Below, in pieces: positions 1 through 64,000 of a stretch of DNA of 64,000 bases (the first letter of the stretch is position 1; each line of letters begins with the position of its first letter). The stretch comes from Paenibacillus spiritus. GTDB taxonomy: Bacteria; Bacillota; Bacilli; Paenibacillales; Paenibacillaceae. The stretch lies in contig NZ_VYKK01000015.1 of assembly GCF_008710135.1 (NCBI RefSeq), forward strand, positions 310,001 through 374,000, in the 5' to 3' direction. The notes below the pieces were generated by a model. That model was not told the origin of the DNA, ran no database searches, and saw nothing but the letters and a program-made list of their open reading frames with translations. Position numbers and translations under genes: made by a program.

Positions 1-1
1 C

Positions 2-319
2 ATCGAGACCCGTGAACTGCGGAGCGTATCCGGAATGAAAGCCAAGGAGCAGAAGAACGCCTTTGACCGGGGACTTGCGGAGCTGCAGGAGCGGGGGGCC
101 ATTGTCATTTCGGGGGCGGTCCAGCGTCTGGACGCAAGCGGAGAGAAGAGCGGCTGGAACAGCACCTCCTATGAGACGTCGGAGAACTGGATGCGCCAGT
201 CCGGGCTGGCCCGATACGTCGGAAACAGGGAAGAAGCCCGGCTCCGGCTGCTGGAGCAGGCGGAACGGATCTGGTCTCCCGCAGCCGTCCGGTGGTTGTC
301 CAAGGAACTGAGCCGCTAG
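2..319 (+). CDS. C-terminal part of an unidentified protein (possibly AlkZ-related), 5' end outside window
   Basis: The frame is open from base 2 to the TAG at 319, and the first ATG (35) has no ribosome binding site, so this is the tail of a gene beginning before the window. The visible 105 residues begin IETRELRSVSG and are charged and mostly helical, with two Trp-rich stretches (SGWNSTSYETSENWM and AERIWSPAAVRWLSKEL). The pattern faintly recalls the C-terminal part of winged-helix, AlkZ/YcaQ-related proteins. I cannot confirm that, so treat the product as unknown. Confidence 0.45.
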   Translation: METRELRSVSGMKAKEQKNAFDRGLAELQERGAIVISGAVQRLDASGEKSGWNSTSYETSENWMRQSGLARYVGNREEARLRLLEQAERIWSPAAVRWLSKELSR

Positions 320-376
320 CCCCGGTTCCTGTTACATCCTCCTGCATATAGGTAAGCGCTTGCATGAAACCGACTG

Positions 377-565
377 CTACTTCAGTAGTGGGATCAGAAA
401 GGCGGCGGCGAAGTACAGAATACCCAACATCAACAGAACATAGGCCGTAAATTTGAGGAACCGGGCAAGGGAAGCCCCCGGCCTGTCGTCTGCTGTGAAA
501 TTGGAGGCAGGCAGAGGTTCGGCCGTATTCCTTTCATGCCAATCGGGCACATAAGGTTCCTTCAT
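377..565 (-). CDS. small single-pass membrane protein, 62 aa
   Basis: A short ORF with a strong ribosome binding site (AGGAGGAGATCATC then ATG). The first 35 residues are polar and carry no recognisable motif. Residues about 36-60 form one hydrophobic helix (FLKFTAYVLLMLGILYFAAAFLIPLL), ending in a single Lys. It stands alone between the left-edge gene, which is convergent, and the aminopeptidase. Function unknown. The strong SD and clean topology make it likely to be real. Confidence 0.6.
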   Translation of the reverse strand: MKEPYVPDWHERNTAEPLPASNFTADDRPGASLARFLKFTAYVLLMLGILYFAAAFLIPLLK

Positions 566-663
566 GATGATCTCCTCCTAAATCGGGATTGCTGATTATG
601 GAACTAATTGTATTGTTACATATTTGTGAACATAATTCAATGAGACGCGTGCGGGTTCATGCC

Positions 664-704
664 AAAAAAAACCGCCGGACTCCGAATGGATCGGAGTCCG
701 GCGG
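664..704 (-). terminator. intrinsic terminator of the aminopeptidase gene
   Basis: A perfect 14-bp stem (CCGCCGGACTCCGA, positions 672-685 with 691-704) and a 5-nt loop, followed on the minus strand by a run of eight T (664-671). It lies 20 bp after the aminopeptidase stop. Confidence 0.9.
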
Positions 705-723
705 CCCGTTGAACGGTGCGGAA

Positions 724-1956
724 TTAGAACGCCCAGTTGCCCTTCAGGAAGACGGGTTCCTCGGAACCGTCTGCCGCGATGCCGTAAATATTCATATCCG
801 CCGAGCCGATCATGAAATCGACATGCGTAAGGCTTGTATTCAAGCCGCGCTCGCGGAGCTGGTCCTGATTCAGCATTTTGCCGTCCACCAGACAGAAGGA
901 ATAGGCGGCGCCGATAGCCAGATGGTTGGAGGCGTTCTCGTCGAACAGTGTGTTGTAGTACAGAATGTTGGAATCGGAGATAGGGGAATGATGCGGCACC
1001 AGAGCGACCTCGCCCAGATATTTCGCGCCCTCGTCGATCTCGATGAGATGCTCCAGCGATTCCTGGCCGACTTCGGCCTGAACGGAGATAATCCGCCCGT
1101 TCTCGAAGGTGATCGAGAAGTTGTCGATGATGTTCCCGCTGTGGCTGAGCGGCTTCGTGCTGCGGACCGTTCCGTTGACGCCGGTCTTGAGGGGAGCCGT
1201 GAACACTTCTTCGGTCGGCATATTGGCGACGAACTTTACGCCTTTCTCGTTGGTGCTGTCGCCGCGCGCCCAGAGATGTCCTTCCGGGAGCTCGATCGTC
1301 AGGTCCGTTCCTGGAGCTTCATAACGCAGCTTCTTGTACTTCTTGGCGTTCAGCACATCTGCCTTGGCTTCCAGCGTCAGCAGATGGTCCTGCCAGGCTG
1401 CGACCGGGTCCTCCCGGTCGAGGCGAACCGTCTTGAAGATGGCATCCCACAGAGCATCCACCCGGTCCTCCGAAGGAAGCTGCGGGAAGACCTTATCGGC
1501 CCATGCCTTTGAAGGAACGGCAACAATGCTCCAGCTTACACGCTCCGACAAAATGAATTCCCGGTATTTCTCCAGCGCCGCTCCGCGCGTCTTCTGGTTC
1601 AGCGAAATCCGGGCCGGGTCGATCCCGTTGAGCGCATCCGGATCTTCCGCAATGACCGAGAGGAAGGCGGCGCCTTGCTCGGCCAGCTCTGTCCATTCTC
1701 CCGCCAGCCACTTGGGCGGCGTGGAGAACACTTCGTCTGCGGCATGCTCGAACTTCAGCCGGGTAATCCGTTCGTCGCTCCAGTTGACGATTACGTTGCC
1801 GGCCCCTGTCTCATAAGCCTGCTCGGCGATCAGACGGACGAATTCGGCCGTCGATACCGGCGCGTTGATTACAAGCGTCTGACCGGGCTGAACGTTGATG
1901 CCGATTTTGACGGCCAGCTCTGCATATTTGTTCAGTTTCGCTTCAAATGGGGACAT
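724..1956 (-). CDS. M29-family aminopeptidase
   Basis: Metallo-exopeptidase that removes N-terminal residues from peptides in the cytoplasm. At 410 residues it has the usual family length. The N-terminal part (FEAKLNKYAELAVKIGINVQPGQTLVI) is typical of family M29 (AmpS/AmpT/PepS). The C-terminal half carries the family's metal-ligand segments: a Glu in NMPTEEVFTAP, Glu and His in GEVALVPHHSPISDSN, His in NHLAIG, and His/Asp in HVDFMIGSADMNI. The start has GGAGG seven bases upstream. It is monocistronic, with its own terminator. Substrate range cannot be read from sequence. Confidence 0.92.
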   Translation of the reverse strand: MSPFEAKLNKYAELAVKIGINVQPGQTLVINAPVSTAEFVRLIAEQAYETGAGNVIVNWSDERITRLKFEHAADEVFSTPPKWLAGEWTELAEQGAAFLSVIAEDPDALNGIDPARISLNQKTRGAALEKYREFILSERVSWSIVAVPSKAWADKVFPQLPSEDRVDALWDAIFKTVRLDREDPVAAWQDHLLTLEAKADVLNAKKYKKLRYEAPGTDLTIELPEGHLWARGDSTNEKGVKFVANMPTEEVFTAPLKTGVNGTVRSTKPLSHSGNIIDNFSITFENGRIISVQAEVGQESLEHLIEIDEGAKYLGEVALVPHHSPISDSNILYYNTLFDENASNHLAIGAAYSFCLVDGKMLNQDQLRERGLNTSLTHVDFMIGSADMNIYGIAADGSEEPVFLKGNWAF

Positions 1957-2128
1957 AAATGAACCTCCGTTTACCGTTTCGTTTAGATATGGATACCCAT
2001 ATTGTACTAAATTATTAACCGCCGGCCGAAAAAAGTCAATGAAGGTGAGACCTGTACTTCTTCGGGAATCCGGTAAATGTTATACTGGGAGAGAACAGGA
2101 CAGACCTTGAAAGGAAGTCGGACAACCC

Positions 2129-2419
2129 ATGAAGACGGATATTATCCGCGCGGACATGACCCGCGATGAAGCAGGCAGCTATCTGGGCCATACGGTATTC
2201 AGACTGGAAGGCCACGAAGCCGCTTATGAAATTACACTGTTCAGCAAGAAGGGCAAGGAGTGGGATTATGCGCTCAATTTTGCGGAGGAGTCCGGCGATG
2301 AAGAGCAGTTCCTCCGGGCGGACAGCCTGATTGAAGAGGATGACGAGCTGTTCGACCGGCTCCTGGACGCGGCGCTCGAAATGCAGGAAGAGTCAACCGA
2401 AGACAAGAGCGGACAGTAG
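2129..2419 (+). CDS. conserved hypothetical acidic protein, 96 aa
   Basis: The ORF starts at ATG 2129 after AAAGGAAGTCGGACAACCC. The protein is strongly acidic with no signal peptide or membrane segment. The middle (YEITLFSKKGKEWDYALNFAEESG) alternates hydrophobic and polar residues like a small beta-sheet domain, and the C-terminus is a run of Asp/Glu. I do not recognise the family. It is convergent with the potassium-channel gene and shares a bidirectional terminator with it. Confidence 0.65.
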   Translation: MKTDIIRADMTRDEAGSYLGHTVFRLEGHEAAYEITLFSKKGKEWDYALNFAEESGDEEQFLRADSLIEEDDELFDRLLDAALEMQEESTEDKSGQ

Positions 2420-2439
2420 AATTTTACCGCTCTGATACG

Positions 2440-2478
2440 AACCAAGAGCCCGCTTCCGTGTGAAGGGGCTCTTGGTTT
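2440..2478. terminator. bidirectional terminator between convergent genes
   Basis: A 12-bp inverted repeat (AACCAAGAGCCC at 2440-2451 with its complement at 2466-2477) between the stop codons of the 96-aa gene (+) and the potassium-channel gene (-). It has a short T-run on each side. Confidence 0.75.
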
Positions 2479-3835
2479 AACCAATCGTGACGTCGCCTTC
2501 GGGATAACGGTACAGTTCCCGGCTGCGGCGCGGCTTGATGGCGTAAGCCAGCGTGAGCGGGCCTGTCCGGCCCATGAACATCAGGACAATTACGAGAAGC
2601 TTGCCGGGGAGGCTGAGTTCGGGAGTAAGTCCGAGCGTGATACCGGAGGTCCCGAACGCCGAGACGGCCTCGAAGAGTACGCTCAGGAAGTCGGCGCTCT
2701 CCGTGATGCACAGAACCATGGTTGCGCTGACCACCAGCAGCAGCGACAAGAGCGTAATGGTAATGGCCCGGTATACATTCTCTTTGGGCAGACGATTGCG
2801 GAACAGGGCGACATCTTCCCGGCCGCGCAGACGGGCGTACACGGCGGCCATCAGAAGAGCGAAGGTCGTAATCTTGATTCCTCCGCCTGTAGAGCCCGGC
2901 GCAGCGCCGATGAACATAAAGAGAATGAGCAGAAATTGGCTCGATTCCCGAAGCTCCGCGACATTCAGCGTCGTGACCCCGCCGGAACGGGGGGTGATGG
3001 ACTGAAGGAACGACGCCATGATTTTACCCCCGGCATGAAGGGGCTTCATCGTATTGTTCGCCTCCAGCCACATCAGCATCGCAGCCCCGGCCACAACCAG
3101 AATCAGGGATGCGGACAGAACCACCTTCGAGTGCAGGGACAGCCGCCGGCGGCGCGGATAATCCACAATATCCGATAGGACGATGAACCCGATGCCGCCC
3201 AGGAAGATAAGGGCCATCGAGGTCAGGTTGACGATAGGGTCTTCTACATAATGAACCAGCCCGCTGAATGGGCCGTGCACATCGCCGAACAGATCAAAGC
3301 CGGCATTATTGAAGATCGAGACGCTGTGGAACAAGCCGAAATAAAAGGCTTTGGCCGCTCCCATGTCCTGCAGGAAACGCAGGGTGAAGAGCGCAGTTCC
3401 CATCCCCTGAATCACAAGCGAATAGAGCAGTACGCGCCGGATCAGACGGACAATCCCTTGCATGGAGTTCTGGTTCATGGACTCTTGCAGCAGCAGCCGC
3501 TCCTTCAAGGAGATCCGCTTGTTCAAAATCAGCGTAATGAGCGTAGCCATAGTGACAAAGCCGAGTCCGCCGAACTGGAACAGCACCAGCAGCACGATCT
3601 GGCCGAACAGCGTCAGACTGGTGCCTGTATCAACCACAGCCAGCCCGGTGACGCAAGTGGCGGAAGTAGCCATGAACAAAGCGTCCACCAAGGACAGCCT
3701 GCCTTCCGTGGAAGCGGCGGGAAGCCATAGAAGCAGTGTTCCGATCACAATCAGCCCCGCGAAGCCGAGCGACAGAATTTTGGGCGGGGTCAGCCGCATT
3801 CTTCTCCAAATAAAGTCCAAAGACAGATTAGCCAA
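2477..3835 (-). CDS. ktrB: TrkH/KtrB-family potassium uptake channel subunit
   Basis: Membrane subunit of a Ktr/Trk potassium uptake system, normally working with a cytosolic nucleotide-binding KtrA/C subunit that is not in this window. It has four repeated M1-P-M2 units with recognisable filter loops: TSATCVTGLAVVDTG, SIFNNAGFDLFG, SITPRSGGVTTL and SAFGTSGITLGL. The first membrane helix begins at TPPKILSLGFAGLIVIG. The frame is open up to 3940, but the best start is TTG at 3835, seven bases after GGGAG; this gives about 452 residues, normal for KtrB. The ATG inside RRMRLTPPK is an alternative start. Confidence 0.88.
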   Translation of the reverse strand: MANLSLDFIWRRMRLTPPKILSLGFAGLIVIGTLLLWLPAASTEGRLSLVDALFMATSATCVTGLAVVDTGTSLTLFGQIVLLVLFQFGGLGFVTMATLITLILNKRISLKERLLLQESMNQNSMQGIVRLIRRVLLYSLVIQGMGTALFTLRFLQDMGAAKAFYFGLFHSVSIFNNAGFDLFGDVHGPFSGLVHYVEDPIVNLTSMALIFLGGIGFIVLSDIVDYPRRRRLSLHSKVVLSASLILVVAGAAMLMWLEANNTMKPLHAGGKIMASFLQSITPRSGGVTTLNVAELRESSQFLLILFMFIGAAPGSTGGGIKITTFALLMAAVYARLRGREDVALFRNRLPKENVYRAITITLLSLLLVVSATMVLCITESADFLSVLFEAVSAFGTSGITLGLTPELSLPGKLLVIVLMFMGRTGPLTLAYAIKPRRSRELYRYPEGDVTIG

Positions 3836-3957
3836 AGCGCACACTCCCGGGTCCGTGAATTCGTTGTGACAAATTATATCACAATTTGTACCGGACAGTC
3901 CGCATAGGACTCGGCGGGAGGGGGAGATGCGCAGGCGCAAGAAAGAAGGTTAAGCCA

Positions 3958-4428
3958 ATGATGATTACGATTCGAGAATTGATACCCGCAGACGCTGCCG
4001 ACCTGCTGAGGCTTCAGCGCCAGCTCGACCGGGAAACCCGGTTCATGATGCTGGAGCCCGGGGAACGTACAGCAGACGAAACGCAGACGGCGGAGATGCT
4101 GGAGAGCTTCCGCCAATCCGATAATTCGATCCTGCTGGGTGCCGAGGCGGACGGGCGGCTTGTCGGATTCGTCTCCGCAAAGGGCGGAGGCCCGCAGAGA
4201 GTCCGCCACAGCGCTTATTTGGTCGCCGGAATCGCTTCGGAATACACGGGCCAAGGCATCGGAACGAAGCTGTTCCGCGAACTGGAAGACTGGGCCTGCT
4301 CAACCGGGCTTGTCCGTCTGGAGCTCACCGTCATGACCCACAATGAACGCGCGCTGGCCCTCTACCGCAAGTGCGGGTTCGGGATTGAGGGAACGAAGCG
4401 CCGGTCGCTGCGCGTAGACGGGAACTGA
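3958..4428 (+). CDS. GNAT acetyltransferase ending early at an in-frame TGA
   Basis: N-acetyltransferase of the GNAT superfamily, fold complete through the acetyl-CoA loop (GIASEYTGQGIGTKLFRELEDWA) and the C-terminal NERALALYRKCGFGIEGTKRRSLRVDG. Start ATG 3958 has GAAGG eight bases upstream. The stop at 4426-4428 falls where relatives continue into a conserved tail. The same frame beyond it reads ADEYMMAKILDSAHGE before a second TGA at 4477-4479. That tail looks family-typical, so the gene seems recently truncated by 16 residues, probably by a compensated deletion and insertion. The catalytic core is intact and activity may survive. Confidence 0.75.
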   Translation: MMITIRELIPADAADLLRLQRQLDRETRFMMLEPGERTADETQTAEMLESFRQSDNSILLGAEADGRLVGFVSAKGGGPQRVRHSAYLVAGIASEYTGQGIGTKLFRELEDWACSTGLVRLELTVMTHNERALALYRKCGFGIEGTKRRSLRVDGN

Positions 4429-4486
4429 GCAGATGAATACATGATGGCCAAAATTCTGGATTCCGCACACGGGGAGTGAAGCCTGC

Positions 4487-5068
4487 ATGTCCGGCCTTAT
4501 TTCTGATCTTCAGCGGTTTATAAGCATTCTGGACCGGCAGCCCTCGGTCCGGAAAGACCTGGAAGCCGTTGACAAGCTGCGCCTTCCGGAAGGCTGCATC
4601 GCTGCCGGATACCTTCGGTCTCTGGTCTGGGACGAGCTTCACGGCTTTATTCGCCGGACCGTGCCCGAAGATATTGATGTTCTCTATTATGACCCCCTTC
4701 ATCCGGAGGAAGCCGAAGAAAAGAAGCTGGATGCGCGGCTTCGTCAGCTTCGGCCCGGCCTGAACTGGTCCTGTAAAAATCAGGCCCGGATGCATCTGGT
4801 CAGCGGCAGCGCGCCTTATTCTTCCGTCGAAGCCGCGATGCGCGAATGGCCTGAAACCGCGACAGCCGTCGCCGTCAGAATGGATGGGAACGGAAGAATG
4901 ACAGTCATAGCGCCCTACGGTCTGAGCGACCTGATGAACGGAAGGGTCCGGCCAAGCCCCGGATGCCGAGACAGGGAGCTGTGTCGCCGCCGTATGGAAG
5001 CAAAGCGGTGGCTGGATAGATGGCCCAAGCTCCGGCTGGAGGATCCGCCTGGAGACCACAGGGAATAA
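4487..5068 (+). CDS. nucleotidyltransferase-like protein (NTP_transf_6 / DUF925 type)
   Basis: 193 residues. The N-terminal half has the nucleotidyltransferase pattern of this family: a buried Gly-Tyr segment (CIAAGYLRSLVWDELHG) and the metal-binding pair in EDIDVLYYDP (about residues 66-75). Then come an Arg-rich helix and the conserved ARMHLVSGSAPYSSVEAAMREWPETATAVAVRMD. Start ATG 4487 has GGGGAG upstream. It begins eight bases after the second stop of the acetyltransferase frame, so the two are probably co-transcribed. The transferred group and acceptor are unknown. Confidence 0.8.
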   Translation: MSGLISDLQRFISILDRQPSVRKDLEAVDKLRLPEGCIAAGYLRSLVWDELHGFIRRTVPEDIDVLYYDPLHPEEAEEKKLDARLRQLRPGLNWSCKNQARMHLVSGSAPYSSVEAAMREWPETATAVAVRMDGNGRMTVIAPYGLSDLMNGRVRPSPGCRDRELCRRRMEAKRWLDRWPKLRLEDPPGDHRE

Positions 5069-5085
5069 CAGCTGAAGAAGCGGAA

Positions 5086-6162
5086 TTATTGCTGAAGCAC
5101 TCCGAGCTTCTTGGCCATCTTCAGGAACCGGTCGGCGTATAAATCCGGCGAAAGGGTCTCCCGAATGTGCCGTTCTCCCTCCAGCCGAATCCGCTCCCGT
5201 CGCTTGCCGCTCTGCAACAAATCCAGCGCTCCTTCTACCGCATCGTCGATGCTGCCTCTATTGTAGAGACGGCCCGTGCGGTTATGCCGGATCATCCGCC
5301 GGATGCCGTCCGAATCCGAGCTGAGCACCGGACAGCGGCAGAGCATCGCTTCCGCGACCGCGTAACCGAACCCTTCCAATATGGAGGTGGAACAGAGCAG
5401 CCCTCCCGAATCTCCGATCATGCTCAAGTAATCCGCCATCAGCTCATGGGGAACGTTGGAGTACATAATAATCCGGGAAGTTATCCCCAGCGCTTCCGCA
5501 AGTTCCGAGAACTGCTCCTTGTCTCCGGGATCATACAGCTGTTCATCATGGAAGATCCACAGGTACATCTCGGGACGGATGTTCAGCAGCCGGGAGCCGA
5601 TCTTCAGAAATTCGCTCCAATTCTTGTTCGCCTGCAGCCTTCCGACCCAGCCGAGAATCGGAAACGGCTTGGCCGGGTAAGAGCGGTAAGCGAATTCCGA
5701 GGCGTCGACAGGATCATCGAAGCAATAGGCCGGGATTCCCGCGAACCGCCGAGTCAAGAGCTGCTGAAGATGCGTTGTCTTCGGATAGAGGAGCGCATCG
5801 GCGCATTGATGGATCCGTTCGGACATATCTTTGAGGATAATTTCGGCTTCCTGAAGAGGGCCGAGACCCTGAATTTCAAAGACCAGCGGTCCTCCGTAAC
5901 CGAAACCGCGGATTCTCCGGGCCAGATCAATGTCGGTACAGACGACAATTAAATCGTACTGCTCCTTCTGAATCCGTTCCCGGATCTCTCCATCCTTGCC
6001 TGCAATCAGCGTTGGAATGCCGCGGATATTCTGTACGCCCGCTCCGGGGTGGGTATACAGAAGATGGCACTCCACCCCCCGATTCATCAGCGCGCGGCAG
6101 CGCGTCCGATTCAGCGTCTCCATGCCTCCGCTCGGATTATAGAAGGTGAATAGCACTTTCAT
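5086..6162 (-). CDS. glycosyltransferase, GT4-like (GT-B fold)
   Basis: Transfers a sugar from a nucleotide-sugar donor. The N-terminal Rossmann domain begins KVLFTFYNPSGGMETLNRTR, where relatives bind the acceptor. The C-terminal domain has the donor-binding segments PILGWVGRLQANKNWSEFLKIG and STSILEGFGYAVAEAMLCRCPVLSSDSDG, the family E-x7-E region. ATG 6162 is preferred over an in-frame GTG at 6171, because GGGG precedes it at good spacing. The upstream glycosyltransferase stops inside this SD region, so the pair should be translationally coupled. The target glycan is unknown; a surface polymer or glycoprotein is likely. Confidence 0.85.
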   Translation of the reverse strand: MKVLFTFYNPSGGMETLNRTRCRALMNRGVECHLLYTHPGAGVQNIRGIPTLIAGKDGEIRERIQKEQYDLIVVCTDIDLARRIRGFGYGGPLVFEIQGLGPLQEAEIILKDMSERIHQCADALLYPKTTHLQQLLTRRFAGIPAYCFDDPVDASEFAYRSYPAKPFPILGWVGRLQANKNWSEFLKIGSRLLNIRPEMYLWIFHDEQLYDPGDKEQFSELAEALGITSRIIMYSNVPHELMADYLSMIGDSGGLLCSTSILEGFGYAVAEAMLCRCPVLSSDSDGIRRMIRHNRTGRLYNRGSIDDAVEGALDLLQSGKRRERIRLEGERHIRETLSPDLYADRFLKMAKKLGVLQQ

Positions 6163-6167
6163 TCCGA

Positions 6168-7364
6168 TCACCCCAGTGCTTCTTTCAATTCTTGTGTGCG
6201 AAACAGTTCATTCCAGCGCAAATCGAATAATGGCGTTCCGCTGCTCCGATGCCGGTACCCGACCAGTCTCTCATCGGTATAATAGCAGGACAGCAGAGAA
6301 GAGTCTGCTGCATCGAGGTGATCGATCAGGATCTGAAGGTCGGAGGAAGAAGCGAACGGAGCGCTGCCCGCAACAAGGACAAAGCGCGTCCAGACTTTGT
6401 TCAATTCAAGCTTGCCTGCTGCTTCGGAGGAACAGCCGGCGTAAGAGGCAGAGAGCGTAGAAGGGTGAGAAACAGCTGTCAGCGGGGTGGAAGCCGTTCC
6501 CCCTAACGATACATCCAGAATCCGGCATTCGTAGTTGCTGAACGTCTGTTCATACAGACTCTCCAGCCATTCTACCTCTCGCTCCCCCCCGTCCCGGGCC
6601 GGAAAGAGCACAGTCAGCTCTGCGGGTATCCCCCGCCGGTGACGGGCCTGATGGCGGGCCAGATGAAAAGCATGCCGCCAGCGTCTGTGCTGATACGCAG
6701 TATTCAGCGCAGACGAGATGCTGTGCGGAGAATTCACTCTGTAGTGCATCAGCTCGGCGGGAATATAGCGCATCCGGCACAGCTCGGAGAGCCGAAGCCA
6801 ATAATCATAATCCTCCACCGGCTCCATCCCGTAAGGTCCAACCTGCCTGGCGTAGCGGGCTTTATACATAAAGGAGACGCCGACCAGGGAAGAATCCAGC
6901 AGCTTATCCGCTGGCCGGGACTGGTACTGCCTCAGAAGAGCCAGACTCGGCTCGTCATGCAACGGGTTACCGGCTTCGTCGATACTCTGAAAGGAACTGT
7001 AGACCAGTCCCAGCTCTTCAGGCCCTTCAGCCAGGGTTCGTCTCAAGATCTCCAGGAAGCGGGGATGGTACCAGTTGTCGCTGGAGACCCAGGTCCAGTA
7101 GAGGATTTCAGGATCTTCCGATAGAACGTCAAAACCGGTGTTCAGCGCTGCCGCCACCCCCCGGTTCTCCGGATGAGCCAGCACCGTAACCCGGGCGTCG
7201 TCTCCAATCGCCGTCCTGACCAGCGGCTCCATAAGAGGGTCGCCGTCAAGAACGACCACCAGTCTGAATTCCCGGCAGGTCTGCACCAGCAAGGATTGAA
7301 GCGCAAGGCACACATAGTCCGGTCTCTGGGTATACACCGGCATTACAACGCCGACGTCTGTCAT
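6168..7364 (-). CDS. glycosyltransferase family 2
   Basis: GT-A fold sugar transferase of 398 residues. It opens with the family pattern VGVVMPVYTQRPDYVCLALQSLL, followed by RLVVVLDGDPL and the donor/metal region around LYWTWVSSDNWYHPRFLEIL. A further acidic segment is MEPVEDYDYWLRLSELC, where the catalytic base of GT2 enzymes usually sits. The frame is open to 7910, but ATG 7364 has GAAGGAG seven bases upstream and aligns with the family N-terminus. The last 130 residues resemble a second, degenerate sugar-nucleotide domain (LTVLFPARDGGEREVEWLESLYEQ). First gene of a two-gene operon. Confidence 0.85.
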   Translation of the reverse strand: MTDVGVVMPVYTQRPDYVCLALQSLLVQTCREFRLVVVLDGDPLMEPLVRTAIGDDARVTVLAHPENRGVAAALNTGFDVLSEDPEILYWTWVSSDNWYHPRFLEILRRTLAEGPEELGLVYSSFQSIDEAGNPLHDEPSLALLRQYQSRPADKLLDSSLVGVSFMYKARYARQVGPYGMEPVEDYDYWLRLSELCRMRYIPAELMHYRVNSPHSISSALNTAYQHRRWRHAFHLARHQARHRRGIPAELTVLFPARDGGEREVEWLESLYEQTFSNYECRILDVSLGGTASTPLTAVSHPSTLSASYAGCSSEAAGKLELNKVWTRFVLVAGSAPFASSSDLQILIDHLDAADSSLLSCYYTDERLVGYRHRSSGTPLFDLRWNELFRTQELKEALG

Positions 7365-7495
7365 AGTGTCACTCCTTCGGACGAAATTCCCTGACGGTAT
7401 GATATGTATATGACTATGCCGGCCGGGGGTGCGATTAAATTCGCGAAGAAGACCGGCAATAGCCGTTATCCGCTGAAACGGAACAAAAGAGGGCG

Positions 7496-7870
7496 TTAGA
7501 CCTGGAGCGACAAGGACGGAATTTCGGTCAGTTCCTGCTGAAGAACACGCTGTCCGGTGACCAGATTGCCGAATTCGTCCAGCCCGTAGACGGATACGGC
7601 CACATCGGCCAAGGGGCTGGACAGGCTGTACTGCACTTCGTAGGCGACATTTCCGGCAATCACAAATTCCCGGATATCGGCACTGAACGGGGGAACGACA
7701 AAGCCCGATACATAGAGCGGCGTCAAGGCAAGAGACGAAATCGGCACCCCGAAGACTTCGAGAATAATGGTGGCGCTGGCATTCGACACGTTGCGGACAC
7801 TGACGGCGATCTGCGAAGCGGCGGTGCCGATGGCCCGGGTATTCGTGATGATTCCCGTGGTATAAGGCAT
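7496..7870 (-). CDS. hypothetical beta-rich protein, 124 aa
   Basis: ATG 7870 is preceded by GGAGGG at good spacing; a longer reading to 8068 lacks this support. The protein is almost entirely small, hydrophobic and Ser/Thr residues in alternating pattern (ITNTRAIGTAASQIAVSVRN, ATIILEVFGVPISS, VAYEVQYSLSSPLADVAVSV). This suggests a beta-sandwich. There is no Cys, signal peptide or membrane helix. It is divergent from the Asp-box protein across a 177-bp shared promoter region and lies next to two glycosyltransferases. A spore-surface or adhesin-like role is conceivable but is only an inference from context. Confidence 0.6.
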   Translation of the reverse strand: MPYTTGIITNTRAIGTAASQIAVSVRNVSNASATIILEVFGVPISSLALTPLYVSGFVVPPFSADIREFVIAGNVAYEVQYSLSSPLADVAVSVYGLDEFGNLVTGQRVLQQELTEIPSLSLQV

Positions 7871-8047
7871 GGGCTGTCCCTCCTGGAGAAGATGAAGTGT
7901 GACTCTCCATACCTTATTCTGCAACTCTCGCGAAAGGCTCGGACAAAGGTGGAGCAAGGGGTGGAAATTGCAGAAAGATAGGCAAAAGGGAAGAAAGGGC
8001 CGGAGAGGCGCCATATAATGAAACACATCTTCCAAGGGGGAGAGCCA

Positions 8048-9289
8048 ATGACCAATTTCAACTTTCAAGTAACGACAGGCTCGGCGCCGAAATTTGAGCC
8101 TTTTATTGCAGTGAACCTGTTAATCCCGGGAATTATGGTTGCGGTGGCGGTCGATACCACAACCGGAGTGCCTCTGATCGGGCTCTACCGGTCGCTGGAC
8201 GGAGGCGCGAACTGGTCCCAGTCCCTGTTGCCACTGCCGCCCGGATTCAGCGGAGCCGAAGCACCGGCGGTGGCTTACGGATTCCCCAATGTATTCATCG
8301 TGACCGCCCATGTCTTTCCGGGCGCGAACAGCGGAACCAGCGTTGCGTACCGGTCCGTTGACAATGGAGCTACCTTCAGTGAACCTGTGATCGTCAACAG
8401 CGGCTTTGGCACTTATATCAACAACGATGAAACCAACGTAACCGTGGATGTCAGCCAGTCCAGTCCTTATCTCGGCTTCATCTATGTGTTGTACAATCAC
8501 CAATTCAACGTGGAGAACGGAGGGAACTCGACCGCATTTCTGAGCCGCTCCAGAGACGGAGGCGCGACCTGGGACACTCCTGTCCTGCTGTCCAGTGAAG
8601 CGGAGCAGGTCGAACGCCCGGATGCGGCCGTGGATCTTATCGGAACTGTGTACGGGGCCTGGGTGACCGTGGACCCGGAATACCGGTTTGTCGTCCGCCG
8701 ATCTGTGGATGGAGGGACTACCTTCGGCGATCCGCGCGAGGTATCGGCTATCGTACCCGTTCCGCCCGTGCTGCCGGTTCCGGGCTACGCCTTCCGGGTG
8801 CTCACCTTCGCCAATATTTCGATCGACCGGTCGGTTGGTCCATACACGAACCGGATCTATACGGTATGGCAAGATTTCCGGCAGGGCTATGCGGACATCT
8901 TCATGTCCTATTCCAGCGATAACGGTCTTTCCTACTCCGCTCCTGTCAGCATCACCGGCGCGCCGGCAGGCACGCAGAACTTTTTTCCGGCAATCGACGT
9001 TGATCCGCTTCTGGGTGTGGTAAATGTGATTTATTACAGCAACCAGGTAAACGGCTACCTGCTGGATGTGTTTGTGGCGAGATCCATCAACGGCGGGCAG
9101 ACTTTCACCAACACGAGAATTACGAACGAGTCCTTTGATCCCAATGCGGGAGGCACGGGAGTGCCGTTAATCGGCGATTACATCGACATCATCTCGGTTC
9201 CGCCGGGCGGCTATATCGGCGTCTGGACCGATACCTCGCCGGGGACGCAGACGATATTTGCCGGATACTCCAATGATGTGATTACCTAA
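8048..9289 (+). CDS. Asp-box (BNR) beta-propeller protein, sialidase-like fold
   Basis: 413 residues with six clear Asp-box repeats (S-x-D/N-x-G-x-x-aromatic): SLDGGANW, SVDNGATF, SRDGGATW, SVDGGTTF, SSDNGLSY and SINGGQTF. This is as expected for a six-bladed propeller of the sialidase/exo-alpha-glycosidase fold. ATG 8048 has AAGGGGGAG upstream. I see no signal peptide and no obvious sialidase Arg triad or FRIP motif, so enzymatic activity is doubtful and carbohydrate or protein binding is equally likely. Absence of a secretion signal would fit a spore-surface protein or export by another route. Confidence 0.75.
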   Translation: MTNFNFQVTTGSAPKFEPFIAVNLLIPGIMVAVAVDTTTGVPLIGLYRSLDGGANWSQSLLPLPPGFSGAEAPAVAYGFPNVFIVTAHVFPGANSGTSVAYRSVDNGATFSEPVIVNSGFGTYINNDETNVTVDVSQSSPYLGFIYVLYNHQFNVENGGNSTAFLSRSRDGGATWDTPVLLSSEAEQVERPDAAVDLIGTVYGAWVTVDPEYRFVVRRSVDGGTTFGDPREVSAIVPVPPVLPVPGYAFRVLTFANISIDRSVGPYTNRIYTVWQDFRQGYADIFMSYSSDNGLSYSAPVSITGAPAGTQNFFPAIDVDPLLGVVNVIYYSNQVNGYLLDVFVARSINGGQTFTNTRITNESFDPNAGGTGVPLIGDYIDIISVPPGGYIGVWTDTSPGTQTIFAGYSNDVIT

Positions 9290-9290
9290 A

Positions 9291-9321
9291 AAGCCGGCAG
9301 GAGACGATCTCCTGCCGGCTT
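9291..9321. terminator. bidirectional terminator between propeller and CNNM genes
   Basis: A perfect 14-bp stem, AAGCCGGCAGGAGA with its complement, and a 3-nt loop. On the minus strand it is followed by TTTTT, serving the CNNM gene that ends at 9354. It begins 2 bp after the propeller stop. Confidence 0.85.
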
Positions 9322-9353
9322 AACAAGTATTCGGGTATTTAGACGCCGGACGG

Positions 9354-10667
9354 TTATTCGGCTTCTTCCGGACGCGAGTCCGCCAGCACTTCCAGCTCCA
9401 CTCTGCGGATACGGTGGCGGTTCGCTTCTCGGATCGTAAAGACCGCGTTGCCGTGAACCGTCTGCTTGCCGACGGCCGGTTCGGGGATGTGGCTGTAGAC
9501 CCAGCCGCCGATCGTTGTCACTTCCTCGTCTTCCAGATCGACGCCGGTCAGGCTCTTCAATTCAGAGAGGGCGAGCTTGCCGTCCACAAGGTAGCGGTGT
9601 TCTCCGATCTTCTCGGCCATCTTGGTCTCGTCTTCATCGAATTCGTCGCGGATTTCGCCGACGATTTCCTCCAGAATGTCCTCGATGGTAATGAGGCCCG
9701 ATGTGCCGCCGTATTCATCAAGCAGCAGGGCGATATGCACCCGCTCCTTCTGCATCCGGGTCAGCAGGGTCTTCACCGGCGTAACCTCCGACACCGTCAG
9801 AACGGGATGGATCAGAGAGGCAAAATCAAAATCGGGATTGTTGTCGTACTCCAGATAGAGCTGTTTGGTATTCACCATGCCTATAATTTCATCCTTGCTG
9901 CCTTCGGCAACCGGGAAGCGGGTATACTGTTCTTTGCGGATAATCTCCAGGTTCTCCTGGAGGGACCGGTTCGTGTAGAGACAAATCATGTCGGTCCGCG
10001 GAACCATAATTTCACGGGCGAGCATTTCGTCAAAAGCAAAGATCCGGTTCACATAGCCGTATTCGGCTTTATTGATCTTGCCACTCTCATAGCTCTCGGA
10101 CAGAATCAGCCGGATTTCTTCTTCGGAATGCGCTTCTTCATGCTCGCTGGCCGGCTTCATGCCGAACAGGCGAACCAGCAGATTGGCGGAGCCGTTCAGC
10201 AGCCAGATCAGCGGGTAGAGAATTTTATAGAACCAGATAATCGGCACTGCGGTGAGGAGACTGATTTCTTCCGCTTTGTTGATGGCCGCCGTCTTCGGTG
10301 CCAGTTCGCCCACAACTACATGCAGGAAGGTCGCAATGAAGAAGGCCAGAATGAAGGCAATGATGTGGCTGGCGTCGGTTCCGATATTCAGCCAATCGAA
10401 CACCGGCAGCAGCATTTCCTCGAAGGCCGGCTCAGCCAGCGCGCCGATGCCCAGGGCGGTAATCGTAATGCCCAGCTGGCAGGCCGAGAGATAACCGTCC
10501 AGATTGGCTGCAACTTTCTGCACAGCGACTGCATTCTTGCGTCCTTCCAGCACGAGCTGGCTGATCCGGCTTCCCCGGAGGCGCACCATCGCAAATTCTG
10601 TGGCGACAAAAAAAGCGGTTAAAACAATCAAAATCACGACCAGTGTCAAACTAAGTCCTATGCCCAT
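9354..10667 (-). CDS. CNNM/HlyC-CorC family membrane protein with CBS domains
   Basis: 437 residues in the standard order. A DUF21 (CNNM) transmembrane domain covers about 1-190 (SLTLVVILIVLTAFFVATEFAMVRLRGSR, then HVVVGELAPKTAAI). A CBS pair follows at about 200-340 (MVPRTDMICLYTNRSL; RMQKERVHIALLLDEYGGTSGLITIEDILEEIVGEI). A CorC_HlyC transporter-associated domain ends the protein. Relatives are Mg2+ or Co2+ exporters or regulators of such transport, and the hemolysin name is historical. ATG 10667 starts just before the first helix; the frame continues to 10724 but without an SD. Confidence 0.88.
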   Translation of the reverse strand: MGIGLSLTLVVILIVLTAFFVATEFAMVRLRGSRISQLVLEGRKNAVAVQKVAANLDGYLSACQLGITITALGIGALAEPAFEEMLLPVFDWLNIGTDASHIIAFILAFFIATFLHVVVGELAPKTAAINKAEEISLLTAVPIIWFYKILYPLIWLLNGSANLLVRLFGMKPASEHEEAHSEEEIRLILSESYESGKINKAEYGYVNRIFAFDEMLAREIMVPRTDMICLYTNRSLQENLEIIRKEQYTRFPVAEGSKDEIIGMVNTKQLYLEYDNNPDFDFASLIHPVLTVSEVTPVKTLLTRMQKERVHIALLLDEYGGTSGLITIEDILEEIVGEIRDEFDEDETKMAEKIGEHRYLVDGKLALSELKSLTGVDLEDEEVTTIGGWVYSHIPEPAVGKQTVHGNAVFTIREANRHRIRRVELEVLADSRPEEAE

Positions 10668-10718
10668 ACGAATTCTACCATCCCTTTCGTGTCCAAATGA
10701 GTTATAATGGCATTTGGA

Positions 10719-10770
10719 GTTCATATGAACTTATTCTACGAACTTTTATTGAAAAGATCAAATTTTGATC
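10719..10770. promoter_or_regulatory. two palindromes in the divergent CNNM / DUF1836 promoter region
   Basis: GTTCATATGAAC (10719-10730) is a perfect 12-bp palindrome. GATCAAATTTTGATC (10756-10770) is a perfect 15-nt palindrome about an unpaired T. A TATAAT (-10-like) lies just left of them at about 10703. They are candidate operators for one or both divergent genes. Confidence 0.45.
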
Positions 10771-10832
10771 GAAGGCATGTATCAGAAAGAGGAAAGACCG
10801 ATCACACTGAAGGACAAGGAGGTACAAGGAGC

Positions 10833-11630
10833 ATGGAATCTTTTATCCTAACCCGCCGGCAGATGTCCCTGCTGATGGCCTCGTTGACGGAGCAGAGCAC
10901 GATCTGCCCGCTTGCTGTTCTGCAGCAAGCCTGGGGCGGAGCGCACCCCGCCGCGATTGCTGAAGGAACGGCACGGGAAGCGCTGCTGTCCACGCATATT
11001 CCGCCGATTCTGGGCAAGATCATCAAGGCAAGCCGTTTTCGCGGCCTCTCGCTGCATGAAATCGCCGAACTCGGTGCCCTGGTTGAGTATTCCACGATTT
11101 CTATTACCGCTATGCAGAACTGGGTGAAGCGGGACTTCAGGGAATACTTGGGTTCTCCCCGGCAAGGAAAGAAATATTCCTTGAATCAGGCGGCGCTTCT
11201 CCTTATGGTCGACGACCTGAAGGCCGCACTCGACTTCGAGAGCATCCGGCGGCTGTTCGGCAAGCTGTTCCGCCATCCGGACACCGATGCCGACGATATT
11301 ATGGAACCCTTTCAGGTATACGGCGCCTACGCCGAGTTGTTCGAATACTGCCGCAGCGAAGGGCTTCAGGAGCGGGAGAGAGTCGCCCGCGCAATCTCGG
11401 CGTGGATCGAAGGCTTCGAAGGAACGGCCGGCGGACAAGCCGGAGAGGCTGACAGAGCCGGCGGCCTGCCGGTCTCCGGCAAGTGGCGCAGCCGGATCGC
11501 AAGGCTCGGTCTCGGCGAGCGGGAGACGCTGCGCCAGACCCTGCATATTGCCCTTGTTGCGGTGCAGGCCTGCGCCTGCCAGGCGCTTGCCCGGCAGTAC
11601 GCCAACGCCGTTCTGTTTCTGGACGCCTGA
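10833..11630 (+). CDS. DUF1836 domain protein
   Basis: 265 residues. The middle carries the DUF1836 signature: LSLHEIAELGALVEYSTISITAMQNWVKRDFREYLGSP, followed by GKKYSLNQAALLLMVDDLKAALDFESIRRLFG. The first part resembles a MerR-like or phage-type helix-turn-helix, so DNA binding is plausible but unproven. ATG 10833 follows AAGGAGG. The residues after about 190 are variable, Gly/Ala/Glu-rich and then helical. It is divergent from the CNNM gene and 43 bp upstream of an MFS gene that it may co-transcribe with. Confidence 0.8.
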   Translation: MESFILTRRQMSLLMASLTEQSTICPLAVLQQAWGGAHPAAIAEGTAREALLSTHIPPILGKIIKASRFRGLSLHEIAELGALVEYSTISITAMQNWVKRDFREYLGSPRQGKKYSLNQAALLLMVDDLKAALDFESIRRLFGKLFRHPDTDADDIMEPFQVYGAYAELFEYCRSEGLQERERVARAISAWIEGFEGTAGGQAGEADRAGGLPVSGKWRSRIARLGLGERETLRQTLHIALVAVQACACQALARQYANAVLFLDA

Positions 11631-11673
11631 ACACGGGTACTCGAAGGTAATCTAACTAGGAGGTTGGCTGGAT

Positions 11674-12876
11674 ATGGCGAACACATTATGGAAGGAGCGA
11701 AGGACCCGCAAGCTTCTTGGCAGCGCCGGCTTCAGCTGGCTGTTCGATGCCATGGATGTGGGCATTATCTCGTTCGTGGCGGCCGCTCTGGCCAAGGATT
11801 GGGACCTGTCGGCGGGCCAGGTCGGATGGCTGACCAGCCTGAATTCGCTCGGCATGGCCTTCGGGGCAGCCGCGGCAGGCGTACTGGCCGACCGCTACGG
11901 ACGCAAGAGCATTCTGCTCTGGACGCTTCTGATCTTCTCTGCGGCCAGCGGGCTGTCCGCTCTGGCCACCGGCTTCGCCATGCTGTGCGTTCTGAGATTC
12001 ATTGCCGGCTTCGGTCTGGGCGGGGAGCTTCCCGTTGCCTCTACGCTCGTCTCCGAGAGTGTGCCCGCAGAGGAGCGCGGGCGGGCGGTTGTGCTTCTGG
12101 AGAGCTTCTGGGCAATCGGCTGGATTGCCGCCGCGCTGATCGCGTACTTCATCATCCCCGATTACGGATGGAGAGTTGCTTTTGCCATCGGGGCGGTCCC
12201 CGCGCTCTACGCGCTCTATCTGCGACGGGCGATTGAAGATTCGCCGAGGTTCGGAAGGGTGAAGCCGGCACCGCTGCGGAGCCGGATCGCGGCGGTCTGG
12301 TCGGGGGAGCACCGGAAATCCACGATTATGCTGTGGGTGCTGTGGTTCACCGTGGTGTTCTCTTACTACGGAATGTTCCTGTGGCTGCCGACGGTGATGG
12401 TCATCAAGGGATACAGTCTGGTCAAAAGCTTCGAGTATGTGCTGGTCATGACGCTGGCTCAGCTTCCCGGCTACTTCACGGCCGCCTATTTCATCGAGAA
12501 ATTCGGCCGGCGCTTCGTCCTGGTCCTGTATCTGGCGGGAACGGCCGCCAGCGCAGCCTGGTTCGGAACAGCCGACAGCACAACTCTGCTGATCGCCGCC
12601 GGGATCTGCCTGTCGTTCTTCAATCTCGGGGCATGGGGCGGCATGTACGCTTATACGCCAGAGCTGTATCCGACTTCGGTCCGCTCGACCGGAACGGGAC
12701 TCGCCGCTTCCTTCGGCCGGATCGGCGGCATCATTGCGCCGCTCCTGGTCGGATTTCTGGTTGAACGCGGCGTCGGGCTGTCCGTCATCTTCGGCATGTT
12801 CTTCGTTATGGTGCTGATTGGCGCGGCGGCGGTGCTGTTCCTGGGCAAAGAGACCAAAGGAATCGAGATCGGATAG
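11674..12876 (+). CDS. MFS transporter of the sugar/acid:H+ symporter type (YceI/NaiP-like)
   Basis: 400 residues, 12 predicted membrane helices. Conserved MFS loop motifs are visible: GVLADRYGRKSILLW between helices 2 and 3, RFIAGFGLGGELPVASTLVSESVPAEERGRAVVLLES at helices 4-5, and the C-terminal YTPELYPTSVRSTGTGLAASFGRIGG. This is typical of the SP/MHS/AAHS branch that moves small acids or nicotinate. ATG 11674 follows GGAGG. The substrate is not readable; resemblance to B. subtilis YceI (niacin) is a family-level impression only. Confidence 0.85.
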   Translation: MANTLWKERRTRKLLGSAGFSWLFDAMDVGIISFVAAALAKDWDLSAGQVGWLTSLNSLGMAFGAAAAGVLADRYGRKSILLWTLLIFSAASGLSALATGFAMLCVLRFIAGFGLGGELPVASTLVSESVPAEERGRAVVLLESFWAIGWIAAALIAYFIIPDYGWRVAFAIGAVPALYALYLRRAIEDSPRFGRVKPAPLRSRIAAVWSGEHRKSTIMLWVLWFTVVFSYYGMFLWLPTVMVIKGYSLVKSFEYVLVMTLAQLPGYFTAAYFIEKFGRRFVLVLYLAGTAASAAWFGTADSTTLLIAAGICLSFFNLGAWGGMYAYTPELYPTSVRSTGTGLAASFGRIGGIIAPLLVGFLVERGVGLSVIFGMFFVMVLIGAAAVLFLGKETKGIEIG

Positions 12877-12910
12877 GCAGGCGGATGTCCGCCCGGGTGA
12901 GTCTTCTCTT

Positions 12911-12939
12911 CAGGCAGGGACGTTAATCCCTGCCTTTTT
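12911..12939 (+). terminator. intrinsic terminator after the MFS gene
   Basis: AGGCAGGGA / TCCCTGCCT 9-bp stem with a 6-nt loop, followed by TTTTT on the plus strand. It closes the unit just before the TerB-ATPase-helicase operon. Confidence 0.9.
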
Positions 12940-12993
12940 GGCGCGCCGAAGCGAATAAATGTTCCCGCCGGGCGGAGACTCCGGCGGCATTCA

Positions 12994-13002
12994 TGGTATA
13001 AT
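12994..13002 (+). promoter_or_regulatory. extended -10 promoter of the TerB-ATPase-helicase operon
   Basis: TGGTATAAT (TG-n-TATAAT) lies 55 bp before the first start codon. No good -35 is visible, as expected for an extended -10 promoter. The upstream terminator at 12939 means this should be the operon's own promoter. Confidence 0.55.
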
Positions 13003-13056
13003 GGAGCTTACTTAGATAATGGCGGCAGGCTTCTGGCAGCCGCAGGGGAGCGTATC

Positions 13057-14871
13057 GTGATGAGACATGACCATGAGCCCCGCTTCTCGGAGCTGATCTT
13101 CGAGAACGAGCAGCGGGAGATGCCGGTTCCGCCGCGGGATTCCGCTGCGGCCCGGGAGGACGGCGCAGACGGCCGAAGCCGGAAGCAAGGGAAGCCCGGC
13201 CCGAAGGGAGGAAGGACAGAACCGGTTCCGCCGCGGCAGATCTCCCTCTGGGAGGAGGCCTCCCCCGGACCGGGTCGTTCGTCTGCGCCGGCGAATGGAC
13301 CGGGCCGCCTGAGAGGCGAGGCCCCGGTTCCGGCCCGTACGCTGCCGCCTGCGGGAACCCCGCAGGCCAGGATACCCGGCCGTCCGCCATCTCCGGCCGA
13401 AAGACCGGCCCAGCCGCTCCGCCAGACCGCCGGACCCGGGAACCGGCCGCCGACGACGGAGAGCCTGTTCGCGGAGCGGGCCGGAGAACTGGCGACGTAC
13501 CGCGAGCCGGAGGCCGAATTTGTCCCCTTCAAGAGCTATTGGCCGACCTACGGCCATATGGACCGCCACCAGACGAAATGGTATTTCTACTGGCGGAACG
13601 AGGTGCGGGAAGGGCGTTATCCGAAGACCGACCTATCGTATATTTTTCTGCATGTGTACGAGCTCATTAACGGAGTCGGCTGGGAGACCCCCGAAGACGG
13701 CGCCAGGCAGCTGAATGCGATCTGGGAAGCCTACCGGCATGCATACAAGCGCCTGGATCAGTATCTGGGCGGCTGGATCGCCGATTTCAGTCTGGTGCAC
13801 GGGCTGAAGCTGCCCTTGGGCACGGTGGTGGAGCGCTCTCGCGGGCTGGCCGGAGATCTGGGAGAGCTGGAACTGGAGCGCTGCCTGACCGCCGCGCCGG
13901 ACGAGCTGACGCTTGCCGCGCTTCAAATGATGTCGGATTATGACCTGTCGAAATCGAAGTTTTTTGAAGGGGACGGGGAGGAGGCGCTCCGGCGCTGGGT
14001 CCCGAAGACCGTGGCCCTGGTTGACGCTTATATTCTCAGGACGCACGGCCAGCGGCTGATCGAGATGTTCCCGCCTGAACCGGCCGTTATGCGGGAACGC
14101 TATTTGTTCCGCAGCGCCGTCTACGACATCTCCCTCTACGGCTATTCGGTCGTCGTTCCCGTGGTCCGGGTCAGCAAGACCCCTGCGCTCCGCAGTCTGG
14201 TCACCCGGATCTTCCGGCTGACGGAGAATAAACTGCGCGCGCTGATGGGCTACAAAGGCCGGCTGAAAGGCATTTCCATCGACCCGGCGATCAAGGAGCT
14301 GGTTGAGAAGTATCTGGACCGCGAGTATGCCCGTTCCCTCCGGGAACAGGCGGGGCCGGCGGTCGTCATTGACCGCAGCCGGCTGGAGCGGCTGCAGAGC
14401 GACTCCGATACGGTCCGGGAGCTGCTGACGATCGAAGCGCCCGAGGAAGAAGCCGACGCACCGGCCCCGATTCAGCCGGAGAGCGGAAGGCCCCCCGGGG
14501 CCGAAGGGGAAGCGCCGGAAGAGCCGGACGCCGAAGGCGAAGTACCGGAAGAGCCGCAAGCTGGAGGCGAAGCACTGGAAGAGCCGGACGCCGGAGACGG
14601 TCCCGGTCTTTCCCTGCCGCCCGAGGCCCCTGCCGAGTGGCGGGATTTCCTCGACGCTCTGCCGTCTTCGCTTCATCCCGTTCTACAGGCGCTCGCCGGC
14701 GAGAACGGGAGGGAAGAACTCGCACAGGCGGCGGCTGCGGCGGGAAGGCTGCCCGAGCTTGCCGTCGATGAAATCAATGATGCCGCGATGGAGCATCTGG
14801 GCGATCTGCTGATCGACGGAGATCAGTGGAATGAAGAATTTGCTGAGCTGCAGACGTATGTGAAGAGGTGA
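13057..14871 (+). CDS. TerB_N / TerB_C domain protein
   Basis: First gene of a three-gene operon. 605 residues from GTG 13057 (ATG 13060 directly follows; GGGGAG upstream). Residues 1-150 are a low-complexity Pro/Gly/Arg-rich linker. About 155-360 is a TerB_N domain (HQTKWYFYWRNEVREGRYPK, TDLSYIFLHVYELINGVGWE). About 484-513 holds three tandem 10-residue acidic repeats (GEAPEEPDAE, GEVPEEPQAG, GEALEEPDAG). The end (WRDFLDALPSSLHPVLQALAGEN through LAVDEINDAAMEHLGDLLID) is TerB_C. No central TerB domain, TerC, TerD or TerZ is present, so classic tellurite resistance is unlikely. In surveys such proteins accompany helicases and P-loop ATPases, as here. Confidence 0.85.
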   Translation: MMRHDHEPRFSELIFENEQREMPVPPRDSAAAREDGADGRSRKQGKPGPKGGRTEPVPPRQISLWEEASPGPGRSSAPANGPGRLRGEAPVPARTLPPAGTPQARIPGRPPSPAERPAQPLRQTAGPGNRPPTTESLFAERAGELATYREPEAEFVPFKSYWPTYGHMDRHQTKWYFYWRNEVREGRYPKTDLSYIFLHVYELINGVGWETPEDGARQLNAIWEAYRHAYKRLDQYLGGWIADFSLVHGLKLPLGTVVERSRGLAGDLGELELERCLTAAPDELTLAALQMMSDYDLSKSKFFEGDGEEALRRWVPKTVALVDAYILRTHGQRLIEMFPPEPAVMRERYLFRSAVYDISLYGYSVVVPVVRVSKTPALRSLVTRIFRLTENKLRALMGYKGRLKGISIDPAIKELVEKYLDREYARSLREQAGPAVVIDRSRLERLQSDSDTVRELLTIEAPEEEADAPAPIQPESGRPPGAEGEAPEEPDAEGEVPEEPQAGGEALEEPDAGDGPGLSLPPEAPAEWRDFLDALPSSLHPVLQALAGENGREELAQAAAAAGRLPELAVDEINDAAMEHLGDLLIDGDQWNEEFAELQTYVKR

Positions 14872-14880
14872 CGTTAATTC

Positions 14881-16218
14881 ATGAATCAGGTCAAAATTCC
14901 GAAGCGGGTCCTGACCGCGCTTGTCCACTCTCTGACGGCGGGCGTGGTGCCGCGCATCGGACTTGAGCATATCGCCGTCGGACGGCGGCCGGAGATCGAA
15001 GCCATGCTGAGAGATCTCGACAATATCAAGGACGGGGGAGCAGCCTTCCGGCTCATCACAGGGCGATACGGAAGCGGCAAAAGCTTCCTCCTCCAGACCA
15101 TCCGCAATTATGCGATGGACCGCGGCTTTGCCGTGGCCGATGCCGACTTGTCGCCGGAGCGGCGGCTGGTCGGCACGAAAGGCCAGGGGCTCGCGACCTA
15201 CCGCGAGCTGATAGGCCATCTCTCCATCCGGACGCGGCCGGACGGCGGAGCGCTGGAATCCATTTTGCAGAAATGGATCTCGGGCATTCAGCAGCGGACG
15301 ATGGCGGAGCAGGCACTGAGTCCGGACCACCCGGATTTTGCCCCGGCAGTGGAACGGGAAATCTATGAGACGGCCTCGCATCTTAGGGGGCTGGTGCACG
15401 GATTCGACTTCGCCAAGGTGCTGGCCGCTTACTGGAACGGGCATAAATCCGCGGACGACGGGCTGAAGGGCGACGCGCTGCGCTGGCTGCGCGGCGAATT
15501 CGCGACCAAGACGGACGCCCGCCGCGCGCTCGGGGTGGGCGTCATTATCGACGACGACAACTGGTATGACTATATGAAGCTCTGGGCGGAGTTCTGCGCC
15601 GGGATCGGATACGGAGGTCTGCTGCTGTTCATCGACGAAGGCGTCAATCTGTACAAAATCACGAACACGGTCTCGCGCCAGAGCAATTACGAGAAGCTGC
15701 TGACCATGTTCAACGACACGATGCAGGGCAAGGCCGAACATCTGGGCATCTTCGTGGGCGGCACGCCGCAGTTCGTTGAAGACAGCCGCAGAGGGCTGTT
15801 CAGCTACGAAGCGCTTCGTTCCCGGCTGGTGGGAGGCCGTTACAGCGCTGGCGCCGGCAATTATGCCGGGCCGATTCTGGCGCTTCACATGCTCTCCCAC
15901 GAGGAGATTCTGGTGCTGCTGCGCCGGCTGACGGACATTCACGCCCAGCATTTCGGCTATTCGCCGGATCTGACCGAAGCCCAGCTGGTCCACTTCATGG
16001 AAGCGGCGGTCGGACGGCTGGGCGCGGACGAGCTTCTGACCCCGCGTGAAGTGATCCGCGACTTTCTGGACCTGCTCCATACGCTGCACGAGCACCCGGA
16101 GCGCTCCTTCGAGCAGCTGGTCGGGGAGACGGCGGGCCGGAGCGCTGCCGCCACTGCCGCCTCTTCGGAGGAGCCGGCGGATGAGCTGGACGGCTTTCTG
16201 GCGGAGTTCGAGCTGTGA
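14881..16218 (+). CDS. BrxD-like (DUF2791) P-loop ATPase
   Basis: 445 residues related to the ATP-binding protein BrxD of BREX/Pgl-type systems. Walker A is GRYGSGKS at residues 61-68; Walker B is LLLFIDEGVNL with Asp252/Glu253. A sensor-like stretch FVGGTPQFVEDSRRG and an Arg-rich SYEALRSRLVGGRY follow, then a helical C-terminal domain that is acidic at the end. ATG 14881 lies 9 bp after the TerB-protein stop, with GAAGAGG overlapping that stop. The helicase start overlaps its TGA by 4 nt, so the three products are made in a coupled way. Likely role: an AAA-type motor or loader for the helicase. Confidence 0.88.
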   Translation: MNQVKIPKRVLTALVHSLTAGVVPRIGLEHIAVGRRPEIEAMLRDLDNIKDGGAAFRLITGRYGSGKSFLLQTIRNYAMDRGFAVADADLSPERRLVGTKGQGLATYRELIGHLSIRTRPDGGALESILQKWISGIQQRTMAEQALSPDHPDFAPAVEREIYETASHLRGLVHGFDFAKVLAAYWNGHKSADDGLKGDALRWLRGEFATKTDARRALGVGVIIDDDNWYDYMKLWAEFCAGIGYGGLLLFIDEGVNLYKITNTVSRQSNYEKLLTMFNDTMQGKAEHLGIFVGGTPQFVEDSRRGLFSYEALRSRLVGGRYSAGAGNYAGPILALHMLSHEEILVLLRRLTDIHAQHFGYSPDLTEAQLVHFMEAAVGRLGADELLTPREVIRDFLDLLHTLHEHPERSFEQLVGETAGRSAAATAASSEEPADELDGFLAEFEL

Positions 16219-18437
16219 GCGGCCCCGGCAGCAATCCGTTCTACCGGCTGGCCCCTTTTGTCAAAGAATTCATCTATAAGAACCGCTGGGAGACGCTCCG
16301 GGAAGCGCAGGTGGACGCCTGCCGGGTCATTCTGGACTCGCCGGACCATCTGCTGATTGCCTCGGGTACGGCTTCCGGCAAGACGGAGGCCGCCTTCTTC
16401 CCGGCCCTGACCGAGCTGGATGAGCAGCCCTCCTCCTCGGTGGGCATTCTCTATATCGCGCCGCTGAAAGCGCTCATTAACGACCAGTTCACCCGGCTGA
16501 ACGATCTGCTGCTGGAAGGCGGCATTCCGGTCTGGCATTGGCACGGGGATGTGCCGCAGGCCGAGAAGACGAAGCTCATGCAGAACCCGTCCGGGGTCCT
16601 TCAGATTACCCCCGAGTCGCTGGAAGGTCTGCTGATGAACCGGCCGAATGCCATTCCCGCGCTGTTCGGAGATCTGCGCTTCGTGGTCATCGACGAGGTG
16701 CACGCGTTCATGGGGGCGGACCGGGGCATTCAGGTGCTCAGCCAGCTCGCCCGCATCGCCTGGATGGCCGGCTGCAATCCGCGCCGGATCGGTCTGTCCG
16801 CGACGCTCAGCGACTACGACTCCGTGACGGCCTGGCTTGCGGCGGGGACGAACCGCCGGGTACAGGTGTCCGCTCCCCAGGGCGGGCGCAGGCTGCGGCT
16901 CAGCATTGAGCATTTCTCCTTCCCGGATGCGCGCGACGAGAAGCAGGCGGAGCAGCTGGAGCTGGCCCGCAAAGCCTATTATGACTTCATCTACGACCAT
17001 TCTCATCTCCAAAAAGCGCTCATCTTCACCAACTCCCGTTCCGATGCGGAGAATGCGATCCTGGAGATGCGCCGGATCGCCGCCCGCCGGCAGGAGCCGG
17101 ATGTGTTCCATGTCCATCACGGCAGCATCTCCTCGATGCTGCGCGAAGAAGCGGAAGCCGCGCTGCGCCAGGGCCCCGGTCCGGCCGTGGCGGCGGCGAC
17201 GCTGACGCTGGAGCTCGGCATCGACCTCGGCGAACTGGAGCGGGTTCTCCAGCTCGGAGCGCCGTACAGCTGCGCGAGCTTCGTTCAGCGGCTCGGCCGT
17301 TCGGGCCGAAGAGCCGGCTCCGCTTCGGAGATGCTGTTCGTCACGCCGGAGGAAGAGGACGAGGAAGCCCAGCTTCCCGCCCGGATGCCCTGGACGCTGC
17401 TTCGGGCCATCGCCGTCGTGGAGCTGTATGTCCGCGAACGCTGGGTGGAACCGCTGGAGACGCGCCGGTTCCCGGCGGGTCTTCTGTACCACCAGACGAT
17501 GAGCATTCTCAAGAGCATGGGCGAAGCAGGGCCGGAGGAACTGAAGCAGGCGGTGCTGGCCCTGCCCTCGTTCCGGGAAATATCGGAAGAGGACTATGAG
17601 GCTTTTGTGGAGTATCAGCTTGGGATGGGCCATATCGAGCAGATGGACGAGGGCGGTCTGATTCTTGGCCTTGCCGGAGAGAAGATTGTGAACAACTACC
17701 GGTTCCTGGCCGTCTTCAAGGACGACGAAGAACATGTGGTCTATAACGGAACCGAAGAGATCGGGTCCATCACCACCGTTCCGCCGCCGGGTTACTGCTT
17801 CTCGCTGGCCGGGAAGCTCTGGAAGGTGGAAGAGGTGGACAAGCGCCATAAGGCCGTCTATGTGAAATCTTCGCGGGGCAAGGTGGATACGCTCTGGCTC
17901 GGCGCAGGCGGCGACGTCCATACCCGGGTGATGGCGAAGATCCGCGATATTCTCGGCGCCGAGACGCTGTATCCGTACCTCGCACCGAGCGCGGCTGCCC
18001 GGCTCGAACGGGCGCGCAGACTGGCCAGAGAGAGCGGCCTGCTGCTCCGGTCCGTGCTTCCGGCGGGGGGAGACTCGGTGTTCATTCTTCCCTGGACCGG
18101 AAGCCGGCCGTTCCGCACGCTGGAGAGGTTGCTGAAGCATAAGCTGACCCGGCCGCTGGGCCTCCGGTCCGTGGTACCGATGGAGCCGTACTATCTGGTC
18201 GTCGCCGGGAAAGCCGATGCCGACTGGCTGGAGGCGGCCATTCGGGATGAATGCGCCGGTCTGGACGACCCGCACCTGCTGCTTGCGCCCGGCGAGGCTC
18301 CTTTTATCGGCAAATACGATGAATTCATTCCGCCCGACCTGCTGCGCAAGGCGTTCGCGTCGGACGGACTGGATGTCCAGGGACTGAAGAAATCCGTACA
18401 AGCCTGGGAGAAGGAAGGCGGGCCCTTCGCCCGCTGA
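16215..18437 (+). CDS. Lhr/BrxHI-like DEAD/DEAH-box helicase
   Basis: Superfamily 2 helicase of 740 residues. Motif I is GTASGKT (51-57); Ia region IAPLKALINDQ; motif II IDEVH (159-163); motif III LSATLS (194-199); motif V region TLTLELGIDLGELE; motif VI QRLGRSGRR (358-366). Residues beyond about 390 form an Lhr-type C-terminal region. GTG 16215 overlaps the ATPase stop as GTGA. No nuclease, methylase or PglZ gene is adjacent, so this is not a complete BREX locus. The trio is best read as a stand-alone DNA-processing, repair or anti-phage complex; that role is inference. Confidence 0.88.
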   Translation: MSGPGSNPFYRLAPFVKEFIYKNRWETLREAQVDACRVILDSPDHLLIASGTASGKTEAAFFPALTELDEQPSSSVGILYIAPLKALINDQFTRLNDLLLEGGIPVWHWHGDVPQAEKTKLMQNPSGVLQITPESLEGLLMNRPNAIPALFGDLRFVVIDEVHAFMGADRGIQVLSQLARIAWMAGCNPRRIGLSATLSDYDSVTAWLAAGTNRRVQVSAPQGGRRLRLSIEHFSFPDARDEKQAEQLELARKAYYDFIYDHSHLQKALIFTNSRSDAENAILEMRRIAARRQEPDVFHVHHGSISSMLREEAEAALRQGPGPAVAAATLTLELGIDLGELERVLQLGAPYSCASFVQRLGRSGRRAGSASEMLFVTPEEEDEEAQLPARMPWTLLRAIAVVELYVRERWVEPLETRRFPAGLLYHQTMSILKSMGEAGPEELKQAVLALPSFREISEEDYEAFVEYQLGMGHIEQMDEGGLILGLAGEKIVNNYRFLAVFKDDEEHVVYNGTEEIGSITTVPPPGYCFSLAGKLWKVEEVDKRHKAVYVKSSRGKVDTLWLGAGGDVHTRVMAKIRDILGAETLYPYLAPSAAARLERARRLARESGLLLRSVLPAGGDSVFILPWTGSRPFRTLERLLKHKLTRPLGLRSVVPMEPYYLVVAGKADADWLEAAIRDECAGLDDPHLLLAPGEAPFIGKYDEFIPPDLLRKAFASDGLDVQGLKKSVQAWEKEGGPFAR

Positions 18438-18515
18438 CCGTCAAGCGCGTCTGTTGAGCGGCTTGGCTTGTTGCAGCGGTTTGGCCTGTTGTATCGGCCC
18501 GTACTTCTCCAACTT

Positions 18516-18556
18516 CACGAAACACCGCCTCCGCGGCGCGGAGGCGGTGTTTCGTG
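18516..18556. terminator. long hairpin ending the TerB-ATPase-helicase operon
   Basis: A perfect 19-bp stem (18516-18534 with 18538-18556) and GGC loop between the helicase stop and the convergent permease stop. Its AAA and TTT sit inside the stem rather than as a separate U-run. It probably ends transcription from both sides. Confidence 0.75.
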
Positions 18557-18583
18557 CGGGGGCGGTTCTCTCGCTTGAACCGA

Positions 18584-19654
18584 CTACAGAAAGACGGCGC
18601 CTGCGGCGCCGGCCAGCACGCCGGCAGCCACGACCGCACCTACCAGCAGCCAGACCACCCGGCGCGGGAACGAGCGGTACACCATCAAGAGCGAAGGCAG
18701 GCTGACGGCAGGCAGCGTGACCAAGAGCGCGCCGGCCACGCCGGTGCCGAAGCCCAGCGAGAGGAACGTGCCGATAATCGGAATCTCGGCGGCCGTCGGG
18801 ATAACGAATAAAGTACCGGCGACGGCGAACAGCACAACCATCAGGACGCCGGAGAGCGCACCGGCATCAAGCGAAGGGAACAGCCAGGCCCGAACGGCGC
18901 CGAGCAGCAGCACCGCGACAAGGTAAGCCGGAACGATGGCAACCAGCATCCGGCCCATGCTGGCAAGCCAGCGCAGCAGTAGCGGGCGGTTGTCTTCGTC
19001 CGCGTCAAATGCTGAATCGGCGGCCGGTTCGGGAACGGTCTGATCTCCGGCGAACCGGTTGGCGAAATAACTGACTCCAAGGGTAAGCGCCAGGCCGAAC
19101 ACGATCCGCATGACGGTGAACTTCCAGTTCAGGACAAAGGCCATGAAGATCAGCGTTGCCGGATTCAGCAGCGGGTTGCCGATCCAGAAGGCCAGGGCAG
19201 CGCCGACCGATACGTTCTTCTTGCGCAGGCCCACGGCAATCGGAGCGGCGCAGCAGGAGCACATCATGCCGGGCACGGCTGCGAGCGCTCCGACAGCTGT
19301 GCTCTTGAACCCGGCTTGGCCGAGCGTGCGGAGCAGCCAGCGGGTCGGAACCAGCACCTGAACGAGCGAGCCCAGAAGAATGCCGAGGACGGCAGCCTTC
19401 CAGACGGCCTTGAAGTAGGCGGACGCATAATCAAGAGCAGCCTGCAGCGAGGGCTCGGGCGTCTTGCCGGTCTCGCCGGTCAGAATGGAGGAGCCCAGCG
19501 TATGTTCCGCCGCGGCCTTCAGCGCCTTGCCGTAGTAAGGCCACCATTTGACATAGGACAGACCGGCAATGGCGACGATAAGAAACACGGCGGCAAGAAG
19601 GATGGTGCGGGCGCGGCCAGCGCCGGGCTCTGCCGTATGGGAAGAAGGTGACAT
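18584..19654 (-). CDS. ArsP/DUF318-family permease
   Basis: 356 residues, about eight to ten membrane helices. Hallmarks are a Cys motif and Asn-Pro motif in the first repeat (VPGMMCSCCAAPIAVGLRKKNVSVGAALAFWIGNPLLNPATL). The second repeat has FVIPTAAEIPIIGTFLSLGFGTGVAGALLVTLPAVSLPSLLM. The family includes exporters of methylarsenite and other permeases of unknown substrate. It lies divergently 150 bp from selD, which makes a selenium or other chalcogen/metalloid substrate worth testing, but nothing in the sequence proves it. Confidence 0.82.
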   Translation of the reverse strand: MSPSSHTAEPGAGRARTILLAAVFLIVAIAGLSYVKWWPYYGKALKAAAEHTLGSSILTGETGKTPEPSLQAALDYASAYFKAVWKAAVLGILLGSLVQVLVPTRWLLRTLGQAGFKSTAVGALAAVPGMMCSCCAAPIAVGLRKKNVSVGAALAFWIGNPLLNPATLIFMAFVLNWKFTVMRIVFGLALTLGVSYFANRFAGDQTVPEPAADSAFDADEDNRPLLLRWLASMGRMLVAIVPAYLVAVLLLGAVRAWLFPSLDAGALSGVLMVVLFAVAGTLFVIPTAAEIPIIGTFLSLGFGTGVAGALLVTLPAVSLPSLLMVYRSFPRRVVWLLVGAVVAAGVLAGAAGAVFL

Positions 19655-19805
19655 AAGCTGACTGAACCTCCACGGTGTTTAATTTGAAAATGCTATCTAT
19701 TATAGCATGTTTTTGCCCGAGACACACTGATTTTGTCCCGTGGACGCAAAGGGCGTATGATAGAATGGACAACCATATGTATTCTCAATAAGGAGTTGAA
19801 GTCTC

Positions 19806-20855
19806 ATGTCCGCTTCCGAATCCGTTAAACTGACCTCTCTGTCTTCCAAAGGGGGCTGCGGCTGCAAGATCGGCCCCGCCGATCTCATGCAGGTGATCCG
19901 CAGCCTTCCGCCGGCTGTGCCCAATCCCGACCTTCTGGTCGGACTTGATACGAGCGACGATGCCGGCGTATACCGTCTGTCGGACGAGCTTGCGCTGGTC
20001 CAGACCGTTGATTTCTTCACTCCGATTGTGGATGACCCCTATGCGTTCGGACAGATTGCCGCAGCCAACGCGCTCAGCGACATCTATGCGATGGGCGGCA
20101 AGCCGCTGACCGTGCTTAACATTGTGGCCTTTCCCATCTCCACGCTCGATAAAAGCATCCTGGCCGACATTCTGCGCGGCGCCGCCGACAAGGTCGCCGA
20201 AGCCGGCGCCACGCTGGTCGGCGGGCATTCCATTGACGACAAGGAGCCGAAGTTCGGCCTCGCCGTCACGGGAACGGTCCACCCGGACCGGGTGCGCACC
20301 AATGCGGGCGCCCGTCCCGGAGATCAGCTTATTCTGACCAAGCCGATCGGCGTCGGCATTCTGACGACCTCCTTGAAGAGGGGGCTGCTGTCGGAAGAGG
20401 AAATCCGGCGGGTGACCGCCGTAATGTCTCTGCTGAACAAGACCGCAGCGGAAGCCATGGGTTCCTACGACGTGCACGCCTGCACCGACGTCACGGGCTT
20501 CGGGCTGCTGGGACATGCCTCCGAGATGGCCAAAGGCAGCGAAGCCGGTATCATCATCCGCAGCGAAGCCGTAAGAATTCTTCCGCGCGTCCGCGAACTG
20601 GCGGAGGCCGGAGCCGTTCCCGGCGGGACGCGGAACAATCTGGCCCATGTGGAGGGATCGGTGATTTTCCCGGAGGAGATGGAGTTGCTCGACCGCTATA
20701 TTCTGTGCGATGCGGTAACCTCGGGCGGTCTGCTGATCGCGGTGCCGGAAGCGGAAGCGGAAGCCCTGCTGGGCGATCTGTTACAGCTTGGCCTTGAAGC
20801 GGCGCACATCGGGGAAGTGACCGGAGACCATCCGGGTATGATCCGGATTATCTGA
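19806..20855 (+). CDS. selD: selenide, water dikinase (selenophosphate synthase)
   Basis: Makes selenophosphate from selenide and ATP. 349 residues, normal length. The N-terminal catalytic region is SSKGGCGCKIGP, with Cys (TGC) where many relatives have selenocysteine. AIR-synthase-like ATP-binding parts follow: VGLDTSDDAGVYRL, LVQTVDFFTPIVDDPYAFGQIAAANALSDIYAMGG, and DVTGFGLLGHASEM. ATG 19806 follows AAGGAG. mnmH lies 37 bp downstream in the same direction, so the selenophosphate is probably used for 2-selenouridine in tRNA. No selA/selB/selC is in the window. Confidence 0.95.
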   Translation: MSASESVKLTSLSSKGGCGCKIGPADLMQVIRSLPPAVPNPDLLVGLDTSDDAGVYRLSDELALVQTVDFFTPIVDDPYAFGQIAAANALSDIYAMGGKPLTVLNIVAFPISTLDKSILADILRGAADKVAEAGATLVGGHSIDDKEPKFGLAVTGTVHPDRVRTNAGARPGDQLILTKPIGVGILTTSLKRGLLSEEEIRRVTAVMSLLNKTAAEAMGSYDVHACTDVTGFGLLGHASEMAKGSEAGIIIRSEAVRILPRVRELAEAGAVPGGTRNNLAHVEGSVIFPEEMELLDRYILCDAVTSGGLLIAVPEAEAEALLGDLLQLGLEAAHIGEVTGDHPGMIRII

Positions 20856-20892
20856 AGTTCCGTACACCAAGGAGAGCGAAGGAGAGAGGACG

Positions 20893-21945
20893 TTGTTTCA
20901 AGATATATCGCTAACGAAGCTTCAGGAATTGGCGGACCGCAAGGAATTGACCGTCATCGATGTCCGCTCGCCGGGAGAATATGAGAACTCCACCTACCCG
21001 GGCAGTGTGAACATCCCTCTGTTCGACAACGAGGAGAGAGCCGAGGTCGGCACGCTGTACAAACAGGCAAGCGTCCAAGCGGCCAAGCAGCGGGGGCTGG
21101 AGATTGTCTCCGCCAAGCTGCCCGCTTTTATCCGTAAGTTCGAAGAAATTCCGGGAGCGAAGGCGGTGTTCTGCTGGAGGGGCGGGATGCGGAGCCGGAC
21201 GACGGCGACCCTCCTGTCTCTGATGGATATTCATGTCTACCGGCTGGAGGGCGGCTACAAAGCTTACCGCAAATGGGTCGTGGATTCGCTCGAAGCCTTC
21301 GACTTCACCCCTGATTCCTGGGTGATTGAGGGTTACACCGGTACGGGTAAAACAGAACTGCTGCGCCGCCTGGCTGCCCGCGGCCTGCCTGCGCTTGATC
21401 TGGAGGGAATGGCCGGACACCGGGGGTCCATCTTCGGCCAGGTGGGACTTCGCCCCCACAACCAGAAGACCTTCGACAGCCTGCTGCTTGCGAAGCTGCT
21501 GGAATACCGGGATGCTCCTTTCGTGTTGTTCGAAGCGGAGAGCATGCGGATCGGGCGTGTGGTGATGCCTTCATTCATGGGTGAACAGAAGGAGAAGGGA
21601 ACCCGAATCCGGATTGAACTGCCGCTTGAAGAGCGGGTCCGGCAGATTATGGCGGACTATCGTCCGCAAGAACACGGACCGGCCATCCTTGATGCCTTCA
21701 GAATCATCAAGTCGCGGATTCATATTCCGGTCGCCGCCGAAATCGAGCGCCATCTGCTTGCCGGCCGCTATGCGGATGCCGTTCCGCTTCTTCTGGAATA
21801 TTACTATGATCCGCTCTACGATCACACCGCCGCTTCGGAGGAAGATACGAACACCCGGGTGCTCCGGGTGTCCGGTGTAGATGAAGCGGAACGGGAGGTC
21901 GTCCGGCTCCTGCAGGACCGTTACCGCCTCCCGGATACTCTATAG
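20893..21945 (+). CDS. mnmH: tRNA 2-selenouridine synthase
   Basis: Replaces sulfur by selenium in 2-thiouridine at the wobble position of tRNAs for Lys, Glu and Gln, using selenophosphate. 350 residues from TTG 20893 (GGAGAGAGG before it). The N-terminal rhodanese domain has the catalytic Cys in FCWRGGMRSRT. The C-terminal P-loop domain has VIEGYTGTGKTELLRRLAARG. Both domains are needed in the E. coli homologue YbbB/SelU. It follows selD directly, the expected partner arrangement. Confidence 0.93.
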   Translation: MFQDISLTKLQELADRKELTVIDVRSPGEYENSTYPGSVNIPLFDNEERAEVGTLYKQASVQAAKQRGLEIVSAKLPAFIRKFEEIPGAKAVFCWRGGMRSRTTATLLSLMDIHVYRLEGGYKAYRKWVVDSLEAFDFTPDSWVIEGYTGTGKTELLRRLAARGLPALDLEGMAGHRGSIFGQVGLRPHNQKTFDSLLLAKLLEYRDAPFVLFEAESMRIGRVVMPSFMGEQKEKGTRIRIELPLEERVRQIMADYRPQEHGPAILDAFRIIKSRIHIPVAAEIERHLLAGRYADAVPLLLEYYYDPLYDHTAASEEDTNTRVLRVSGVDEAEREVVRLLQDRYRLPDTL

Positions 21946-21960
21946 AAAGCAGGAAGGACT

Positions 21961-22842
21961 GTGAAGCTGCTCACCTTGAACACCCATTCCTGGATGGAAG
22001 ACAATCAGGAAGCGAAGATTCGCGAGCTTGCCCGTTTCATTCGGGAAGAACATTTTGACGTCATTGCCCTTCAGGAAGTCAATCAGAGCAAGGGAGAAAT
22101 GGCGGCCACGGATCTCGAACTGGAGCGTTTTGTACCCGCCGAGCCGGATATCCGGATTGCCCGCGATAACTTTGCGCTCGTGCTGCTCCGGGAGATCGGC
22201 CTGCCGTACTGGTGGACCTGGGTTCCGGTGCATACCGGCTTTGTCCGTTATGATGAAGGCATCGCGCTGCTCAGCCGGACTCCGATCGGGGAAGCCTTCA
22301 GCGAGTATGTGTCGGAAATGAGAGACTACGAGAATTATCGTACCCGCAAAATCGCCGGTATCCGCACCTCGTCGGCAGCGAAAGAGAGCTGGTTTGTCAG
22401 CGGCCACTTCGGCTGGTGGGAAGACGGGAAGGAGCTCTTCAGCCGGCAGTGGGACAACGCCCAGGCGTGTCTGGATGCGCTGGCTCCCGCCGCCGTCTAC
22501 GTGATGGGCGATTTCAACAATGCGGCCGAGGTGCGGGGAGAAGGCTATGATTATGTCCGTTCCCGGGGATGGACCGATCTGTACGAAGCGGCGGAGGAGA
22601 AGGACGACGGAGCGACCGTGGTCAAAGCGATCAAGGGCTGGGAAGGCAACCGCTCCCCGCTGCGCATTGATCTGATCTGGAGCAGCCGGACCGCGGCGGT
22701 TCGCTCGTGCTTGGTTGCGCTGAATGGCGTCCGGGGCGGCGTGGTGTCGGATCATTTTGGGGTTATGGCCGACATTTACCAATCTGCAAGCGGATTAAAT
22801 TCTCCGGCTCAATGCCATACTGATAGCATTAACCGGAGGTGA
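21961..22842 (+). CDS. endonuclease/exonuclease/phosphatase-family hydrolase
   Basis: 293 residues from GTG 21961 (AGGAAGG upstream), beginning VKLLTLNTHSWME. EEP-fold catalytic motifs occur in order: LNTHSW, VIALQEVNQS (metal-binding Glu), FVSGHFGWWEDG (catalytic His region), YVMGDFNNAAEVRGEGYD (Asp/Asn pair) and VVSDHFGVMADI (C-terminal Asp-His). No signal peptide, so it is probably cytoplasmic. Family members cut DNA, phosphoinositides or sphingomyelin; the substrate is not clear here. It starts 15 bp after mnmH and may share its transcript. Confidence 0.82.
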   Translation: MKLLTLNTHSWMEDNQEAKIRELARFIREEHFDVIALQEVNQSKGEMAATDLELERFVPAEPDIRIARDNFALVLLREIGLPYWWTWVPVHTGFVRYDEGIALLSRTPIGEAFSEYVSEMRDYENYRTRKIAGIRTSSAAKESWFVSGHFGWWEDGKELFSRQWDNAQACLDALAPAAVYVMGDFNNAAEVRGEGYDYVRSRGWTDLYEAAEEKDDGATVVKAIKGWEGNRSPLRIDLIWSSRTAAVRSCLVALNGVRGGVVSDHFGVMADIYQSASGLNSPAQCHTDSINRR

Positions 22843-22849
22843 GAATCAC

Positions 22850-23704
22850 TTGTATTTCTACCGAGAAGATTTGATTAATGTCATTGTTCCCGATAAACCC
22901 GATCCGGCTGCGGCGAAGGTTCTTCAGGAGACGCTGGGCGGACGGTTCGGCGAGATGCGCACGATGATGCAGTTCTTCTTCCAGAGCAGCAACTTCCGGG
23001 GAACGGCCAAGCCGTACCAGGATTTGATCCGCGGCGTCTTTCTGGAAGAGATCAGCCATGTGGAGCTGGTGCAGCATACGATCAACCAGCTTTTGACCGG
23101 CTCGGGCGATCCGATGCCCGGGAATTCCGGCGTCGACGGCGCGCCGCTGAACGAGGCGATCAAGCATGCGAATCCTCATCATTTTATTATGGGGGCCCAG
23201 AGTTCGCTGCCTGTCGATGCCGCAGGCAATCCTTGGAACGGCAACTATGTCTATTCCCACGGCAATCTGATCAGCGATCTGCTGGACAATCTGGTGCTGG
23301 AATCGACGGGTGTTCTCCAGAAATCCCGAATCTACGAAATGAGTACCAACAAGACCTTCCGAGAGACGCTGGCCTTCCTTATTGTCCGTGACAATGCGCA
23401 CCAGAACGCATTCGCCAAAGCGCTGGAGACCCTGGGCGTGCAGTGGGGCAAGCTGTTCCCCGTCCCGAACTACGACATCAACAAGTACCCGGAATGCCGG
23501 AAATATGTAGAACTTGGCTACCACAACGCTCAGTTCAATTTCCGCCTGGACGCTACGCAGATTGCGGAGATCTTCAGCGGCCAGACGCCGAGCCGCAACG
23601 GAGGAACGCTTGAAGTCGTGGACCCGCCGGCCGGATTCCCGGTACCGGTCATGCCGGAGCTCCCGAACGAGCACAGTCCGGGTCTGAACGATCTCAACGC
23701 CTGA
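22850..23704 (+). CDS. manganese (dinuclear) catalase family protein
   Basis: Ferritin-like four-helix enzyme that dismutates hydrogen peroxide at a di-manganese site. 284 residues, starting at TTG 22850 after a very strong GGAGGTGAG. Metal ligands are recognisable in EMRTMMQFFFQSSNFRG (Glu), FLEEISHVELVQHTI (E-x2-H) and the later LVLESTGVLQKSRIYEM plus RDNAHQNAFAKALETLG. Homologues include spore-coat CotJC and YdbD-type catalases. Its own terminator follows. Confidence 0.9.
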   Translation: MYFYREDLINVIVPDKPDPAAAKVLQETLGGRFGEMRTMMQFFFQSSNFRGTAKPYQDLIRGVFLEEISHVELVQHTINQLLTGSGDPMPGNSGVDGAPLNEAIKHANPHHFIMGAQSSLPVDAAGNPWNGNYVYSHGNLISDLLDNLVLESTGVLQKSRIYEMSTNKTFRETLAFLIVRDNAHQNAFAKALETLGVQWGKLFPVPNYDINKYPECRKYVELGYHNAQFNFRLDATQIAEIFSGQTPSRNGGTLEVVDPPAGFPVPVMPELPNEHSPGLNDLNA

Positions 23705-23736
23705 TCCCCGCTCTGAGCGGGAACGGATTCTTCCTG

Positions 23737-23786
23737 AAGGAACACCTTCCTGGGCGTCTGCGCCCTGGAGGGTGTTCCTTTATTTT
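23737..23786 (+). terminator. intrinsic terminator after Mn catalase
   Basis: A 14-bp stem AAGGAACACCTTCC with GGAGGGTGTTCCTT (one G-T pair). The loop itself holds a small GGGCG...CGCCC stem. It is followed by TATTTT. Confidence 0.85.
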
Positions 23787-23813
23787 GGAATCTGCTGATG
23801 AAGGAGACCTGTC

Positions 23814-25265
23814 ATGAAGATTCGCTGGAGCCGGGGATTCCGGCTTATTCTAATGCTCCTGCTGGCCGCTGCCCTTGTGAGTGTGTCCGCTTCCGATGCC
23901 GTCCGTCCTCTGGCAGCAGGGACGGTGCGTTCTTTATCGGGCGGCCGTCTTCAGCCGCTCATTCTTCCCTCGGATCTGACAGAGGCTTACCGCAGATTGG
24001 GGCAAGCCATGTTCGTTCCAGACGAACCCGGCCGCAGGGTAGGCGGTTCCAAGAAGCCGAGATTGTGGGGCCGGGGGGCCGGAAGCCATGTGATTCTCAT
24101 TCAGCTTGAATCCTTTCAGAACTTCCTGATGCGGGTGAAGGTCGAGGGGCAGGAAGTCACACCGAACCTGAACCGGCTTGCCGGTGAAAGTCTGTATTAC
24201 CCCAACGTCTTCCAGCAGATTGGACGGGGAAATACCTCGGATGCCGAATTTGTTGCCAACACTTCCCTGTATCCGGTCGGGAACGAGCCCATGTTCGAGC
24301 AATATGCCGACCGCAGCATCCCGAGTCTGGCCCGGCTGCTGGGAGCCCAAGGGTATCGGACCTGGACCTTTCATGTCAATAAGGCCAGCTTCTGGAACCG
24401 GTCGCGCATGTATCCGGCGCTGGGCTTCGATGCTTATTTTGACAAGCCCTTTTTCCGTCCCGAGCGATTCAGCCGGTTCGGCGCTTCAGACGAAGAACTG
24501 TTCCGCGCGGGACTGAAGAAGCTGAAGCAGGCCGACCGCGCCGGACAGAAGATCTTCGCCCAGTTCGTTACGGTATCGAGCCACTCGCCTTTCTCCATCC
24601 CAGAGGAGAGTGTCCGGCTCCACATGGAGAGCAAGCAGGCCAAAACGCTCCTTGGCCGATACGCCGCTTCGGTTCACTATACCGATGATGCGCTCGGGAA
24701 GTTTATTGAAGGGCTGAGATCATCGGGGCTGTGGGAGAAGAGCCTGGTGGTGGTCTACGGGGACCATTTTGGCCTCAACCGGAAGAAATATAACCCGGAG
24801 ACGATCCGCAAAGTGCTGGACTCCCGGTATTTGGCGGCCCTGGATACCTACAACGTGCCGCTCCTGATCCATTGGCCGGGCCAACGGGAGGGTGAGGAGA
24901 TCCGGCAGGCCGGCGGCCAGATTGATATTTTGCCGACCCTTGCGAATCTACTCGGAATCCGGCTGGAGACAGAGCCGTTCCTGGTATTCGGCCATGATCT
25001 GCTCAATGTTCGACGCAATCTGATCGGCATCCGGTACTACCTTCGGACAGGCTCGTTCGTCAATAATGAAGTCCTCTTCGCCGCAGGCCCGCACGGATTC
25101 CGGGACGGAACCGCCATCTCGCTGGATACCCGCAAGCCGGTCGCGCTTCGTTCGGAATGGAGGCGCCAGTGCGAATGGATCATGGAATGGGAGAAGCTGT
25201 CGGACCGCTACGTGAACCTTCTGCCCCGGATACCGGATTCCCCAAAGCGGGATACCGGCGGCTGA
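23814..25265 (+). CDS. LTA-synthase/sulfatase-family protein without the membrane domain
   Basis: 483 residues. Instead of the usual five-helix membrane domain there is only one N-terminal hydrophobic segment (residues about 9-27, FRLILMLLLAAALVSVSASDA), which may be a signal peptide or anchor. The extracellular catalytic domain is complete: VILIQLESFQNFL (metal Glu), GRGNTSDAEFVANTSLYPV (catalytic Thr), TFHVNKASFWNR, FVTVSSHSPFS and VVVYGDHFGLN. Such proteins move glycerol-phosphate or phosphoethanolamine groups onto cell-surface acceptors. A full-length paralogue lies at 59487-61370. Confidence 0.88.
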   Translation: MKIRWSRGFRLILMLLLAAALVSVSASDAVRPLAAGTVRSLSGGRLQPLILPSDLTEAYRRLGQAMFVPDEPGRRVGGSKKPRLWGRGAGSHVILIQLESFQNFLMRVKVEGQEVTPNLNRLAGESLYYPNVFQQIGRGNTSDAEFVANTSLYPVGNEPMFEQYADRSIPSLARLLGAQGYRTWTFHVNKASFWNRSRMYPALGFDAYFDKPFFRPERFSRFGASDEELFRAGLKKLKQADRAGQKIFAQFVTVSSHSPFSIPEESVRLHMESKQAKTLLGRYAASVHYTDDALGKFIEGLRSSGLWEKSLVVVYGDHFGLNRKKYNPETIRKVLDSRYLAALDTYNVPLLIHWPGQREGEEIRQAGGQIDILPTLANLLGIRLETEPFLVFGHDLLNVRRNLIGIRYYLRTGSFVNNEVLFAAGPHGFRDGTAISLDTRKPVALRSEWRRQCEWIMEWEKLSDRYVNLLPRIPDSPKRDTGG

Positions 25266-25400
25266 GGGTCATTATGAGCGTGGCCGCCATTTCCCCATTA
25301 TTTGCTATAATTTCCTGTACATCCACCGGCAGAGAGTGGAGATATTATGATCCGGGGAAAAATTTCAGAAAAGGGATATGCCCGGATAAGGTGGAGGCCT

Positions 25401-26534
25401 ATGAGACGAAGCATCTGCACCCAATACCGTTCCAAACTTATTGCTGTAATCGTAGCTATAACCCTTCTGTCTCTGTCGGCAAGAGCGGCGGCTGACGGTC
25501 TAACCGATGCGGAGCATGAAATCCAACCGGCGCTGGAGGACTTGTACAAGGCCAGAGCCGAGGCGTTTGTCAATCAGGATATTCAGAAACTCAAAGACTA
25601 TTACCTGGATGAGAAGATCAGCCGGATCGCTCTGGAGCATGAGCATAACCAAATTCAATACCTCAATAAGTGGTCTGACAAAAGAGCGATTCAGCTGACC
25701 CATTCCCAATGCGCGATCCGGATTATCCGCCAGCGGATTACCGGGGATCGGGCGGTCGTCTCCCTGGTCCAATCCCACCGGATTGGATATATGTATGAGA
25801 ACCGGTTTTTGCCGGAGCAATTTTTCGGTGTGGGAACCAGACATTTTATTACTTTAAAAAAGAAAGACGGACGATGGAAGGTATCCAGGGAATGGTATCT
25901 GGACCCTCTGGACGAGAATCCCAAGAAGATATCCGATGGCCCAGACGGGTTAGCCCCTTCGGTTAAGGCTAAATCCTCCGAGCCTCCGAAGAGCCAAAAG
26001 TATAACCGCAAGCGCGCGGTCGAGTATGCCAACAAGTATGCCGGAGCCGCATGGGGAGCGGGAAACCGTCACCGATACAATCCGAAATACTTGGATTACA
26101 CCAGTAAAGGCGGGGACTGTACCAACTTTGCTTCCCAAATCATAGGAGATTCGGAAGGCGGAGGGTTGCCGGCGAGAGGGAATTGGCGCTATTTCGATCG
26201 TTCAGGCGGTACTCAGACCTGGGTTCAGACCGATTCTTTCAGCCGGTTCCTGATCGGTTCCGGTTACGGGAAGCTTCTTGCCAAGGGAACCTATGAGCAG
26301 ATTACCAGGCCGTCCGACCAATACCCGGACAGCGCCATTTCGTCGCTGGAGCCGGGAGATCTGATCGGGTATATCCTGCATAATAACGATACGGACCATT
26401 TCTCTGTGGTGGTCGGATTTGATGACTATGGTTATCCGCTGGTTAATTCGCATACGGCCGACCGTTACCGGGTCCCGTTTGATTTAGGGTGGGACAGCGA
26501 GACCCGATATCAGCTGTTTCATATCCGGGACTAA
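25401..26534 (+). CDS. secreted amidase-like protein (Amidase_6 / CHAP-like cysteine hydrolase)
   Basis: 377 residues from ATG 25401 (GGTGGAGG upstream). Residues 8-32 form a signal peptide (LIAVIVAITLLSLSARAAADG). About 40-190 resemble an NTF2-like or unclassified region. The C-terminal domain has the Cys-protease-like pattern of Amidase_6: RAVEYANKYAGAAWGAGN, Cys in GGDCTNFASQIIG, His in DTDHFSVVVGFDDYG, and a terminal Asn-His in LVNSHTADRYRVP. Probably acts on peptidoglycan or peptides outside the membrane. The neighbouring LTA-synthase-like and flippase genes support a cell-surface setting. Confidence 0.82.
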   Translation: MRRSICTQYRSKLIAVIVAITLLSLSARAAADGLTDAEHEIQPALEDLYKARAEAFVNQDIQKLKDYYLDEKISRIALEHEHNQIQYLNKWSDKRAIQLTHSQCAIRIIRQRITGDRAVVSLVQSHRIGYMYENRFLPEQFFGVGTRHFITLKKKDGRWKVSREWYLDPLDENPKKISDGPDGLAPSVKAKSSEPPKSQKYNRKRAVEYANKYAGAAWGAGNRHRYNPKYLDYTSKGGDCTNFASQIIGDSEGGGLPARGNWRYFDRSGGTQTWVQTDSFSRFLIGSGYGKLLAKGTYEQITRPSDQYPDSAISSLEPGDLIGYILHNNDTDHFSVVVGFDDYGYPLVNSHTADRYRVPFDLGWDSETRYQLFHIRD

Positions 26535-26607
26535 GCTTGTCAGCATATGAGGGGTTCCCTGTCATACACATAGAGATAACCATCTTTAGGTGAGGCAGGA
26601 GGAGAAG

Positions 26608-28092
26608 ATGAGGATACCCCGGCTGCTTAAGCAATGGGCGATCAGAGCCGGCGCCATGCTCGCAGTGAAGCTGATTGGACTCGTCGGCCGTGTAATCCTT
26701 ACGCGGATCATCGGTGCAGAAGGAATCGGCCTGTATCAGATTGCGTATTCCTTTTACGGATTTCTCCTCATGCTTACGAGCGGATTTCCCACGACGCTTG
26801 CTATGGCAACGGCGAAGGGGCCTAAACAGGGATGGAGGGTACTCATCCGGGTATCCCAATGTCTGATTCTGTGCTGCGGCCTGCTTAGTCTGGCCGTATT
26901 CTGGTGCCGGAAGGACATCGCCGTCCTCCTGGGCAACGCGGAGCTGGAGTACGCCATTCACAGTCTTGCCTTGTCTTTATTTGCAGTTCCGCTGCTGGGA
27001 TTGGTGCGCGGATATTTGCAAGGAATGAAGCAGTTCGGGATCATAGCGCTCTCCGAGATCGTGGAGCAATCCGTTCGGTTCCTCTGCATGCTCCTTCTGA
27101 TTGGCCAATTCTTGTCTCTCGGCGTCGCGCAGGCTATGGGATACGGGTTATACGGCACCTTCGCGGGCGCATTTATCTCCTTTAGTCTGCTGACGCTCTT
27201 TATCTCGGTTAATAAGGACAAGATGCCCTCCAACAGAACCGGTGACGCCTTCATTACCCTTTCCTGGTTCGCAAAAACTTCGCTGGCGATCTCCGCTACC
27301 CGGTTGTTTGTACCGCTGTCTGAATTTCTGGATGCGCTTATTGTTCCGAACCGTCTTATAGCGGCGGGCTACAGCGCTGCTGAATCCACCGCTATTTACG
27401 GAGTTGTGTACGGCATGGCGGTCCTCGTGGTGTATGCTCCCACCCTGTTCACCGGAGCGCTTAGTCATATCTTAACGAGCCATATGGTGGCCGAGTCGCA
27501 GCGGGGGAAGAACGTCACCTTCATGGCGTTATGCAGGACGGCCTTCAGTACAAGCTGGATCTGGGGAGGCGTCACTGGTTTATTCTTATTTGTGTATGCG
27601 GAAGAACTGTCCTTCTATATCTTTCATACCGACAGTGCAAGTCAGGTGATTCGGCTTCTCGCTTGGATTCCCCTGATTGTGGGCTTTCGCGAAGTTTCTA
27701 CGAGCGTTCTATGGGCGGAGGATATTCGGAAGAATCCTTTCCTTGGTCTTCTTACGGGAATCGCCTGTTCGATCGTATGCCAATTCACTTTGGTGGGGAT
27801 TCCCGGCTTTGGATACAAGGGGGCGGCCATAGCCATTTTGGTGCTTGAAGGCATGGCGACCCTTTGGAATTTGAGCGTTCTCCGCAACAAGCAGATTACC
27901 GTGGCGGGCATGGCGAAGCCCTTGCTTATGGATTTGGCTTTTGGACTTCTGGTACTGTTGGGAATCATTCACTTCTTTCATCCGCAATCCGGAAGCCTAT
28001 TGAGCCTGTGGCGCTTCGTGCAGGTCATTGTGGTCTACTTCACCGCCTCGGGGATCTATATGTATTATCGCGGTGTACGAAAATTCATGTAG
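26608..28092 (+). CDS. MOP-superfamily flippase, SpoVB/polysaccharide type
   Basis: 494 residues, about 14 membrane helices. ATG 26608 follows AGGAGGAGAAG; an earlier in-frame GTG lies inside that SD. N-terminal VKLIGLVGRVILTRIIGAEGIGLYQIAYSFYGFLLMLTSGFPTTLAMATA is the pattern of stage V sporulation protein B and related lipid-linked-sugar flippases. SpoVB relatives translocate lipid-linked precursors needed for spore cortex peptidoglycan. Whether this is the true SpoVB or a paralogue for another polymer cannot be told. Confidence 0.82.
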   Translation: MRIPRLLKQWAIRAGAMLAVKLIGLVGRVILTRIIGAEGIGLYQIAYSFYGFLLMLTSGFPTTLAMATAKGPKQGWRVLIRVSQCLILCCGLLSLAVFWCRKDIAVLLGNAELEYAIHSLALSLFAVPLLGLVRGYLQGMKQFGIIALSEIVEQSVRFLCMLLLIGQFLSLGVAQAMGYGLYGTFAGAFISFSLLTLFISVNKDKMPSNRTGDAFITLSWFAKTSLAISATRLFVPLSEFLDALIVPNRLIAAGYSAAESTAIYGVVYGMAVLVVYAPTLFTGALSHILTSHMVAESQRGKNVTFMALCRTAFSTSWIWGGVTGLFLFVYAEELSFYIFHTDSASQVIRLLAWIPLIVGFREVSTSVLWAEDIRKNPFLGLLTGIACSIVCQFTLVGIPGFGYKGAAIAILVLEGMATLWNLSVLRNKQITVAGMAKPLLMDLAFGLLVLLGIIHFFHPQSGSLLSLWRFVQVIVVYFTASGIYMYYRGVRKFM

Positions 28093-28124
28093 GAACATCG
28101 ACGTTCATTCGAGGTATGTATGAG

Positions 28125-28149
28125 AACCCGCGCCCGGCGCGGGTTTTTG
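28125..28149 (+). terminator. intrinsic terminator after the flippase
   Basis: AACCCGCGC stem with GCGCGGGTT (loop CCG), followed by TTTTT. The same AACCCGCGC stem recurs in two other terminators in the window. Confidence 0.9.
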
Positions 28150-28205
28150 AGTTATATGCAGAACGCCAGGAAAATAGTGGTTGTCCCGGTTATTCCGAGC
28201 CGATG

Positions 28206-28248
28206 TTGACAAGGTGCGATACCAGCTATAATATACCCATAGGGGTAT
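28206..28248 (+). promoter_or_regulatory. promoter with CsoR/CstR-type operator
   Basis: TTGACA (28206-28211) and TATAAT (28227-28232, 15-nt spacing; TAATAT two bases later gives 17) form a sigma-A promoter. Immediately downstream, ATACCCATAGGGGTAT (28233-28248) is a pseudo-palindrome of the kind bound by CsoR/CstR regulators. It covers the expected transcription start, so bound regulator should repress. Confidence 0.75.
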
Positions 28249-28281
28249 TGGTAACCGAAACTGAAGAGGAGATAATCAGGC

Positions 28282-28551
28282 ATGGAATATAACTATCCGG
28301 ATGACATCAAGACCCGGCTTCGCAGAATCGAAGGTCAAATTCGCGGCGTGCTGCGCTTAATGGAAGAGGGCAAGTCCTGCAAGGAAGTGGTGTCGCAGCT
28401 GTCTGCGGTCCGCAATGCTTCCGACAGAGCGCTGGCTCAAATTGTGGCGGATAATCTGCAGCGGTGTATCCTGGAGGACCAAGAAAGCGGGAACCCCGAT
28501 CCAGGCAAGATGGTCAAAGAAGCCGTTGAACTGCTGGTGAAAAGCAGATAA
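28282..28551 (+). CDS. cstR: CsoR-family repressor, CstR-type (persulfide sensor)
   Basis: 89-residue all-helical DUF156 regulator. Two Cys are conserved: in EEGKSCKEVVSQL and in VADNLQRCILED. Copper-sensing CsoR proteins have a His four residues before the second Cys; here that place is Asn (NLQRC). This is the pattern of CstR, which reacts with hydropersulfides to link its two Cys and leave DNA. The operator directly upstream and a downstream rhodanese support sulfur rather than copper sensing. It probably represses itself and the rhodanese. Confidence 0.82.
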   Translation: MEYNYPDDIKTRLRRIEGQIRGVLRLMEEGKSCKEVVSQLSAVRNASDRALAQIVADNLQRCILEDQESGNPDPGKMVKEAVELLVKSR

Positions 28552-28579
28552 ATAGAGGAAACAGAAGGAGAGAATCGAA

Positions 28580-28897
28580 ATGGCATTTCAAATTCCGAAA
28601 GAGATCTTACCCCAGGACGTCGCCAGACAATTGAACGAAGGGAAGGCGCTCCATGTGCTGGACGTCCGCGAACCGGCCGAATGGGCGGAGGGGCATGTAG
28701 AAGGAGCCAAGCATATTCCGCTGAGCCAACTGGTGGAACGGCATCACGAGTTGGACCCGAATCAAGAGGTCATTATTATGTGCCGCAGCGGAAATCGCAG
28801 CGGTCTGGCCTGCGAGCTGCTGCATGAGAAAGGCTATAAAGTGGTCAATATGACGGGTGGACTCAATGATTGGACAAGTAAACTTGTCCGGGGTTGA
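28580..28897 (+). CDS. single-domain rhodanese (thiosulfate/persulfide sulfurtransferase)
   Basis: 105 residues, ATG 28580 after AGAAGGAG. Full rhodanese fold: LHVLDVREPAEWAEGHVEGAKHIPLSQL, then the active loop MCRSGNRSG with the catalytic Cys, and the closing GYKVVNMTGGLNDW. The Cys should carry a persulfide. Encoded 28 bp after the CstR-type regulator, it is probably part of a small sulfide/persulfide detoxification unit whose further members are missing or decayed (see the remnant at 28935). Confidence 0.88.
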   Translation: MAFQIPKEILPQDVARQLNEGKALHVLDVREPAEWAEGHVEGAKHIPLSQLVERHHELDPNQEVIIMCRSGNRSGLACELLHEKGYKVVNMTGGLNDWTSKLVRG

Positions 28898-28934
28898 TGA
28901 ATCTCGATGACCGTCCCGGCGCTTACTTATTTGA

Positions 28935-29063
28935 ATCGCGCGGAATGGTCTTCCGGGGCTGGACGTGGGTCCCCAGGCTCATCTCCTGGAGGTCAGGAAC
29001 GCGAACGAATATTGGGAGGGACATATAGCGGGATCTGAAAGACAAGCTTCCTTGCTGCGTGTA
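28935..29063 (+). pseudogene. remnant of a second rhodanese-containing gene (CstB-like?)
   Basis: Between a TGA at 28932 and a TAG at 29061 the frame reads IARNGLPGLDVGPQAHLL then EVRNANEYWEGHIAGS. This is plainly the entry strand and helix of a rhodanese domain, truncated before the catalytic loop. There is no start codon or SD, and the frame then degenerates. The preceding GL...V...L pattern resembles the linker between metallo-beta-lactamase and rhodanese parts of persulfide dioxygenases, as expected in cst operons. Read as the decayed end of such a gene. Confidence 0.5.
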
Positions 29064-29088
29064 TAGATCAGAGCCGGCAAGAAGATTT

Positions 29089-29119
29089 AGACCTCATGGA
29101 ATTGAGGTCTTTTTCTTTT
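29089..29119 (+). terminator. intrinsic terminator of the cstR-rhodanese unit
   Basis: AGACCTCA / TGAGGTCT 8-bp stem with a 6-nt loop, then TTTTCTTTT. Confidence 0.85.
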
Positions 29120-29230
29120 GCATAGTACTTTTTCACAAAACCCGTATTTTGTACATATGTATAGCCGACATGCTTTAAGGCCTATCCAACAATCATTTGA
29201 TTGTAATATATATAGTCCGTAGAAAATAAT

Positions 29231-29268
29231 AAGGCAGATCAACTAATATATCGTTGGTGGTCTGCCTT
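29231..29268 (-). terminator. terminator of the receptor-peptide pair
   Basis: AAGGCAGA paired with TCTGCCTT, extended by CAAC/GTTG across a small bulge. On the minus strand it is followed by ATTATTTTC. It lies 29 bp after the peptide-gene stop. Confidence 0.7.
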
Positions 29269-29296
29269 TGTACATCATTTTACTATATAGATGAAT

Positions 29297-29455
29297 CTAA
29301 AACCCCATACCATGATTGTTTAAACTAATTAGATTCGTCCCCGTACTTGAATTGCTATTTGAAGCTAGTCCTTCGCTACTATCTGCAAAAGCAGTGGTAG
29401 CAATGCTAATGATAAGAATCAGAGCAAAGATCATTGAAAGAAATGTTTTTTTCAT
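29297..29455 (-). CDS. secreted Phr-like signalling pre-peptide, 52 aa
   Basis: ATG 29455 lies inside the 3' end of the receptor gene (50-nt overlap, different frame) with GGAGTGTTAGAAG before it. The product begins MKKTFLSMIFALILIISIA, a classic Sec signal with Lys2-Lys3 and a hydrophobic core. It reaches a signal-peptidase-type AFA at residues 22-24, followed by a polar 28-residue tail ending NLISLNNHGMGF. Size, signal, overlap with a helical receptor and the polar C-terminus are the hallmarks of Phr/arbitrium-type peptide precursors, usually trimmed to the last 5-10 residues and re-imported by Opp. The mature sequence is not known. Confidence 0.75.
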   Translation of the reverse strand: MKKTFLSMIFALILIISIATTAFADSSEGLASNSNSSTGTNLISLNNHGMGF

Positions 29456-30284
29456 CTTCTAACACTCCTTCTAAAATAGTTAACAACTGCATTCTGTAGT
29501 TCTCTTCCTGATCAACCCGAGCGTACTCTCTAAAGGCCTCATAAAGAGCAACATTTTTCTTGAATGCTGTGTTGTCTTTAAGTTTAACACTATATTCCAA
29601 ACCTTCCAAAGTACTTTTTAAGGCATCAGAGAAATTTTTTTTTCTAAACTTGTAGAGCGAACTAAGATACAAATACTCGGTAAAATATCTAATATTCACA
29701 ATATTATCGTGACAATGTACTTTCACTTCTTCTAATGAACTGTTAAATTCGTTTATTATCCAGTCTATATCAAAATTATTTTTCAGCGCGGCTTCAAAAA
29801 GAGTAATGATACCAGCGAGCACCTCAAGAACGTCTTCTTTCCTCTTGCGGATATGTTTAACATATACCGGTAATACTTCTTCCTTTCCTTCCAGCAAGTC
29901 TAAAGTAAATTCATTCCCTTCAGCAAAAGACTTAAAATTACTGATGATGTCTATATCCCTTTCATTTGAGCAAATTATCCAAGACAGATCCTTATACTTT
30001 TCAATACATTTTCTTGATTCTTTATAGAATCCTTGCTTCTGAAGCGAGATTCCTTTAGCCAGTTGGCTAAAACCTAAGTAATACGATAAGGGTCTGTTAT
30101 ATGTGTGCGATCCCGTATCACTGTAGTCTTTTAGTTGGATAGAATATAATCTATAGGCTTCGTCATATAGCTTATTTGCAATTGCTATCATGGGACGCCA
30201 ATCTTCATATGAGTATGTCAATTTAAGCATGCGTGTCAGTGCATCTAAATCGTCAATATCTCTCAAGTCAAGATCGACCAACAT
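29406..30284 (-). CDS. Rap/AimR-like (RRNPP) peptide receptor without HTH
   Basis: 292 residues, entirely helical. ATG 30284 follows GGGGTGATT and matches the N-terminus of the paralogue at 40803-41684; the longer frame to 30341 does not. It shares long blocks with that paralogue (IDDLDALTRMLKLTY, EDWRPMI, FFEAALKNNF-like, VNIRYFTEYLYLSSLY, FKKNVALYEAFR). TPR-like helical hairpins fill the protein. No N-terminal helix-turn-helix is visible, so it probably acts on a protein partner, as Rap proteins do, rather than on DNA. The overlapping peptide gene is its likely ligand source. Base composition is markedly AT-rich. Confidence 0.72.
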   Translation of the reverse strand: MLVDLDLRDIDDLDALTRMLKLTYSYEDWRPMIAIANKLYDEAYRLYSIQLKDYSDTGSHTYNRPLSYYLGFSQLAKGISLQKQGFYKESRKCIEKYKDLSWIICSNERDIDIISNFKSFAEGNEFTLDLLEGKEEVLPVYVKHIRKRKEDVLEVLAGIITLFEAALKNNFDIDWIINEFNSSLEEVKVHCHDNIVNIRYFTEYLYLSSLYKFRKKNFSDALKSTLEGLEYSVKLKDNTAFKKNVALYEAFREYARVDQEENYRMQLLTILEGVLEDEKNISFNDLCSDSYH

Positions 30285-30365
30285 AATCACCCCTAAAATA
30301 CCATTTAAACCCAGTGTATAACAGAATATTACTGTGGTCAAATAGATTTGACATATGATTACGAT

Positions 30366-30396
30366 GAAAAAGGCTCCGTTCCTTTAAACGGAGCCT
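30366..30396 (-). terminator. terminator of the taurine-pathway operon
   Basis: AGGCTCCGTT / AACGGAGCCT 10-bp stem with a 6-nt loop; on the minus strand it is followed by TTTTTC. It lies 50 bp after the aminotransferase stop. Confidence 0.9.
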
Positions 30397-30447
30397 CACG
30401 TTACGGGGTTAGCCCCATTTATAGAGTAGACCTTTCTTCTCTATCTT

Positions 30448-31803
30448 TCACAGACTGTAAATTGCTTCTTTAATTGTACGTATCAAAAAAACAAGATCAT
30501 CTTCCTCAGAAGAGAGCGGAGGGGCGATAATGAGCACATTGCTGAAGCCTGGGACAGTCTCACCATTTCTTCCTATGATGACTCCCTTTTGCTTACAAGC
30601 AGCAATAACTTGACCCATGACGGCTTCGGATACGGGCGTCTTTGTCGCTTTATCCTCAACGAGTTCGATACCATACAGGAAGCCTACGCCGCGGACCTCC
30701 CCTACGTTCGGATGGGAAATTAGTTGGTGAAGACGACCTAGAATTTGTTGGCCGTAATGGTCCACTCTCGATACGATATTTTCTCTCTCAATAATTTCGA
30801 TATTCTTCCGTGCCACCGCACAAGAGGCAGGGTGACCGCCGTATGTGGACACATGCCGGAACGACTGATTTGGCCCCGTTCCTTTGAATTTGTCGTAAAT
30901 TTCTTCCTTGACGGACGTCGCACCAAGCGGAAGATAGCCACTTGTCAGCCCTTTCGCCATCGTGATGATGTCTGGCTGTACTCCTTCAGAGTGCATGAAT
31001 CCGAACATCTTGCCTGTGCGCCCATAGCCAGACACCACTTCATCCATAATGAGAAGCACATCGTATTTCTTGCAAATCTCCGCGACGCGCTGCAGATAAC
31101 CATCCGTAGGTATGATAACGCCACCACCCGAGATGAACGGCTCCATAATGACTGCCGCGATTGTGCCTGCTCCTTCCCAGATGATCGTCTGCTCCAGCAT
31201 ATCCGCTGCTTTCATATCCGCGTCTGCCGTATCGCCGAACATCGAACGATACCTATAGGGAGGCTCCACATGCAGGAAACCGGGTGCTGGAGGATCATAG
31301 TGAAAGCGTCGATTGGCCTGCGCTGTAGCACTTAAGGCTCCCAGCGTACTGCCATGGTAAGCCCGATAACGGGATATGAATTTGTACTTTCCGGGATTAC
31401 CGTTCTGCGCATGATATTGCCGGGCGATCTTAAATGCAGTCTCGTTAGCCTCGGATCCGCTATTGGAGAAGAACGTCTTGTAGATCCCTCCTCCCAGCAG
31501 TTCACTGATCTTGGCAGAAAGTTCGATTGCCGGTTCATGGCTCAAAGTTAGCGGAGAATAGGATAACTTCATCATCTGTTCAGCAGCCGCTTCTACGATT
31601 TCCCGTCTCCCGTGGCCCAGATTCAAGCACCACAGGCCTGAGACCCCATCGAAATAGCGGTGGCCTTCGGTATCATAGAACCAAGAACCTTCCCCAGACG
31701 CCGCGATCATAGGGCTTTGTTTACCCGAGTCTTTATATAACGCATGCCACAGATAGTTTTTGTCTTTCTCAATCAGTTCCAGTTGCTTGTCTCCGGTGCT
31801 CAT
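30448..31803 (-). CDS. tpa: class III omega-aminotransferase, probably taurine:pyruvate aminotransferase
   Basis: PLP enzyme of 451 residues. Key features are RYFDGVSGLWCLNLGHGRREIVEAAAEQ, the PLP-phosphate loop NSGSEANETAFKIAR, the ring-binding Asp in LLIMDEVVSGYGRTG, and the Schiff-base Lys in TMAKGLTSGYLPLGA. This subgroup uses pyruvate as acceptor. Candidate donors are taurine, beta-alanine or a diamine. Downstream-pathway neighbours (alanine dehydrogenase, TauE/SafE exporter, aldehyde dehydrogenase) match the known taurine-nitrogen route giving sulfoacetaldehyde and alanine, so taurine is preferred. ATG 31803 follows AGAAGGGGAG. Last gene of its operon. Confidence 0.78.
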   Translation of the reverse strand: MSTGDKQLELIEKDKNYLWHALYKDSGKQSPMIAASGEGSWFYDTEGHRYFDGVSGLWCLNLGHGRREIVEAAAEQMMKLSYSPLTLSHEPAIELSAKISELLGGGIYKTFFSNSGSEANETAFKIARQYHAQNGNPGKYKFISRYRAYHGSTLGALSATAQANRRFHYDPPAPGFLHVEPPYRYRSMFGDTADADMKAADMLEQTIIWEGAGTIAAVIMEPFISGGGVIIPTDGYLQRVAEICKKYDVLLIMDEVVSGYGRTGKMFGFMHSEGVQPDIITMAKGLTSGYLPLGATSVKEEIYDKFKGTGPNQSFRHVSTYGGHPASCAVARKNIEIIERENIVSRVDHYGQQILGRLHQLISHPNVGEVRGVGFLYGIELVEDKATKTPVSEAVMGQVIAACKQKGVIIGRNGETVPGFSNVLIIAPPLSSEEDDLVFLIRTIKEAIYSL

Positions 31804-31832
31804 TACAATCTCCCCTTCTGTTATATTTGGCG

Positions 31833-32963
31833 TCAGGATACAGCTTCCTGCGCGACAAGCTTATCTAACGATGTATAAGGTACTCTCAGTTCCAGGGCAA
31901 CGGCTTTAAATGTCACAGCCCCTTGGAACGTATTCACGCCTTCCGCAATGGATGGATTACGGAGTACAGTTTCTTTAAATCCGCTATTTGCAATATAAAG
32001 TCCATATTGACTCGTTACATTGGCCAAGGCGTAAGTTGATGTACGGGCAACAGCTCCCGGCATGTTGGCCACGGCATAGTGAACGACGCCGTGCTTTACA
32101 TAGGTGGGCTGATCGTGAGTAGTTGTATGATCCACGGTCGCGATAGATCCGCCTTGATCGATAGCAACGTCAACGACTACAGAACCCGGCTCCATCTCCT
32201 TGATCATGGCTTCGGTAACAAGTTGCGGCGCTCTGGCTCCTGGTATCAAGACTGCGCCAATCAGGAGGTCGGCCCTTTTGACCTCTTCAGCAATATGGAA
32301 CCGGTCGGAGATAACGGTCTGCACTCTCCCTTCGAACAGATCGTCAAGCTGTCTCAGTCTCTCAGGATTAACGTCCAGGATAGTAACGTTCGCGCCTAAT
32401 CCGAGTGCCATTCTTGCCGCGTTCGTCCCTACAACGCCGCCTCCAATAATCACGACGTTAGCTGCCTTAACACCAGGCACTCCGCTGATCAGAATTCCCT
32501 TCCCATCCTGAAACTTCTCCAGAGAATGAACTCCGACCTGAACGGACATTCTGCCCGCCACCTCACTCATCGGTGTCAACAGCGGCAAGCTTCCGTTGTC
32601 CAATTGAATCGTCTCGTACGCAATCGAGGTTACCTTCTTCGCGATAAGTTCCCGAGTAAGATCCGGCTCTGCGGCAAGATGCAGATATGTAAACAGAATC
32701 ATTCCTTCGCGGAAGTAGTTGTATTCTTCTTTTTGCGGCTCTTTCACCTTCATAACCATCTCTGCCGACCAAGCCTCACTAGCGGAAGAAACGATTTGGG
32801 CTCCTGCCTGGATATAGGCTTCGTTCGTAATTCCACTTCCAAGTCCTGCGTTATTTTCAATCCAAACCTCGTGGCCTGCGGTGACGAAAGAGAACACGCC
32901 TGCCGGTGTTATTGCAACCCGGTTCTCGTTATTTTTAATTTCTCTTGGTACGCCAATAATCAT
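31833..32963 (-). CDS. ald: alanine dehydrogenase
   Basis: NAD-dependent oxidation of alanine to pyruvate and ammonium. 376 residues from ATG 32963 (GAGGAG upstream; an earlier GTG lies in the SD). Family markers are [22 protein letters not shown], Lys in [29 protein letters not shown], the NAD-binding [30 protein letters not shown], and [11 protein letters not shown]. In this operon it would recycle the pyruvate used by the aminotransferase and release the amino nitrogen as ammonium. Confidence 0.95.
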
Positions 32964-32990
32964 AATTGAATGGCTCCTCACTGATTAGAA

Positions 32991-33746
32991 TTAAAAGATT
33001 AATAAAATTCCGGTAATGAATATAATGGCATGAATCACGACATAGAAAGACTTTTCTGAAATTTTTTCATTTAGCCTCTTTCCTACGTAACCGCCCGCAT
33101 AGATGAATGGGACAAACAGCAGGACAAGCAGGAGATTTCGAACCGACAACACACCCAATGTCAGATAAGAAACCACTTTCACTGTATCCATCACTGCCAG
33201 CAGCATTGCAATGTTGGCAGTAAACTGCTTCTTACCGACAGAGGAATCGCGTACAAATATTAGAATTAAGGGCAGTCCGCCCGAGTTCGCTGTTGCACCG
33301 ACGAAGCCGGAGGCAGTGGCTCCCAGCTGATGGATCACAGCTTTCGTCTTGCCGTGTTTTGGAGGATCATCGACTTCAGGCGTTCGCTTTCTCTTCCGGG
33401 CCCACAGCAGCAGCACCCCCATGGTGACTGCGCCGATGCCAATAGCTGTCTTCAGAATCCGTTCATCGACATAGGCTAACATCAAGGTTCCTGCCGCCGT
33501 TCCAACTATCCCCATCGGAAGCATTCTCGCAATTAGCCCCCACTGGATGGATTTCCGATGTACACTCGCCCCAGTAAAATTACTGAACCATAGAATGGGA
33601 GCAAGCAGTGTCGTCGCTGTTGTAGATGGAACAAAAAGGGTTAAAATGGGGTTCAGCAGCATTCCCGCTCCAAAACCGAAGCCAGCTTTCGCCAGACCGC
33701 TGAGTACCGCAAACAGAAGGAGCACGGCCCCGAGACTAACGCTCAT
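32991..33746 (-). CDS. TauE/SafE-family sulfite/sulfonate exporter
   Basis: 251 residues, about eight membrane helices in two repeats. The first is LSGLAKAGFGFGAGMLLNPILTLFVPSTTATTLLAPILWFSNFTG; the second, VGATANSGGLPLILIFVRDSSVGKKQFTANIAMLLAVMDTVKV. Members export sulfite (TauE) or sulfoacetate (SafE), among other organosulfur anions. ATG 33746 follows GAGGAGG. It is sandwiched between aldehyde and alanine dehydrogenase genes with gaps of about 30 bp, so it should remove the sulfonated end product, most simply sulfoacetate. Confidence 0.85.
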   Translation of the reverse strand: MSVSLGAVLLLFAVLSGLAKAGFGFGAGMLLNPILTLFVPSTTATTLLAPILWFSNFTGASVHRKSIQWGLIARMLPMGIVGTAAGTLMLAYVDERILKTAIGIGAVTMGVLLLWARKRKRTPEVDDPPKHGKTKAVIHQLGATASGFVGATANSGGLPLILIFVRDSSVGKKQFTANIAMLLAVMDTVKVVSYLTLGVLSVRNLLLVLLFVPFIYAGGYVGKRLNEKISEKSFYVVIHAIIFITGILLIF

Positions 33747-33779
33747 TCCTCCTCAGCTCCTCTAACTCCGCTCCACAGT

Positions 33780-35198
33780 TCAAGCCCGGACATAAACGGT
33801 TTTCCATTCCGTATAGAACAAGATTGCATGGCTCCCTTGTTCGCGAAACCCGCCTATGCCCGTCGCCTTGATGCCTCCGAACGGCATCTGTGGTTCACTG
33901 TAAGTCGACGGAATATTAACGTGTACAAGTCCGGACTCGATCTCATCGATATACTCCATTGCTGAAGCGATGTCTTTTGTATATATGCTTGAAGATAACC
34001 CGTACTCAATGGAGTTGCAGAGCTTTAAGCATTCCTTCAGATCGGAGAATTGGAGGAGAGCGAGCACTGGACCAAAGATTTCTTCATTGGCGATCGTCAT
34101 ATCTTGCGTCACTCGGTCGAACAGCTTCGGCTTGATGAAGTAACCGTTCTTGGCCCATTCCTCTTCCGGTTCATCTTCACCGTACAGAAGTACTGCACCT
34201 TCTGACTTTGCAATCTCAATATATCGGCGAATAGTATCATATTGCCCCTGATCTACGACAGGGCCGATGATCGATGATTCATCCATCGGCAGACCAATCT
34301 TGACCTTCTCCAGAGTGCGGACGATCTGGTCGCGGAATTTTTCATAAACTGCCTCGTGTACAAAAATTCGGCTGGTTGCAGTGCAGCGCTGTCCCGCATC
34401 GAGAAGTCCGCCTGACACGATATCCTGGCAGGCACGTTCCAAATCAGCGTCCGGCAGGATGATAAACGGATTTTTACCACCCATCTCCGCCTGAAAACGA
34501 ATGCCTCGTGGAGCGAGTGCCTGATGAATTATTCTCCCTGTTCGGGTAGAACCTGTAAATGTCACGGCATTAATCAGCTTATTCTCTGCGAACACTTCAC
34601 TGACAAGCGGGCCGTCGGCAATCAGCATAGTGACCAAATTACGAGGCAATCCCGCTTCCTCCAGCAGGTCAATGAATTTGCGGGAAATGATCAATGCTTG
34701 GGGAGCAGGCTTCCATACGATAGCATTGCCCGCAACAAGGGCTGGTGCGATCTTCCATACCGGAATTGCCAGTGGTACGTTCCACGGTGTAATGACTCCT
34801 ACTGTTCCGACAGGCTGCTGCTTCGTATAACTAAAAATGTCAGGCTGGCGGGAAGGAATTGTCTCTCCCTTCATACGGTACCCTTCACCGGCGAAAAACC
34901 GCAGAAACGAAATACTGCGCTGAATCTCCCCGATACCGTCCCGTAAACATTTGCCAACTTCCTCCGTGACCAGCCTCCCCCACTCCTCTACCTGTTCTTC
35001 CAGTAGCTGAGCGATCTTGAACAGAAATTCTCCCCGAATGGGAGCGGGCGTTCGTCTCCAAGCTTTCTGCGCCTCTGCAGCTGCGATAATGGAATTCTCG
35101 ATTTCTCCCCTGCTCATCATCTTGAACTCGGCAAGGACTTGTTTCGTGGAAGGGTTAACGGAATACATTTTTTCAATTTTTCTTATAGAATCAGCCAT
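33780..35198 (-). CDS. NAD(P)-dependent aldehyde dehydrogenase, probable sulfoacetaldehyde dehydrogenase
   Basis: 472 residues with a complete ALDH fold: VGVITPWNVPLAIPVWKIAPALVAGNAIVWKPA (cofactor), FTGSTRTGR, catalytic Glu in EMGGKNPFI, catalytic Cys in DAGQRCTATSR, and EEIFGPV. The closest visible pattern is the 2-oxoglutarate-semialdehyde/SafD-like group. As first gene of the operon with an aminotransferase and TauE/SafE exporter, oxidation of sulfoacetaldehyde to sulfoacetate is the economical reading. Other semialdehydes cannot be excluded. ATG 35198 follows GAGGGAATGAT. Confidence 0.8.
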   Translation of the reverse strand: MADSIRKIEKMYSVNPSTKQVLAEFKMMSRGEIENSIIAAAEAQKAWRRTPAPIRGEFLFKIAQLLEEQVEEWGRLVTEEVGKCLRDGIGEIQRSISFLRFFAGEGYRMKGETIPSRQPDIFSYTKQQPVGTVGVITPWNVPLAIPVWKIAPALVAGNAIVWKPAPQALIISRKFIDLLEEAGLPRNLVTMLIADGPLVSEVFAENKLINAVTFTGSTRTGRIIHQALAPRGIRFQAEMGGKNPFIILPDADLERACQDIVSGGLLDAGQRCTATSRIFVHEAVYEKFRDQIVRTLEKVKIGLPMDESSIIGPVVDQGQYDTIRRYIEIAKSEGAVLLYGEDEPEEEWAKNGYFIKPKLFDRVTQDMTIANEEIFGPVLALLQFSDLKECLKLCNSIEYGLSSSIYTKDIASAMEYIDEIESGLVHVNIPSTYSEPQMPFGGIKATGIGGFREQGSHAILFYTEWKTVYVRA

Positions 35199-35217
35199 AT
35201 CATTCCCTCACTTGTAA

Positions 35218-35249
35218 TGATGTATTTACAACTGTAATTATAAAATTAT
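35218..35249 (-). promoter_or_regulatory. promoter/operator of the aldehyde-dehydrogenase operon
   Basis: On the minus strand TATAAT (-10) is followed by GTTGTAAATACATCA. This includes the GntR-like half-palindrome TGTAAATACA, which also lies in a wider TTGTAA...TTACAA inverted repeat. The element matches that upstream of the amidohydrolase gene in 27 of 32 positions (39132-39163). A further inverted repeat, GTAATTATA with TATAATTAC, lies at 35234-35258. Confidence 0.65.
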
Positions 35250-35310
35250 TATAATTACCCGGAACCGGTTTTCTTCAAATTTGTAAGATTATCTAACATA
35301 TTATTTTCCT

Positions 35311-35358
35311 GGGGATAGGCAAGTGATGAGCAGGGGCACTCCTCACTTGCCTATCCCC
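35311..35358 (-). other. perfect 16-bp hairpin just after the GntR stop
   Basis: GGGGATAGGCAAGTGA (35311-35326) pairs exactly with 35343-35358, loop 16 nt. There is no U-run on either side, so it may be an mRNA-stabilising or attenuating structure between the two operons rather than a standard terminator. Confidence 0.6.
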
Positions 35359-35359
35359 T

Positions 35360-36139
35360 TTAAAAGTGGATTTGTTCAAATGACATTATCCCTTCTTGCC
35401 TTAGTGCAGCGGGAGATCGTATAGATTGCTCTATCGTAAACCGGAATCGGTTGCCAAGATGCAAGGCCTTATACTTCTCGATAGGCAACTTCTTCTCGTT
35501 ATAGGCAACGCCGCTGCAAAGCATCATAGGAGAACCATGTTCTGCCTGAAGCAGTTCGGCTTCCTCCGGCAATGCCGCGACAGCCTGGAAAGACTGTGTA
35601 GAGCCGTTTGCAACCAGTCCTTTCTTTTCAAACAGAACATATAGCGGTACATCTTCAAGATCCTCTTGCAATAAATCGGGATATAGATCGCAAGGGATAA
35701 ATGAAGTACGAATGGCTAGAGGCTCATCGTTGGCCAGCCGGAGGCGAACAATCTCGAACACCTTGCTGCCGGGCTTGATCATTAGCTCTGAAGCCAGTTT
35801 ATCGGACGCTTGCACAATGCAGCCACTGATTAATTTCGCGCGATGCACAAGCCCGCTCGCCATCATTTCCTCCGCGAAAGTGGTGAACATGTTGGCATTA
35901 CCCGTAATGATCGGAGAAGAGACGAAGGTACCCAGCCCTCTTTTCTTAACCAGATAGCCCTCCTGCACAAGTTCTCCGATCGCTTGTCTAACCGTGGGCC
36001 GGCTGATCCCATATTGTTCGGCCAAATCAAGCTCCGAAGGAATCTTATCCCCCTTCTTCAGAGCCCCGCTGTTTATCTGATTAAGTATAGATTCCTTAAG
36101 CTGGGAGTAATAAGGTAACTTGCTGTTCAGATCGATCAA
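35360..36139 (-). CDS. GntR/HutC-family regulator with UTRA domain
   Basis: 259 residues from TTG 36139 (GGAGGATGACCA before it). The N-terminal winged helix is PYYSQLKESILNQINSGALKKGDKIPSELDLAEQYGISRPTVRQAIGELVQEGYLVKKRGLGTFV. The C-terminal UTRA ligand domain has KVFEIVRLRLANDEPLAIRTSFIP. The start's SD overlaps the stop of the MFS gene, so the two are coupled. It is the best candidate for binding the TGTAAA(T/G)ACA-containing element in front of both operons, with a pathway intermediate as effector. Confidence 0.88.
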   Translation of the reverse strand: MIDLNSKLPYYSQLKESILNQINSGALKKGDKIPSELDLAEQYGISRPTVRQAIGELVQEGYLVKKRGLGTFVSSPIITGNANMFTTFAEEMMASGLVHRAKLISGCIVQASDKLASELMIKPGSKVFEIVRLRLANDEPLAIRTSFIPCDLYPDLLQEDLEDVPLYVLFEKKGLVANGSTQSFQAVAALPEEAELLQAEHGSPMMLCSGVAYNEKKLPIEKYKALHLGNRFRFTIEQSIRSPAALRQEGIMSFEQIHF

Positions 36140-36142
36140 TGG

Positions 36143-37393
36143 TCATCCTCCTTCAGGTATATTCAATATTGCAAGAGGTTTCCTGCCGGATTGCAGGGTT
36201 AAGAAAGACAAGAAAATTAGAAGGCCGAACGCACACAATAACCAGACTACACCGTCGTATGAGCCATTAAAGGAATCAATGATAAGACCTATTCCTAGCG
36301 GCGCTGCGAATCCGGCGACCTGAGCTCCTATATTAACAAGCCCGACGGCCGAACCGCTTGTTTCTTCCGGAAGACGTTTTATAGGCAGACTATAAATGAT
36401 GACAGAAAGGAAAGCAGAAAATACCGGAATAAGACATTGGAAGACAATTACACCTGTAATTGTTTCTGCGTGAAACATGAGATAGACAGTGACTGCCAAC
36501 GCGATCCCGCTAAACGCTCCAAGCCATTTTTCGGTTCCGCTTTTCATTTTATCCATAATAACACCGGCGATCAGAAAAAATATAACCCCGGTAAGTGCCG
36601 GAATCATTTGCAGAAGTCCTAGAGAGGACAGGCTGATTCCCCGTTCTTTTACGAGATAAGTGGGAATCCAGGAAGACGTGCCCCAGCTGATAAAACCGTA
36701 GCCAAAAGAGGCAATAACGAGCCGCCAGATCAAGGGAGTTTTTAACAAGCGCTTAAAACTCCCTTTTGTTAATTGTTCCGGTGTTGCCACACCGGTTTTC
36801 GATCTCGTGCTTTGATTTTTTATATTTGGTTTTAGCACAATCCAGTAGAGAACCGCGATGCAGAGCCCGCATCCACCGATGATAATAAACATGGTTCTCC
36901 AGCCCAGCTGTACGAGGAACACGGTTGTAAGAATTGGTGCAGCGACGCCAGCCACCGTCAACGCAGACAGGAAAATGGACATCGCCCGTGAACGCTTATT
37001 CTCTTCAATGCTTGTCGAAATTAATTTCGAACCTGCCGGGAAAAAGCTTCCTTCTGCCACTCCGAACAAAAGTCGGATGATAAGAAGTGCAGTTACCGAC
37101 CACGCCAAGCCCGTTAGTGCCGTGAAAAGAGAAAAACCGACAATGGAACTGAACAAAACAATTTTTTCACCGAAGCGGTCGGACAGCCAGCCGCCGGGAA
37201 CTTGCATGATTGCATATCCCAAGAAGAAGATGCTTAGAATGAAACCGCTGGCAGAAGCATTCAGCTGAAACTCATCGGATATTTGTACAATGCCATAATT
37301 TATAACGAACCGGTCAAATGAAGAGAACAAATTACCCAAAAAAAGCATGAAAATAATCATTTTAGAGTTCGTTAAGGCTGCCGCTCTACTCAA
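36143..37393 (-). CDS. MFS transporter, anion:cation symporter (ACS)-like
   Basis: 416 residues, 12 membrane helices. TTG 37393 is preferred (GGAGGAAGTGCG before it); an in-frame GTG at 37399 touches the SD. Motifs are NLFSSFDRFVINYGIVQISDEF, VPGGWLSDRFGEKIVLFSS, and RLLFGVAEGSFFPAGSKLIST, typical of carriers for organic acids such as hexuronates and related anions. In an operon after the amidohydrolase and before the GntR regulator, it most likely imports the substrate that the amidohydrolase cleaves. That substrate may be an N-acyl amine or sulfonate, by inference. Confidence 0.82.
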   Translation of the reverse strand: MSRAAALTNSKMIIFMLFLGNLFSSFDRFVINYGIVQISDEFQLNASASGFILSIFFLGYAIMQVPGGWLSDRFGEKIVLFSSIVGFSLFTALTGLAWSVTALLIIRLLFGVAEGSFFPAGSKLISTSIEENKRSRAMSIFLSALTVAGVAAPILTTVFLVQLGWRTMFIIIGGCGLCIAVLYWIVLKPNIKNQSTRSKTGVATPEQLTKGSFKRLLKTPLIWRLVIASFGYGFISWGTSSWIPTYLVKERGISLSSLGLLQMIPALTGVIFFLIAGVIMDKMKSGTEKWLGAFSGIALAVTVYLMFHAETITGVIVFQCLIPVFSAFLSVIIYSLPIKRLPEETSGSAVGLVNIGAQVAGFAAPLGIGLIIDSFNGSYDGVVWLLCAFGLLIFLSFLTLQSGRKPLAILNIPEGG

Positions 37394-37438
37394 ACGCACT
37401 TCCTCCTTTAAATAAATTTTACAAATGATTCCATATGT

Positions 37439-39088
37439 TTAGACTTTGATTTTAACATTCTCATATTTAATCTGACCGCCAACAATTGTGTAAAGAACAG
37501 AGATATCCTTTATGTCCAAAGGATTGACTCTCAGAGGATCCTCATCCAATACTGCGAAATCGGCCCATTTGCCGACTTCAATGCTTCCAACTTCCTTTTC
37601 CTGAAAATTCAATTTGGCTCCTTCAATTGTCATCGCCTTTAATGCCGAGAGGGCATCGATTTTCTGGTCCGGTCCCAACGTCCTTCCTTCCGTGGTCATT
37701 CGGTTTACTGCTGCCCAGATCAAGAATAAGGGGGAGATCGGCGTGATCGGACAATCCGAGTGAAGCGTGAACAGGAGCCTCCGGTCTAATGCGTCCCGGA
37801 GCGGACTAATCCGCTTCGCCCGTTCCGGGCCAAGGAAGATCCGGTCGTGCCGCTCCCCCCAGTAATACACATGATTAATAAAAAATGAGCCCGCCACTCC
37901 CAGTTGCTGCATGCGATCGAGATCTTCGTTCGTAGCCGTCTGGACATGCTCAATCCGATGACGGTGATCCACCCTTGGATCAATTGTTAGCGCATATTCA
38001 TAAGCATCAAGAATTGAACCGATCGCCCGGTCGCCATTACCGTGAATCGCGATCCTGAATCCGCGTTTATGCAAATCTGCTACCTCTTCATTGAAAGCCG
38101 TTTGCTCATGGAAAAGTTCCCCACGTAGGTTATCATTGCAATAATAAGGCTCCCTTAAGGCACCTGTGAGTCCTTGTATCGAACCATCCTGAAACATCTT
38201 GGCGCTATCCAATCGTGCTTGCCCATTCGAACGACTCCGGATCTCATCGTCCAAGCGCTTGGCGTCATAGCCGGCATAGGCTCCTTTGCTCGTGAGCAGT
38301 CCATGCATGATCATCAGCTGCATACGCATAGGGAGAAGTCCTAGCTCAGCCGCTTTCAGCATGATATTCAGAGTAGTGAGATCAGGTATAGCAGCATCTG
38401 TATTCGTAGTAATACCTTGAGCGATGTAATCCTGCGCAGCCTCCCCTAGCTGCTTGATGAATGTTGCCTCGTCCAACATCGGAATAACCCTCTGTACAAG
38501 TCCCATCGCGTGACTTTCATACAACACTCCGTTTAATTCGCCTTTGTCGTTTTGTTCAAAGTTTGCTTTGCTTCCGGCCGTACAGTCGTCAATTCCTGCC
38601 AATTCCAACGCCTTGGAATTGGCAACCCCTAAATGTCCGCTGATATGGGTAATAAAGACGGGATGATCGGGCGACACCTTATCCAAATCAAACCGGGTAG
38701 GATGGCGCATATCCTCCAGCAGTGTGTCATCGTAGCCAAAACCTTGAATCCATTGCCCTGCAGGTGTCGTCGCTGCTTTCTCTTCGATATCACGAAGTAA
38801 ACCTGAGATCGTTTTAATGCGAAGAATTCCACAATCAATACTTCCCTTGATATAACCGCATTGCAAAAGATGATTGTGCGTTTCAATGAATCCAGGAATT
38901 AACGTTGCACCTTTTAGATTCAGGATCTTCGTACGGCTAGTGACGTTTACCTCGTGATAGGGTGGTTCCGGATGATACCAAATGGCGCTTATCCGTCCAT
39001 TTGTAACAGCGAGCGATCCCGCAATCCGGTTTGATTCATCCATTGTGAGCACGTTGGCATGAGTAATCAGTAAATCGATCGACTCCAT
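37439..39088 (-). CDS. YtcJ-like amidohydrolase (Amidohydro_3)
   Basis: 549 residues from ATG 39088 (GGGGGAAATCTA before it). Metal site: PGFIETHNHLLQCG (H-x-H), His in HRIEHVQTATNEDLDRM, and the C-terminal Asp in FTLHSDCPITPISPL. The last part is the usual small beta-barrel with GSIEVGKWADFAVLDEDPLR. Relatives hydrolyse N-acyl or cyclic amide substrates, mostly uncharacterised. First gene of an operon with the MFS carrier and GntR regulator and sharing a promoter element with the taurine-type operon. Hydrolysis of an N-acyltaurine or similar to free the amine is an attractive but untested idea. Confidence 0.85.
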   Translation of the reverse strand: MESIDLLITHANVLTMDESNRIAGSLAVTNGRISAIWYHPEPPYHEVNVTSRTKILNLKGATLIPGFIETHNHLLQCGYIKGSIDCGILRIKTISGLLRDIEEKAATTPAGQWIQGFGYDDTLLEDMRHPTRFDLDKVSPDHPVFITHISGHLGVANSKALELAGIDDCTAGSKANFEQNDKGELNGVLYESHAMGLVQRVIPMLDEATFIKQLGEAAQDYIAQGITTNTDAAIPDLTTLNIMLKAAELGLLPMRMQLMIMHGLLTSKGAYAGYDAKRLDDEIRSRSNGQARLDSAKMFQDGSIQGLTGALREPYYCNDNLRGELFHEQTAFNEEVADLHKRGFRIAIHGNGDRAIGSILDAYEYALTIDPRVDHRHRIEHVQTATNEDLDRMQQLGVAGSFFINHVYYWGERHDRIFLGPERAKRISPLRDALDRRLLFTLHSDCPITPISPLFLIWAAVNRMTTEGRTLGPDQKIDALSALKAMTIEGAKLNFQEKEVGSIEVGKWADFAVLDEDPLRVNPLDIKDISVLYTIVGGQIKYENVKIKV

Positions 39089-39131
39089 TAGATTTCCCCC
39101 TTTTAAACATGAGTCAGTTGTCCTCACATAG

Positions 39132-39163
39132 TGATGTCTTTACAACATGAATTATAAAGTTAT
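39132..39163 (-). promoter_or_regulatory. promoter/operator of the amidohydrolase operon
   Basis: Minus strand: TATAAT (-10), then GTTGTAAAGACATCA just downstream, about 45 bp before the start codon. It is nearly the same element as at 35218-35249 (27 of 32 identical, no gaps). TGTAAAGACA fits the TGT-N4-ACA layout common for HutC/UTRA regulators. Confidence 0.65.
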
Positions 39164-39196
39164 ATGTCTTTCTGTCTTTTTGTGTGTTATATAATC

Positions 39197-39448
39197 TTAC
39201 ATATTTTTTCTCTTTAACTCTTTTTTAATCTCATTCGTTTTCGTTCCGTCTTCGAGCTGGTTTGCAATTTCCATTAAGGCTTCTATGTCTGAGAACGAAT
39301 ATTTCCTATTACCTGCTGACGAGCGTCCGGGGAATAATAGCCCGCGTTCTTCATAATAACGAATCTTTCTCGCAGATAACCCTGTCAATTCACAGACGGT
39401 TCCAATCATAATAACTTTCTTGTCTTTGAATTTTTCACTCATAGCCAT
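39197..39448 (-). CDS. short TnrA/GlnR-like MerR-family nitrogen regulator
   Basis: 83 residues from ATG 39448 (AAAGGA upstream). The winged helix is very TnrA-like: [71 protein letters not shown]. It ends soon after (KRKNM), so the C-terminal tail by which TnrA or GlnR senses feedback-inhibited glutamine synthetase is missing. It may be a constitutive, dominant or differently controlled variant. A perfect TGTNA-N7-TNACA box sits upstream. Its place beside the amine-nitrogen operons suggests it ties them to nitrogen supply. Confidence 0.75.
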
Positions 39449-39494
39449 AGAGTAATTCCTTTCTATCAGATATGTTAACATATATAATATTTAA

Positions 39495-39511
39495 TGTTAT
39501 TTATTATTACA
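39495..39511. promoter_or_regulatory. TnrA/GlnR box
   Basis: TGTTATTTATTATTACA matches the TGTNA-N7-TNACA consensus at every defined position. It lies 47-63 bp before the TnrA-like gene's start, near a TATTAT -10 candidate (39484-39489). A second perfect palindrome, ATATGTTAACATAT, lies closer to the gene. Autoregulation or control by the host GlnR is likely. Confidence 0.7.
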
Positions 39512-39603
39512 TATAAATAATTAGTTTGTATAGATTTTTAATTTAAAATAAGGGCGATTTACAAGTCGTTTTAGTAGTGGCAGATTACTTTTTACTTATA
39601 TAA

Positions 39604-39638
39604 CAAAAAAAGGCGATTTATCCGTAGACAAATCGCCT
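39604..39638 (-). terminator. intrinsic terminator after the GDPD gene
   Basis: AGGCGATTT / AAATCGCCT stem (39611-39619 with 39630-39638), followed on the minus strand by a run of seven T. Confidence 0.88.
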
Positions 39639-39717
39639 GGTTAATCAATCAATTGTTAAATGATTAAACCTTCTTAAATTCTTTTGAGTTAAACAATTCA
39701 GCAGAAATTCAACCCGT

Positions 39718-40629
39718 TCAGAATCCAGTCTCTTCTTTCCTTTTATCCAAGACTTCCTGAAAGCGATCCGGATAATTGGTGTAAACTCCGTCAGCGCCCC
39801 AATGAATGGCTTTTTCCATATTTCCTTGATAGTTAATTGTATAAATCATAACCTTAAGGCCTTTCTTCTTGGCTTGGTTCACAAAGGCCGCGTTTATTCC
39901 CTGGAAGTTCGGACTGACTCCAACGGCATAAGACTTGATTCTTTTGAAAGAAATATCCATGAATTGAGTGTAGGGAGAATCGCACCAGACAATTTGGTAC
40001 AAGGGAATTTCCGGATTGATGTCATGGATTTTCTTCAGACTCTTCTCACTGAAGGATTGAACGGTTACCTTGTTATCCAGATCATATCGCTCAATATACT
40101 GATTCAACAAAGATTCAATTCCCTTGTTATAGCTGGGATCCTTAATTTCAATCAAATAATGAACTCTCCCTCCAAATTCCGCAAAGAGCTGATCCAATGT
40201 GGGAATTTGGAGGTTGGCGTAACGATCTCTTGCGAACATCGGATACTTGTCGTTAAACCAGGAACCGGCGTCAAGCCTCTCGATCTGCTCCAAAGTCATG
40301 TCGCGTACATTGCCGGTTCCATTCGTCGTTCGATCAACGGTTGGATCATGGATAATGACAGGGACTTTATCTTTGGTAAGTTGAATGTCCAGCTCCAGGT
40401 AGTCTGCATTCAATTCAAGGGCTAACTGAAAGGCAGGCATTGTATTCTCAGGGGCATATCCGGAAGCTCCCCGGTGAGCAACGGTAGATACGGAATCTGC
40501 CGGTCTTATCCAATCTGCCACTCTGATCCGTATGGAAGGAGAAAAGGCATAAAGAATCATTAGGCATGTGATCAGCAATAATGCGTGTATTCCGATAAAA
40601 TACCATCGGTTGGTCTCCATCTTCTTCAT
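39718..40629 (-). CDS. membrane-anchored glycerophosphodiester phosphodiesterase
   Basis: 303 residues from ATG 40629 (GAGG upstream). One N-terminal membrane helix (WYFIGIHALLLITCLMILYAF) places the enzyme outside the membrane. GDPD motifs: VAHRGASGYAPENTMPAF, DYLELDIQLTKDKVPVIIHDPTVDRTTNGTG, YLIEIKDPSYN, and KVMIYTINYQGNMEKAIHWGADGVYTNYP. It releases glycerol-3-phosphate from glycerophosphodiesters or teichoic-acid fragments. It is transcribed separately, downstream of the second receptor gene, whose terminator precedes it. Confidence 0.92.
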   Translation of the reverse strand: MKKMETNRWYFIGIHALLLITCLMILYAFSPSIRIRVADWIRPADSVSTVAHRGASGYAPENTMPAFQLALELNADYLELDIQLTKDKVPVIIHDPTVDRTTNGTGNVRDMTLEQIERLDAGSWFNDKYPMFARDRYANLQIPTLDQLFAEFGGRVHYLIEIKDPSYNKGIESLLNQYIERYDLDNKVTVQSFSEKSLKKIHDINPEIPLYQIVWCDSPYTQFMDISFKRIKSYAVGVSPNFQGINAAFVNQAKKKGLKVMIYTINYQGNMEKAIHWGADGVYTNYPDRFQEVLDKRKEETGF

Positions 40630-40755
40630 GCGAACAACCTCGATTCTTGATCCTGTATCAGTCCTCCATGATGAGGGATTGGATACCCTTCTGTCAACCA
40701 TTGCATTATTATACCCCAGGGGTCTGCTTCTCGATCTTAGGGGATAATGATACAC

Positions 40756-40780
40756 AAAAACCCGCGCTATGCGCGGGTCT
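40756..40780 (-). terminator. terminator of the second receptor gene
   Basis: ACCCGCGC / GCGCGGGT with loop ATA, followed on the minus strand by TTTTTG. It begins directly after the stop codon of the truncated peptide ORF. Confidence 0.88.
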
Positions 40781-40852
40781 CTATGGAATTACTCTCCCCA
40801 AACTAACGATAAGAAGGGTCGTAAAGACTGCTGAGAGAAATATGTACTTCAT
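40781..40852 (-). pseudogene. truncated Phr-like peptide gene, 23 codons
   Basis: ATG 40852 sits exactly 50 nt inside the 3' end of the second receptor gene, the same overlap as the intact pair at 29406-29455. The frame reads MKYIFLSAVFTTLLIVSLG, a hydrophobic leader like the intact MKKTFLSMIFALILIISIA. It then stops after RVIP, with the terminator hairpin abutting the TAG. The signal core remains but the cleavage site and the whole secreted tail are gone, so it cannot encode a normal pheromone. Confidence 0.6.
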
Positions 40853-41684
40853 CCTGCAGCACTCGTTCAAAGACGGCTTGCAACTGTATACCGTATTTTT
40901 CGTTCTGGTCCCGCTCTGCGTGTTGCCTAAGCGTTTCGTAAAACGCTACATTCTTCTTAAATGCCATATTATCATTGAATTTAACACTATAAGATAAGCT
41001 ATCCAGGAGTACATCAAAAGCAGTATAATACTTCTTCGTCTTAAATTGGTAGAGCGAATAAAGATAAAAATACTCCGTGAAGTATCGGATGTTCACCGAA
41101 TTCTCATGGCATAGCTTCTTCACTTGATCTAGTGCCTCTGCGAACTCCTCCAGAATCCCATCGATCTGAAAATTGTTCTTTAAAGCCGCCTCCAGAAGGG
41201 TTATGATTCCGGCCAGCAACTCCAGGATGTCTTCCTTATTGCGGGAAATATGATCGACATAGAGCGGCAGCACCTCTTCCCTGCCCTCCAACAAATCTAA
41301 GGTATACGTATTCCCGATGGCAAATGATTTGAAGTCATTAATAATCTTGTAATCAAAATCGCTTGACCGTTCCATCCACGACAAGTCTCTATACTTCTCG
41401 ATACAGGCTCTGGACTCTTGATATCTCCCTAGCTTCTGTAATGCCAGCCCTTTCGTTAATTGACTGTATCCGAAATAATATAATAAAGGTTTTTCGGAGT
41501 AGTACAGAACCTTATCTCCTCGTTCCCTCTGCTGTTGATGATCGTGATAATTCACACAGGCTTCATCGTATAATTTATCGGCAATGGTGATCATCGGACG
41601 CCAATCCTCGTTGATGTAGGTTAATTTCAGCATACGTGTCAACGCGTCCAAGTCGTCAATGCTGCTCAAATCCAGACTGACCAA
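40803..41684 (-). CDS. second Rap/AimR-like receptor, apparently orphan
   Basis: 293 residues, clear paralogue of 29406-30284 over its whole length (IDDLDALTRMLKLTY, EDWRPMITIADKLYDEA, LAGIITLLEAALKNNFQID, NSVNIRYFTEYFYLYSLY, MAFKKNVAFYETLR). TTG 41684 follows GGGGGTG, matching the paralogue's N-terminus. Helical TPR-like repeats, no HTH. Its peptide ORF is truncated, so it may respond to the other system's peptide, to a foreign peptide, or to none. TTGACG and TATAAT lie upstream. Confidence 0.7.
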   Translation of the reverse strand: MVSLDLSSIDDLDALTRMLKLTYINEDWRPMITIADKLYDEACVNYHDHQQQRERGDKVLYYSEKPLLYYFGYSQLTKGLALQKLGRYQESRACIEKYRDLSWMERSSDFDYKIINDFKSFAIGNTYTLDLLEGREEVLPLYVDHISRNKEDILELLAGIITLLEAALKNNFQIDGILEEFAEALDQVKKLCHENSVNIRYFTEYFYLYSLYQFKTKKYYTAFDVLLDSLSYSVKFNDNMAFKKNVAFYETLRQHAERDQNEKYGIQLQAVFERVLQDEVHISLSSLYDPSYR

Positions 41685-41717
41685 ATTCTACACCCCCGAA
41701 ACCCTATTCTGATCCAG

Positions 41718-41744
41718 ATTATACCATAATAAGGAATTCGTCAA
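41718..41744 (-). promoter_or_regulatory. sigma-A-like promoter of the second receptor gene
   Basis: Minus strand TTGACG (41739-41744), 15-nt spacer, TATAAT (41718-41723). The intact pair has a comparable TTGACC and TATACA at the same short spacing upstream of 30284. Confidence 0.5.
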
Positions 41745-41839
41745 ATGGAGTCTGAACTGCAGCCAATCGTCGAAATTGTCCGCTGTAAATTCCTGCGCGC
41801 ATTACGCTTTCTCCAGGCCATCTCTTTATTCCTTGCTTC

Positions 41840-42208
41840 CTATGCGTCGTAGAACATCATTACAACCAGGATAATCAGCAGACTGCAAATTACTGTCATG
41901 GCGATAAACAGCGACCAGACGGGAATCGAGCGGGAATGGAAGACTCCGGCGTTGATCTCTCTCCGTCTCCGCTGAAAATCCAGCGTGGCCAGCAGCTGAA
42001 TCAGCGCGCCGAGAAGAACGGCGCCCACGCCTCCGATGGAAGCGATCCAGTGGCCTACGGAAGCCAGGGCTTCGGTTCGAAAAGCGATTCCCGCGCTCAG
42101 GAATCCAAGGCCGATCACGGCTATGCTGGTCCGTACCCAGGCGAGGTACGTTCTCTCGTTGGCCAAGTGCTGCTGGGTGTATCTCTCTTCATGCAGGGGT
42201 TGATTCAT
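41840..42208 (-). CDS. DUF202 (YidH-like) membrane protein
   Basis: 122 residues with three membrane helices. The family signature is at the start: QQHLANERTYLAWVRTSIAVIGLGFLSAGIAF; then HWIASIGGVGAVLLGALIQLLATLDFQRRRREI and a final helix. ATG 42208 follows AAGGAGGTCTAT. Function of the family is unknown; one eukaryotic relative is the membrane part of the VTC polyphosphate complex. Confidence 0.85.
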   Translation of the reverse strand: MNQPLHEERYTQQHLANERTYLAWVRTSIAVIGLGFLSAGIAFRTEALASVGHWIASIGGVGAVLLGALIQLLATLDFQRRRREINAGVFHSRSIPVWSLFIAMTVICSLLIILVVMMFYDA

Positions 42209-42525
42209 ATAGACCTCCTTGCGGCAGACTCGATTCGGCTCTTAAATATATACCCTTCCCGCTCCCAAAGGAACGGTCTTAAGAAACCCGTTAAGAAACT
42301 ATAAGAACTTAGGTGTCTGCATTCAGATTGTCTTAATTTTGAAGAAACTCGCCGCTACCCTTAGAAAAACACCGATCCGATGAAGCCGGAACGGGTTTTA
42401 TCGAGAGATTTTGCGGATTTCTGGGACAGCGCGCTTTAAAAGGCTTTAAATGCTTTTTACTTCCCTGCCGCTTCTCGGGTAAGATTCGGATAATCCAATT
42501 TCGGACGACAGGAGGCTGTAATCGG
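42209..42525. other. 317-bp intergenic region
   Basis: Divergent spacer between the DUF202 gene and the 177-aa gene. It holds the two SDs (AAGGAGG for the left gene, ACAGGAGGC for the right) and AT-rich patches that could be -10 elements. I see no RNA gene, strong hairpin or repeat. Confidence 0.5.
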
Positions 42526-43059
42526 ATGCCATTGACAAAAACCTATTATTTCGGAACTCTTCCCCGGATGCTGGACCCCGTGAGTCTGGAGGAGTCCAGC
42601 TTTGCGGCTCTGTGGTTCGAGGAGGAGGAGCAACGCTTCATTGTTGGCTACGGCTTCGGCAGCCGACAGATCGACAAATTAAAGCAATTCATGGCGTTCA
42701 CCGCCCACTTCACCTGCTGCGATGAGCGGATAACGACCGATATTTACCGCGAGATCCGTCAGATTCAGCAGGAGCACGATTGGACCGCCCACCGGCGTCT
42801 CCCGTTCCTCTCGGTATTTCGGGCACCCTGGAACCGGATGGAGCCTGGCTGGTATATCCTGAAATCACGCAGCGTCTATCCGCTGCATCTGTCCGTGGTG
42901 CGCCGGACCCCCTACAGTATATGGCTGGAGCATGTTTCGGTATGCGAGAGCGAAGCCGAGCTTAGAGCCTGTATAGAAAAAGCGGGACAAGCTCATAAGC
43001 TTGACCCGCTTCGGATGAGAATTGCGACCCAACAGATGAAAGGGATGCTGCCGCTCTAG
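42526..43059 (+). CDS. hypothetical protein, 177 aa
   Basis: ATG 42526 follows ACAGGAGGCTGTAATCGG. Soluble, no signal peptide. Aromatic-rich: KTYYFGTLPRMLDPVSLEESSFAALWFEEEEQRFIVGYGFG, later FRAPWNRMEPGWYILKSRSVYPLHLSVVRRTPYSIWLEHVSV. I do not recognise the family. It is convergent with the oxidoreductase gene; the two stops lie within a threefold CGCTCTAG repeat. Confidence 0.65.
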   Translation: MPLTKTYYFGTLPRMLDPVSLEESSFAALWFEEEEQRFIVGYGFGSRQIDKLKQFMAFTAHFTCCDERITTDIYREIRQIQQEHDWTAHRRLPFLSVFRAPWNRMEPGWYILKSRSVYPLHLSVVRRTPYSIWLEHVSVCESEAELRACIEKAGQAHKLDPLRMRIATQQMKGMLPL

Positions 43060-43073
43060 TCGCTCTAGCCGCT

Positions 43074-45014
43074 CTAGATGGAGCGGGCGACTTCGTGGGC
43101 TTCGCTGACCGCGTTCAGCGCCCTGCGGGCCTTCAGGGCATCGCCGATCACATGGAACGGGATGCGGTGATCTTCACAATACGTGCGCACCGGACTGAAA
43201 TCGCGCGACCGGGCTCCGATGGCGATGACGACCGCGTCGCATGGATACGTCGTAAGCGCCCCGCCTTCGGTCTCCAGCACCACGCCCTCCTCCTGAATCT
43301 CCAGGCAGCGGGTATGGGTCAGAATCCGGACACCGGAAGCATGCAGATTCTCCATCACGCAGATAGACCGGAGGTCTCCCAAGTCCTTGGCGACCTTCTC
43401 CTGCATTTCGACGACCGTAATCTCCGAAGCGCTGCCGTGAACATATTCCGCCACTTCCAGACCGACCAGACCGCCGCCGACAATGACAACCCGGCCCGAT
43501 ACCGGGACGCGGCCCGACAATACGTCATGCGAGTTGGTTACGAAGGAGAGTTCGCTGCCCGGAACGCGAAGCTCCATCGGAGCGGCGCCGATGGCCGAGA
43601 TGACCTCGTCGGGCTGAAGCTCTTCCAGCAGCTGCAGCGTGACCGGAGTATCCAGCCGGACTTCGACGCCTTCCCGGATGACCTGCTCGCCTCGGGAGAG
43701 GGCGGCTGCCTTCATTTCTTCCTTGCGCGGCGCTTCGCCGGCCAAGGCGAATTGCCCGCCCAGCGAGCCGGTCGCCTCGCAGACAATCGGTTCATGTCCG
43801 CGGCGCTTCAGCACCATAGCTGCTTCCAGACCGGCAATGCCGCCTCCTGCGATCAGGACCTTCTTCGGCTGCTCTGCCGCCTTCAGCCGGAATTCGGCCT
43901 CCCGGCCGAGTGCCGGGTTGCGCAGACACGTGATGAACGGAACTTCTGCGGAGACGAAGCCGTCATAGCAGCCCTGGTTGCAGGCTACGCACTGCACAAT
44001 GTCATGGCTGCGGCCCGTCAGGGCTTTCTCGCAAAAGTCGGGATCGGCCAGTTGCGCCCGGCCCATAACGACCAGGTCGGCCTTATCGGCGGCCAGAATC
44101 TCTTCGGCCTGGTCCGGCGCATTGATGCGGCCGACGGCCACCGTGGCCATGCCGGTCTCCCGCCGGATGCGGGCGGCATTGTCTACATTGAATCCGCGGG
44201 GGAGGTCAATCGGCGGCACTTCGTATTTAATGGCCGCCGAAGAGAAGTTTCCGCGGGAGACGTCCAGGACGTCAACGCCGGCCGTACCGGCCATTTTGCA
44301 GAATTCAATGACTTCTTCGATCGTCAGGCCGCCCTCCAGATAATCGTCGTGCGCGTCGATCCGCATGAACAGCGGCATCTCTTCCGGCACATTGTTGCGG
44401 ATGGCTTCAATGCATTCCAGAAGGAACCGGGCCCGGTTCTCCAGACTTCCGCCGTATTCGTCGGTTCTGCGGTTAAAATACGGGCTCAGGAAGGAATGCG
44501 GCGTATAATTATGGCCTGCGTGGAACTCGAGAGTATCATAACCGGCCTCTACAGCGCGCCGGGCGGCCTCGCCGAAAGCCTGCGCCGCTTCACGCAGCGT
44601 CTCCCGGGTGGCGGCCGGCAGCACAACATCGGTTCCCTTCACGGGTACAGGGCTTGGGATAATCATAGCGGCGTCCGGATCGCTGCCCACCGCCATACCG
44701 CCCAGCCAGAGCTGAATGCCCGCCTTGCCGCCGGCCGCATGGACCGCATCGGCCAGACGCTTCAATTCGGGGATATAGCGATCATCGGAAATGGCAAGAA
44801 AATTCCGGGGCGAGGCCGGGCCATACACCGAACAGACTTCAACGAAGTTCAGTCCGCAGCCGCCCTCCGCCCGGGCCACATGGTAATCAATCAGCTGCTG
44901 GGTGACCAACCGGTCCTCCGTCCCCATTTTGGTACCCATGGCCGGGAATACCACCCGGTTCTTAAGTTCGAGCCCCCGGATGCGAATCGGGCTAAAAAGC
45001 GTTTCATATGCCAT
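43074..45014 (-). CDS. Old-Yellow-Enzyme-type FMN/FAD/4Fe-4S oxidoreductase (FadH/BaiCD-like)
   Basis: 646 residues. About 1-335 is the FMN TIM barrel (LFSPIRIRGLELKNRVVFPAMGTKMG, EFHAGHNYTPHSFLSPYFNRRTDEYGGSLENR). The Fe-S cluster Cys are in VQCVACNQGCYDGFVSAEVPFITCLRNP. FAD and NAD(P) folds follow (VLIAGGGIAGLEAAMVLKRRG; VVIVGGGLVGLEVAEYVHG). Relatives reduce dienoyl-CoA, bile-acid enones or other activated alkenes. Start ATG 45014. The TetR gene lies upstream in the same direction, with a palindromic operator in the 158-bp gap. Confidence 0.9.
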   Translation of the reverse strand: MAYETLFSPIRIRGLELKNRVVFPAMGTKMGTEDRLVTQQLIDYHVARAEGGCGLNFVEVCSVYGPASPRNFLAISDDRYIPELKRLADAVHAAGGKAGIQLWLGGMAVGSDPDAAMIIPSPVPVKGTDVVLPAATRETLREAAQAFGEAARRAVEAGYDTLEFHAGHNYTPHSFLSPYFNRRTDEYGGSLENRARFLLECIEAIRNNVPEEMPLFMRIDAHDDYLEGGLTIEEVIEFCKMAGTAGVDVLDVSRGNFSSAAIKYEVPPIDLPRGFNVDNAARIRRETGMATVAVGRINAPDQAEEILAADKADLVVMGRAQLADPDFCEKALTGRSHDIVQCVACNQGCYDGFVSAEVPFITCLRNPALGREAEFRLKAAEQPKKVLIAGGGIAGLEAAMVLKRRGHEPIVCEATGSLGGQFALAGEAPRKEEMKAAALSRGEQVIREGVEVRLDTPVTLQLLEELQPDEVISAIGAAPMELRVPGSELSFVTNSHDVLSGRVPVSGRVVIVGGGLVGLEVAEYVHGSASEITVVEMQEKVAKDLGDLRSICVMENLHASGVRILTHTRCLEIQEEGVVLETEGGALTTYPCDAVVIAIGARSRDFSPVRTYCEDHRIPFHVIGDALKARRALNAVSEAHEVARSI

Positions 45015-45130
45015 TTCAAATGCTCCCCTGCGGTTTTTTACAGACCGGTAAGTGATTCATTTCACATAGATTCAAAGAAGAAAGGCCTGTAACTCTACTA
45101 TAAAAGAGAAATGAAACTGATACAATACGT

Positions 45131-45149
45131 TTCAAACAAAGTGTTTGAA
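45131..45149. promoter_or_regulatory. palindromic operator for the TetR regulator
   Basis: TTCAAACA-AAG-TGTTTGAA is a perfect 8+8 inverted repeat with 3-nt centre between the TetR gene and the oxidoreductase gene. A looser GAAAC...GTTTC repeat overlaps it on the left. Confidence 0.6.
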
Positions 45150-45172
45150 TTTTCTGCGAACCTCATCCCCGG

Positions 45173-45757
45173 CTAGACCGCCTTCAAGGAATCCAGGAGC
45201 AGACGGAGATACTTCAGACGTCCTTCCCTGTCTTCCAGCAAGTCTTGGATAGAGGGCGCCATTTCTTCGGATTCGGCAGGGTAATTCACCGAAGAAGTGA
45301 AGATGACATACTTAAAATGCAGCGCCATCTCGTCTCCGGGTGCGATTCGCCCGAGCGCCTGCTGCAGCAGCAGACCGATCTCTTCCGACAGACTCACAAT
45401 GGTTGCCGAAGCTTCGTCGGAAGCGGCAGCAGTAAGGGAATGTGTGTGGATCACCATATTCCCGGGGAACCGGAGCGCATATTCCATAATTTCATTGGCC
45501 GCCAGCAGGAGCCTCTCCTCGTCTTCCAGCGTCCGGTCCTTCAGAATGTCCAGCACCGCCTGCGTGTTGCCGATGTAGAATTCCTTCACGAGCCGAAGCA
45601 TTTCCTCTTTGGTCCGGAAGTAGTAATTAATCGCGCTTACGTTGACTCCGGCTTCCTTGGCAATGGCCCGGATGGAAATGTCGCATCGCTTGTTCTTCCC
45701 CATCAAATACAGCGCACGGTCCAGAATCCGCTCCTCTACGTTCTTCATCTCTCTCAT
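45173..45757 (-). CDS. TetR-family regulator
   Basis: 194 residues from ATG 45757 (AAGGAG at good spacing); the frame runs open to 45838 but without SD. HTH: RILDRALYLMGKNKRCDISIRAIAKEAGVNVSAINYYFRTKEEMLRLVKEFY. The C-terminal ligand domain is family-variable. Its position 158 bp before the oxidoreductase gene and the palindrome between them indicate it represses that gene, with an enone or acyl ligand possible as inducer. Confidence 0.88.
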   Translation of the reverse strand: MREMKNVEERILDRALYLMGKNKRCDISIRAIAKEAGVNVSAINYYFRTKEEMLRLVKEFYIGNTQAVLDILKDRTLEDEERLLLAANEIMEYALRFPGNMVIHTHSLTAAASDEASATIVSLSEEIGLLLQQALGRIAPGDEMALHFKYVIFTSSVNYPAESEEMAPSIQDLLEDREGRLKYLRLLLDSLKAV

Positions 45758-45834
45758 CTTCTGCTGCTCCTTCTCCCTGCTTTCTTCATGTCTTACATTA
45801 TAGGATCCTATCCTTCCGGCCTGCAACACAGCCT

Positions 45835-46308
45835 TCACAGCTTGCGCATATACCAGGCATCGCAGGCAAAATGCTCCGACCCGGCCAGCGGGGCCGGGAG
45901 CGGACGGAAGCCGTGCTTGAGATAGAAGCGGTTCGCCGCTTCCATTGTCTGAAGCGTCTCCAGGTAGCAGGACTGGTAATGCTGCTCGGCGAACTCCAGC
46001 GCGGTCCGAAGGAGAATCGCCGCCGCACCCGTCCCTCTCGCCTCGGGAAGCAGATACATCTTCTGAAGCTCGCAGACGCCTTGCTCCGGAGAGCCGAATT
46101 CGGCGATGCCGCAGCCGCCCAGCATACGGCCGGTGCTGCTGAAGGCGACCCAGTAAGCCCGTCCCTCCGCTTCATAATAATCCGATAAGCGGTTTAAGCT
46201 CTCGTCCTGCCAGGCCAGTCCTTCCCGGTTGCCTCCGAACTCAATCAGGCACTGGCGGATAATCGTTTCGATACCGGGGTTGTCTGCCGGTGTAATCGTC
46301 CGTATCAT
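45835..46308 (-). CDS. GNAT acetyltransferase
   Basis: 157 residues from ATG 46308 (GGGGAGGAAAATACC before it). Typical order: IRTITPADNPGIETIIRQCLIEFGG, then VCELQKMYLLPEARGTGAAAILLRTALEFAEQHYQSCYLETLQTMEAANRFYLKHGF with the acetyl-CoA loop ARGTGAA. The acceptor is unknown. It is the last gene after the amino-acid ABC operon, separated by a hairpin. Confidence 0.85.
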   Translation of the reverse strand: MIRTITPADNPGIETIIRQCLIEFGGNREGLAWQDESLNRLSDYYEAEGRAYWVAFSSTGRMLGGCGIAEFGSPEQGVCELQKMYLLPEARGTGAAAILLRTALEFAEQHYQSCYLETLQTMEAANRFYLKHGFRPLPAPLAGSEHFACDAWYMRKL

Positions 46309-46332
46309 GGTATTTTCCTCCCCATATAAATA

Positions 46333-46369
46333 GGCGGCCGCTCCTTCTGCAAGAGAAGGAACAGCCGCC
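46333..46369 (-). terminator. hairpin after the ABC operon
   Basis: A 16-bp imperfect stem (46333-46348 with 46354-46369, two mismatches) and GCAAG loop, then TATTTATAT on the minus strand. It is probably a partial terminator before the acetyltransferase gene. Confidence 0.55.
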
Positions 46370-46380
46370 AGCATACCGCT

Positions 46381-47124
46381 CTAATCCTGCCCAATGAACG
46401 CCCGGGTCCGCTCCGTCTGCGGGCTTCCGAAGATTTCTTCCGGGGTTCCCGATTCGGCGATTTCCCCCCGGTCCATGAAGAAGATTCGGTCCGCCACATC
46501 CCGGGCAAACGCCATTTCATGCGTCACAATCAGCATGGTCATGTTCTCCTCGGCAAGCTGCCGGATGACCCGCAGCACCTCGCCGGTCAGCTCCGGGTCC
46601 AGCGCCGAGGTCGGTTCGTCGAACAGCAGAATCTCTGGCTGCAGCATCAGCGCTCTGGCAATGGCCACCCGCTGCTTCTGGCCGCCCGAGAGCATGGACG
46701 GGTACGAGTCTGCTTTGTCCGCCAGCCCTACCTTGGCAAGCAGCTCGAGGCTTCGCGCCCGGATAGCTTCGTCGCTGCCGCGATTCAGCGTGCGCGGAGC
46801 CAGCTCCAGATTGCCTCGGACGGTAAGGTGCGGGAACAGATTGAAATGCTGAAAGACCATTCCCATGCTTGCGGTCAGTTCCCGGATCTGATGCTTCTCC
46901 GCATAGCCGCCCTTCTCGACCAGCGGCTTGCCGTGAATCCGGATGGTTCCGCCGTTCACTTCCTCCAGATGAATCAGGCTACGCAGCATAGTGCTCTTGC
47001 CCGACCCGGAGGGCCCGATGACGGCGATAACTTCGCCCGGATTCACCTCAAAGGTAATCTCTTTCAGGACTTCCAGAGCGCCGAATGACTTTTGCAGTTG
47101 TTCCACTTCAATTATGCTTCCCAT
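46381..47124 (-). CDS. polar amino-acid ABC transporter, ATP-binding subunit
   Basis: 247 residues: Walker [11 protein letters not shown]-loop [11 protein letters not shown], signature [15 protein letters not shown], Walker [15 protein letters not shown], and switch His in [26 protein letters not shown]. The last stretch is characteristic of the PAAT family (GlnQ/ArtP/HisP). Third gene of an operon after the binding protein and permease, 15 bp after the permease stop. Confidence 0.94.
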
Positions 47125-47139
47125 ACGCGGCCATTCCTT

Positions 47140-47799
47140 CTATTCATATTTAAACCGCCGTTCGAGTCCCTTGAACAGCAGGGTCAGGACGAGGGTCATC
47201 AGCAGATAGATAACGCCTGCGACGACGAACGGCGTCACCGTGAAATCCCGGTTCACGGCGGTCTTGGCATAGTTCAGCAGCTCCGGAACCGCAACGGCGT
47301 ACAGCAGCGCCGTGTCTTTGACCAGCGTGATCGACTCGTTGGCGACCGCCGGCAGCGCAACGCGGAACATCTGGGCCAGGACGACCTTGCGCAGCGTCTG
47401 CCACCGGTTCAGACCCAGCACCTGCGCCGCCTCGTATTGGCCTTTGTCGATGGAGAGCAGGCCGCCGCGGAAGATCTCCGCGAAATAGGCGCCATAGTTC
47501 AGAATGAAGCCCAGACTGGCCGCCACGAACCGGTCCAGCACCAGATGCGGGCCGATGACCGGAATCTGCGGCAGTCCGAAGCAGAAGAACAGAAGCTGGA
47601 GCAGCAGCGGCGTGCCGCGCATGACATAGATGTACGTGTGCGCGATCCAGGCCAGAGGCTTGACCGCGCTGCGGGCCATCAGGGTGACCAGCATTCCGAG
47701 CGGGATCGACAGGACGATTACGATCAGAAAGAGCAGGATCGTCGTCCGGGCGCCTTCCAGCATCGGACCGGAGATTTGGATAATATAGTCCAGATTCAT
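47140..47799 (-). CDS. polar amino-acid ABC transporter, permease subunit
   Basis: 219 residues with about five membrane helices. PAAT/HisM signature: LEGARTTILLFLIVIVLSIPLGM, YIYVMRGTPLLLQLLFFCFGLP, and the ATPase-contact EAA loop YEAAQVLGLNRWQTLRKVVLAQMFRVALPAVANESITLVKDTAL. It forms the membrane channel, probably as a homodimer since only one permease gene is present. Confidence 0.93.
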   Translation of the reverse strand: MNLDYIIQISGPMLEGARTTILLFLIVIVLSIPLGMLVTLMARSAVKPLAWIAHTYIYVMRGTPLLLQLLFFCFGLPQIPVIGPHLVLDRFVAASLGFILNYGAYFAEIFRGGLLSIDKGQYEAAQVLGLNRWQTLRKVVLAQMFRVALPAVANESITLVKDTALLYAVAVPELLNYAKTAVNRDFTVTPFVVAGVIYLLMTLVLTLLFKGLERRFKYE

Positions 47800-47835
47800 G
47801 TCTTCAACCGACTCCCAAGTCTAGCAATGTCTTCG

Positions 47836-48615
47836 TTATTTCAGTACCTTATTCTCTCCGAACCACTTCGTGGAGATTTCATCGGCGGTTCCGTCGCTGC
47901 TTAGCTCGTCCAGCGCCTTCTGCAGATCTCCGAGCAGCTCATCGTTGCCCTTCTTGATGCCGACGCCGTACTGTTCGGGAGCGAGCGACTCATCCAGCAC
48001 CTTGAACGTACCCGGTTCTTTGGACATGTAGTAATCGGCTACGACCTCGTCGATAATCACCGCATCCAGACGCTTGGATTTCAGATCCGTCAGGGCCAGA
48101 ACGTTGTCCGGGAACTCCGAGACCTTCCCGACTTCGGACTTGATCGGACTGGCCTCCAGCGCGTCTGATGCCGACGAGAGGCTCTGCAGCCCGATTTCCT
48201 TGCCGGCGAGATCGGACAGCTTGGCAAGCGGCGAATCCGCCAGCACGACGGCGACCTGGCTGTTCTCCAGATAAGGCTTCGTGAAGAGCACTTTCTCCTT
48301 GCGTTCGTCCGTAATCGTATAGCCATTCCAGATCATGTCGATTCGGCCGCTGTTAAGCTCCGACTCCTTGGCGGACCAGTCAATCGGCTGGAAGGTCACG
48401 TCACGGCCCATCTTCTCTGCTGCCGCCTTGGCATAGTCAATATCAAAGCCGACGATGTCGTTGTTGTCGTCCCGGAAGCCCATCGGCGCGAACTTATCGT
48501 CAATGCCGATGACGAGCTTGCCCTCCCCGTTCTCCGAGCCCGAACATCCCGACAGCAGCGTCATGGCTGTAAGTCCAATAACTGCAATTAAACTCCCTAT
48601 CCCTCTTCTTCTCAT
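47836..48615 (-). CDS. polar amino-acid ABC transporter, substrate-binding lipoprotein
   Basis: 259 residues. Lipoprotein signal peptide with lipobox LLSGC. Binding-protein family 3 pattern: KLVIGIDDKFAPMGFRDDNNDIVGFDIDYAKAAAEKMG, SELNSGRIDMIWNGYTITDERKEKVLFTKPYLENSQVAVV, and AVIIDEVVADYYM. The segment preceding the lobe crossing lacks the Arg-rich motif of some arginine binders; a neutral or small polar amino acid is as likely. First gene of the operon. Confidence 0.93.
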   Translation of the reverse strand: MRRRGIGSLIAVIGLTAMTLLSGCSGSENGEGKLVIGIDDKFAPMGFRDDNNDIVGFDIDYAKAAAEKMGRDVTFQPIDWSAKESELNSGRIDMIWNGYTITDERKEKVLFTKPYLENSQVAVVLADSPLAKLSDLAGKEIGLQSLSSASDALEASPIKSEVGKVSEFPDNVLALTDLKSKRLDAVIIDEVVADYYMSKEPGTFKVLDESLAPEQYGVGIKKGNDELLGDLQKALDELSSDGTADEISTKWFGENKVLK

Positions 48616-48701
48616 CTCTCTAGGCCTCCCGCTTTAGTTCACTACCACGTTATCAGTTTATCATAATAACATAGCAGGGGAGATCCGTCGATAGAGAAGT
48701 C

Positions 48702-49604
48702 TTACTCTTCTGGGTGATTTGTCCTTCCGTTCCTGCTTCGTTCAAAATAATCGGCCACAACATCGCGGAACTTCCGGGCCGCATCGGACAAGTAACGTCC
48801 ACGGTGACGCAGCAGCGCAATCTCCCGGACCAGATCTTCATTCTCGAAGCCGATATAGGCCACGGCTCTGCGGTAATCCCGGGCGGTGCCCGGTACAAAG
48901 GCTGCCCCGATTCCGGCTTCGACCAGGTCGAGAATCCGCGCCGGTTCATCCCCTTCATAGATGTACCGCGGCGTTACGCCTGCCGACCGGCACAGAGAGT
49001 CGATGAGATCGCGTGTCCCGTAGCCTTTCTTGACCCCAACCAGCTCCTCTTCTCCAATGTCGGCAAGAGATAACGCCGAGCGACCGGCAAGACGGTGTTC
49101 CGCGGGAACCGCCAAGACAATCGGATCGGTATGGATCAGTTCACACTGAATGTCCTCCTGCTCGAACAGCGGGGAGACCAGACAGTAGTCCGCTTCGCCC
49201 CGCCGAAGGCAGGCCGCCATCTCATCGAGAGGCATCATCTGGACATGAAAATGAATGGAGGGCTCTCTGCCCCGCAGCTCGCCAAGGATGGCCGGCAGCA
49301 TGCTGGCGGTATTGACGGCAAGCTCAAGCGTGCCGCTAGCCGCCCCGCTCTGGCCGCTCAGCTCCTGCCGCCCCTGTTCCAATTCAAACAACGCCCGCTG
49401 GGCCCGTTCAAGGAAGCGCGCGCCATTGGCGTTCAGCCGGACTCTGCGCCCGATACGGTCAAAGAGAAGCACCCCGAGGTCCTCTTCCAGCCGGTGAATC
49501 GTCCTGCTGAGAGAAGACTGGGTCACGTGCAGACGATTCGCCGCTTCGGTGACATGCCCGATTCTGGCTACTTCCACAAAATACTGAAGCTGCAGTAATT
49601 CCAT
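48702..49604 (-). CDS. LysR-family regulator
   Basis: 300 residues from ATG 49604 (GGAGGGG upstream). HTH: LQLQYFVEVARIGHVTEAANRLHVTQSSLSRTIHRLEEDLGVLLFDRIGRRVRLNANG. The effector domain is complete. Divergent from the MFS gene across about 120 bp, which contains AT-rich inverted sequences (ATGATAATATAACATATAAT), so it probably regulates that exporter and itself. Confidence 0.9.
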   Translation of the reverse strand: MELLQLQYFVEVARIGHVTEAANRLHVTQSSLSRTIHRLEEDLGVLLFDRIGRRVRLNANGARFLERAQRALFELEQGRQELSGQSGAASGTLELAVNTASMLPAILGELRGREPSIHFHVQMMPLDEMAACLRRGEADYCLVSPLFEQEDIQCELIHTDPIVLAVPAEHRLAGRSALSLADIGEEELVGVKKGYGTRDLIDSLCRSAGVTPRYIYEGDEPARILDLVEAGIGAAFVPGTARDYRRAVAYIGFENEDLVREIALLRHRGRYLSDAARKFRDVVADYFERSRNGRTNHPEE

Positions 49605-49723
49605 TTCTGCCCCTCCTTCATTCTCCCCGATAAATGATAATATAACATATAATGCGTTGGAAGTAATCAGCAGAGGAGAGTAGCATGAAGGGTAACTTTT
49701 CATTCCATTCGAGGAGGTTGAGG

Positions 49724-51109
49724 ATGATGAATTCAAGACAGAAATGGCTGCTGCTGGCCGTCGGACTCGGCATCATGCTGAATCCGCTGAACTCTTCCAT
49801 GATCTCCGTTGCTCTGATTCGGCTTCAGCGAACCTTTGGAATGGAATATACGTCCGCTTCCTGGATTATCTTTGCCTTCTATATCGCAAGCGCCGTTGCG
49901 CAGCCCGTTATGGGCAAGGCAAGCGACGTATGGGGCTCGAAGCGGATATTTCTGGCAGGACAGACGATGGTATTCACCGCTTCCCTGCTCGCGCCGCTGG
50001 CTCCCGGCTTCGGCTGGCTGGTCGCTCTGCGCATCCTGCAATCTATCGGAACGAGCATGATGGCCGCAGTCGGAATGGCGTTGGTTCGCATTCATATCAG
50101 CGCCAAGTCCGGCGCAGCCTTGTCCGCACTGTCCCTCTTCCTGTCGGGCGCAGCGGCGGTGGGACCGTTCGTCGGCGGACTTCTGACCTATTGGGGAGGG
50201 TGGGAAGCCATCTTCCTCGTCAATCTGCCGCTGACGGCGGCCGGTTATCTGCTCGCCCGCAAGGTGGTCCCGGATGATGCGCCGCTTCCGGCCAATTCCA
50301 GACTGTCTGCGCTGCGCAGCCGGATACCGACACTGGGCATTCCGGGCATGCTTCTCTTCGCATTTGGACTGACCGCCCTGCTGCTGGGCATTCTGTCCGC
50401 CAAGTCTTCGGGACATGCCGGTCCGGCTGCGATTAGCCTGATGAGCCTGGGAGCCGTTCTGCTGATCGCCTTCGTTCGGCATGAGTACCGCTCTCCGTCG
50501 CCGTTCATCCCGCTTCGAACCTTCCATGAGAACCCGGCTCTGTACCGGGTGAATCTGGAATACGTGCTGGTCAACCTTCTCTATTACTCGCTGTTCTTCG
50601 GCATGCCGCCCTTCTTGCAGACGGTTCGCCGCCTCAGCGAGTATCAGACGGGCCTTCTCATGCTATGCCTGGGCTTATGCTCTCTCGCAGTCGCCCCCGC
50701 GGCCGGCAAGTGGGTAGACCGTTCCGGGCCCCGTCCCGCGCTGACCGGCGCCGCCGTCCTGATGACGCTGGGTTCTCTGTTGCTGACCGCGGTCACCAGC
50801 CATTCCTCGTTTCTAGGGATAGCGGCGTCTCTGGCGGCCTTTGGAGCTGCCAACGGATTGAACAGTGTGGCGATGCAGGCCGCCCTGTTCCGAAGCGCGC
50901 CGAAGACAATCATCGGCGTCGCCTCCGGCGTCTTCAATACGTCGCGCTATCTGGGCACCATCCTGGCTTCCCTGCTGATCGGCCTGGTTATGGGCGACCG
51001 GTTCACCGCGGCGGGGCTGCGCTGGCTGGGCGGGGGACTGACTGCCGTCGCGTTCCTGCTTCTGATCTTGAGCCGGAGACACCAGCCGGAGAAGGAAGAT
51101 GGACGTTAG
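49724..51109 (+). CDS. MFS multidrug/solute exporter (DHA2-like)
   Basis: 461 residues from ATG 49724 (GAGGAGG upstream); a longer frame to 49685 lacks an SD. About 12-14 membrane helices. Markers: LGIMLNPLNSSMISVALIRLQRTFG, MGKASDVWGSKRIFLAGQ, the motif-C-like GAAAVGPFVGGLLTYWGGWEAIFLVNLPL, and a central variable loop. This is the EmrB/QacA branch, proton-driven export of drugs or metabolites. Control by the divergent LysR is likely. Confidence 0.85.
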   Translation: MMNSRQKWLLLAVGLGIMLNPLNSSMISVALIRLQRTFGMEYTSASWIIFAFYIASAVAQPVMGKASDVWGSKRIFLAGQTMVFTASLLAPLAPGFGWLVALRILQSIGTSMMAAVGMALVRIHISAKSGAALSALSLFLSGAAAVGPFVGGLLTYWGGWEAIFLVNLPLTAAGYLLARKVVPDDAPLPANSRLSALRSRIPTLGIPGMLLFAFGLTALLLGILSAKSSGHAGPAAISLMSLGAVLLIAFVRHEYRSPSPFIPLRTFHENPALYRVNLEYVLVNLLYYSLFFGMPPFLQTVRRLSEYQTGLLMLCLGLCSLAVAPAAGKWVDRSGPRPALTGAAVLMTLGSLLLTAVTSHSSFLGIAASLAAFGAANGLNSVAMQAALFRSAPKTIIGVASGVFNTSRYLGTILASLLIGLVMGDRFTAAGLRWLGGGLTAVAFLLLILSRRHQPEKEDGR

Positions 51110-51118
51110 ACCGCAAAC

Positions 51119-51155
51119 GGGCTGCTATCCTTAAAGGACAGCAGCCCGCTTATTA
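51119..51155. terminator. terminator between convergent MFS and ABC-2-type genes
   Basis: GGGCTGCT / AGCAGCCC stem (51119-51126 with 51140-51147); an inner TCC...GGA can extend it. TTATT follows on the plus strand. Confidence 0.75.
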
Positions 51156-51192
51156 AGAGTTAAGGAAGAATCCGTTGGTTACACATGCACCG

Positions 51193-52362
51193 TTACATTT
51201 GCACGGACGGCACGCCTGCCGCTTCGGCTTCCGCCGCAGGAGCCTTCTTGGCCCCGGCCGGCTTCAGACTGTGAATGACCGTATTGACGAGCAGCGCCCC
51301 GGCTGCAAGCAGCGCCAGGCCTGTGAGGTACCCGGAAGTGCCACCGCCGCCAAAGAGGGTATTGTAATCCAGATGGACGCTGTAGAACATCGGCGAAATG
51401 TAGCTCATGAATTTGAAAAAGCCCGGCATCATTTCCTGCGGAATGGCCGCGCCGCAAGCGATGCTCTGAATCAGCACGAGCGGCATATTGATCAGCATGC
51501 CTGCTTGGCCGGCAAGGATGCAGAATATGCTCGTGAATTCAATGGCGGCGAACATCTCCAGCGAGTGCGTCAGCCAGGTCTTGATGAAGGCCTCAGCTCC
51601 GTACCCGTGAATGCCGAAGTAGATCGAGACGCCGACGAGCGGCACAATCAGCGAGAGAAGCACGTTGACGCCCTGAAGAGACAGGAAGGCTCTGCCTTTG
51701 CCGAGTTGGCCCTTCAGCTTGTTGAGCGCTCCGATGCTCATCATCGAATAAATCATGGCGCCTACATAGGAAGCCATGGACAGGAACATCGGCGCCATCA
51801 GGTTATGCATGCCTGCCGGCGGCACATGGGTCGAGATGATGTTCGGCGAAATCTTGTTCATCACGCTGTTCACCGTCTGTTCTGCCTGCTCCTTCGGCAT
51901 CTGCGTCTGCTCCAGCAAGGCCGTGAAGCTCTGGGTCTGGGTCTGGGCCACAAGCTGCTTGGAGATCTGATTCACAACGTTCTGAATGCTGCTTGTAATC
52001 ATCTGCGAATTGGACTGATTCACCAGGAAGTCCAGGTTGGCCTGTTCGCCTTGGGCGGTCATCTTGGCGGTAAAATCCTGCGGAATATGAATGACCAGCT
52101 GCAAATCGCGTTCATTCAGCTCCGTCTTGGCTTTCTCCAGCGACAAGCCGTCTACCAGCTTGAACGGCAAGTTCCCGCTCAGCTGCGCAGCCAATCGGGC
52201 TCCCGTCTCTTGATCCTCATTGACAATGGCAACTTTCAGATCCGTTACATTCTTCGGGACAGCGCTGTAGCCCCACATGAAGATGCTGATCATAATGATC
52301 TGGTAGAACAGCATCATGAAGGCACCGGCCATAATCCCCTTGTTCTTCAAAAATGATTTCAT
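51193..52362 (-). CDS. ABC-2/YhgE-Pip-like membrane protein
   Basis: 389 residues. One N-terminal helix (GIMAGAFMMLFYQIIMISIFMWGY) and a large external domain beginning NVTDLKVAIVNEDQETGARLAAQL precede five C-terminal helices. This is the YhgE/Pip/DUF3533 layout, related to ABC-2 permeases and to phage-receptor and type VII-associated proteins. The tail is Ala/Lys-rich. No ATPase is adjacent. The PadR gene upstream, in the same direction but with its own terminator, is a likely regulator. Confidence 0.8.
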   Translation of the reverse strand: MKSFLKNKGIMAGAFMMLFYQIIMISIFMWGYSAVPKNVTDLKVAIVNEDQETGARLAAQLSGNLPFKLVDGLSLEKAKTELNERDLQLVIHIPQDFTAKMTAQGEQANLDFLVNQSNSQMITSSIQNVVNQISKQLVAQTQTQSFTALLEQTQMPKEQAEQTVNSVMNKISPNIISTHVPPAGMHNLMAPMFLSMASYVGAMIYSMMSIGALNKLKGQLGKGRAFLSLQGVNVLLSLIVPLVGVSIYFGIHGYGAEAFIKTWLTHSLEMFAAIEFTSIFCILAGQAGMLINMPLVLIQSIACGAAIPQEMMPGFFKFMSYISPMFYSVHLDYNTLFGGGGTSGYLTGLALLAAGALLVNTVIHSLKPAGAKKAPAAEAEAAGVPSVQM

Positions 52363-52472
52363 TCTCCAACCTCCACTTTGGTATCTATAATACTCTGTCT
52401 AAAGTACACTGGTTAGATTATACTCCTTAAATTTAAGATGTCAATCGGCTTTCGTCCGAACCTTCCTCGCAG

Positions 52473-52509
52473 CAAAAAGGCCTTATCCGTCCAAATCCGG
52501 ATAAGGCCT
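52473..52509 (-). terminator. intrinsic terminator after the PadR gene
   Basis: AGGCCTTATCCG / CGGATAAGGCCT 12-bp perfect stem with an 8-nt loop, followed on the minus strand by TTTTT. Confidence 0.9.
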
Positions 52510-52526
52510 GGCATGTAAACGCCTCC

Positions 52527-53054
52527 TCAATGCGCTTTGACAATCTTCAAAAGCTCCTGAAACGCGGTCTTCTCTCTTCGCAGCCCTTCTTCCGAATATT
52601 GGGCCAGCAGCTGAATTTCTTCCTGGCTGATCGCTTCGGGAAACAGTAGGCGATGCGTCTCGATAAATGCAATCCGCTTCTCCAGCTTCTCAATCGTGTC
52701 CTCGATCAGAATCGCCAGCCTGTCGCTGTCGGCATGCTTGAGGAAGGGAAGCACGTGCGAGAGCGATTTGAGGTCCGTGCTCTTCTTGAAGCTTTTGTAT
52801 ATTTCGTCCACAAGCCCTTGGCGTCCTTTATCGGTAATGGCATACATCGTCTTGTCGGGACGGTTATCGGTGTGAACGACTTCAATCGGGCTTACATAGC
52901 CTTTCTTGACCAGGGAAGCAAAGCTGTAATACAGGGCGCCGTCCGTAATGCTGACCACCTGATCCAGATTGTAGCGAAGCATCAGCTTCTTGATCTCATA
53001 GGGATGGCTGCTCTTGTCCCAAAGCATGCCCAGCACGGCAATCTGAAGAGACAT
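52527..53054 (-). CDS. PadR-family regulator
   Basis: 175 residues. N-terminal winged helix: LQIAVLGMLWDKSSHPYEIKKLMLRYNLDQVVSITDGALYYSFASLVKKGYVSPIEVVHTDNRPDKTMYAITDKGRQGLVDEI. The C-terminal helical dimerisation part is LAILIEDTIEKLEKRIAFIETHRLL. PadR repressors often control adjacent efflux or ABC-2 genes, which fits the membrane-protein gene downstream. The terminator between them implies separate promoters. Confidence 0.9.
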   Translation of the reverse strand: MSLQIAVLGMLWDKSSHPYEIKKLMLRYNLDQVVSITDGALYYSFASLVKKGYVSPIEVVHTDNRPDKTMYAITDKGRQGLVDEIYKSFKKSTDLKSLSHVLPFLKHADSDRLAILIEDTIEKLEKRIAFIETHRLLFPEAISQEEIQLLAQYSEEGLRREKTAFQELLKIVKAH

Positions 53055-53122
53055 ATTTGTATCTCCTTGGTTGTTATTTCGGGGCCTGAACCTCTACCTA
53101 ACGTAACATAAAGGGGGATAAA

Positions 53123-53160
53123 TGAAAAGGCTGCCTCTTCCATGTCGAAAGAAGCAGCCT
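53123..53160 (-). terminator. terminator after the HesB-like gene
   Basis: AGGCTGC / GCAGCCT stem (53128-53134 with 53154-53160), then TTTTCATTT on the minus strand. It lies 30 bp after the stop. Confidence 0.75.
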
Positions 53161-53189
53161 GTCCCGATGGGCAGTGAGTAACAGCGGCC

Positions 53190-53510
53190 CTAAGGCCGCA
53201 AGTCTTTCACCCGGATATTCACGCCGAACCAGGTTCCGTCGCTGGACAGCGAATAGGACGGATAGTCCGGATCGGCCCGCAGACGCATCTCTTCGTCGAA
53301 TTGGCTCTCCTGCTGCCGGTCCACGACGAAGGCCAACGGCTCCTCCTGAATCCGGATATCGGTCGGATACGGCTCTTCCACGATCTGAATAACCAGCACG
53401 CCGTTGCAGCCGCAATCCTCCGTATCGTAATACAGCTTGAATATCCCCGGTCGTCCTTTCAGGCTGTGTCGGAGACGCTCTTCGGTCAAGGTATCCAGCT
53501 CAATGCGCAT
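53190..53510 (-). CDS. HesB/IscA-like iron-sulfur biogenesis family protein
   Basis: 106 residues from ATG 53510 (GAGGGAG upstream). The fold pattern is of the small HesB-like group (YqkB type): LTEERLRHSLKGRPGIFKLYYDTEDCGCNGVLVIQIV. Only the CGC pair is present and the C-terminal CGCG pair of true IscA is absent. The C-terminal half is a beta-rich extension. Iron-sulfur or iron binding is uncertain. Confidence 0.75.
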   Translation of the reverse strand: MRIELDTLTEERLRHSLKGRPGIFKLYYDTEDCGCNGVLVIQIVEEPYPTDIRIQEEPLAFVVDRQQESQFDEEMRLRADPDYPSYSLSSDGTWFGVNIRVKDLRP

Positions 53511-53613
53511 ACGCTCTCGCTCCCTCTTCGTTCGTGTAGTGTTCACCGAGTATAGGATGAACAATTCTCTGATGCGTGTGACAGGAGTCACTCCAATTGT
53601 GACAAAAGCCTCT

Positions 53614-54501
53614 TCACGACTCCGAAGCCGCGCCGATGAATTTCAGGATGGCGTCCAGGTTCTGGCGCGGCGCCCCGGCCAGAAGATCGCCCTTCTCCGC
53701 AAGCCGCGCTCCGATGCTGCCCAGATGGAAGGCGCGCGGATCTGCGCCGCCCCGCACTTCCTCCCAGGTCAGCGGCGTGCTGATCGTCGCCTCTTTCCGC
53801 CCGCGCGGCGTATACGGCGCCGCAAGGCTTTTGCCGGCAGCCTGCTGGACATAATCGACGTAATACCGTCCCTGTCTGTCCTTCAGCCGGCGCTCGGTGG
53901 TAAAGAGCTTCGGGTATTTATCCTCCAAATAGTGACCCATGAACCCTCCGAGCCGGTGCAGCTGGCCGAATGAATAGCCTTCCGTCAGCGGAATGAGAAT
54001 CTGTACCCCGTCCGCCCCCGACGTCTTCGGCACCGAAGACAGCCCCAGACCCTCCAGCGTATCGCCGATCCGCGAGACCGCCTCCATCACGCCCGCTTCG
54101 CGGCCTTCGCTGGGGTCGATATCCAGCACCCATTCCGCGGCGTCGCTTCTTCCGATCCGGTCGAAGGAAGGGTGGAATTCCAGCGCTCCCAGATTGCCCA
54201 GCCACAGCAGGGTCGGCAGCGAATCGAGATGCACGTACCGCACTCCGTTATATTCCGCCGTTGAGACAAACTCAGGCAGCGGGGAAGGCGCGTTCTTCTG
54301 GTAGAAGTGTTTCTCCTCCACCCCGCCGGGATAGCGGATTGTAGTCAGATACCGGTCCCGGCAGTAGGGGATCAGATAAGGGGCAAGCTCCACCAGGGCG
54401 CGCAGATAATCCGCTTTGCGGATGCCTGCAAGGGGCCAGAGTATTTTGTCGGGATGGGTCATTTCGATGAGATGTCCTTCCACTTCCAGCGTGACGTTCA
54501 C
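53614..54501 (-). CDS. LigD-type polymerase/primase of the NHEJ system
   Basis: 295 residues of archaeo-eukaryotic primase fold. Family markers: MTHPDKILWPLAGIRKADYLRAL, RYPGGVEEKHFYQKNAP, catalytic Asp pair in WVLDIDPSEGREAGV, SGADGVQILIPLTEGYSFGQL and the RGRKEATISTPLTWEEV Arg-Lys loop. It fills gaps and adds ribonucleotides at double-strand breaks. A separate polypeptide here, its start overlaps the ligase stop by 4 nt. Confidence 0.93.
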   Translation of the reverse strand: MNVTLEVEGHLIEMTHPDKILWPLAGIRKADYLRALVELAPYLIPYCRDRYLTTIRYPGGVEEKHFYQKNAPSPLPEFVSTAEYNGVRYVHLDSLPTLLWLGNLGALEFHPSFDRIGRSDAAEWVLDIDPSEGREAGVMEAVSRIGDTLEGLGLSSVPKTSGADGVQILIPLTEGYSFGQLHRLGGFMGHYLEDKYPKLFTTERRLKDRQGRYYVDYVQQAAGKSLAAPYTPRGRKEATISTPLTWEEVRGGADPRAFHLGSIGARLAEKGDLLAGAPRQNLDAILKFIGAASES

Positions 54502-55406
54502 AGCGGAATCCCCTCCAGTTCCAGCAGCTTGGGATGGCGCAGCAGGCCTACCTCCGTCCGTTCCCGCCCAGTAACCGTAACGGCGAGCGGATGGCGAAGC
54601 CAGCGGATGACCGTCCCCCGGAGCCCTTCGGGCAGCGCCCCCGGGAAGTAATCGTGCGCGGAGCCGTCCATCTCCAGCCGGGCCAGCTGCGACTTGGCCG
54701 CTTCGTTCAGTCCGGAGGAAATCCGGCCGAAGTAGCGCCCCTCCCGGATCATGGCCAGGCTCGAGAGCCGGCCTTCCTTGTAGAGCACCGCCACCGCCTG
54801 CGCCTCATAGCGAAAAGACAGCTTGCGCTTGTACCAGTCGCCATGCTCCTTGCCCTCCCGGTAAGGGCTGGTTCTCCGTTTCGCAATGACGCCTTCCCAG
54901 CCGTGCTCCTCCACCCACCTCCAGAGCGCCGCCCCGTCCTCCAGACTGTCCGCGACAAAAAAAGGCGGCCCCCAGCCTGCGGCAAGGGCCTGAAGACGCC
55001 GGTTGCGCTCTTCCCAGGGAAGCCCGCGCAGATCCTCCCCCTGCTCGTACAGAAGGTCGAACAGCACGAACTGGACCGGGCTGCGCCGGGCGGCCTCCGC
55101 GATGGCGCCGGGGTCCTGCTGCTTGTCGCGCTTCTGCATCTGCTGAAAGCTGGGCCGTCCCGTGGCCGGGTCCAGAATCACGGCTTCGCCGTCGAGTACC
55201 AGGCGGCCCGGAAGCCGGGCCAGCGCCTTGGTCAAATCGGGATAGACGGCGCCCTTGGGCCGCATTTTTTTGGACCACAGCGCCGCCCGGCCTTCCTGCA
55301 CCGCCGCAATCATCCGAAAGCCGTCCCATTTGAGCTGGTACGCCCATTCCGGGCCCGCCGGCAGCTCCGGGACCAGGATGGGCGACATCGGCACAAAAGC
55401 CTGCAC
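54498..55406 (-). CDS. ATP-dependent DNA ligase of the NHEJ system
   Basis: 302 residues. The adenylation motif KxDG is in AYQLKWDGFRMIAAVQ; further nucleotidyltransferase motifs are LVLDGEAVILD, FVLFDLLYEQGEDL, WEGVIAKRRTSPYREGKEHGDWYKRKL. The C-terminal OB domain follows (VLYKEGRLSSLAMIREGRYFGRISSG). It seals broken ends brought together by Ku. Begins 3 bp after the ku stop. Confidence 0.93.
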   Translation of the reverse strand: MQAFVPMSPILVPELPAGPEWAYQLKWDGFRMIAAVQEGRAALWSKKMRPKGAVYPDLTKALARLPGRLVLDGEAVILDPATGRPSFQQMQKRDKQQDPGAIAEAARRSPVQFVLFDLLYEQGEDLRGLPWEERNRRLQALAAGWGPPFFVADSLEDGAALWRWVEEHGWEGVIAKRRTSPYREGKEHGDWYKRKLSFRYEAQAVAVLYKEGRLSSLAMIREGRYFGRISSGLNEAAKSQLARLEMDGSAHDYFPGALPEGLRGTVIRWLRHPLAVTVTGRERTEVGLLRHPKLLELEGIPL

Positions 55407-55409
55407 GGC

Positions 55410-56273
55410 CTAAGCTCCGGTCCGCTTACTATGCGGCTTGCGCCGTTTCTCCGGCTTCTTGGCGCCGCCGGCGGACGAGGAAGCGCTCTTGTCAGTGTGG
55501 TCGGAGGGCTGAAGCTGCTTCAGGCTGGCTTGAAGAGCATCCATCAGATCCAGCACATTCGTTACTTTCACTTCCGGGGCGACTTTGACTTCCTTGCCCT
55601 CGATCTTGTCTTCGATCGCTTCCATCAGGCGCTCCCGGTATTCATCCTTGTATTTCTCGGGCTCGAAGCTGCCGGTCAGCTGGTCGATCAGCATGCGGGC
55701 CATATCCAGCTCCCGGCGGTCCACCTTCTCGGCTTCCGGCAGGTTCGGGATTTCCTTGCGGTCGCGGATCTCTTCCGCGTAGAACATGGTCACGAGCGAC
55801 AGCACGTCGCCGACGACGCGCACCGCCGCAAGGCTGCTCTTCTGGCGGATCGTGACATTGGCGATCCCGATCTTCTTCGTGGACTTCAGCGCCTCGACCA
55901 GCAGCCTGTAGGCATGCGCGCCGGTCTCTTCGGGCGACAGATAATAGGTGCGCTGATAGTAGATCGGGTCAATCTCGGCCAGATCGACAAAATCCAAAAT
56001 GCGGATTTCACGCGAAGTCTCCGAGGCCAATTCATCCAGTTCTTCTTTGTCAAAGGTGACGTAGTGTCCTTCTTCATATTCATAGCCTTTGACGATATCC
56101 TCCCAGGCGACTTCCTGTTCGCACTTGGGACACGTCCGGCTGTAGTGGATCGGTTCGTTGTGCTTGCGGTGAATCATCCGCAGCGGAATATCATTGTCAT
56201 GCGTAGCGGTATACATTTTGACGGGAACGTTGACCAGCCCGAAGCTGACCGCTCCCTTCCAGATCGTCTGCAT
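55410..56273 (-). CDS. ku: Ku protein, NHEJ end-binding
   Basis: 287 residues from ATG 56273 (AAGGAGGCGAACGGGC before it). QTIWKGAVSFGLVNVPVKMYTATHDNDIPLRMIH is the canonical start. Core beta-barrel ring follows (GYEYEEGHYVTFDKEELDEL, IDPIYYQRTYYLSPEE), with a zinc-knuckle-like CPKCEQEV and the C-terminal Lys-rich tail (KKPEKRRKPHSK) that contacts DNA and the ligase. First gene of ku-ligase-polymerase. Such operons are commonly under forespore control in Bacillus; I see no clear sigma-G element here. Confidence 0.95.
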   Translation of the reverse strand: MQTIWKGAVSFGLVNVPVKMYTATHDNDIPLRMIHRKHNEPIHYSRTCPKCEQEVAWEDIVKGYEYEEGHYVTFDKEELDELASETSREIRILDFVDLAEIDPIYYQRTYYLSPEETGAHAYRLLVEALKSTKKIGIANVTIRQKSSLAAVRVVGDVLSLVTMFYAEEIRDRKEIPNLPEAEKVDRRELDMARMLIDQLTGSFEPEKYKDEYRERLMEAIEDKIEGKEVKVAPEVKVTNVLDLMDALQASLKQLQPSDHTDKSASSSAGGAKKPEKRRKPHSKRTGA

Positions 56274-56496
56274 GCCCGTTCGCCTCCTTCGGTTCGCTCT
56301 TTGTACATTCATTAACCGAAGCGGCAAGGCGGCAATCAAGCGGCGTGGCGGGTCATTTCCGGAATTGTCATCATTTTGTTCAAAATTTAATTAAAAATCG
56401 GTTTCAAAACGGCGTACACTGGAATCAAGACAACTTAGTGAAAGCGGGTCGAGGCATCTGAAAGACGAATTATTCGAGCGGACGGCAGCCGATCTG

Positions 56497-56943
56497 GTGA
56501 GCCGTTCCCGCCAAAACATACCGGTGGTCATTGAGCCCCGCTTCCCCGGCAAGCGGCTGGTTGGAGGCAAATACCATTTGGACAGCCACACGGTCTTCTT
56601 GTACAAGGCATCGATTGTTGCCCAGTGCGTCCGGCTGTTCGGTTCGACGGAGCGGTTGAAGGAATATATCGAGGTAGTTCTTGCCCATGAACTGGGCCAT
56701 GCCCAGGACCGGGAGCTTCCCGGTCTGGCGGATGCCCTGGACGGCCCGCTTACGGAACGGGAAGAAGCCGGGATTCGCCTGCGCATCGAGGAGAATGCCT
56801 GGCAGTATGCGCAGGCTCTCCTCTGGGATGCCGATCCGCTTCTGATCGGCCGGATTATTGACGAATCGCTTGCCGGCTACCGGGAGCAGATACAGCTTCA
56901 ACCGGAGTCCGATCATCCCTCCTCCCTTCGCGGAATAGGCTGA
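56497..56943 (+). CDS. zinc-metallopeptidase-like protein with HExxH
   Basis: 148 residues from GTG 56497. The frame is open back to 56395, and a CTG at 56458 with GAGG before it could be the true start (LKDELFERTAADLV...). The motif EYIEVVLAHELGHAQD contains HELGH, and a downstream Glu in RIEENAWQYAQ could be the third ligand. No signal peptide or membrane helix is seen. Length and motif recall short M48/DUF-type peptidases; substrate unknown. Confidence 0.65.
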   Translation: MSRSRQNIPVVIEPRFPGKRLVGGKYHLDSHTVFLYKASIVAQCVRLFGSTERLKEYIEVVLAHELGHAQDRELPGLADALDGPLTEREEAGIRLRIEENAWQYAQALLWDADPLLIGRIIDESLAGYREQIQLQPESDHPSSLRGIG

Positions 56944-56977
56944 TGCATACCGCCTAAGGAGGATATACATCGAGTAT

Positions 56978-57240
56978 TTATGATTCCCAAACCCGCAGCT
57001 GCTTGCCGCTATTGCGCAGCATGCCAAGGTATTCATCCTCAGGCTGGAGCAGGGACTGCATCCGGCCTGCGACCTTCCCAAGCTGCTCTCTGCCGTCAAT
57101 CGCCGCTGCGAATAAGGCCTTGTCGATGTAAAAGCAGTTCCAGCCGCTCGCGGCTCTCTTCCACCTGCCTGGCGAATCCTGCGATTTGCCGGGCTTTTTT
57201 TGCTCCGGATAGTCCTAGTCTCCTTCTTGTCCGAATAAAC
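56978..57240 (-). pseudogene. small frameshifted ORF
   Basis: The minus strand reads coherently as helical protein in two frames: ARQIAGFARQVEESRERLEL, then after one extra base FYIDKALFAAAIDGREQLGK and VAGRMQSLLQPEDEYLGMLRN to a TAA at 56978. The switch is near 57128. An SD-like AAGAAGGAG lies upstream at about 57225, but no good start codon follows. Probably a decayed small gene; family not recognised. Confidence 0.4.
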
Positions 57241-57265
57241 TGGGTTACAAAAGGAGGAGGACATC

Positions 57266-57898
57266 ATTCAGATCTTCATGGGTTACATTCTGCTGGGGCT
57301 CTCGCTCTCCGCTCCGATCGGCCCGATCAATGCCGCCCAACTGGACAAGGGCCTCCGCGGCGGATTCTGGCATGCCTGGCTGGTCGGTCTCGGAGCGATC
57401 TGCGCCGATCTGATCTACATGCTGCTGGTCTATTTCGGAATGATTCACCTGCTGGACTCTCCGTATGTCAAAGCGTTTCTCTGGCTCTTCGGATTCTTTG
57501 TGCTGGTGTATACCGGAGTGGAGAGCATCCTGAAGGCCCGGCAGCTCCGGGAAGTCCGGGCGCGGGACCCTCAGGTGTCGCTGCTGGGTTCCTACGTCTC
57601 CGGCTTTCTGATGTCGCTGTTCAATCCGCTGTCCATCCTCTTCTGGCTCGGCATTTATGGTTCGGTACTGGCCAAGGCCGCCGCCGAGTATCCGATGGAA
57701 GAGCTGCTGGTCCACAGCGGCGGCATCGTGCTGGGCATTCTGCTCTGGGATATCTCGATGGCTGCGGCTTCCAGCCTGTTCCGCAGAATCATGACCCCGG
57801 GCGTTCTGCGGGGAATCTCCGTCCTCTCCGGGCTGTCTCTGGTGGGATTCGGCCTTTATTTCGGCGTCCAAGCCGCCCGGATGCTCTTTCTTGTCTAG
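57266..57898 (+). CDS. LysE/RhtB-family amino-acid exporter, probable ATT start
   Basis: About 210 residues with six membrane helices: GYILLGLSLSAPIGPINAAQLDKGLRGGFWHAWLVGLGAICADLIYMLLVYFG is the RhtB/LysE signature. The first ATG (57278) is 17 bases after a very strong AAGGAGGAGG, too far. The in-frame ATT at 57266 is at ideal spacing and gives (M)IQIFMGYILLG, the usual family N-terminus. It exports amino acids or related metabolites; substrate unknown. Confidence 0.85.
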   Translation: MQIFMGYILLGLSLSAPIGPINAAQLDKGLRGGFWHAWLVGLGAICADLIYMLLVYFGMIHLLDSPYVKAFLWLFGFFVLVYTGVESILKARQLREVRARDPQVSLLGSYVSGFLMSLFNPLSILFWLGIYGSVLAKAAAEYPMEELLVHSGGIVLGILLWDISMAAASSLFRRIMTPGVLRGISVLSGLSLVGFGLYFGVQAARMLFLV

Positions 57899-57910
57899 CC
57901 GTCACCCGGC

Positions 57911-59347
57911 TTAGCGGTCACGGCGCTTCTGCCGCTGAAGGCGGGCGGGGAAATCCCCAAGATCGGAAGTGATGCGGGCCCGAGCGCCGGGTCTCTTCCT
58001 TCCCCCCGACCCCGCTGCTTCTTTCGCTCTGCCTGCGCGGGTCCGCTGAACGATCCAGTCGCAGAGCGCGATCAGACCGATGACGATCAGACTGATGAAG
58101 AAGCCGGGGCGGCTGAGCTTATGGAACCAAGTCCCGCTTACGGCGGCGGCGATCAGCAGAAGACCGGTCCAGCGTTTGAGGCCGCTCAGCCGCCCTCCCT
58201 TCAGCAGCTTGGCGGACGAGAGCAGGATAAAGGACCAGTTGTACAGAATCATCAGGCCTGCGGCGGTGGTGATGTATTCGTATACCTTGCCCGGGAGTAC
58301 GAGAGCCATGATGATGGCGCCGGCCAGACCGCAGGTGATCAGGCAGAGGGCGAAGAACGGATAGCGGTCCTTCCATTTCCGCGCGAATATATGCGGCGCA
58401 TCCCCCTTCTCGGACAGGGTAATCATCATGGATGTGATAGCATAGAGCGAAGCGGTCATGGTGGAGAAGCCGGCTACGATCAGCACACCGTTGAAGACAT
58501 GCGGCACCCAGACGAGATGATCGCTGCGAAGCGCCGTCACAAAGGGGCTGACCTTGGAATTGAAGGCTTTCAGCGGCGCCAGCGTCACCGCCAGGCCAAT
58601 GGACAGCACATAGACGGCGGTCAGGCTCAAGAGCATGACTTTGCCGGCCTTGGGCGCTTCCTCGGGCTTGCGCAGACGATTGGACATGATGCCAAGAACT
58701 TCGATGCCTCCATAGGCGTAGAATGCAAAGATCAGCGCCGACCAGACACCCATTGTTCCGTTGGGCAGCCAGCCGCCCCCTCGGGGGAAGCGGGGCGCAT
58801 AGCGGGCGCCCCCGATCCAGCCTGCCAGCATGGCCGCAGCCAGAATTAGGAACATGATAATGGCCGAAGATTTAATCACGGCAAGTATATTCTCGACCCG
58901 GTCAAAGCCTTTATTGCCAAAAAAGACGATCATCAGGCTAAGCACCGCATACCCGGCCGCGAATGCCCACATCGGAACCGCCGGAAACCAGAACCTCGAG
59001 AAGATAGACAGCGCCGCCAGCTGACTGCCCATAATGAGCAGCTCCGAGAACCAGTAATTCCAGCCGCTGGCAAACCCGGCCCAACCGCCGAATGCCTTCT
59101 CCGCATAGGAACGGAATGAGCCCTGCTCCGGCTGCTGGGCGGTCATGCGGGCGAGTGCGTCGAAGACGACATATGTTCCGATTGCAGCCAATACATAGGG
59201 CACCAGCACGGCCGGGCCGCCGATGGACAGGGCAAGCCCCGAGCCGAGGAAATACCCCGTCCCGATCGTCCCGGCCACGCCGAGAAGACTGAGCTGCCAC
59301 CATTTCAGCTTTTGCGCGTCTTGGTTCTTGTCCGAAGATGAGTTCAT
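57911..59347 (-). CDS. APC-family amino-acid permease
   Basis: 478 residues from ATG 59347 (GGAAGGCGAAC before it); an alternative ATG at 59383 also has an SD. Twelve helices. Markers: WWQLSLLGVAGTIGTGYFLGSGLALSIGGPAVLVPYVLAAIG at helix 1, QQPEQGSFRSYAEKAFGGWAGFASGWNYWFSELLIMGSQL, and FAFYAYGGIEVLGIMSNRLRKPEEAPKA. This is the AAT branch (GabP/RocE/LysP-like). The C-terminus is Arg/Gly-rich. Convergent with the LysE gene with only a 12-bp gap. Confidence 0.88.
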   Translation of the reverse strand: MNSSSDKNQDAQKLKWWQLSLLGVAGTIGTGYFLGSGLALSIGGPAVLVPYVLAAIGTYVVFDALARMTAQQPEQGSFRSYAEKAFGGWAGFASGWNYWFSELLIMGSQLAALSIFSRFWFPAVPMWAFAAGYAVLSLMIVFFGNKGFDRVENILAVIKSSAIIMFLILAAAMLAGWIGGARYAPRFPRGGGWLPNGTMGVWSALIFAFYAYGGIEVLGIMSNRLRKPEEAPKAGKVMLLSLTAVYVLSIGLAVTLAPLKAFNSKVSPFVTALRSDHLVWVPHVFNGVLIVAGFSTMTASLYAITSMMITLSEKGDAPHIFARKWKDRYPFFALCLITCGLAGAIIMALVLPGKVYEYITTAAGLMILYNWSFILLSSAKLLKGGRLSGLKRWTGLLLIAAAVSGTWFHKLSRPGFFISLIVIGLIALCDWIVQRTRAGRAKEAAGSGGRKRPGARARITSDLGDFPARLQRQKRRDR

Positions 59348-59445
59348 GTTCGCCTTCCTTACTGTTGAGGTGTGAGTAGGCATAGCGCCTGTCCTTCCTA
59401 GCCTCCCCCAAAGCCCGGAGAATATTTGCTTCTTGCGCTCAGCAA

Positions 59446-59476
59446 AAAGAACCCGCGCCTTCTGCGCGGGTTCTTT
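59446..59476. terminator. intrinsic terminator after the LTA synthase gene
   Basis: AAAGAACCCGCGC / GCGCGGGTTCTTT 13-bp perfect stem with loop CTTCT; the minus strand continues TT then GC. Shares the AACCCGCGC core with terminators at 28125 and 40756. Confidence 0.88.
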
Positions 59477-59486
59477 CGGTTAGCTG

Positions 59487-61370
59487 CTATTTGTCGGGAG
59501 TGGCCGGCGTCTGACTCGCCTCGTTCGGAAGCTGGCTCAGATAACTGTGGGAGAGCAGCAGCAGCCGCTGGGCTGCCTTGAACTGCTCTTCCGTCGAGCC
59601 GTTCTCAAGCGGACTGTTGTCGGCAAAATTGTAATTGATTCCATCGGCATATTCTTTGCCGGTTACATAGATGCTCTTGTCATTGATGAACGAGCCGGTC
59701 GGCAGGAAGTGTCTGACCGGAAGCAGGTTCGTCTTCTGGTTGTACAGATCTTCCCCGAAGTGCAGCTGGTGGTCCAGAGACACGCCCAGCAGATTGGCTA
59801 CCGTTGGCAGCACGTCAACCTGGCCGCCTGTTCCGGACATCTGCGCAGGAAGTTGGCCGCTCGGCGAATGAACGATGAACGGAATGTTAAACATATCCGT
59901 ATAGCCGTATTCGTGTCCGACCAGCTTTGCAAGAAGCTTCTTCTGGGGATTATCCAGCGCGTACATCGGAACGCCCTGATGATCGCCGTAGAATACGATC
60001 AGACTGTCATCCCACAATCCGCTGCTCTTCAGCTCTTCCAGGAACTGTCCCATTGCGTAGTCGGCATAGTTCTGGGAGACAATGTAGTCCCCGATCAGCG
60101 TGCCGTCATACTCGTCGGGAAGCTTGATCCGCTGCTTCTCTTCAGGCAGGCGGAACGGGTGGTGCGCGCTCATGGAAATGACCATGGCATAGAACGGATT
60201 GTTCTGTTCATCGAGCTTCTTCAGCTCGGGAACCGTTTTGGCGTACAGGACTTCATCCGAAGATCCGAATGCGATATGATCCTCGTCTCCATAGAATTTC
60301 TGGTCATAAAACTTCTCGAACCCGATGGCCTTATAGAGGGCCTTGCGGTTCCAGAAATCCACGCTGTTCGTATGGAACGTCGCCGTGAAATATCCGTTCT
60401 CGGACATCAGCTTCGGCAGACTCGGCAGGTCCTTCTGCATGTAATCGGAAGAAGTGGCCGGTTCATTCTTCGGCACGAAGAACGAGGTGTTGACGACGAA
60501 CTCGGCATCCGAAGTGGTGCCCTGTCCGGCATTGGTGTAGAAATTGTCAAAATAACTCGTTTCCTTGACCAGCTTGTTCAGGTTCGGCGTAATTTCCTGG
60601 CCGTCAATCTTCAGCCCGATCAGGAAATTCTGGAACGACTCCATCTGAACGACAATCAGGTTCTTGCCCTTGTCGACGCCCTGGAAGAGCGGTGCGGCCG
60701 GAATCTCAATGCCCTTGGTCTTGTTGATGGCATCCTGGGTAATCTCGGCGGCAGGAACCAGCTCTTCTTCCTCCGTCGTGTCGGCGAACAGGGTATACAC
60801 TTCATAATTCAGAATCCCCATGCTCTCCGCCTTCTTGATCTCATTCATGCTGGCATGGTTCGGCCAGATGCTGAACAGGCAGATTCCGAGAGAGACGGCG
60901 CTCAGCACAATCAAGGCCGTCCGGTTCATCCGGTAGCGTCCCCTCTCCCTCATCCGCTTCACGTATTTCGGGCGAAGCATGAAGATCAGGAAGAAGACGA
61001 TATCTACAAAGATGAACAGATAATACGGAGCGATCAGGGAGTAGGTGCTCTCTCCGACCTTGGTGACCTTGTCAACCTGCTGCAGCGCATGGTAAGTGGC
61101 GATAACACCGTAATACTTGTAATACATCAGTACCGAGAAATAGATTAAGCTGATAAACAGGTTGGCAATCATGTAGTAGAGGATTTTGCGCTTGGACGAG
61201 AACCATTCAATTAGGCTGAATACGATGATAAAGAACGGAATTTCGGTAAAAGCCATACTCCAGTTGGGTCCCTCGTTAAAGACGACATACCATGCCACCG
61301 CGCTCTTCAGCAGAAGGACCAGACTGAACCAGAAGATCGGGCGGTTTGTTGCAGATAGTATTCTCTTCAT
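59487..61370 (-). CDS. lipoteichoic-acid synthase family protein, full length
   Basis: 627 residues. Five membrane helices in the first about 210 residues, then the extracellular sulfatase-fold domain. Catalytic residues: Glu in NLIVVQMESFQNFLIG, Thr in AGQGTTSDAEFVVNTSFFVP, and metal Asp/His in VFYGDHQGVPMY. It polymerises glycerol-phosphate from phosphatidylglycerol on a membrane anchor. ATG 61370 follows GAGGAAGTAATGAG. A putative sigma-A promoter lies 175 bp upstream. Confidence 0.93.
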   Translation of the reverse strand: MKRILSATNRPIFWFSLVLLLKSAVAWYVVFNEGPNWSMAFTEIPFFIIVFSLIEWFSSKRKILYYMIANLFISLIYFSVLMYYKYYGVIATYHALQQVDKVTKVGESTYSLIAPYYLFIFVDIVFFLIFMLRPKYVKRMRERGRYRMNRTALIVLSAVSLGICLFSIWPNHASMNEIKKAESMGILNYEVYTLFADTTEEEELVPAAEITQDAINKTKGIEIPAAPLFQGVDKGKNLIVVQMESFQNFLIGLKIDGQEITPNLNKLVKETSYFDNFYTNAGQGTTSDAEFVVNTSFFVPKNEPATSSDYMQKDLPSLPKLMSENGYFTATFHTNSVDFWNRKALYKAIGFEKFYDQKFYGDEDHIAFGSSDEVLYAKTVPELKKLDEQNNPFYAMVISMSAHHPFRLPEEKQRIKLPDEYDGTLIGDYIVSQNYADYAMGQFLEELKSSGLWDDSLIVFYGDHQGVPMYALDNPQKKLLAKLVGHEYGYTDMFNIPFIVHSPSGQLPAQMSGTGGQVDVLPTVANLLGVSLDHQLHFGEDLYNQKTNLLPVRHFLPTGSFINDKSIYVTGKEYADGINYNFADNSPLENGSTEEQFKAAQRLLLLSHSYLSQLPNEASQTPATPDK

Positions 61371-61679
61371 CTCATTACTTCCTCTGTTTCTGATATTGGT
61401 TTCATTTCATTGGCTTTCAACAGTAAACGGCATTAATAAGTGATTACCCCATTTACAGACAGAGTTACCCCCACTCACTGACCCCATACCGACCTGTTGA
61501 CGGATAATAAGCACCTTATAAAGAGTAATGACTTTTGGTGGCTGTGTCAACACAGCGTTGACCCTATTTGCCGTTCAAGCAGGCGACATCGCTGCCGAAC
61601 CACCCGCCAAGCCCCCCTTCCGAGTGAATCTTAGCACCGAGGGGAGGCTTTCGGCTGTGATCCAGTTCCCTCCGGTGCT
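61371..61679. other. 309-bp intergenic region before LTA synthase
   Basis: Holds the LTA-synthase promoter and, at 61633-61679, an imperfect hairpin (AGCACCG with CGGTGCT, interrupted inner stem) directly after the arsB stop that may end arsB transcription. GCTGTG-TCAA-CACAGC (61541-61556) is a small perfect inverted repeat over the -35. No coding sequence or known riboswitch is recognised. Confidence 0.5.
61522..61550 (-). promoter_or_regulatory. putative sigma-A promoter of LTA synthase
   Basis: Minus strand TTGACA (61545-61550), 17-nt spacer, TACTCT (61522-61527). Confidence 0.5.
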
Positions 61680-62969
61680 CTAGAACAGAAGAACCAGATA
61701 CAGGCCAAGCAGGGTCAAGAACAGCGTTGGAACGGTAAGCAGAATGCCGGTCTTGAAATAGGTTCCCCATCCGATCTTCACCCCTTTGCCCGCGAGCACA
61801 TGAAGCCAGAGCAGCGTGGCCAGAGAACCGATCGGCGTTATCTTCGGTCCGAGGTCGGAACCGATGACATTGGCGTAGATGAGCGCCTCCTTCACTAATC
61901 CGTCCGCCGCTGTCGCCTTGATCGCAAGCGCGTCGATCATAACGGTCGGCAGATTGTTCATGACCGAAGAGAGCAGCGCAGCGATAAACCCCATTCCCAT
62001 GGCGGCTGCGAACACACCTTGGCGAGCCAGCCAATCCAGGACGGATGCCAGTTGGTCGGTCAGACCCGCATTCTGAAGACCATAGACTACTACGTACATC
62101 CCCACAGAGAAGAACACAATCGACCAGGGAGCGCTGCGGAGCACTTCGTTCATCGACAGGACGGGACTCCTGCGGGCGGCCAGCATGAACACCAGGGTAA
62201 TGATTCCGATCGGAATCGACACCGGAATATGCAACAGCCCGCTGGCCATATAGCCGGCCAGAAGCAGGCCGAGAAGGTACCAGGACCATACGAACAATCG
62301 GGGATCGCGAATCGCCTCGCGCGGTGCCCGGAGCACAGAGCCGTCGAATGTCCGCGGAATACTGCGGCGGAACATCAGGAACAGCACCAGAATGCTGGCT
62401 CCGAGCGAGAACAGATTCGGCAGAAACATGCGGACGGCGTATTCGGTAAAGGTAATGCCGAAGAAATCCGCGGATACGATGTTCACGAGGTTGCTGACGA
62501 CCAGCGGCAGCGAGGTCGTATCCGCGATAAAGCCGCCGGCAATAATGAACGGAAATACACGGCGCTCGTCAAATTGAAGCGCCCGGACCATCGCCAGCAC
62601 AATCGGGGTCAGAATGAGCGCTGCCCCGTCATTGGCGAAGAAGGCGGACACCAGCGCCCCCAGCACCGAGATGTACACGAACATCCGGATGCCGTTTCCG
62701 CGCGCTGCCCGGGCCATGTGAAGCGCAGCCCATTCAAAGAACCCGATCCGGTCCAGGATCAGGGAGTTCAGAATGATGGCGACAAAGGCCAGCGTTGCGT
62801 TCCAGACGATGCCGGTCACATCGGCGACATCCCCGAAGTCTACCGTCCCGGTCAGGAGCGCAACCGCCGCACCGCCGCAGGCGGACCAGCCGATGGACAA
62901 GCCCCGCGGCTGCCCGATCACCAGGATCAACGTGAATATAAATATAATTGCTGCAATCAAAGCCGACAC
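61680..62969 (-). CDS. arsB: ArsB-type arsenite/anion efflux permease
   Basis: 429 residues from GTG 62969 (GAGGGAG upstream), about 12 helices. The ArsB/NhaD-like ion-transporter pattern is clear: [78 protein letters not shown], and [17 protein letters not shown] plus [26 protein letters not shown]. No arsR, arsC or arsA is adjacent in the window, so specificity for arsenite is by family only. Confidence 0.9.
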
Positions 62970-63163
62970 GACAACAAGCTCCCTCTTCTCTTATTCGACC
63001 CGCTGGCCCTGCTTTCTGTTCCTTCGCAAGCCGCCGGCTCTTAAGTTTCTTCAAATACTGGCTGACGGTTCGGATTCAGCCATAACCATCCATATACTAC
63101 TGGGCGGCCGTCCGTTTGGCAAGCCTTCACGATGCGTCGTGGGTACGGGAGAGAACGTCCGGC

Positions 63164-63198
63164 AAAAAAACCCCGGCCCGCAAAGCTCCGGGCCGGGG
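63164..63198 (-). terminator. intrinsic terminator of the right-edge MFS gene
   Basis: CCCCGGCCCG / CGGGCCGGGG 10-bp stem with an 8-nt loop, followed on the minus strand by seven T. It lies 12 bp after the stop. Confidence 0.92.
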
Positions 63199-63210
63199 CA
63201 GGTTCACCCT

Positions 63211-64000
63211 TTATTCGGCGTGAACGTCTTTCTCCCGGTTAGGCTCGACTCTGCGGATAAAGAAAGCCAGCGCGAGAGCGGCGACGGCCATCCACATCGA
63301 GACGACAAACGCATGATTGATGCCGTAGACGGTCGCCTGCTGCGTAATCTCCAGCATCTTGGTCTGATTGGCAGGGTCCGCGGGGTTGATGCCCGCAGCT
63401 TGAACCAGCTCCTTGCCCCGGTCTTCGGAGGCATTCATGAACAGAGTGACCAGAAGCGCTGTTCCCAGAGCGCCGGCTACGTTCCGCAGTGTCTGCGACA
63501 TGGCTGAGCCGTGGGCGTTCAGACGCCGGGGGAGCTGGTTAAGCCCAGCCGTCTGAATGGGCATCATCAGCATGGACATGCCGAACATGCGCAGGGTATA
63601 GAGCAGCAGCATATGGTTATAGGTCGTACTAACGGTCAGTCGGCTGAGTTCATACGTGGTCAGGGTCGTGATAAGCAGACCGATCACCGCAAGCCAGCGG
63701 GCGCCGATCCGGTCGAAGATCATGCCCGTAATCGGCGACATCAAGCCCATAAGCAGCGCTCCGGGAAGGAGCAGCAGACCTGACTTGACGGGAGAGAATC
63801 CCCGGATGTTCTGCAAGAAGATCGGCAGCAGAATCATGGCCGAGAACATGGCCATCGTAATAATCACATTGATCACCGTCGTCAGGGAGAACATGTCGTA
63901 TTTAAAAACACGGAACTCCAGAATCGGCTTCTCGGTCTTCATTTCCCGCCAGACAAAGAGAATCAGAAAAACCACACCCGCAATCAGACTGACGAGAACA
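63211..64000 (-). CDS. DHA2/EmrB-type MFS exporter, C-terminal part (5' end outside window)
   Basis: The frame stays open to the window edge, so the gene continues. The visible 263 residues cover roughly helices 8-14: VRVFKYDMF-type loop before FSLTTVINVIITMAMFSAMILLPIFLQNIRGFSPVKSGLLLLPGALLMGLMSPITGMIFDRIGARWLAVIG, then LPRRLNAHGSAMSQTLRNVAGALGTALLVTLFM. The latter is diagnostic for the EmrB/LmrB drug-proton antiporters. The C-terminus ends EPNREKDVHAE. Confidence 0.9.
   Translation of the reverse strand, partial: VLVSLIAGVVFLILFVWREMKTEKPILEFRVFKYDMFSLTTVINVIITMAMFSAMILLPIFLQNIRGFSPVKSGLLLLPGALLMGLMSPITGMIFDRIGARWLAVIGLLITTLTTYELSRLTVSTTYNHMLLLYTLRMFGMSMLMMPIQTAGLNQLPRRLNAHGSAMSQTLRNVAGALGTALLVTLFMNASEDRGKELVQAAGINPADPANQTKMLEITQQATVYGINHAFVVSMWMAVAALALAFFIRRVEPNREKDVHAE

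Follow-up and report, generated by a model that had tools for sequence, protein, structure and literature searches.

A complete Shango operon of a Paenibacillaceae lineage is present throughout the genus of Paenibacillus spiritus

Three tightly packed genes of Paenibacillus spiritus, encoding a TerB-domain protein, an ATPase, and a helicase, raise the question of which system they form and what that system does for a genus in which it is found everywhere. A preliminary description, made from the DNA letters alone, had taken the trio for an undescribed system, possibly for phage defence. The window analyzed here is a stretch of 64,000 nucleotides (NZ_VYKK01000015.1, positions 310,001 to 374,000) from a 4.3-Mb genome (G000) that holds the operon on contig C7; its features are listed in Table 1. 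The three genes proved to be coupled as described, and both the 9-bp gap and the GTGA overlap were found again on re-reading; all 20 other genus loci that were read preserve a 4-nucleotide NTGA overlap of sngB and sngC, with start codons picked mechanically. The operon also has its own extended −10 element and a closing hairpin, the latter stable but without a long T run. This hairpin sits between the convergent sngC and ArsP-type permease genes and is perhaps a two-way terminator, and the upstream MFS gene has a terminator-like hairpin of its own. None of these three elements (the −10 element, the MFS-side hairpin, and the hairpin after sngC) appears in the list of a pattern scan. Chance or an annotation artifact was ruled out by the NTGA overlap and by the contiguity of the three genes in 93 of 100 genus genomes.

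Table 1. Features of the sngABC operon and its upstream region in the window
Feature	Position	Strand	Details
Terminator-like hairpin of the upstream MFS gene	12912-12935		−16.8 kcal/mol, then T run
LexA-like site CGAATAAATGTTCC upstream of sngA	12952-12965		11.5 bits; weak, putative
Extended −10 promoter element TGGTATAAT	12994-13002	+	Read from sequence
sngA	13057-14871	+	604 aa; GTG start, ATG is the next codon
Domains of SngA			TerB_N 133-326, TerB_C 424-590; N-tail and linker disordered; weak winged-helix-like fold at the C-terminus
sngA-sngB spacing	14872-14880		9 bp
sngB	14881-16218	+	445 aa
SngB, BrxC/BrxD-type P-loop ATPase	14881-16218	+	Walker A GRYGSGKS, Walker B FIDE
Coupling of sngB and sngC by a GTGA overlap of stop and start codons	16215-16218	+	Read from sequence
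sngC	16215-18437	+	740 aa
SngC, Lhr-type SF2 helicase	16215-18437	+	Motifs GTASGKT, DEVH, SAT, QRLGRSGRR
19-pair-stem hairpin closing the operon	18516-18556	+	−38.5 kcal/mol, z −7.6; without long T run

Pfam profiles upheld the domain calls of the preliminary description, with matches to TerB_N (2e-31) and TerB_C (1.8e-14) in SngA, to BrxC_BrxD (2.7e-160) in SngB, and to DEAD (3.7e-25) and Helicase_C (1.5e-14) in SngC. PADLOC models of the anti-phage system Shango match all three proteins over most of their length, namely SngA at 3e-106 (residues 123 to 597 of 604), SngB at 8e-198 (residues 1 to 445), and SngC at 1.5e-236 (residues 6 to 728), and the gene order is that of plasmid-borne relatives. 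The trio is a complete Shango operon, sngABC, and the claim that the system is undescribed therefore fails. The PADLOC models for BrxD (2.2e-45) and BrxHI (3.6e-122) match as well, as would be expected of a Pgl/BREX type 2 locus reduced to BrxD and BrxHI, with a Ter-type protein attached; nonetheless, the Shango models score far higher, at 655.9 versus 153.6 bits for SngB against BrxD and 785.5 versus 407 bits for SngC against BrxHI, the NCBIfam BREX_BrxD equivalog yields 159.8 bits and does not reach its cut-off of 350, and a PglZ match is absent from the window's genome. With these scores and the missing PglZ, a BREX remnant is extremely improbable and was rejected. BREX type 2/Pgl does possess a related ATPase-helicase pair with a proposed loader-helicase logic (PMC12839542); the window locus differs from it in having SngA, in addition to the lack of PglZ and the score below the BREX_BrxD cut-off. 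A phage-borne system was also ruled out, with no match in 50,697 phage records.

The trio had been thought to have no experimental function, yet anti-phage effects of Shango have been published for P. aeruginosa and E. coli, and these relatives bear out the earlier guess at phage defence (PMC10250203). That source describes Shango from P. aeruginosa PA14 as an ATPase, a helicase, and a TerB-like protein that together lower plating of PAO1 10- to 100-fold for many but not all phages, and it mentions an earlier report of ~10-fold effects on two phages for E. coli Shango (PMC10250203). The TerB domain is common to Shango and Bunzi (PMC10952713). Altogether, the domains, the operon structure, and the defence guess of the preliminary description stand, whereas its claims of novelty and of a missing experimental function do not. 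The open-access PMC literature yielded no paper bearing on Shango in Paenibacillus, the open-access PMC titles listed on the Paenibacillus core genome and defence nothing pertinent to a fixed Shango, and the open-access papers listed no mechanistic study of Shango. The Shango literature also includes Millman et al. 2022. Compared to the known forms, the Shango of the window belongs to a separate Paenibacillaceae clade, its SngB being ~40 to 45% identical to the six plasmid forms in our tree, and it is fixed in one genus as a single copy per genome with ordinary flanks. Thus, a known system is found in an unusual setting, and its genus-wide fixation is the finding worth following.

The motifs of the two enzymes are intact. 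In SngB, the G, G, G, K, and S of Walker A and the D and E of Walker B are invariant in 14 aligned sequences, and no solved relative was found by sequence profile at E 0.1. BrxD is described as an ORC/Cdc6-type ATPase and a possible loader of BrxHI onto DNA in PMC12839542, which leaves Shango unmentioned. Long extensions bring SngB frames to 689 aa and SngA frames to ~1,500 aa in genomes of genus g8 (L032 to L042) and in Saccharibacillus (L177, L179, and L180). The helicase motifs of SngC are invariant in 38 aligned sequences (38 of 71 were used in the structure alignment). The SngC model (pLDDT 86.2) aligns over residues 6 to 735 with mycobacterial Lhr (5v9x; Z 30.8, rmsd 3.5, 638 residues aligned, 23% identity), ahead of the next entry by 6.5 Z units, and displays an SF2 core with an Lhr-like C-terminal architecture. 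It also aligns with MrfA/YprA at Z 24.3, which barely exceeds the Z of 23.0 for general DEAD-box helicases, and SngC, unlike MrfA, has no DUF1998 match in a Pfam search. Lhr and MrfA are not known to work with a TerB protein and a BrxD-type ATPase. No nuclease domain is among the Pfam matches of SngA, SngB, or SngC. SngC has been placed in one clade with BrxHI, DruE, and DpdJ (PMC12278908).

The AlphaFold model of SngA (mean pLDDT 78.8; 49 of 67 sequences were used in the structure alignment) has a mostly helical core (125 to 462) and a C-terminal domain (~515 to 604) with a disordered linkage. The C-terminus (525 to 604) weakly matches LysR-type winged-helix domains (VIA; Z 5.7 or less), and the core gave weak helical matches alone (VIA; Z 5.7 or less), all too faint to build on; Foldseek returned no match for the core fold at E 0.001 in the PDB or viral models, and a profile search for a solved relative gave nothing below E 0.48. 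Because no clear solved relative emerged, any role assigned to SngA is guesswork. Identity to the window protein is ~70% in TerB_N and the middle part, ~30% in the N-tail and linker, and 43% in the C-terminal part, and lengths range from 440 to 1,503 aa over 66 loci. Selection on the operon is purifying, with pN/pS of 0.36 for SngA, 0.15 for SngB, and 0.14 for SngC, compared to 0.03 for rpoB, among eight subclade members whose synonymous sites are near saturation.

The conservation of the trio, which the preliminary description had proposed to check, turned out to be close to complete. SngA and SngB are present in 100 of 100 genus genomes and SngC in 99. These counts apply to the genus as delimited in the genome set used; since neighboring genera in that set include species that NCBI names Paenibacillus, the claim of fixation is valid for the genus so delimited. 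The genome without SngC, G022, has a contig that stops at the end of the sngB stretch, and its match, to another helicase (81 bits), had brought the raw SngC tally to 100 before correction; G089 has sngC in part, on another contig. Best matches place the three genes side by side and in order in 93 of the 100 genomes. Among the other seven, sngB is split but in place in G028, G043, G052, G063, and G079, and in G022 and G089 the locus runs into a contig end. The five genomes with split sngB keep sngA and sngC; errors of assembly, frame breaks that can revert, or the onset of decay may be at work. G041 and G061 have a broken SngA frame. Split sngB and broken sngA together suggest that the locus may be dispensable, unless they are sequencing errors. 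Split copies aside, each genus genome has one SngB. As controls, PglZ passed its cut-off in 12 of these 100 genomes (six strong) and HsdR_N in 46. A fixed locus in the genus, named in the preliminary description as contrary to its reading, is borne out by these counts as far as presence goes.

Beyond the genus, presence becomes patchy. BLAST recovered the three genes in the order A-B-C from 39 of 40 regions sampled in the genus and the family; in a wider scan, the best 80 of at least 555 loci include 60 with all three genes and 56 with these in order, the remainder being in many cases short contigs or cases of SngA too diverged for BLAST. Among the matches listed, SngB of P. forsythiae is 80% identical to that of the window. 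SngB occurs in 149 of 295 genomes of the wider family and in 9 of 16 sampled genera (genus g2 by a single weak match), with no match in the other 7; it occurs in 57 of 75 genomes of the sister genus g7 and in 40 of 299 genomes of the phylum sample, with eleven matches above 500 bits outside the family. Thus, Shango is fixed in the genus, common in certain relatives, and scattered farther out, and a PADLOC call of Shango in this genus is not evidence of recent acquisition.

Defence systems are usually patchy and mobile, and they often lie in defence islands. The enrichment in such islands that the preliminary description had envisaged was not borne out: at 1e-5, PADLOC matches none of the ten flanking window genes, which rules out a defence island at the window operon, and at 1e-10 a scan of 20 genus loci, which took in 117 of 155 flanking genes, gave each PADLOC family at most 3 matching proteins as a raw count. 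All 7 other members of the window's subclade that were read repeat the order CNNM-DUF1836-MFS-sngABC, except that DUF1836 is absent in one and small genes separate MFS and sngA in another. Other subclades have different neighbors, such as a divergent gene for an M50B peptidase, and a comparison of 20 genus loci turned up no flank common to the whole genus. For the CNNM gene, the best matches lie elsewhere, at 58 to 65% identity, in 13 of 13 tested genus genomes of other subclades. Next to the trio, at 18584 to 22842 of the window, are genes for an ArsP-type permease, an AIR-synthase-type protein, a rhodanese, and an endonuclease/exonuclease/phosphatase-family protein. We take the AIR-synthase-type protein to be SelD-like and the rhodanese to be MnmH-like, and these neighbors are perhaps a selenium cluster.

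To what extent the operon has been inherited or transferred can be read from trees. In a tree of 131 SngB sequences, built by a quick method with long branches flagged (the P. peoriae plasmid copy among them), 53 family-type sequences form one side of a branch with support 99, apart from the six plasmid forms and 72 others. Distances of SngB plus SngC correlate with those of rpoB (Pearson 0.61; 0 of 2,000 permutations as high; 30 genomes, one marker gene), and the two trees have 15 of 27 splits in common. Ten strongly supported split pairs conflict, of which seven put g7, g8, g15, and g16 inside or across the genus and three lie within it. We read this mixture as the mark of an operon that has long been resident and has at times been transferred within the family. 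The conflicts, together with flanks that vary among subclades and family-type copies on two replicons filed as plasmids (213 kb in P. peoriae and 897 kb in P. cellulositrophicus), also fit an ordinary defence system that seems fixed owing to very successful horizontal spread within the family. However, the rpoB correlation and common splits, the one SngB per genus genome (split ones apart), the upstream flank repeated throughout the subclade members read, and a trio GC that tracks host GC from 44 to 60% (r 0.91, 20 loci) all speak against such spread, which we regard as improbable. The trio GC is 3 to 12 points above that of the flanks in 20 of 20 loci.

A further question is whether the resident form serves the host genome itself. 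The LexA-like site upstream of sngA bears on this; we take it to be one mismatch from the B. subtilis LexA consensus. The lexA promoters of 30 of 30 genomes each have one or more sites that differ from that consensus at two positions or fewer, and a matrix was built from 46 distinct lexA-promoter sites of the 30 genomes. The best site per lexA promoter scores 16.6 to 20.8 bits with this matrix, which was trained on these promoters, and the window site lies below all of them. Sites of at least 10 bits at −300 to +30 of sngA were found in 10 of 21 genus genomes, versus 9 of 318 regions before other genes of the same loci (Fisher 5e-9, relatedness ignored); this background includes the regions before sngB and sngC, and six of the nine, which were kept in, are the sngA site read from a divergent neighbor. 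Further genus genomes have such a site in 19 of 75 cases, compared to 1.6% for shuffles, which brings the total to 29 of 96 with and 67 without; G041, G043, G061, and G089 were left out of the count. The sites vary in sequence from lineage to lineage, suggesting that they arose several times. These sites give a weak hint that sngA may be under SOS control.

In the genus, SngABC might accordingly be chiefly a resident genome-maintenance complex, in which an Lhr-type helicase would repair lesions or stalled forks under LexA control in some species, with defence being the use made of it by mobile relatives. Presence throughout the genus, a single family-type SngB clade, flanks that are not defence-like, the excess of LexA-like sites before sngA, and a SngC fold nearest to Lhr and then to MrfA, a mitomycin-repair helicase (PMC12458937), are consistent with this. 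Nonetheless, the absence of a match from 7 of 16 family genera and 18 of 75 sister-genus genomes indicates that the locus is dispensable on that scale; two thirds or so of the genomes counted have no LexA-like site at 10 bits, the sites vary between close relatives and the genomes are not independent, every lexA promoter has a best site stronger than that of the window, and the MrfA match is little above that of general DEAD-box helicases. We therefore consider a primary role in maintenance rather unlikely, if worth keeping in sight. A bolder proposal casts SngABC as a core machine for guarding the genome, which much of the family would have inherited from its ancestor. It would act on replication DNA that is damaged or stalled, whether of the host or of a phage, and LexA would switch it on in several lineages, mobile Shango being a derived or sister form. 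This is speculative and we hold it to be unlikely; if true, Shango would join the cases in which immunity and DNA repair are one apparatus.

The explanation that we favor, and think probable, is a Paenibacillaceae-specific sngABC lineage, fixed as a single copy in the genus, in which SngC loaded by SngB would block phage replication and SngA would act as scaffold or sensor. SngB, as a BrxD-type AAA+ ATPase, would load or activate SngC on invading or replicating DNA. SngA, with its TerB_N/TerB_C scaffold, flexible linkers, and C-terminal winged-helix-like piece, may hold the complex together and recognize the target. Unwinding by SngC would then block phage DNA replication and perhaps expose phage DNA to host nucleases, which are invoked because the trio itself showed no nuclease domain. 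The loaded-helicase scheme is carried over to SngB and SngC by analogy with BrxD-BrxHI (PMC12839542) and from the clade to which SngC belongs (PMC12278908). Several points weigh against this explanation: sngB or sngA is broken in some genus genomes, SngA has no clear solved relative to guide a role, fixation and ordinary flanks are unlike those of typical defence genes, the 897-kb plasmid-filed replicon of P. cellulositrophicus (G021) holds the sole Shango copy of that genome, and no phage or DNA assay on a Paenibacillus Shango copy was found. Shango in the window's genus may be a permanent machine, either immune or for DNA maintenance. A three-gene defence system present throughout a genus is a natural test for a cellular role of Shango besides immunity, and the genus offers a stable place for studying it.

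Copies outside this lineage have a different appearance. A second, distant Shango type occurs in Paenibacillaceae, with SngB 40 to 46% identical to that of the window; G167 has both types (L098 on C1 and L099 on C28) and G219 the distant type alone (L100). We take this second type to be how an ordinary mobile copy looks. SngB matches were found in 692 plasmid records, 690 of them below 60% identity, including 449 from Klebsiella and 144 from Salmonella, and 542 were typed as conjugative; the weakest, at 22% identity, is annotated as a BREX protein. The six plasmid relatives read have the same A-B-C order, the first two genes of the haloarchaeal one being annotated as hypothetical. Four of the six regions adjoin IS elements, toxin-antitoxin, or type IV secretion genes, and the other two had no such neighbor in the stretch read. 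On the P. peoriae plasmid (NZ_CP011513.1, L243), SngA reaches ~1,050 aa and a phospholipase-D-like gene lies two genes downstream of sngC. In L246 and L248, plasmid Shango lies near genes for SMC-type ATPases, in the haloarchaeon also near a metallophosphoesterase gene, an arrangement that recalls the SbcCD/Mre11-Rad50 pairing.
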